In this document: positions 1-21,240 of the stretch, piece by piece
How positions within the stretch are numbered: position 1 is the stretch's first letter
Layout of the letters: the number at the start of each line of letters is the position of its first letter
IMG/VR virus record: IMGVR_UViG_3300027631_000160
Location: 1 to 21,240 of that record
Reading direction: 5' to 3' (one strand)
Length of the DNA stretch: 21,240 nucleotides
Source: a virus
Made by a program: the position numbers and the translations under genes
The notes under the pieces: model-generated
What the model saw: only the letters and a program-made list of their open reading frames with translations
Told to the model about the DNA's origin: nothing
The model's database searches: none

Positions 1-163
1 GGGACAAAGTCAGGAGGGGGTAGTCTGTATGGTCACCATCCCTCCCTCCCTCACTTCCAAAAATTGTGCTAATCTACGCATGAGGGCTGCTTTCGCGGCG
101 AAGCAGAAAGTGTCATATCTTTTTGGTGTAGCAGTCCTCACTTTCACAAGACAGGAAAACTTT
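1..163. other. Leader upstream of terminase genes, no confident gene
   Basis: No complete gene is convincing here. One frame is open from the window edge to a TAA at 70-72 and could be the last 23 codons of an upstream gene, but its translation matches nothing I recognise. The stretch has a G-rich run (12-20) and a C-rich run (40-48) that can pair six bases (13-18 with 40-45). It also has a hairpin at 87-106 (CTGC, a bulged T, TTC, five-base loop, GAA, GCAG). Phages with HK97-type terminases often have their cos end and an HNH gene just upstream of the small terminase gene, so this could lie near cos, but nothing in the bases proves it. Confidence 0.3.
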
Positions 164-535
164 ATGGCAAAAAAACCACGACACATTTTGAAGTACCTTG
201 AAGACCCAAACACTTGGGACAAGTCAGCTTTTGAAACTGCCATCCGCGCAGAAGTAGAAGGTGGCACAGGTGCGCTTACTGCAAGCGATGAGTTTTTGAT
301 TGGCTCTTTGGTTCTTGTGGTTGACAGCTTGCTTACGGCACAAATCAACATTGCTGAAGCCGGGCATGTAACGGTCTATGGCAACAATGAAGGCGTGACT
401 GCTTGGTACAAAATTCGCACCGAGATGACCGATAAGGCTATCAAGATTCTTGCTGAGCTTGGCCTTGTTGCCCGTGGCAGACCAAAGATTGCTAATAAAG
501 TGACTGATGTAGATGAGTTATTCGCCACTGCTTAA
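164..535 (+). CDS. terS: Terminase small subunit (probable, P27-like)
   Basis: A 123-residue protein that would recognise phage DNA and hand it to the large subunit. I assign it mainly from position, directly before an unmistakable large terminase gene, and from its size and helical character. Its C-terminal part (KAIKILAELGLVARGRPKI) resembles the end of P27-type small terminases, where a helix is followed by a basic, proline-containing stretch. The frame is open to base 2 with an ATG at 29, but I chose ATG 164 because AGGAAAA lies a proper distance upstream and the extension reads like non-coding leader. Its last 23 bases overlap the large subunit gene in another frame, which suggests translational coupling. 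The family call is inference; a small terminase role is fairly safe. Confidence 0.7.
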   Translation: MAKKPRHILKYLEDPNTWDKSAFETAIRAEVEGGTGALTASDEFLIGSLVLVVDSLLTAQINIAEAGHVTVYGNNEGVTAWYKIRTEMTDKAIKILAELGLVARGRPKIANKVTDVDELFATA

Positions 536-2192
536 ACCGGCGTTTCAGTACGCAATCAGCGTAGTTCGTGGTGACATAGCAGCATGTGAGGATGTAAAGC
601 TGGGTTGTCAGCGGTTCCTCGATATGGCAGAGCGCAAGGACGCACCCTATGAATTTAAGGCTGAGAAAGCTGAACACATACTAAAGTTTGTCAAATTTTG
701 TCGCCATGTAAAGGGACCTGAAGCTGGCAAGACTATTGAATTAGCACCATTCCAGATTTTGTTTCTGGCTGGCATCTATGGCTTTCGGGCAAAGAACGAC
801 ATCAATACTCGCTGGGTGACAGATGTTATTTTGTTCGTTCCTAGGAAGTCAGGCAAAACTACTTTGGCCTCTATCATTGCCCTGTACGAATTGCAGTTTG
901 GCGATGCTGGCGCAGAGGTTTTTACTCTGGCGACTAACCGTGACCAAGCGTCTATTTGCTTTGATTCGTCTAAGGCTATTGTCGAAGGCATGAAAGCAGA
1001 GCTTGCTGCCAAGTTCATTGTTTACCGCAGTGAGTTAAAGAAAGCTGGCGACTCAACTTCTACCTATCGCGCTCTATCCCGTGAGAACAGGAAAACGGGT
1101 GACGGTAAAAACCCATCTGTGGCTATGGTGGACGAAGCAGCGCAGATTATTGAGAGGTCATCCATCGAGGTCCTGCATTCTGGTATGGGCGCTCGTAAGA
1201 ACCCACTGAGGATGTACCTGACCACTGCCAGCTTTACTAAGGAAACCAAGTTCTACGAAGACTTGAATCATTTCCGGTCTGTGTTGCGTAGTGCTGCTGA
1301 AGATAACTTTAGGTGGTTTGGGCTGCTGTATAGCATCGACCCCGGAGATGAATGGAGCAATCCTGATGTCTGGGGTAAAGCCAATCCCATGCTAAACATT
1401 TCCGTTACCAAAGAACACATCAAACACATGGCAGATGAGGCTTCTGCCAAGCCAGCCAGCCTAAATGAGTTCCTGTGTAAGCAATTAAACATCTATGTGT
1501 CTGCCAATAGCGCATGGGTTGACAGGCGGTTCTGGGATGACTCTATTGCCAAGATGTCGGCAGATAAGCCTGAGTCAACATTTATTGCATTTGACTTGGC
1601 CCACAGCCGAGATTTGAATGCTGTTTGTACCTTGCACAGATATGGAGAAGAAGATTTCTATGCCAAATTCCAGTTCTTCTTGCCAGAGGAATCTATGGAC
1701 TTTGTGCCTAACCATTACAAGCCCATTTATCTACAAGCTCAAGCAAGTGGTATCCTAAAGCTCACTCAAGGTAATGTTACAGACCTGAATGAGATAGAAA
1801 CCTACATCAAGCAGGAGTGTATTGACCATGATGTTAAAGAAATTGCTTTCGACCCTTACAACGCCGCTGCGCTGGTTGCAAACCTCTACAGCCACGGACT
1901 ACCTGTCAAAAAAGTGGGCCAAGGTATGGCTGTACTGTCAAACCCAAGCAAAACGACTGAGCAGCTTATTCTCAAGAAAGCAGTAAAGCATGACGGCAAT
2001 CCATTTGTGGGTTGGCAGCTTGGAAACTGCGAGGTTTACACCGATGTCAACGGTAATGTGAAGGTGCGTAAGAATGAGGCAGACCCATCTGCCAAAGTTG
2101 ATGGTATTATTTCTATGATTATGGCGTTACACTGCCACTTAGATAATGTTTTCGTTACGGAATCATTTGGCTTTAGGTCATTAGATTGGTAG
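513..2192 (+). CDS. terL: Terminase large subunit (ATPase and nuclease)
   Basis: A 559-residue DNA packaging motor that docks on the portal, translocates DNA using ATP and cuts concatemers. The N-terminal ATPase domain has Walker A PRKSGKTT at residues 110-117, the R-K-x-G-K form typical of HK97/P27-type enzymes, and Walker B VAMVDEA at 203-209 with the catalytic glutamate after the aspartate. 'KANPML' near 289-294 is a familiar signature of this family. The C-terminal RNase H-like nuclease shows the expected acidic residues: D361 in FDLAHSRD, D447 in FDPYN and D530 in KVDG before a hydrophobic helix. Length is normal and no residue is missing. It starts inside the small subunit gene and ends 24 bases before the portal gene. 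Confidence 0.95.
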   Translation: MSYSPLLKPAFQYAISVVRGDIAACEDVKLGCQRFLDMAERKDAPYEFKAEKAEHILKFVKFCRHVKGPEAGKTIELAPFQILFLAGIYGFRAKNDINTRWVTDVILFVPRKSGKTTLASIIALYELQFGDAGAEVFTLATNRDQASICFDSSKAIVEGMKAELAAKFIVYRSELKKAGDSTSTYRALSRENRKTGDGKNPSVAMVDEAAQIIERSSIEVLHSGMGARKNPLRMYLTTASFTKETKFYEDLNHFRSVLRSAAEDNFRWFGLLYSIDPGDEWSNPDVWGKANPMLNISVTKEHIKHMADEASAKPASLNEFLCKQLNIYVSANSAWVDRRFWDDSIAKMSADKPESTFIAFDLAHSRDLNAVCTLHRYGEEDFYAKFQFFLPEESMDFVPNHYKPIYLQAQASGILKLTQGNVTDLNEIETYIKQECIDHDVKEIAFDPYNAAALVANLYSHGLPVKKVGQGMAVLSNPSKTTEQLILKKAVKHDGNPFVGWQLGNCEVYTDVNGNVKVRKNEADPSAKVDGIISMIMALHCHLDNVFVTESFGFRSLDW

Positions 2193-2216
2193 AATGTGCG
2201 GAAATAGGAGAAAATC

Positions 2217-3617
2217 ATGGGACTTTTGGATGTTTTTAGCAGTAAAAAAGTAACAAATAATGAGAGCAACTCGTTGTTTGGTCAGACTGCATTGGGCAAC
2301 AATATTGTTTACCAAAGTAATAAACAGCAGCCAAATGTAAATACCCAGATACTCTATGTCACAACTGCCAGCACTACGAATGCTGGTCGCCCTGTTGACA
2401 TGTCCATGCTCACTCGCAACAGTACAGTGATGTCCTGTATTGCAATTAAGGCTCGTGCGCTTGCACAGTTACCAATTAACATTTGCTGCGAAGGCGAAGA
2501 TGGCGAATATGTAAATGCTATCAAAGACCCGTCAGTTGGAAACCGTGATAAGACAAAAGCAAAGCAAGTTGCCAAGCTTTTGAATAACCCAAATAACTTC
2601 CAGAGCAAATATGAGTTCTGGTATCAGTGGCTCATGTGGTATGAGCTTGCTGGTGAAGCGTTTACTCTGTGGTGGCGTAAAGACCAAGAAAGTGCAACAG
2701 AGACACCTCTGGAAATGTACATCTTGGACAGTACATTGATTGCCGTGACAATTAACCCTGCTCGTTACCCTTCGTACAGACTGTCTACACCGTCTTACGG
2801 TTTTAGCCGTGACCAGCCACTCAAGGCGCATCAAATTATGCACTGCAAAGAGATGGCATGGCAAGGTTCTGCCGGTTTTAACAAAGGTATCTTGGCTGCT
2901 GAGTTGGTTGCCTTGGACCAAGACATTGACCTGTACGCAAACTATGTCATGCAGAACGGTGCGAAGCCATCTGGCATGTTCTCTACTGAAGCAGTAGTTC
3001 CTGATGCCAAATATAAAGAGATTGCAGCCCGTCTGAAGGAAGCTTGGAGCAACATGACAGGCTCACGCCAATCTGACCCATCTAAGCCCGGTCAGGGCAT
3101 GTTGTTGGACCAAGGCATGAAGTACACGCCTTTGGAAATGCTTAACTTGCAAGATGCTGATGCTGCTAACCTAAAGATGCAAACTATGCGCCGTATCTGC
3201 GGCCTGTTTGGTGTGCCTCCGCAGATGCTTGGCATTATTGATGGCAAGTTTAATAACAGCCAGACGCAAATGGATGAGTTCTACAAAGGAACTATGTATC
3301 CAATGCTGGTCAACATCCAAGAAAAGCTTAAGCAGCACCTGTTTACAGGTTATCCATCATTGTGTGTTGAGTTTGACACTAGCGACTTCTTAAAGGGCGC
3401 ACCACTGGACCAAATGAACTTTGCTACAGCCGGTGTGACCAATGGAATTATGACTCCCAACGAAGCGCGTGAATATATGGGCATGCCCAATATTGAAGGC
3501 GGCGATGAATTGGTTCAACCTAATAAACCCGCTGATTCTATTTCTGGTTCTAGCCCTCAAGATACTGGTGGGGGCGGTGGAAGCCAAACTAAGAAAATGA
3601 ATATCGGAAAGACTTGA
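2217..3617 (+). CDS. Portal protein, HK97 family
   Basis: A 466-residue subunit of the dodecameric ring at one capsid vertex through which DNA enters and leaves. Recognisable blocks run in the family order. There is a short basic N-terminus (MGLLDVFSSKK), then STVMSCIAIKARALAQLPI near 69-87, then the NNPNN and FWYQWLMWYELAGEAF region near 123-149. The clip/stem segment follows (MKYTPLEMLNLQDADAANLK, about residues 302-321), with the GVPPQMLG loop and the helix around QTQMDEFYKGTMYPML. A glycine-rich, disordered-looking tail ends the protein. AGGAG a few bases upstream of ATG 2217 is a good ribosome site. It sits between terminase and protease, the standard order. Confidence 0.93.
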   Translation: MGLLDVFSSKKVTNNESNSLFGQTALGNNIVYQSNKQQPNVNTQILYVTTASTTNAGRPVDMSMLTRNSTVMSCIAIKARALAQLPINICCEGEDGEYVNAIKDPSVGNRDKTKAKQVAKLLNNPNNFQSKYEFWYQWLMWYELAGEAFTLWWRKDQESATETPLEMYILDSTLIAVTINPARYPSYRLSTPSYGFSRDQPLKAHQIMHCKEMAWQGSAGFNKGILAAELVALDQDIDLYANYVMQNGAKPSGMFSTEAVVPDAKYKEIAARLKEAWSNMTGSRQSDPSKPGQGMLLDQGMKYTPLEMLNLQDADAANLKMQTMRRICGLFGVPPQMLGIIDGKFNNSQTQMDEFYKGTMYPMLVNIQEKLKQHLFTGYPSLCVEFDTSDFLKGAPLDQMNFATAGVTNGIMTPNEAREYMGMPNIEGGDELVQPNKPADSISGSSPQDTGGGGGSQTKKMNIGKT

Positions 3618-3623
3618 TAAATA

Positions 3624-3839
3624 ATGCAAACTGATTCAAAATATCTGGTAGCATTAGCAAAACAGGTTCATAAACCTGTAATACAGTTGCCTGTTCTTTT
3701 AGGGCGACCCCCTAAAATACAAGATAACAACCAATCTATGGCTTTAGGGGCTATTAATGAAGCAAATGAATCTAATCTGCGAGGCGAAATTAAACCTAAC
3801 GGAAAAAGCCGCAAACGGCGAACCTACAGGAAAGATTGA
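3624..3839 (+). CDS. Possible small protein overlapping the protease gene
   Basis: A 71-residue reading frame starting six bases after the portal stop and overlapping the protease start by 83 bases. The product is basic at its end (KSRKRRTYRKD) and has a VIQLPVLLGRPPKI stretch; I recognise no family. A GGAAAG run ahead of ATG 3624 is a weak, rather distant ribosome site. In favour: otherwise a 139-base gap would interrupt a tightly packed operon. Against: two inverted repeats lie inside it, and most of its overlap with the protease could be chance. It may be a leader peptide whose translation opens the hairpins ahead of the protease gene. Low confidence that it is a real protein. Confidence 0.35.
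   Translation: MQTDSKYLVALAKQVHKPVIQLPVLLGRPPKIQDNNQSMALGAINEANESNLRGEIKPNGKSRKRRTYRKD
3662..3750 (+). promoter_or_regulatory. Candidate RNA switch at the protease ribosome site
   Basis: Two perfect inverted repeats lie between portal and protease: ACAGGTT/AACCTGT (3662-3668 with 3673-3679, 4-base loop) and TTTTAGGG/CCCTAAAA (3697-3704 with 3710-3717, 5-base loop). The right arm of the second can also pair over eight bases (3709-3716, CCCCTAAA) with TTTAGGGG at 3743-3750. That segment contains the AGGGG ribosome site of the protease (ATG 3757). The two pairings exclude each other, so the RNA could shift between an open and a closed ribosome site. The repeats are seen directly; the switching is inference. 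Confidence 0.35.
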
Positions 3840-4539
3840 AGCCCGTATTACCACTTGGGGTCCACGCGAAGGCGCGGATGGTCGCCGTTTTAACTACCGA
3901 CCTGAAGGTTTTATGGATTGGGCCAAAGAATTTGCCTCTTCCGGTAGACCACTACCAATGCATGTTAACCATAATTCTGATGCTATTCCTGTTGGCGAAT
4001 GGACAAGCATTGAGATGGATGACGAAGGCATGAGTGCAAGTGGTCGCTTATTCCTGAATACCACGGCTGGTTCAGACTTGTATCAAGTGATGAGTGAGTC
4101 ACCCAATATGTTTGGTGGTGTCTCTGTTGGCGCTTATGCTGACGAATACCAGATGGTTAATTCTGATGGCGAACCCGACCAATCTGAAGAAGCTTACTTC
4201 CAAATCACTAAAGGTGGTTTGCGCGAGACTAGCGTTGTGATGTACCCAAACAATCCAAAAGCTGAAGTTAGCAAGCTCGAATTCTTTATGGAAGACGGCT
4301 CTGTTGACTTGCGACAATTAGAACAATCTCTGCGAGATGCAGGGGTTTCTAAACAGAATGCGGTTGCTGCTGCTTCTGTATTTAAACAGGTGCTTGAGCA
4401 GCGAGATGCTGTAACAAAGCCTGTTAAAGACGCACCAATTTTGAGAGATTCAGAAGCGGAAGCAACCGAAGCGAAGATTCTTGAAGCTTTAGAGCAAAGA
4501 GAACTTCTTAAACTCCTAGACAAACGACTTAAAGGTTAA
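3757..4539 (+). CDS. Prohead maturation protease (HK97 gp4 / S78-like)
   Basis: A 260-residue serine protease that enters the procapsid, cuts the scaffold-like N-terminus from the capsid protein and then digests itself. Typical signatures are present: GKIEARITTWG near 25-35, the catalytic-histidine segment MHVNHN (H72 likely) followed by PVGEW, then GGVSVGA with S123 as the likely nucleophile. LRETSVVMYPNNPKA at 155-169 is the conserved strand near the active site. Residues after about 180 form a charged helical tail (DLRQLEQSLRDAG..., LEALEQRELLKLLDKRLKG) that could anchor the protease to the capsid scaffold segment. ATG 3757 is preferred over ATG 3766 because AGGGG at 3746-3750 is six bases away. 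The next gene follows by two bases. Confidence 0.88.
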   Translation: MKQMNLICEAKLNLTEKAANGEPTGKIEARITTWGPREGADGRRFNYRPEGFMDWAKEFASSGRPLPMHVNHNSDAIPVGEWTSIEMDDEGMSASGRLFLNTTAGSDLYQVMSESPNMFGGVSVGAYADEYQMVNSDGEPDQSEEAYFQITKGGLRETSVVMYPNNPKAEVSKLEFFMEDGSVDLRQLEQSLRDAGVSKQNAVAAASVFKQVLEQRDAVTKPVKDAPILRDSEAEATEAKILEALEQRELLKLLDKRLKG

Positions 4540-4541
4540 TC

Positions 4542-5885
4542 ATGTCACAAGTAATCCTAGAAAAATTGGACGCAATCGAAGCTAAACAAGCTGAGAGCGT
4601 TGCGGCTGTAGAAGCCAAAATCCCTGCTGCTGTTGAAGCTATCAAAGCTGAATTCAGCGAAATGGTTGCTGCTTTGGAAGCCAAAGTATCTTCTATTGAG
4701 TCTCCATCAATTATCAAAGCTCCTGCTAAGACAATTCGCGGCGATGTAAACCGTTCTGTTAAAGAGCAATTGATTTCTTTCTACAAAGGTAACAGCCGTG
4801 TAGAGAAAGAGTTGCAAATCTTCGCTGACGAATCACAAATGCAAGCCTACCTGAACGAAGCTTCTGCTTTGACTGCTGGTGGTGATGGCAAAGGTGGTCG
4901 TACTGCTTATGACCCAGTGTTTGCTGCACTGCGTTTGGCTAACCCATTGCGCGGTGTTTCACGCACTGTTGCTACTGATGGTTCTTCTTACCAGTTTCGC
5001 GTAAAAACAGGCAACGCTGGCGCTGCTTGGGGTTATGCAATTAACAACAACACATCGGCTACAACTGAAGATACAACAATCTGGCAAATCGTTTTGCAAG
5101 ACTTGAATGTCCAGTTCCCTATCCGTACTGCTGCCCTTGATGACATCGATGGCTTAGAAGCCAATGTCGTTGATGACATGCTTGCCGAATTCGCTCAGGC
5201 AGAAGCTTTGTCCATGATGCAGAATAATGACCAAGGCGCTACTTCTTTGCCATACGGTGGAAGCAACGGTTTGCGTTCATTAGACCAGTACGCCGGTTCT
5301 AACAGCACATACGCTGGTGGTACTTGTACTACTGCTGCTTTCGGCACTTCAGGCACTGGTTCTACCAGCGGCTTGCATAGCTTGGCAACATACGACCAGA
5401 CCACTACTAACGCTAACACTGTTGGCGCTAACAACATCACCTATACCGATGTCGTGAATTTCATTTACCAGTTGCCACAACAGTACTGGACTGCAAACGC
5501 TAAGTTTGTGATTAGCCCAATCTTGTTGAACGCAATTCGTGCATTGAAAGACAACAACGGCGCACCTATCTTCAATCGTAATGAAGGTTTGTCTGTCGAA
5601 GGTATCGTTGGTCAATTGATGGGCTTTGATGTTATTGTGAATAAGTATTGCGATACTCCTTCACAAACATCTACAGGTTCTGCCGGCACTAACAGCTTGT
5701 TCCCAATGTACTTTGCTGATTGGAGCCGCTTCCATACCATCATCGACCGTTTGAACATGGTTATGCGCCGTTATGACCAGACATTGCCCGGTTTCATCAC
5801 CTTCTACGGTGAGAAGCGTTTGGCAACATCTGTTCGTGATCCTAATGCTGGTGTGCGTTATCGCTCAACTGGCACAGCGACCTAA
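4542..5885 (+). CDS. Major capsid protein with N-terminal scaffold (delta) segment
   Basis: A 447-residue HK97-fold capsid protein. Residues 1 to about 55 form an alanine- and glutamate-rich coiled coil (repeats of AAVEAKI, AAVEAIKAE, ALEAKVSS). This is the usual delta domain that acts as built-in scaffold and is removed by the upstream protease; no separate scaffold gene is present, which fits. After a linker the mature domain starts near NEASALTAGGDGKGGRT (105-121). It continues through FPIRTAALDDIDG and MQNNDQGA, and ends with PGFITFYGEKRLATSVRDPNAGV, which I read as the P-domain strand and C-terminus. The exact cleavage point cannot be read, but it should fall before residue 105. AAAGG precedes ATG 4542. 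The following gene is a shorter paralog. Confidence 0.9.
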   Translation: MSQVILEKLDAIEAKQAESVAAVEAKIPAAVEAIKAEFSEMVAALEAKVSSIESPSIIKAPAKTIRGDVNRSVKEQLISFYKGNSRVEKELQIFADESQMQAYLNEASALTAGGDGKGGRTAYDPVFAALRLANPLRGVSRTVATDGSSYQFRVKTGNAGAAWGYAINNNTSATTEDTTIWQIVLQDLNVQFPIRTAALDDIDGLEANVVDDMLAEFAQAEALSMMQNNDQGATSLPYGGSNGLRSLDQYAGSNSTYAGGTCTTAAFGTSGTGSTSGLHSLATYDQTTTNANTVGANNITYTDVVNFIYQLPQQYWTANAKFVISPILLNAIRALKDNNGAPIFNRNEGLSVEGIVGQLMGFDVIVNKYCDTPSQTSTGSAGTNSLFPMYFADWSRFHTIIDRLNMVMRRYDQTLPGFITFYGEKRLATSVRDPNAGVRYRSTGTAT

Positions 5886-5896
5886 TAGTTGCAATC

Positions 5897-5927
5897 AGCG
5901 GGGGGGTAAAATCCCCCGCTTTCTTTT
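5897..5927 (+). terminator. Intrinsic terminator between the two capsid genes
   Basis: Perfect eight-base stem AGCGGGGG (5897-5904) with CCCCCGCT (5913-5920), an eight-base loop and a T-rich tail TTCTTTT (5921-5927). It starts 12 bases after the first capsid stop and ends 11 bases before the second capsid ATG. This is the textbook shape of a rho-independent terminator. Because essential tail genes lie downstream with no obvious new promoter, it is probably partial and lowers downstream transcription relative to the main capsid gene. It might also act as a 3' end that stabilises the capsid message. Confidence 0.75.
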
Positions 5928-5938
5928 AAGGACACACC

Positions 5939-6976
5939 ATGACCATCACTAAAAAAATCTTATCTGCTATTCAAGAAACAATTCAAACAGGTGAAAAAGT
6001 TTCAATTGATTTGCGTGAAGCATCTGCAATCACAGGTTCTGGTGATGGTGTAGGTGGTCGCACATTCTTTGATAACGCTTTTGCTGCTCTGCGTTATGCA
6101 AACCCAATTCGCGAGATGTCGCGTGTTATTCCTGCTGCTGGTTCAAGCGTTCAGTTTGTTGCTAAGACAGGTAATGCGGCAAATCAAACAAACCCCTTTG
6201 GTTACACATTCACTCCTAACAGTGGTACACCAAATACAGACACCTCAATTTGGCAATTGCCAACCCGTGTCATTACAGCGCAACTGCCGATTCGTTCCGC
6301 AGTGATGTCTGATGTAAATTACTTGAACGAAACAATAGTTGAAGACCTGATGTTGGAATTTGCCAATATTGAAGGCGCATCAATGGTTTTAAACAACGAC
6401 CAAGCTGGCTCAACCACTACAGTAAACGGTGCAACCAGCGGTTTGCGTGGCTTGAACATGTATTTAAGCAATTCATCTAGTGCTGCATACGGCACTTCAG
6501 GCACTGCAATCACAAATGGTATTCATACCATCAAGACTGTAACGGCAGCAGCTTCTACGCTTGTTTATGATGATATTGTTAACATTTCTAATGCATTGCC
6601 AGCGCAATATTGGACTTGTCCCGGTGTAGCTTGGATGATGCACCCAACTACTATTCAAAGTTTGCGTAATTTGGGTGTCGCTACTACTGGCGCACTAAAG
6701 CAATTTGCTGAAACAGGCGATGATGATGGTGGCGCTGTTATGAATGTGTTTGGCTTCCCTGTGATTGCCAATCCAAACATATCTCTTAATGCTGCTGGCA
6801 ACTTCTCCATTTATTTGGCTTGTTGGCCTAGATTTGTGACTATTGCTGATGTGGAAGAAATGACCATTCAGGCAATGGAACAAACACAACCCGGCTTTAT
6901 TACTCTGTATGCTGAGAAGCGTCTAGTAAGTACTGTCCGTGACCCATTTGCTGGTGTTCGTTTAGTTAGCGTCTAA
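5939..6976 (+). CDS. Second HK97-fold capsid protein, lacking the delta segment
   Basis: A 345-residue paralog of the preceding capsid protein. Shared blocks run in the same order: REASAITGSGDGVGGRT (26-42) matching NEASALTAGGDGKGGRT; then FAALRYANPIREMSR, LPIRSAVMSD, VLNNDQAGS, SGLRGLNMY, and the end PGFITLYAEKRLVSTVRDPFAGVRL. Only about 25 residues precede the first shared block, against 104 in the first protein, so the coiled-coil delta segment is absent and the protein looks pre-trimmed. Some loop lengths also differ. AAGGA sits just upstream of ATG 5939. By analogy with phages that have special vertex proteins, it could form pentamers or otherwise co-assemble with the major protein; a decoration role or redundancy are alternatives. 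Confidence 0.88.
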   Translation: MTITKKILSAIQETIQTGEKVSIDLREASAITGSGDGVGGRTFFDNAFAALRYANPIREMSRVIPAAGSSVQFVAKTGNAANQTNPFGYTFTPNSGTPNTDTSIWQLPTRVITAQLPIRSAVMSDVNYLNETIVEDLMLEFANIEGASMVLNNDQAGSTTTVNGATSGLRGLNMYLSNSSSAAYGTSGTAITNGIHTIKTVTAAASTLVYDDIVNISNALPAQYWTCPGVAWMMHPTTIQSLRNLGVATTGALKQFAETGDDDGGAVMNVFGFPVIANPNISLNAAGNFSIYLACWPRFVTIADVEEMTIQAMEQTQPGFITLYAEKRLVSTVRDPFAGVRLVSV

Positions 6977-6979
6977 GCC

Positions 6980-7651
6980 ATGAGCGCAGTAGATTATCAA
7001 TACGGTTCGCCTTATTCGGCGCAAACACGCAATCCGTTTAACTATGAGAAGTTTGAACAGATTGACCGGGATAATGTTACGCCTTGGCTTACTCTTGATG
7101 AAATTACTCAGCACATTAATTTGTATCAGGATGAGAGTCAGGACACATATTTAAAAGCCTTAGAACTGGCTACAAGGCAAGCAATTGAGGACTACCTAGG
7201 TCTGAGTATCTTCAGCGTTACTTATCGCGTCTGGTACGGTACATCTAGCCTTGCTGCCTCACCTGTTTGCTTTGACTTGCCTGAAGTTAGTCAGAATCAA
7301 TACTCTGGTCAACCAGAAGTGTATGTTGATTCGCTTGGCTACTGGACTGATGCGTTTCCTCCTGTCTTTACGGCAGTTGCATCAAGCGAATATTACTATG
7401 ATGCTTCCGGCAATAAAGTCATTGTGTCTTCATTGCCAACATCCATTAATACAGTGATGACAGCGCCTATTGTGCTGGAGTACACCACTGTGCCTAATCC
7501 GATTTCAGCCTATCCTGTGATTAAACAGGCTGGACTGTTGTTGTTTACGCACCTGTATAACAATCGTGCAAATGCCACTGAAGTGAAGTTGAAAGACATA
7601 CCTTTTGGCGTGACCACATTGTTAAGAAACTACAAGCCTTTGGTGATGTGA
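6980..7651 (+). CDS. Head-tail connector (phiE125 gp8 / HK97 gp6-like)
   Basis: A 223-residue protein expected to form the ring beneath the portal. Its N-terminal half has the family layout: WLTLDEITQHINLYQDESQDTYLKALELATRQAIEDYLG (about 36-74), a helical bundle with the LxxxALxxAxxxIExYLG pattern. A beta-rich middle follows and the C-terminus is IPFGVTTLLRNYKP, a close match to the 'PFG...LL..YR' ending of these connectors. It is longer than HK97 gp6, as in the phiE125 gp8 group. It starts three bases after the second capsid stop and is followed after one base by the adaptor gene. Confidence 0.82.
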   Translation: MSAVDYQYGSPYSAQTRNPFNYEKFEQIDRDNVTPWLTLDEITQHINLYQDESQDTYLKALELATRQAIEDYLGLSIFSVTYRVWYGTSSLAASPVCFDLPEVSQNQYSGQPEVYVDSLGYWTDAFPPVFTAVASSEYYYDASGNKVIVSSLPTSINTVMTAPIVLEYTTVPNPISAYPVIKQAGLLLFTHLYNNRANATEVKLKDIPFGVTTLLRNYKPLVM

Positions 7652-7652
7652 T

Positions 7653-7997
7653 ATGGCAATCAAACGGTATGAAAACATCACAGTTAACAATCTGACTTTT
7701 GGTCAGTCTACCTTTGGTGAGCAAGAAACAACCCAGACTACATGGTTTGGGACTCGTGCGCTTGTTGGCGATGTTTCCAACAGTGTAAAAATTGCTGATA
7801 AATACCGTTTGTATCAAGACTTAGTGAATTTCACTTTGAACTACACACCGAACATGAAGACAATGGTTGATAGCCAAAATCTTTATTCGATTACATGGCG
7901 TAACGCAAGCTGGCGCATTACTGATGCAAAAGAATCTAATGACCGGATGCATGTGACTTTCATGTGTTACCGCACTGACCCAGTTACGGCGGTATAA
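7653..7997 (+). CDS. Probable head-tail adaptor / head closure protein
   Basis: A 114-residue, beta-rich protein. The C-terminal pattern YSITWRNASWRITDAKESNDRMHVTFMCYRTDP is like the strand-turn-strand ending of SPP1 gp16-type head closure proteins, where a ring plugs the connector until the tail joins. The assignment rests equally on position: it lies between the connector and a terminator-like protein, in the invariant gene order of siphoviruses. The ATG at 7653 immediately follows the connector stop, and the next gene abuts its own stop codon. No motif is strong enough to be sure by itself. Confidence 0.62.
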   Translation: MAIKRYENITVNNLTFGQSTFGEQETTQTTWFGTRALVGDVSNSVKIADKYRLYQDLVNFTLNYTPNMKTMVDSQNLYSITWRNASWRITDAKESNDRMHVTFMCYRTDPVTAV

Positions 7998-8420
7998 ATG
8001 GCTACACAGAACAATGTCGTTACCTACGGAAAAGCCATCGAGTATCAGTTGGCTAGTATCGTTACGCCTGTGCCTGTGTATGCTGCGTTTAACCGCAATT
8101 TTGCTACTCAGCCTAAGTTTATTACTTGGATGCTGAGAAATGTCCACCAGCCTGTTTATACGGGCCAGACGCAATCTAATAAGGGCATTGACCGCCCTAT
8201 TTTTCAGATTTCTATTTTTACTCAGAAGATAGAAGACGGTTTCACAATATCCAATCAGATATTACAATCGTTGCATGGTTATAGCGGTATGTTTGGGAAT
8301 CCATCAAGCGGGGGGTTTTATATCTCCAAGGCTGATGTGTATTGGCTTTACAACAGTTATAACAATGAAGAAAATATGGCGCAAATCTTTTTAGATTGCA
8401 CTTTAGACATCCCAACATAA
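7998..8420 (+). CDS. Probable tail terminator / completion protein (DUF3168-like)
   Basis: A 140-residue alpha/beta protein. Features consistent with tail terminators are the PVYAAFNRNFATQPKFITWM start, the strand 'DRPIFQISIFTQKIEDGFTISNQIL' in which a beta strand leads into a helix, and a final strand 'AQIFLDCTLDI' before a short end. Tail terminators form a ring that caps the finished tube and binds the head closure ring. The position, directly before the tail tube genes and directly after the adaptor, supports this. A gp10-like protein would normally also be found nearby but here lies at 10742-11233. Role is inferred from order and fold pattern. Confidence 0.58.
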   Translation: MATQNNVVTYGKAIEYQLASIVTPVPVYAAFNRNFATQPKFITWMLRNVHQPVYTGQTQSNKGIDRPIFQISIFTQKIEDGFTISNQILQSLHGYSGMFGNPSSGGFYISKADVYWLYNSYNNEENMAQIFLDCTLDIPT

Positions 8421-8453
8421 GACAGTTTATTAACTCTTTGAAGGAAACTCAAA

Positions 8454-8951
8454 ATGGCTTTACCAAACAAAATTTTGCCGGGTTTTAGTGCTGCGCTATA
8501 TGCTCAACCGGGAACAACTCCAACTCCATTGACATTGACTCAATTGTCTTTGGTCGCCAGCGTTGCACCACTTGCCGTTTCTGGCAATCTGGTTCAAGTT
8601 GAAGCTGTACCAGCTTTTGGTCAGGATGATGCAGTAGCTAACTTTTCAGTCGCTGGTTCACGCCAATCTGACAAGATTCCTACTCAGTCAGCACCTACAT
8701 CAATGACAATTACTGCTGCTTGGAACCCCGGCGATGCAGTGATTAACACATTGTTGCGTGGTGATGCCTACAACGGCGTTACTGACCGCACCTTTGTGAT
8801 TAGCGCAACTGAAGGCACAAACATTGTGTATTACGCTTTTGTTGGTCGCGTGTCTCAATTCACAATTGATGCTGCACCCGGCGCTGAAGCTAAATGCACA
8901 TTTACAGTTCATCCTCGCGGCAACCTATACGGTTGGTGCAACAACGCTTAA
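8454..8951 (+). CDS. Tail tube protein 1
   Basis: A 165-residue beta-sandwich-type protein with a good ribosome site (AAGGAAA) and its own 33-base leader, as expected for an abundant product. It ends with the GRVSQFTIDAAPGAEAKCTF block and an aromatic C-terminus, like the final strands of siphovirus tube proteins, whose rings stack around the tape measure. The next gene is a clear paralog: PAFGQDDAVANF, SRQSDKIPTQSAPTSMTITA, GVTDRTFV and PGAEAKCTFT are common to both. Assignment as tail tube is by position before the chaperone and tape measure genes and by fold pattern, not by a unique motif. Confidence 0.75.
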   Translation: MALPNKILPGFSAALYAQPGTTPTPLTLTQLSLVASVAPLAVSGNLVQVEAVPAFGQDDAVANFSVAGSRQSDKIPTQSAPTSMTITAAWNPGDAVINTLLRGDAYNGVTDRTFVISATEGTNIVYYAFVGRVSQFTIDAAPGAEAKCTFTVHPRGNLYGWCNNA

Positions 8952-8963
8952 AGGAGTATAAAA

Positions 8964-9485
8964 ATGGCAATTCCTAGTCAAGTTCTACCCGGCTTTAGTG
9001 CCGCGCTATGGTTGCAAAATAGCGCCACTCCTACGCCAATTACACCTACTAACCTGTCTGTTTGGGCAGGGCAAGTAGCAACCATTTGCGGTACTGCTGT
9101 TGGCGGTACAGGCGCTGCTGGTCAACAATTGAATGTGGAAGCAGTTCCAGCATTTGGTCAAGATGATGCTGTTGCCAACTTCATGGTTGCTGGCTCACGC
9201 CAATCGGACAAAATCCCAACACAGTCTGCTCCTACCAGCATGACAATCACAGCAGCTTGGAATCCTAGCGATGCCGGCCTGTTGTTGATTCGTGGTGATG
9301 CGTCTAATGGTGTAACGGACCGTACTTTTGTTGTGACCGCTTCTACAAGCGCAACCAGCACTATTGCTTATGCATTTAATGGTCGCGTAAGTCAATTTAC
9401 GATTGATGCGGCTCCCGGTGCTGAAGCTAAGTGTACTTTCACTATTCACCCAAGGGGCAACCAATACGGTTGGTCTAACCCATGA
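8964..9485 (+). CDS. Tail tube protein 2 (paralog of tube protein 1)
   Basis: A 173-residue paralog of the 8454 product, preceded by a strong AAAGGAG site, so it should be well translated. The C-terminal two thirds are nearly the same as in tube protein 1, while residues 10-50 differ and carry an insertion (VGGTGAAGQQ). Within a shared 24-residue block (SRQSDKIP through AAWNP), 14 of 24 codons differ without changing the amino acid, including TCA against AGC for one serine. The duplication is therefore old and both copies have been kept under strong purifying selection. It may mix with tube protein 1 in the rings, or form a distinct segment such as the tube end. It overlaps the next gene by four bases. 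Confidence 0.75.
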   Translation: MAIPSQVLPGFSAALWLQNSATPTPITPTNLSVWAGQVATICGTAVGGTGAAGQQLNVEAVPAFGQDDAVANFMVAGSRQSDKIPTQSAPTSMTITAAWNPSDAGLLLIRGDASNGVTDRTFVVTASTSATSTIAYAFNGRVSQFTIDAAPGAEAKCTFTIHPRGNQYGWSNP

Positions 9486-9697
9486 CTTTAACTGAAGCCA
9501 TTGAAACGCTGGCAACTACTTATGCAGACCCTTTGCTTATTGCTAGGGGTTTATCGGTAGATGCACAGGAAGTGGCAACTGCTTTGGCGGCTGCTACTCC
9601 TGACACAACAGAGTTTGTCGCTCTGTCACTATTGGCTCAGTTTAATCCTTATATTGCGCCAGCACCTAGAACAAGAACAGTTCAACCTACAGAATAA
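9482..9697 (+). CDS. Small protein of unknown function in tail operon
   Basis: A 71-residue protein starting in an ATGA overlap with the second tube gene, so it is probably translated by coupling. It reads as one or two helices (LTEAIETLATTYADPLLIARGL, then AQEVATALAAATPDTTEFVALSLLAQF), followed by a proline-rich tail (YIAPAPRTRTVQPTE). I recognise no family. Its place between tube and chaperone genes suggests a role in tube assembly, but that is only position. Reality as a gene is supported by tight packing and the absence of another reading frame here. Confidence 0.6.
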   Translation: MTLTEAIETLATTYADPLLIARGLSVDAQEVATALAAATPDTTEFVALSLLAQFNPYIAPAPRTRTVQPTE

Positions 9698-9700
9698 AAC

Positions 9701-9925
9701 ATGACAACGATAATAAAAGACAACAATGACCTATTGAGTTTCCTAGTAGCCCAATCTGATTCTTCCAAGAATTGGTTTGGGTTTACTCAACAAAGAATTA
9801 CTGCAATTGCTTTGGCACACGACATTGCCAGACATCATGCAGATAAAATGACTCCTACTCAAGCTGTCGAATATGCAGTAGAGTTGAACGAAGCCATTTA
9901 CCACAAGATTATTAAAGCACACTAA
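9701..9925 (+). CDS. Small helical protein of unknown function in tail operon
   Basis: A 74-residue protein three bases after the previous stop and nine bases before chaperone G. It looks almost wholly helical: NDLLSFLVAQSDSS, then RITAIALAHDIARHHADKMTPTQAVEYAVELNEAIYHKII, with several histidines. I recognise no family. It could be a small assembly factor or an accessory of the chaperone; nothing in the residues decides. The ribosome site is weak, which may mean coupling to the gene before it. Confidence 0.58.
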   Translation: MTTIIKDNNDLLSFLVAQSDSSKNWFGFTQQRITAIALAHDIARHHADKMTPTQAVEYAVELNEAIYHKIIKAH

Positions 9926-9934
9926 GGACACGAC

Positions 9935-10399
9935 ATGACAAGACTATCTTCTGCTTTAGGAAGTAACTACGCCTCTGATTCCCTGCGAACAAAGACTTTT
10001 GAATTGGGTGGACACACATTTAAGGTCCGTGTCCCACTGACAAGAGAGATGGAATTAATTCAAGAGCGTATTGAAATTATTGACGAATCTGAATACAAAG
10101 CCAGATTTGAAAAGATGACAACCTCATTCAAGGACAGCACTGCGCTTGAAGGTATTGTCGTTACAGATGATGATGTGATTATTGAAGGCCGGTCCACACG
10201 GGAACTGGTAAGGTCCATCATGCAAATGGAAAACCGCACAGTTGAATACATCAAGCTGATTGTTCCTGAACATGACAACCTTGATGATATTACCTACAAA
10301 GACATTGATGAAGAGTGGCCTTTCCAAGTCCAATTGGAAGTTCTGAACAAGATTTCAGAAGCCATTCAGCCGGGATATAAGGACTCCAGAAAAAACTAA
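9935..10399 (+). CDS. Tail assembly chaperone G
   Basis: A 154-residue protein in the place of lambda gpG, directly before a frameshift site and ahead of the tape measure gene. It has the typical beta start (KTFELGGHTFKVRVPLTREMELIQ) and an acidic helical remainder. These chaperones coat the tape measure protein and recruit tube subunits, and are not part of the virion. AAGGA lies just upstream of ATG 9935. Its last codons, AGA AAA AAC before TAA, contain a classic slippery heptamer that lets some ribosomes continue into the GT extension. Confidence 0.8.
   Translation: MTRLSSALGSNYASDSLRTKTFELGGHTFKVRVPLTREMELIQERIEIIDESEYKARFEKMTTSFKDSTALEGIVVTDDDVIIEGRSTRELVRSIMQMENRTVEYIKLIVPEHDNLDDITYKDIDEEWPFQVQLEVLNKISEAIQPGYKDSRKN
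10390..10396 (+). other. Programmed -1 frameshift site A AAA AAC
   Basis: The heptamer A AAA AAC is in phase with the G frame (X XXY YYZ form) and ends at the base before its TAA stop at 10397-10399. Slipping back one base makes the next codon CTA at 10396, and the -1 frame is then open to 10740. An AAGGA run at 10379-10383, inside the coding sequence, could add an internal ribosome-binding stimulus. I see only a weak four-base hairpin just downstream (AAGG/CCTT, 10402-10416). Confidence 0.8.
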
Positions 10400-10740
10400 T
10401 CAAGGACATTCGCCTTCAAGCCAGAGCGTATATTTATGCTCATGGTGGGTGTCCTGATGAAGTTCCTACGGATGACATGCGAAATATTGAGATATTGTTG
10501 TCTGATGGCATGCTTGGAAACAAAGCTATTTTAGTGGCTTTAAGCTCCTTGACTACGGGCAATTTAAACTCGAAAATGGCTAAGACGGCATCACCTTTCC
10601 AGATGAAAGATGTGTTGCCATCTACGCATGAATATATTGTCCCGCCGTTGAGCGAAGAAGAAAAGAAAGCAGAAGTCAATAAACGATTGATGTCTTTCTT
10701 GAAAACTAGACCGGGTGCGGAGGAATTTTTGAAAGAGTGA
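10396..10740 (+). CDS. Frameshift extension of tail chaperone (T part of GT)
   Basis: This frame has no start of its own that makes sense. The first ATG at 10477 lacks a ribosome site and would cut off an open stretch of 27 codons that begins exactly at the slippery site. Joined by a -1 shift, it gives a GT product of about 268 residues (154 from G plus 114). The T part starts LIKDIRLQARAYIYAHGG and ends in a charged helical tail (LSEEEKKAEVNKRLMSFL...). In lambda the T part binds tube subunits while G binds the tape measure. The stop is one base before the next ATG. Confidence 0.8.
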   Translation, partial: LIKDIRLQARAYIYAHGGCPDEVPTDDMRNIEILLSDGMLGNKAILVALSSLTTGNLNSKMAKTASPFQMKDVLPSTHEYIVPPLSEEEKKAEVNKRLMSFLKTRPGAEEFLKE

Positions 10741-10741
10741 A

Positions 10742-11233
10742 ATGGTCTACATACCAGAGAAGCTTACCTTTGAACTAGAAGGTTTTGCCGAGTTTGAGCA
10801 GCAGCTAAAAGAAATAGCTGATGGCTTCCGTGGTGATTTAGTAGCCCGTAACACTCTTGTTCCAGCCGCTAAGATAGCAATGGAGTCAGTCTATAACTCC
10901 GCAGTGTCTAGAGCGCCTGTAGGTGATAAGCCTAGGGACGATAAGAACCCCTTTCACATGCGAGACACTATCCGGTTGGATGCCCGTATTCCTAACGAAA
11001 AGGACAAGCGAAGCGAATATGTCAATCAAACAGATGCAGCCATTGCTGTAGTTTCTGTCAAGAAAAGTGCTGTATCGCTTGCTCAAGAATTTGGCACATC
11101 AAAAATACCAGCCCACCCATTTTTGCGTATATCTTTACAGCAAGATTCTGGAACAGTGTTAGACGCTCTAAAATCACAATTGGGTAGTCGAATACCAGAT
11201 TACGCAGCAAAGCTGGCTAGAAGGAAAAAATAA
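10742..11233 (+). CDS. HK97 gp10-like protein in the tail operon
   Basis: A 163-residue protein with the gp10 family pattern. It begins LEGFAEFEQQLKEIA, has an alanine-rich helix leading to SRAPVGDKPRDDKNPFHMRDTIRL (in the family, the APV...G.LRDSI segment), then VSLAQEFGTSKIPAHPFLRISLQQ, matching the E.GT...PAHPFLRPA signature. Family members act at the head-tail joint or on the tail side. Usually the gene sits between the adaptor and the terminator genes; here it follows the chaperone GT and overlaps the tape measure start by one base (TAATG). GGAGG lies about 20 bases upstream. Whether it still works at the neck or has moved to a tail task is open. Confidence 0.78.
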   Translation: MVYIPEKLTFELEGFAEFEQQLKEIADGFRGDLVARNTLVPAAKIAMESVYNSAVSRAPVGDKPRDDKNPFHMRDTIRLDARIPNEKDKRSEYVNQTDAAIAVVSVKKSAVSLAQEFGTSKIPAHPFLRISLQQDSGTVLDALKSQLGSRIPDYAAKLARRKK

Positions 11234-13641
11234 TGGCTTCTCAAAATATTGCTAGATTGGGCGTTGTCCTTGGATTGGACACTGCTGAATTTACCGCTTC
11301 CATTGACAAGGCAATTTCAGAAAATGCCAAGCTAAAAAATGCTATTCGCAGAGATAGCAATGCTGCTGCGGCTGAGATTGTTAATCTGAAACATGCCACA
11401 GATGACTACGGTAAAACGCTTACCAGAGTCCAAATGATGGAGCGAGAGACAACTTCTGGGCGCTTTATGAATGCGTCTAAGGAGATGAAGCAGCAGCTTC
11501 TTGAAAGAGCTAAAGCTTATGATGCTGTTGCAACTGCAACAACAAAAGCTGTTGATGCTCAGTTCAAGATGAACGCCCAGCAGAAGATGGGTTTAACCTA
11601 TCAGACAACCGACCTTGTTACTTCTCTGGCTGCTGGGCAAAATCCATTTATTGTTCTGTTGCAACAGGGTGGTCAATTAAAAGACCAGATGGGTGGCCTT
11701 GGCAACATGTTCAAAGCCATTGGCACTATCCTAACTCCAATGCGATTGGCTATTGGCGGGGTTACCGCTGCCTTTGGTACGCTGGCTTATGCAGCTTATG
11801 CTGGTAGAGCAGAGTTTGACAAACTAAAAGACACAATTACTTTGACAGGTAATTTTGCTGGCGTAACTACTGAAAAGTTTTATTCACTATCTACTGAATT
11901 AAGCGGTAGGACAAACGCTTCTCTTGGAACAACAAAAGATGCTTTAAATGCTGTTCTTGCTTCTGGAAAGTTTACGGCTGCATCAATTAGTTCTGTCACT
12001 CAAGCAATTATTTCATATTCACAAATTTCTGGAATAGATGCCAAGGCTGCTGCCGACAAGTTAATGAGTGGACTAGATGGGACGGCATCTGGAGCTAGAG
12101 CTTTAAATAAGGAAATGAACTTCCTTACTCTTGAGCAATACAAACAAATTGAAGCACTTGAAAAGGCTGGAAAACTACAAGATGCGGCAAAGGTTGCCTC
12201 TATTGCTTTAAATACTCAATTGGCTGCACAGCGAAGAGAGCTTGGCTATCTTGATAAAGCATGGGAAACCACAACCAATGCGCTAAGTAAGTTTTGGAAC
12301 CTGTTAAAAGAAATTGGTAAACCAGAAACAACAGACCAAGTTATTGCCCAGCTTGATAGACAAATTCAAGCTGTACAAGCATCTGTTAGTAAAAGTACAG
12401 GTGATAGCCCGTTTGAGAAAGAACAAAGAAAACAACTTCAATTATTAAAAGACCAAAGGGAAGCAATTCTTGAAACTGAGCGTTTGAAAGCTCGTTCAGT
12501 AGCAGCTAGAGATGTTGGTGATGCCAAACAAAAAATTGAAGATAGGGCTTCTGCCGGCGGCATTGATAAAGAAAAACAAATTATTGCTGCTACTGAAAAA
12601 GCCAAAGCAAGTATCAAATACACACAAGCTCTTGCAAGTGCCAATGAAATAGGAAAAATAGAATTAGAAGCTACAAAACAAATTGAAGAAAAAAGGGCAG
12701 AATTTAAAGCTAAAAGCGAAGTAGATAAAAGAGCATTTGGCGGTCTTCTTGCAAAACAACTTGCTGCTGAAGAGCTTGATATTGAAGTAAAGAAAAACGA
12801 AAAGATTCGTTTGCTTCGTCAAAAACAAATGCTTACCACATATCAATTTGGGGTGGAGCAGAAGAAAACATTTGATGATGAGATGACTGCAGAATATCTT
12901 TTGCAGGAAAGCATTAAACAACAAATTCGAGATAAAACAAAATCTTTGGAAATGGACAAAGAAGATTTAATACTCAAGAACCGAATGATTTATGCCACTG
13001 AAAAAGAAGTTCAGTTGGCTCAACTTTCATTAAAGTATCAAAGAGAAAAAGAAAAGCCATTTGCAAATATTGAGGCACTTAATCAACAAGAAGCAATTGA
13101 AAGATTTAATATAGAACTGCAAGACACAATGAAAAAGACCTCGGAAGTCTTTGACAGTGTATGGGGCAACATGGGTTCTGCTATTGATAAATTTGTCAGA
13201 ACCGGCAAGTTATCAATGAAAGATTTTGCCCGTAGTGTCATTCAAGACTTGATTGCCATTCAAATGAAGGCAGCAGCGTTGTCTTTCTTGCGGATGATGT
13301 TTGCTCCCACAATGGGTCCAACAATAGATGGAGGTGGTGCATTGCCATCCAGCTTCAATCAATACTTGGCTCCTAGGGCTGCTGGTGGTCCTGTATCTGG
13401 CAACACTCCTTATCTCATCGGGGAAAAAGGACCTGAGTTATTTATGCCTTCCGGTTCAGGAACAATTGTTCCAAATAATCAAATGGGGAATATGGGTGGC
13501 ACAACCAATGTCACTAATAACTACATCAACGCTATTGATACCAAATCTTTTGAGGACCGCTTGCTTGGCAGTTCTAATGCTATTTGGGCCGCAAATCAAT
13601 ATGCCGGTAAATCATTAGCAGTTAACAGGGGCCGCGCATGA
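11233..13641 (+). CDS. Tail tape measure protein
   Basis: An 802-residue protein that sets tail length and is ejected with the DNA. Order of parts: an N-terminal helical segment; QTTDLVTSLAAGQNPFIVLLQQ and GGQLKDQMGG (124-154), a hallmark of lambda gpH-type proteins; a hydrophobic stretch at about 164-192; and a long charged coiled coil (about 380-650, rich in Lys, Glu and Gln, which makes this DNA A-rich). The gpH-like C-terminal block SMKDFARSVIQDLIAIQMKA is near 660-680, followed by AAGGPVSGNTPYLIGEKGPELFMP (about 715-740), also typical. At roughly 1.5 Å per residue the tail would be near 120 nm; this is an estimate. Confidence 0.93.
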   Translation: MASQNIARLGVVLGLDTAEFTASIDKAISENAKLKNAIRRDSNAAAAEIVNLKHATDDYGKTLTRVQMMERETTSGRFMNASKEMKQQLLERAKAYDAVATATTKAVDAQFKMNAQQKMGLTYQTTDLVTSLAAGQNPFIVLLQQGGQLKDQMGGLGNMFKAIGTILTPMRLAIGGVTAAFGTLAYAAYAGRAEFDKLKDTITLTGNFAGVTTEKFYSLSTELSGRTNASLGTTKDALNAVLASGKFTAASISSVTQAIISYSQISGIDAKAAADKLMSGLDGTASGARALNKEMNFLTLEQYKQIEALEKAGKLQDAAKVASIALNTQLAAQRRELGYLDKAWETTTNALSKFWNLLKEIGKPETTDQVIAQLDRQIQAVQASVSKSTGDSPFEKEQRKQLQLLKDQREAILETERLKARSVAARDVGDAKQKIEDRASAGGIDKEKQIIAATEKAKASIKYTQALASANEIGKIELEATKQIEEKRAEFKAKSEVDKRAFGGLLAKQLAAEELDIEVKKNEKIRLLRQKQMLTTYQFGVEQKKTFDDEMTAEYLLQESIKQQIRDKTKSLEMDKEDLILKNRMIYATEKEVQLAQLSLKYQREKEKPFANIEALNQQEAIERFNIELQDTMKKTSEVFDSVWGNMGSAIDKFVRTGKLSMKDFARSVIQDLIAIQMKAAALSFLRMMFAPTMGPTIDGGGALPSSFNQYLAPRAAGGPVSGNTPYLIGEKGPELFMPSGSGTIVPNNQMGNMGGTTNVTNNYINAIDTKSFEDRLLGSSNAIWAANQYAGKSLAVNRGRA

Positions 13642-14234
13642 GCTTCCAAACCATCTTTGACATACAGCAATCCATGACGGTAAATAACCGCCGTATGGTT
13701 GGACAACAAGTAGCTAGGTCTGGCTACATTACCGTGGCGCAGTATCTGACTGCTGTGCCTTGGGTGTTTACTGTTACTCCTCACAACTACCTGTACTACC
13801 CACAGGTTAGAGACATCATTCAAGCCATCGACAACAAAGACCGTCAGTTGCCAGAGACTATTACTTTTAACAGTACAAACTTGTCTTGGTTTACTTCCAT
13901 GAGAGGAACGGCTACTACTGCCACTTTGAACGGTACGCCTACACCTAATACCCAGACGCTTGCTTTGACCTCTAATGGCACATTTAAGGCTGGCGACTTT
14001 ATTATGATTGGCGGGTACACTTACAAGATTACTGCTGACTCTGCTGGCTCTTCTGTAGGTATAAACCGTCCTTTGATTGGTACGCCATCTTCTGGAGCAA
14101 CTGTATCGATTGGTAATGCCTGTACATTTACGGTTGTGGCAGAAGCTTGCCCAACATATACCTTGAACCCAATGACAAGCGGTGCGTTTGTTCAGTGGGA
14201 TGCGCCATTCGTCTTCCGGGAATACATTACATGA
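13638..14234 (+). CDS. Minor tail protein, tail tip side (probable)
   Basis: A 198-residue beta-rich protein overlapping the tape measure stop by four bases. The C-terminal two thirds has a small beta-barrel pattern common to tail tip proteins: GTFKAGDFIMIGGYTYKITAD, then a PLIGTP turn and VSIGNACTFTV, ending QWDAPFVFREYI. Its place, first after the tape measure, is that of lambda gpM or the GTA DUF2460 gene, so it should lie in the ring that closes the distal end of the tube. I cannot assign a named family. AGGGG at good spacing precedes the start. Confidence 0.6.
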   Translation: MSFQTIFDIQQSMTVNNRRMVGQQVARSGYITVAQYLTAVPWVFTVTPHNYLYYPQVRDIIQAIDNKDRQLPETITFNSTNLSWFTSMRGTATTATLNGTPTPNTQTLALTSNGTFKAGDFIMIGGYTYKITADSAGSSVGINRPLIGTPSSGATVSIGNACTFTVVAEACPTYTLNPMTSGAFVQWDAPFVFREYIT

Positions 14235-14881
14235 CAACTATTAATGCAGTCACTGGCTCACAAATTAACCATGCAGAGTTTGTCCGACTAACTGTTGGAA
14301 CTGCTGCGACTGTCTATACATTTTGTAATGCTGCTGCACCTGTTACGGTTAGCGGTATTACATTTGCAAACCTTGGCGCTTTGCTTAATGTTGGTGATGT
14401 ACAGCGCGACATTAAGGCGACTTCTGATGACATGACAATTCAGTTGACAGGTATTGACCCAACTAACATTGGCATCATTTTAGGCAACCAAATTAAAGGT
14501 TCGCTTGTAGAGGTTTGGAGGGGCTTTCTAGACTCTAACAACCAAATCATAACCACACCTACCACCCAGTTCTTTAAACGCTACCAAGGCATTATTAGTG
14601 GCGTATCAATTACAGAAGACTTTAATTCTCAGTTGAGAACTCGCATAGCAACATGCTCTATTGCTTGTTCATCAATGAGAAGGGTTTTGGAAAATAGATT
14701 GTCTGGCGTTAAAACCAATCAGAACAGTTGGCAGTTTATTTACTCTGGCGACACATCAATGAACCGTGTCGCTCAGATTGCAAATACATTTTTTGACTTT
14801 GGTAAGCCACCAATGACACAAACACAATCAAGTGAAACAACAGTAACAATGGATAACTCGGCAGGTGATGCATCTCCATGA
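14231..14881 (+). CDS. Tail tip / baseplate hub protein (DUF2163-like)
   Basis: A 216-residue protein. The open frame extends upstream to an ATG at 14147, but I start it at ATG 14231, in an ATGA overlap with the previous stop, because that is the rule in this operon and the upstream part merely shadows the preceding gene. VSGITFANLGALLNVGDVQRDIKATSDDMTIQLTG and IKGSLVEVWRGFLD have the order seen in DUF2163 or lambda gpL-type hub proteins: a strand-rich domain describing a start ring, then 'RYQGIISGVSI' and a cysteine-containing C-terminal part (ATCSIACSSMRRVLENRLSG). Cysteines near this point bind an iron-sulphur cluster in lambda gpL; whether these do is not known. It overlaps the acetyltransferase gene by four bases. 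Confidence 0.55.
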   Translation: MTTINAVTGSQINHAEFVRLTVGTAATVYTFCNAAAPVTVSGITFANLGALLNVGDVQRDIKATSDDMTIQLTGIDPTNIGIILGNQIKGSLVEVWRGFLDSNNQIITTPTTQFFKRYQGIISGVSITEDFNSQLRTRIATCSIACSSMRRVLENRLSGVKTNQNSWQFIYSGDTSMNRVAQIANTFFDFGKPPMTQTQSSETTVTMDNSAGDASP

Positions 14882-15324
14882 TAAGACTAGCGACAAGATA
14901 CGACATTCCAAGGCTTCTGGAGATTGTTGAGGCATATGCCTATGAGAATCCAATTAAAACGCTTGGCAATCCTGATAACCACAACCCGCAGCATGTTGAG
15001 CAATTGTTGTTCAGCATCATGCTAGGAAAAGGTTTTATCTACATTGACAAAGATTTAAGGGGAGCCATCATTGCTGTAAAGCAAAACAATGTCTGGTGTC
15101 CTAAAGTTAAAGAGTTGCATGAGCTTTTGTGGTGGGTTGAGCCGGAATACAGAGATGGAACATTGGGTGGTCGATTGTGGAAAGCTTTTGACCGCACAGG
15201 AACTGAGATGCTAAACCGTGGAGACATTGATTTCATAGTGACATCAGTCTCCTGTAAAGGCCCTTGGATTGATTACACTAAGCGTGACTACGAAGCAGTT
15301 ACGGCAAGTTTTGTGAAGGAATAG
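14878..15324 (+). CDS. GNAT-like acetyltransferase inside the tail tip operon
   Basis: A 148-residue protein with the GNAT layout. The N-terminus MIRLATRYDIPRLLEIVEAY is the classic first strand and helix, a middle strand pair (GFIYID, GAIIAVK) follows, then motif A ELHELLWWVEPEYRDGTLGGRLWKAF (79-104), the strand and pyrophosphate-binding loop for acetyl-CoA. The loop reads R-D-G-T-L-G, so the first glycine of the usual R-x-x-G-x-G is a threonine; activity is likely but not assured. It overlaps the hub gene by four bases and ends two bases before the tip-fibre gene. Many siphovirus and gene-transfer-agent operons carry an NlpC/P60 peptidase at this point. Possible jobs are modifying a virion protein or a host target; the substrate is unknown. 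Confidence 0.72.
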   Translation: MIRLATRYDIPRLLEIVEAYAYENPIKTLGNPDNHNPQHVEQLLFSIMLGKGFIYIDKDLRGAIIAVKQNNVWCPKVKELHELLWWVEPEYRDGTLGGRLWKAFDRTGTEMLNRGDIDFIVTSVSCKGPWIDYTKRDYEAVTASFVKE

Positions 15325-15326
15325 AA

Positions 15327-18300
15327 ATGGTTGGAACATTAATCGTTGCAGCAGCGGCTGGAACCACAGCAGCGGGTGTTGCAGCGTCTTTCGCATTAAC
15401 TGCTGCGGCCTTTGCTGTTAATTTTGCGGTGTCAATGATTGTCACTAGGATGTTTGGTGACAATCCTGAAAATCAACAAGACATGGGTGTGCGCCAGCAA
15501 GTGCCACCAAGCTCTGTCAATGCCATTCCTATCGTCTATGGCGATGCCTCTATGGGCGGTACATTTGTTGATGCGGTGCTGACAACAGACCAAAAGACAA
15601 TGTATTATGTATTGGCTATTTCTAGCATCAGTTCTGCCAATGCAGCATTAGGTACAAGTGCTGGCATATTAAATTACGACACGACAAAAATGTATTATGG
15701 CGACCGCCTAATTACTTTTGACGGAACAGACCTAACCAAAGTTGTTAGCCTGACAGACGAAGCTGGCAATGTCGATACTAAGATTAGTGGCAATCTTTAT
15801 ATTAATCTTTACAAGTCTTCAAGTGCTGGCGTAATTACATCTACGAATGGAGCCGCAGCACCTAGTACAGTAATGGGCGGCTCTGACATTGCTGTTGGTC
15901 AAAGATGGACAGGCACAAGGCAGATGAACAATTTGGCGTTTGCCATTGTTAAACTTGTCTATAACCGTGATGCCGATACAACTCAACTTAGCCCAATTAC
16001 ATTTAATATAAGCCACTATCCAAATGGCGCAAGCGTTGCAAAGCCCGGTGATGTTTGGCTTGATTACATTACCAACCAAGAGTATGGCGGTGCTGTAGGC
16101 TGGCTACCTGATGGCTCATTTAGTGCCTCCTTTGTGGATACAACTTGTGTTGCACCATTAAACACTTATTCTGACCAAACAATCAGTTACACGCCGGCTG
16201 GTGGTGGCGCTTCCGTCACTCAGGCCCGTTACCGTATTAATGGCGTATTGGATGCCGGTCAATCAGTTCTAAGTAATCTTGACCGCATTATGTCTGCCTG
16301 TGATTCATGGATGACATACAACGCTGCTTTGGGTCAGTGGTCTGTAGTTATTAATAAAGCAGAAACAACTGCCTATGCATTTAATGATGACAATATTATT
16401 GGTGAAATTCGCGTCAGTGCTACAGACATTACTTCTTCTATTAATCAAGTAGAGGCAAGGTTTCCATTTAAATCAAATCGTGACCAAGCTGCGTTTGTTA
16501 ACTTGGAAACTCCTTACGCTTTGCTTTATCCAAATGAGCCGGTTAACAAGTATTCCATTACTTATGACTTGGTTAATGATTCTGTGCAAGCGCAATACCT
16601 TGCCAATCGTTTGCTTGAGCAAGCCCGTGAGGATTTGATTGTCAGCTTCAGTACAACATACTACGGCATTCAAGTTGATGCCGGTACTGTTGTTAGTGTT
16701 ACCAATGCTGACTACGGATGGACTAATAAGTTGTTCCGTGTGATGAAAGTAAACGAAGCTTCATTGCCTGATGGCTCTCTTGGCGCAAAGCTTGAACTCA
16801 ATGAGTACAACGCACAAGTCTATGATGATGCAAGCATTACTCAGTTTACACCGGCTCCTAATTCTGGACTGCCATCAGTAAGCTACTTTTCGCCACTAGC
16901 TGCTCCTACAGTTACTGGTTTTCCAACAGCGACTATTCCATATATTGATGTTCAGGTATTTATTCCGACAACAGGCCGTGTTACTTTTGGTAGTTTGTTT
17001 TGGACAACTAGCGCAACTCCAACATCAACCGATTGGAAATTGGTTACAACGGCTACAACAACAAACAATGAACCTGTCACAAACGGAACCTATTACACAT
17101 TTGCCAACATTACATTAAACACTGGCACTTACTATTTTGCCTACAATGTTGGTAATGACATAACTACTTCCATATTAAGCCCAATCAGTGCGGCTCTTGT
17201 TTGGAACCCTGTTACAGGGGCTGGTGCTACAGGCCCAACTGGACCAACGGGAATTACTGGTGCAACTGGTTCAGGAATCAATACAGCTACTGTTTATTTG
17301 TATAACAAAAACACAACAACAACACCCCCTGCGTTGTTTAGCGGAACTTTTACATACACATTTGCAACTGGAATTTTAAGTGGCGGTACATTAAACGGAT
17401 GGGCGCAAACACCGCCATCAATAGCGGCGGGTGAGTTTTTGTTTTTGTCATTAGCTACAGCGTCAAGCTCATCTGCTACAGATACAATTCCAACAGCGGA
17501 ATTTTCAACGCCGGAAGTTATTAGTGGCACAGGAACAAATGGGACAAATGGCGCTAATACTGCAATTGTTTCGTTGTTTAACAAAAACACTAGCGCAGTA
17601 ACACCCCCGACAACATTCAGCGGAACATTTACTTATACATTTTCAACAGCCGTATTAAGCGGTGGAACATTGAATAGTTGGTCGCAATCTGTTCCTAACC
17701 TTGCATCAGGCGAATATTTATGGCAACGACAAGCGACCGCATTTTCAAGCGCGGCAACAGATACGATTGCGGCAACTGAATTTAGTAGCGCAGTAGTAGT
17801 TGGTGCGGCGGGTGCAACTGGCGCGACAGGCGGTAGCGGTGATTCTGTAGATATTGTTTTTAAGCGTTCAGCAACGCAACCCGCGACACCCTCGCCATCA
17901 ATAGGAACGCCCGCAACATGGTATTCTGATATCAATTCAGTACCCGCAGGGTCTGACCCAATTTGGTCAGCAATTGGAACAAATACTGGAACTGGTACAA
18001 ATTACACATGGCAAACACCAGTTTTAATTGAAGGTCAAAACGGAACAGATGGGTTATCTGTAGCTGAACTTTTAATTTATATTAGGGCTACATCTACACC
18101 GGCTACACCAACCGGAGGTAGTTATAACTTCACAACTCAAACATTAACTGCACCGTCTGGTTGGTATTCTTATGTGCCTACAGGAACAGACCCAGTTTAT
18201 ACATCACGAAGCGTAGCATCCATAACGGGTACAACCGGCATAGATTCTGTTTTAACTTGGACTGCTCCAACGCTTAGTTTTCAAAACGGAGTTACAGGAC

Positions 18301-19964
18301 CTACTGGAGTTACAGGATCAACAGGACCAACTGGAGCAAGTATTACAGGTCCCACAGGACAAACTGGATACCAAGTCGCTCGCCCTGCGGTTTACCAATG
18401 GGGGTTATCAACTCCTTCTATTTCAGGTGCATCAACATATTATTGGTCATCAGGTATTTATGCTGGTCCCGGAGGTGGATGGTCAACAACAATTACAGCA
18501 GCGCCAAGTGCGGGATTTATTCTTTATACCGCAACCGCAACTGTTACTGATTTAGCAACTGCAACAAGTACAGCATTTAGTTGGACAACAGCAAGTATTG
18601 TTGTTTCAGGATATGCCGGAACAAATGGCGCTACAGGACCAACAGGCGGCGCGGGTGTGACAGGACCTACAGGCGGGTCAGGTGCATCCTCAAGAATTAT
18701 GTTTGCTCGAATTGCAAGCAATCCTGTGCCGGTATCAGGAACAGTAACAGTAGCGGGTGACAATCGACCAACAGGCGCAGAAGGTGGCGCAGTTTGGGGC
18801 GCGGCATTTAATGTGACATGGTACGCCAATGACCCTGATCCATCTAGCAACAACTCTTTATATCAAGCCGATGGTATTTATAATAGCTATACAACCTCTT
18901 GGTCAACGCCTTATATTTCTGCATTAAAAGTTGGCGCGCTGTCCGCTGTTTCTACTAACACTGGAAGCTTAACGGTTAGTGGAACTTTGCAATCTAACAC
19001 CGCCACAATCAGTGGCACAACCATGACCGGTTCGGGTGGTGTACTCTATGCAAGCGGAAATTTTGCGTTTGGTAATAGCACTACAAACATTACATACAAC
19101 GGTGCAACAATTACTTTGAATGGTCAAGTTGTTGCGGCATCCAATTTGAATGTTGCTAATTTGCAAGCTGTTTCTGCAAATACTGGGAGTTTGACTGTTA
19201 GTGGAACTATGACTGCGGGAACTGCTGCAATTAGCGGTTCAACTTTTAGTGGCTCCGGTGTTGTTATTTACAGTACAGGAAAATTTGGTGCTGGCAATAC
19301 AACTAATAACATTGTTTGGGACAATTCATCTTTAAACATTAAAGGCGATATAAGTGGCGCATCAAATGTTGAAATCACCGGTAAATTATCTTTAACAGGA
19401 AGTGGTAATGTAATTTCTGGTTATTCTGTAAGCCAATACATATATAGCTCTGCTACTTATGCTTGTATTTATGCAAATAACACAGCTAATGCACCAGCGG
19501 CAACTTTTTATACCGGCAATTCAAGAACTATTTATGCCCAGAACATTGCAACATTTAGCGGTAACTCAGCAATAGTTGGAGACAACCTTGGTAACGGTCC
19601 GGGTGTGCAAGCCACTTCTAATACAGGAACTGCTTTAATTGCTTATTCGTCTTCAGGTGGTGCATTTAATTGTCAAGGCACAATGGCGATTACAAGCAGC
19701 ACTTTGGTTACAAACTTAAATGCAAATTATTTGCAGGGTAATCTTGCAAGTGCCTTTGTAACAAGCACTTCAGGAGATGCTTATTCTGCAAATAGATTAA
19801 ATGGTTCTGCGGGTACAAATGTATTAAGATTTGTTCAAGGAACTGTTTCAGGAGCAGCAACAGCAAATTTTGTTGGAACAAACAAACCCGGAAGTACATC
19901 ATCAAATGTTTGGATTGAAATAACAATTGATGGGTCAACCTTTTACATTCCCGTATGGAGTTAA
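15327..19964 (+). CDS. J-like tail tip protein fused to a collagen-linked fibre
   Basis: A 1545-residue receptor-recognition protein. Residues 1-45 are alanine-rich and hydrophobic, resembling a membrane-inserting segment; about 55-510 match the lambda gpJ hub region (PPSSVNAIPIVYGDA..., RINGVLDAGQSVLSNLDRIMSACDSWM, DAGTVVSVTNADYG). A fibronectin-like domain is at about 529-625. Then come modules split by collagen-like Gly-X-Y runs: near 630-650; a tandem pair of about 88-residue domains (651-740 and 742-828, each starting xNTAxVxLxNKNT); further domains; and longer GPTG runs near 988-1015 and 1098-1120. About 1200-1345 holds two copies of a VSxNTGSLTVSGT repeat, like the J C-terminal domain. 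The final 200 residues end in WIEITIDGSTFYIPVWS, probably the tip. AAGGA precedes ATG 15327. Confidence 0.9.
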   Translation: MVGTLIVAAAAGTTAAGVAASFALTAAAFAVNFAVSMIVTRMFGDNPENQQDMGVRQQVPPSSVNAIPIVYGDASMGGTFVDAVLTTDQKTMYYVLAISSISSANAALGTSAGILNYDTTKMYYGDRLITFDGTDLTKVVSLTDEAGNVDTKISGNLYINLYKSSSAGVITSTNGAAAPSTVMGGSDIAVGQRWTGTRQMNNLAFAIVKLVYNRDADTTQLSPITFNISHYPNGASVAKPGDVWLDYITNQEYGGAVGWLPDGSFSASFVDTTCVAPLNTYSDQTISYTPAGGGASVTQARYRINGVLDAGQSVLSNLDRIMSACDSWMTYNAALGQWSVVINKAETTAYAFNDDNIIGEIRVSATDITSSINQVEARFPFKSNRDQAAFVNLETPYALLYPNEPVNKYSITYDLVNDSVQAQYLANRLLEQAREDLIVSFSTTYYGIQVDAGTVVSVTNADYGWTNKLFRVMKVNEASLPDGSLGAKLELNEYNAQVYDDASITQFTPAPNSGLPSVSYFSPLAAPTVTGFPTATIPYIDVQVFIPTTGRVTFGSLFWTTSATPTSTDWKLVTTATTTNNEPVTNGTYYTFANITLNTGTYYFAYNVGNDITTSILSPISAALVWNPVTGAGATGPTGPTGITGATGSGINTATVYLYNKNTTTTPPALFSGTFTYTFATGILSGGTLNGWAQTPPSIAAGEFLFLSLATASSSSATDTIPTAEFSTPEVISGTGTNGTNGANTAIVSLFNKNTSAVTPPTTFSGTFTYTFSTAVLSGGTLNSWSQSVPNLASGEYLWQRQATAFSSAATDTIAATEFSSAVVVGAAGATGATGGSGDSVDIVFKRSATQPATPSPSIGTPATWYSDINSVPAGSDPIWSAIGTNTGTGTNYTWQTPVLIEGQNGTDGLSVAELLIYIRATSTPATPTGGSYNFTTQTLTAPSGWYSYVPTGTDPVYTSRSVASITGTTGIDSVLTWTAPTLSFQNGVTGPTGVTGSTGPTGASITGPTGQTGYQVARPAVYQWGLSTPSISGASTYYWSSGIYAGPGGGWSTTITAAPSAGFILYTATATVTDLATATSTAFSWTTASIVVSGYAGTNGATGPTGGAGVTGPTGGSGASSRIMFARIASNPVPVSGTVTVAGDNRPTGAEGGAVWGAAFNVTWYANDPDPSSNNSLYQADGIYNSYTTSWSTPYISALKVGALSAVSTNTGSLTVSGTLQSNTATISGTTMTGSGGVLYASGNFAFGNSTTNITYNGATITLNGQVVAASNLNVANLQAVSANTGSLTVSGTMTAGTAAISGSTFSGSGVVIYSTGKFGAGNTTNNIVWDNSSLNIKGDISGASNVEITGKLSLTGSGNVISGYSVSQYIYSSATYACIYANNTANAPAATFYTGNSRTIYAQNIATFSGNSAIVGDNLGNGPGVQATSNTGTALIAYSSSGGAFNCQGTMAITSSTLVTNLNANYLQGNLASAFVTSTSGDAYSANRLNGSAGTNVLRFVQGTVSGAATANFVGTNKPGSTSSNVWIEITIDGSTFYIPVWS
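17278..17810 (+). repeat. Tandem duplicated fibre domain (two copies)
   Basis: Two copies of an 88-90 residue module lie head to tail, separated by a short GTNGTNG linker. Shared text includes LxNKNT, TPPxxFSGTFTYTF, LSGGTLN, and then ATDTI and EFSxxxV. Many synonymous bases differ (for example TTTAGCGGAACTTTTACATA against TTCAGCGGAACATTTACTTA), so it is not a recent duplication. Confidence 0.8.
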
Positions 19965-19967
19965 ATT

Positions 19968-20243
19968 ATGCCAAGACAATCAAATATCCCCGCAATTCAA
20001 GTTTTAGAAGAAATTCAATCCTTGCATGAATTTCCTGACCAAAAACGCATTGATGTCACAATTGGAGTGACTGATGCCAATGGCGTTTATATTGTTCCTC
20101 AATTGTTCAAAACCTATGAAATTAGGGATGAAATGTATGACGAACTGAATTCAGAAGGTCCGTCATGGAACTCGTCTAAGCCTAAAGGAACTTATTTCAA
20201 TGAAGATTTGTGGCATTTCATTGATATACTGAGACAAGCTTGA
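19968..20243 (+). CDS. Small protein of unknown function after the fibre
   Basis: A 91-residue protein four bases after the fibre stop. It has an amphipathic helix (AIQVLEEIQSLHEF), beta strands (RIDVTIGVTDANGVYIVPQ) and an acidic C-terminal half with 'WHFIDILRQ'. I recognise no family. Small proteins directly after a fibre gene often help fibre folding or attachment, so that is the simplest guess, but it is drawn from position only. The ribosome site is weak. Its last codons contain a promoter-like sequence for the next gene. Confidence 0.65.
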   Translation: MPRQSNIPAIQVLEEIQSLHEFPDQKRIDVTIGVTDANGVYIVPQLFKTYEIRDEMYDELNSEGPSWNSSKPKGTYFNEDLWHFIDILRQA

Positions 20244-20249
20244 TAAAAT
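20221..20249 (+). promoter_or_regulatory. Candidate sigma70-type promoter
   Basis: TTGATA (20221-20226) and TAAAAT (20244-20249) are each one base from consensus and separated by exactly 17 bases. The pair straddles the stop of the 19968 gene and would start RNA near 20256, giving a leader of about 60 bases before ATG 20316. AT-rich DNA yields such matches by chance, so this is a candidate only. Confidence 0.35.
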
Positions 20250-20261
20250 AGCAAAAAATAA

Positions 20262-20315
20262 GACAGCAATGGCCCGCGAGTGCGCGGTTGTTCGACCTGA
20301 GTACAGGGAACTGTC
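20262..20315 (+). promoter_or_regulatory. Structured leader before the 20316 gene
   Basis: In the 72-base gap a GC-rich hairpin CCGCG/CGCGG (20274-20278 with 20283-20287) stands out from AT-rich surroundings and may extend by CAA/TTG. GACAG (20262-20266) can pair with CTGTC (20311-20315), closing a domain just before the ATG. ACAG at 20303-20306 competes for the same CTGT, forming a small hairpin that shows or hides the AGGGA ribosome site. Pairings are seen; function is inference. Confidence 0.3.
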
Positions 20316-20801
20316 ATGGCGATATTTAATAAAAACACATTAGCGCAAGTTAATGGTTTTGATAATCCAATACTGGCGGGAGAGCTAGTCTGGAATCAAC
20401 AAACATACTGGAATCTTACATTCCAAACCCCGACAGGCTCAGATATTAATTTGAGTGGTGTCACCATCAATGCACAAATTGTTCGCCGGCAATTGTCAAA
20501 CATAATTGACACTCGCAATGGCTTGACATTTGACATTTCTAATTACACCCCAACGCCTCCATCAATTCCTTTAACCGTTACAAACATTGATCCGGTAACT
20601 GGAACTTTCACATTGGTTATTAATTCCGCTGCTTGGAGCTTAATGTCAAGTGACCCTGAACTGAAAATCGATGCTCAAAATTGCGTTGGTTATTCTGGTC
20701 GAGTAAAAGTTAGCTTTCCCGCTGTGGGAGCTACACCGGCAGATGATTTAATTATTTTTCTCCTATTTTTAATCCGTTCTGATGGAGTTATTGTTCTATG
20801 A
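20316..20801 (+). CDS. Beta-rich tail accessory protein (BppU-like start)
   Basis: A 161-residue protein with alternating strands. The opening ILAGELVWNQQTYWNLTFQTPTG and SDINLSGVTINAQIVRR is the pattern of N-terminal beta-sandwich domains in phage baseplate-upper (BppU-like) and related attachment proteins, in which 'GD...LTF.....G...DLTG.....Q.R' repeats. A second strand pair (VTNIDPVTGTFTLVIN) and a hydrophobic end (DLIIFLLFLIRSDGVIVL) follow. It would link the fibre downstream to the virion. It has its own AGGGA ribosome site and overlaps the next gene by four bases. Confidence 0.5.
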   Translation: MAIFNKNTLAQVNGFDNPILAGELVWNQQTYWNLTFQTPTGSDINLSGVTINAQIVRRQLSNIIDTRNGLTFDISNYTPTPPSIPLTVTNIDPVTGTFTLVINSAAWSLMSSDPELKIDAQNCVGYSGRVKVSFPAVGATPADDLIIFLLFLIRSDGVIVL

Positions 20802-21240
20802 CATCCGTATCCGTAAACACAGGCAGTAACATCATCCTCAAAGTTGACCGTGGAGTTGCTGGCCCTACTGGTCCAACTGGAGCTTATGGCGGTCCAACCG
20901 GCCCCACTGGCCCTACAGGCGCACAAGGTCAAGGTATTGCTTTAAAGGGTTCTGTTGCTACTGTTGGCGATTTACCCCCAACAGGCAATGTTGTTGGTGA
21001 CTCATATATTGTTCAATCTAACGGTCATTTGTATACATGGTCTGGAACAACTTGGGTTGATGATGGTGCATTTGTTGGCCCTACTGGCGCACAAGGACCT
21101 ACCGGCTCTACAGGCGCACAAGGCAATACAGGCCCAACTGGAGCAGCATCTACAGTGGCTGGTCCTACAGGTCCATTAGGTATTCCCGGCCCCACAGGTC
21201 CTACGGGAGCAGCCTCTACAGTTGCCGGACCTACAGGTGT
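20798..21240 (+). CDS. Collagen-like tail fibre protein, cut by the window end
   Basis: The gene starts in an ATGA overlap at 20798 and is open to the end of the window, giving at least 147 residues. After a short start (MTSVSVNTGSNIILKVDRG) comes a Gly-Pro-Thr triplet run. Next is a compact domain, IALKGSVATVGDLPP followed by TGNVVGDSYIVQSNGHLYTW and then WVDDGAF, a module common in phage fibres and often placed between collagen-like segments. More triplets follow, with two GAASTVAGPTG units. Collagen-like runs form trimeric rods, so this is probably a side or tail fibre whose host-binding end lies past the window. The triplets resemble those of the 15327 gene. Confidence 0.8.
   Translation, partial: MTSVSVNTGSNIILKVDRGVAGPTGPTGAYGGPTGPTGPTGAQGQGIALKGSVATVGDLPPTGNVVGDSYIVQSNGHLYTWSGTTWVDDGAFVGPTGAQGPTGSTGAQGNTGPTGAASTVAGPTGPLGIPGPTGPTGAASTVAGPTG

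Follow-up and report, generated by a model that had tools for sequence, protein, structure and literature searches.

In nearly all HK97-fold shells one protein serves both the pentamers and the hexamers, and a phage that carries two HK97-family capsid genes side by side raises the question of what the second is for. Such a pair lies in a contig of 21,240 bases from IMG/VR (hereafter the window), the first 7.7 kb of which form a standard HK97-type head module with tail genes downstream. The module runs in the usual order from TerL (513-2192) and portal (2217-3617) through an S78-type prohead protease (3757..4539, + strand; PF04586, E 3e-9; PHROG head maturation protease) to a 447-aa major capsid protein of the HK97 family with an N-terminal delta segment (MCP; 4542..5885, + strand; PF05065, E 1e-30) and a head-tail connector/adaptor (6980..7651, + strand; PF05135, E 8e-6; PHROG adaptor, E 1e-11). 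Between the last two lies a second capsid gene encoding a 345-aa HK97-family paralog of MCP (PAR; 5939..6976, + strand; PF05065, E 2e-19), and in relatives whose contigs extend that far synteny likewise places the connector directly after PAR. The tail genes hold a tandem pair of their own, two tail-tube proteins (8454-8951 and 8964-9485) that share 69% identity and are almost the same in their second halves, this pair being variable with two copies in 87 and one copy in 72 of the loci with enough sequence. At 15327-19964 a 1545-aa tail-tip or host-specificity-like protein with several collagen-like GPTGPTG stretches is encoded.

Relationship between the two capsid proteins

The two genes are on the same strand, separated by a spacer of 53 nt, and both products score well above the curated PF05065 cut-off of 24.2 bits (MCP 107.5 bits, PAR 70.7 bits) and match the PHROG major head protein. 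BLASTP aligns them collinearly with 41% identity over 345 columns (E 4e-76), profile-profile comparison gives a probability of 100%, and a Pfam search of PAR returned no capsid family except PF05065, with DUF4325 as a chance match (E up to 1). In the alignment MCP residue 104 pairs with PAR residue 25, which puts the start of PAR 79 residues further in, and nothing in PAR matches the coiled-coil stretch at the MCP N-terminus. The original prediction of two tandem HK97 capsid genes with collinear blocks, the second starting about 80 residues later and lacking the coiled-coil delta segment, is thereby borne out with exact coordinates, and on these comparisons MCP and PAR are HK97-family paralogs. 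AlphaFold2 models built on the PAR and MCP alignments reached a pLDDT of 36 and 39, too low for a structure search.

Distribution and history of the gene pair

With PAR as query, viral contigs yielded 316 stretches encoding relatives, some of the fetched loci being overlapping cuts of one contig. MCP lies upstream of PAR in every fetched locus with enough sequence, and where one partner is missing the contig ends inside or beside the missing gene; no locus with PAR or MCP alone was found among those long enough to show both. Both genes are intact at full length in 235 loci (173 after removal of near-copies). At one locus (L182, 5821-6752) the PAR match falls in two pieces with about 30 residues missing, which may be a frameshift, a deletion or an assembly error. 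Among 50,697 phage records the sole match below 1e-5 was the cultured Methylophilaceae phage P19250A (KX815270), which has the gene order of the window and both capsid proteins, MCP being 61% identical to its capsid protein and PAR 55% identical to a product annotated "hypothetical protein". A scan of a genome collection recovered six loci only, all in metagenome-assembled bins. The pairing of MCP and PAR is not accidental, being universal in the group across hundreds of environmental phage contigs, and its carriers are a widespread group of freshwater phages. The possibility that the pair is confined to one assembly and decayed elsewhere is excluded, as all relatives long enough carry it.

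P19250A and several of the contigs have a size of about 38-39 kb. The same pair was also found in a contig of 75,987 bases (L232), twice the usual size, which may come from a phage with a larger genome, from a prophage region or from an assembly that doubled the sequence. Two candidate relatives were rejected: Venkman (L306, MT375522), published as P19250A-like, has a scaffold-type podovirus head module and no related MCP, and MEP301 is described with a podovirus-type head.

The pair is under purifying selection, the median dN/dS being 0.09 for PAR and 0.10 for MCP. In a quick tree of MCP and PAR with four other HK97-type MCPs as distant outgroup, the PAR sequences all fall to one side of a branch with SH-aLRT support of 98, and MCP and PAR together are split from the other HK97 MCPs with support of 100; the outgroup branches are very long, leaving the position of the root unsure. 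The MCP and PAR sequences of all lineages, P19250A included, group by type and not by phage, which argues for a single old duplication before the group diversified. No ancestral single-copy state was found, the nearest other MCPs being marginal matches (E 0.3 or worse). The two trees conflict in places, with the PAR of the window joining that of L056 (94% identity, the MCPs of the two being 81% identical) and its MCP joining that of L025. This disagreement indicates that PAR moves between phages, even where their MCPs share no more than about 80% identity.

A terminator-like hairpin between MCP and PAR

The spacer contains an intrinsic-terminator-like hairpin and T run (5897..5927, + strand; AGCGGGGGG-GTAAAA-TCCCCCGCT then TTCTTTT) followed by a ribosome-binding-site-like AAGGA (5928..5932, + strand). 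This hairpin is the first-listed terminator-like site of the 20 kb scanned and has the most G-C pairs. With strict settings a hairpin and T run were detected in 103 of 106 short-spacer loci and in none of the controls (0/530 shuffles, 0/246 other head-gene junctions and 0/530 coding stretches), and with looser settings a hairpin was detected in 171 of 173 loci, the controls having been run with the strict settings only. The stem is preserved while its sequence changes: 53 different stem pairs occur among the 106 loci, six of nine stem pairs in a 20-sequence alignment are changed on both sides, and none of the 500 shuffles or of the slid versions reaches the covariation score of the stem. An Rfam search of the window gave no match. 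The distance from the end of the stem to the PAR ATG is 18-32 nt, which leaves no room for a separate PAR promoter. PAR and the later genes should therefore depend on read-through with PAR in the minority, and the hairpin predicts less PAR than MCP.

A hairpin is also present in the spacer of P19250A, as well as after the MCP gene of SfIV and Marilyn, each of which has one MCP gene in the stretch compared. A terminator after MCP is thus not peculiar to this group, and the relevant point is the place of PAR behind it. In three loci an open reading frame recognised by eye as GIY-YIG-like and of homing-endonuclease type is inserted in the spacer immediately downstream of the hairpin (L164 7295-7987, L166 5815-6528 and L096 5339-6004), PAR being intact in all three.

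Segment lengths and variation

Across the 173 MCP/PAR pairs, with domain limits taken from HK97, the median lengths of three segments are equal in the two proteins (N-arm and start of the E-loop 46, spine 47 and C-terminal P-domain 40 residues), and the E-loop has a median of 29 residues in MCP and 32 in PAR (+3). The axial region is about 26 residues shorter in PAR (median 148, MCP 174) and the ranges of the two proteins do not overlap. In the window the shortened region of PAR, which is also its most variable, covers residues about 152-302 (6392..6844, + strand; limits again from HK97). Within it residues 196-280 are the most variable and the least correlated with MCP distances (rho 0.14-0.19), the correlation rising back to 0.29 toward the C-terminus of PAR even though this lies farther from the MCP gene. 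Residues 321-360 of MCP are variable as well. On these domain limits the segments that contact neighbouring capsomers appear to have been kept and the segment round the capsomer's own axis trimmed and varied, as would be expected if PAR makes its own capsomers. The contrast between domains is one of degree, the correlation being modest over most of PAR and complicated by recombination.

The N-terminus and a shared motif at the expected cleavage site

The MCP of HK97 is cleaved between residues 103 and 104. In the window, the delta-like scaffold segment of MCP covers residues 1 to about 108 (4542..4865, + strand), the boundary being placed by comparison with HK97, and has no counterpart in PAR apart from its last part. 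Residues 2-50 of MCP form a predicted helix, the part with the highest score in a model that is poor elsewhere; PAR does not have this helix. At the expected cleavage point both proteins carry motifs of the EASALTGSG..GG type, namely EASALTAGGDGKGG at MCP residues 106-119 (4857..4898, + strand) and EASAITGSGDGVGG at PAR residues 27-40 (6017..6058, + strand), where putative cleavage would fall. When each MCP was compared with its own and with shuffled PAR partners, the top excess similarity was found between MCP 106-125 and PAR 27-46 (z 6.2, the next peak being 4.2); in P19250A, for example, both proteins have AGLQGSG. A shared protease would explain this likeness, but it could also stem from gene conversion or from binding in a common groove. 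Besides HK97, RcGTA serves as a guide to where a mature MCP should start: its capsid subunits at the portal are described with N-termini from residue 99 (PMC7296036), which corresponds to about residue 115 of MCP in a sequence alignment.

In PAR, about 29 residues precede the shared EAS(A/I)LT.G..G.GG motif, and this short N-terminal extension (residues 1-29; 5939..6025, + strand) is conserved across relatives with I7, L8, I11 and G18 invariant, making it a possible propeptide. The suggestion that PAR is made as if already matured needs some correction, in that PAR lacks the delta segment but does not start at the expected mature N-terminus, about 29 residues standing before the motif. The further suggestion that it is an unprocessed partner is weakened by the extension and by an MCP-like motif at the expected protease site.

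Comparison with other two-component shells

T4 gp23 and gp24 are, as MCP and PAR are predicted to be, two HK97-fold paralogs in one phage, with gp24 forming pentamers in 55 copies (PMC5694885), and PAR resembles gp24 in being a paralog of the MCP of its own genome (41% identity, single duplication). The systems differ in that gp23 and gp24 both have N-terminal propeptides cut by gp21, whereas here a long delta segment is found in MCP only, the genome is small and of siphophage type (about 38-39 kb) and a terminator lies between the two genes. PAR falls outside the T4 gp24 sequence family, with no match to T4-type capsid families in Pfam, and judged by sequence its origin is separate from that of gp24 and lies in a duplication inside this group. 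A second parallel is offered by the two-component Family 2B encapsulins of Streptomyces lydicus, whose two HK97-fold shell proteins share an operon and co-assemble (PMC12407261). In contrast to PAR, whose neighbours in a phage head module include portal, protease and connector genes, these are non-viral and tile in a mixed irregular manner, and no cargo enzyme of an encapsulin operon accompanies MCP and PAR, which are flanked by phage head and tail genes. The best solved relative by sequence is the RcGTA MCP (Rcc01687; E 5e-9 and 4e-4 for the two proteins), although the pentamers and the hexamers of RcGTA are made of one and the same MCP (PMC7296036). According to a 2025 paper, T4 is the only virus in which separate roles fall to two HK97-fold proteins (PMC12407261), and in the open-licence literature searched no other tandem HK97 MCP paralogs were found beyond T4 and the encapsulins.

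The role of PAR

The evidence leans slightly towards PAR being a dedicated penton (vertex) protein with MCP forming the hexamers. The original prediction that the capsid paralogs may have specialised, for which T4 gp24 is the closest model, is supported at this strength by the universality of the pair, selection, the old duplication, the terminator and the change in the axial domain. PAR would then be present in the virion as pentamers at the vertices, and a T=7 head would hold eleven of them, or about 55 copies, with 360 copies of MCP in hexamers; by analogy with HK97, T=7 would suit genomes of about 38-39 kb. The delta scaffold of MCP would drive procapsid assembly before being cut off by the S78 protease, and PAR, having no delta of its own, would join by way of the N-arm, E-loop and P-domain contacts that MCP uses, its processing probably being limited to removal of the stub of about 29 residues at the shared motif. 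The terminator behind MCP would set the dosage, with PAR and the connector and tail genes made by read-through. If the axial domains touch other copies of PAR only, one would expect what is seen in residues 196-280 of PAR, namely the greatest variability and the weakest tie to MCP. In the RcGTA shell, a subunit adopts a different conformation in pentamers than in hexamers, and the axial domains serve as the binding site for the vertex spikes (PMC7296036). There are counterpoints, in that the terminator may simply follow MCP as in SfIV and Marilyn and would reduce the output of every gene behind it along with PAR, and the axial domain may vary under a pressure that would act on any exposed part.

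The equal length of the contact-making segments would also suit a mixed shell of the kind known from the S. lydicus encapsulins (PMC12407261), in which PAR co-assembles with MCP in hexamers or takes fixed positions of a larger asymmetric unit. This is rather unlikely, as a subunit within an MCP hexamer should be tied to MCP in the axial region, precisely where PAR is consistently shorter and least correlated with MCP; PAR is moreover exchanged between phages, and the terminator predicts it to be in the minority. A low dosage, the lack of a delta segment and the position of the gene between MCP and connector in all relatives would fit PAR as a ring at the portal vertex, or as a factor in assembly or size determination that occurs in few copies or disappears from the mature head. 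Against such a role, which we regard as distinctly improbable, stands a body of full HK97 length with the N-arm, E-loop and P-domain segments kept, suggesting a full shell position, and no precedent was found in the literature searched.

The exchange of PAR between lineages might suggest a protein that works outside the same shell, either as an alternative capsid protein, used when a second type of head is built or another host infected, or as a decoy. The absence of any locus with PAR or MCP alone makes this very doubtful, and PAR without a delta segment would need another scaffold to build heads of its own. There is next to no chance that PAR is a decaying or neutral duplicate, a reading refuted by a dN/dS of 0.09, by conservation with both genes intact in 235 loci and by the age of the duplication; the split PAR of L182, which might favour it, could also be an assembly error.

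Significance

Whether the group represents a second, independent case of a dedicated HK97-fold penton, one that has dropped its own scaffold, uses that of MCP and has its ratio set by a terminator, in small freshwater phages, is in our judgement evenly balanced. If true, a second lineage beside T4 would have split the pentamer and hexamer roles, in small phages with a cultured member, and the question of why a phage splits the roles of its shell would become directly testable. The entry of a scaffold-less paralog into the procapsid and the tuning of shell stoichiometry by a terminator would likewise be open to test, and a function is suggested for a "hypothetical" gene carried by hundreds of environmental phage contigs.
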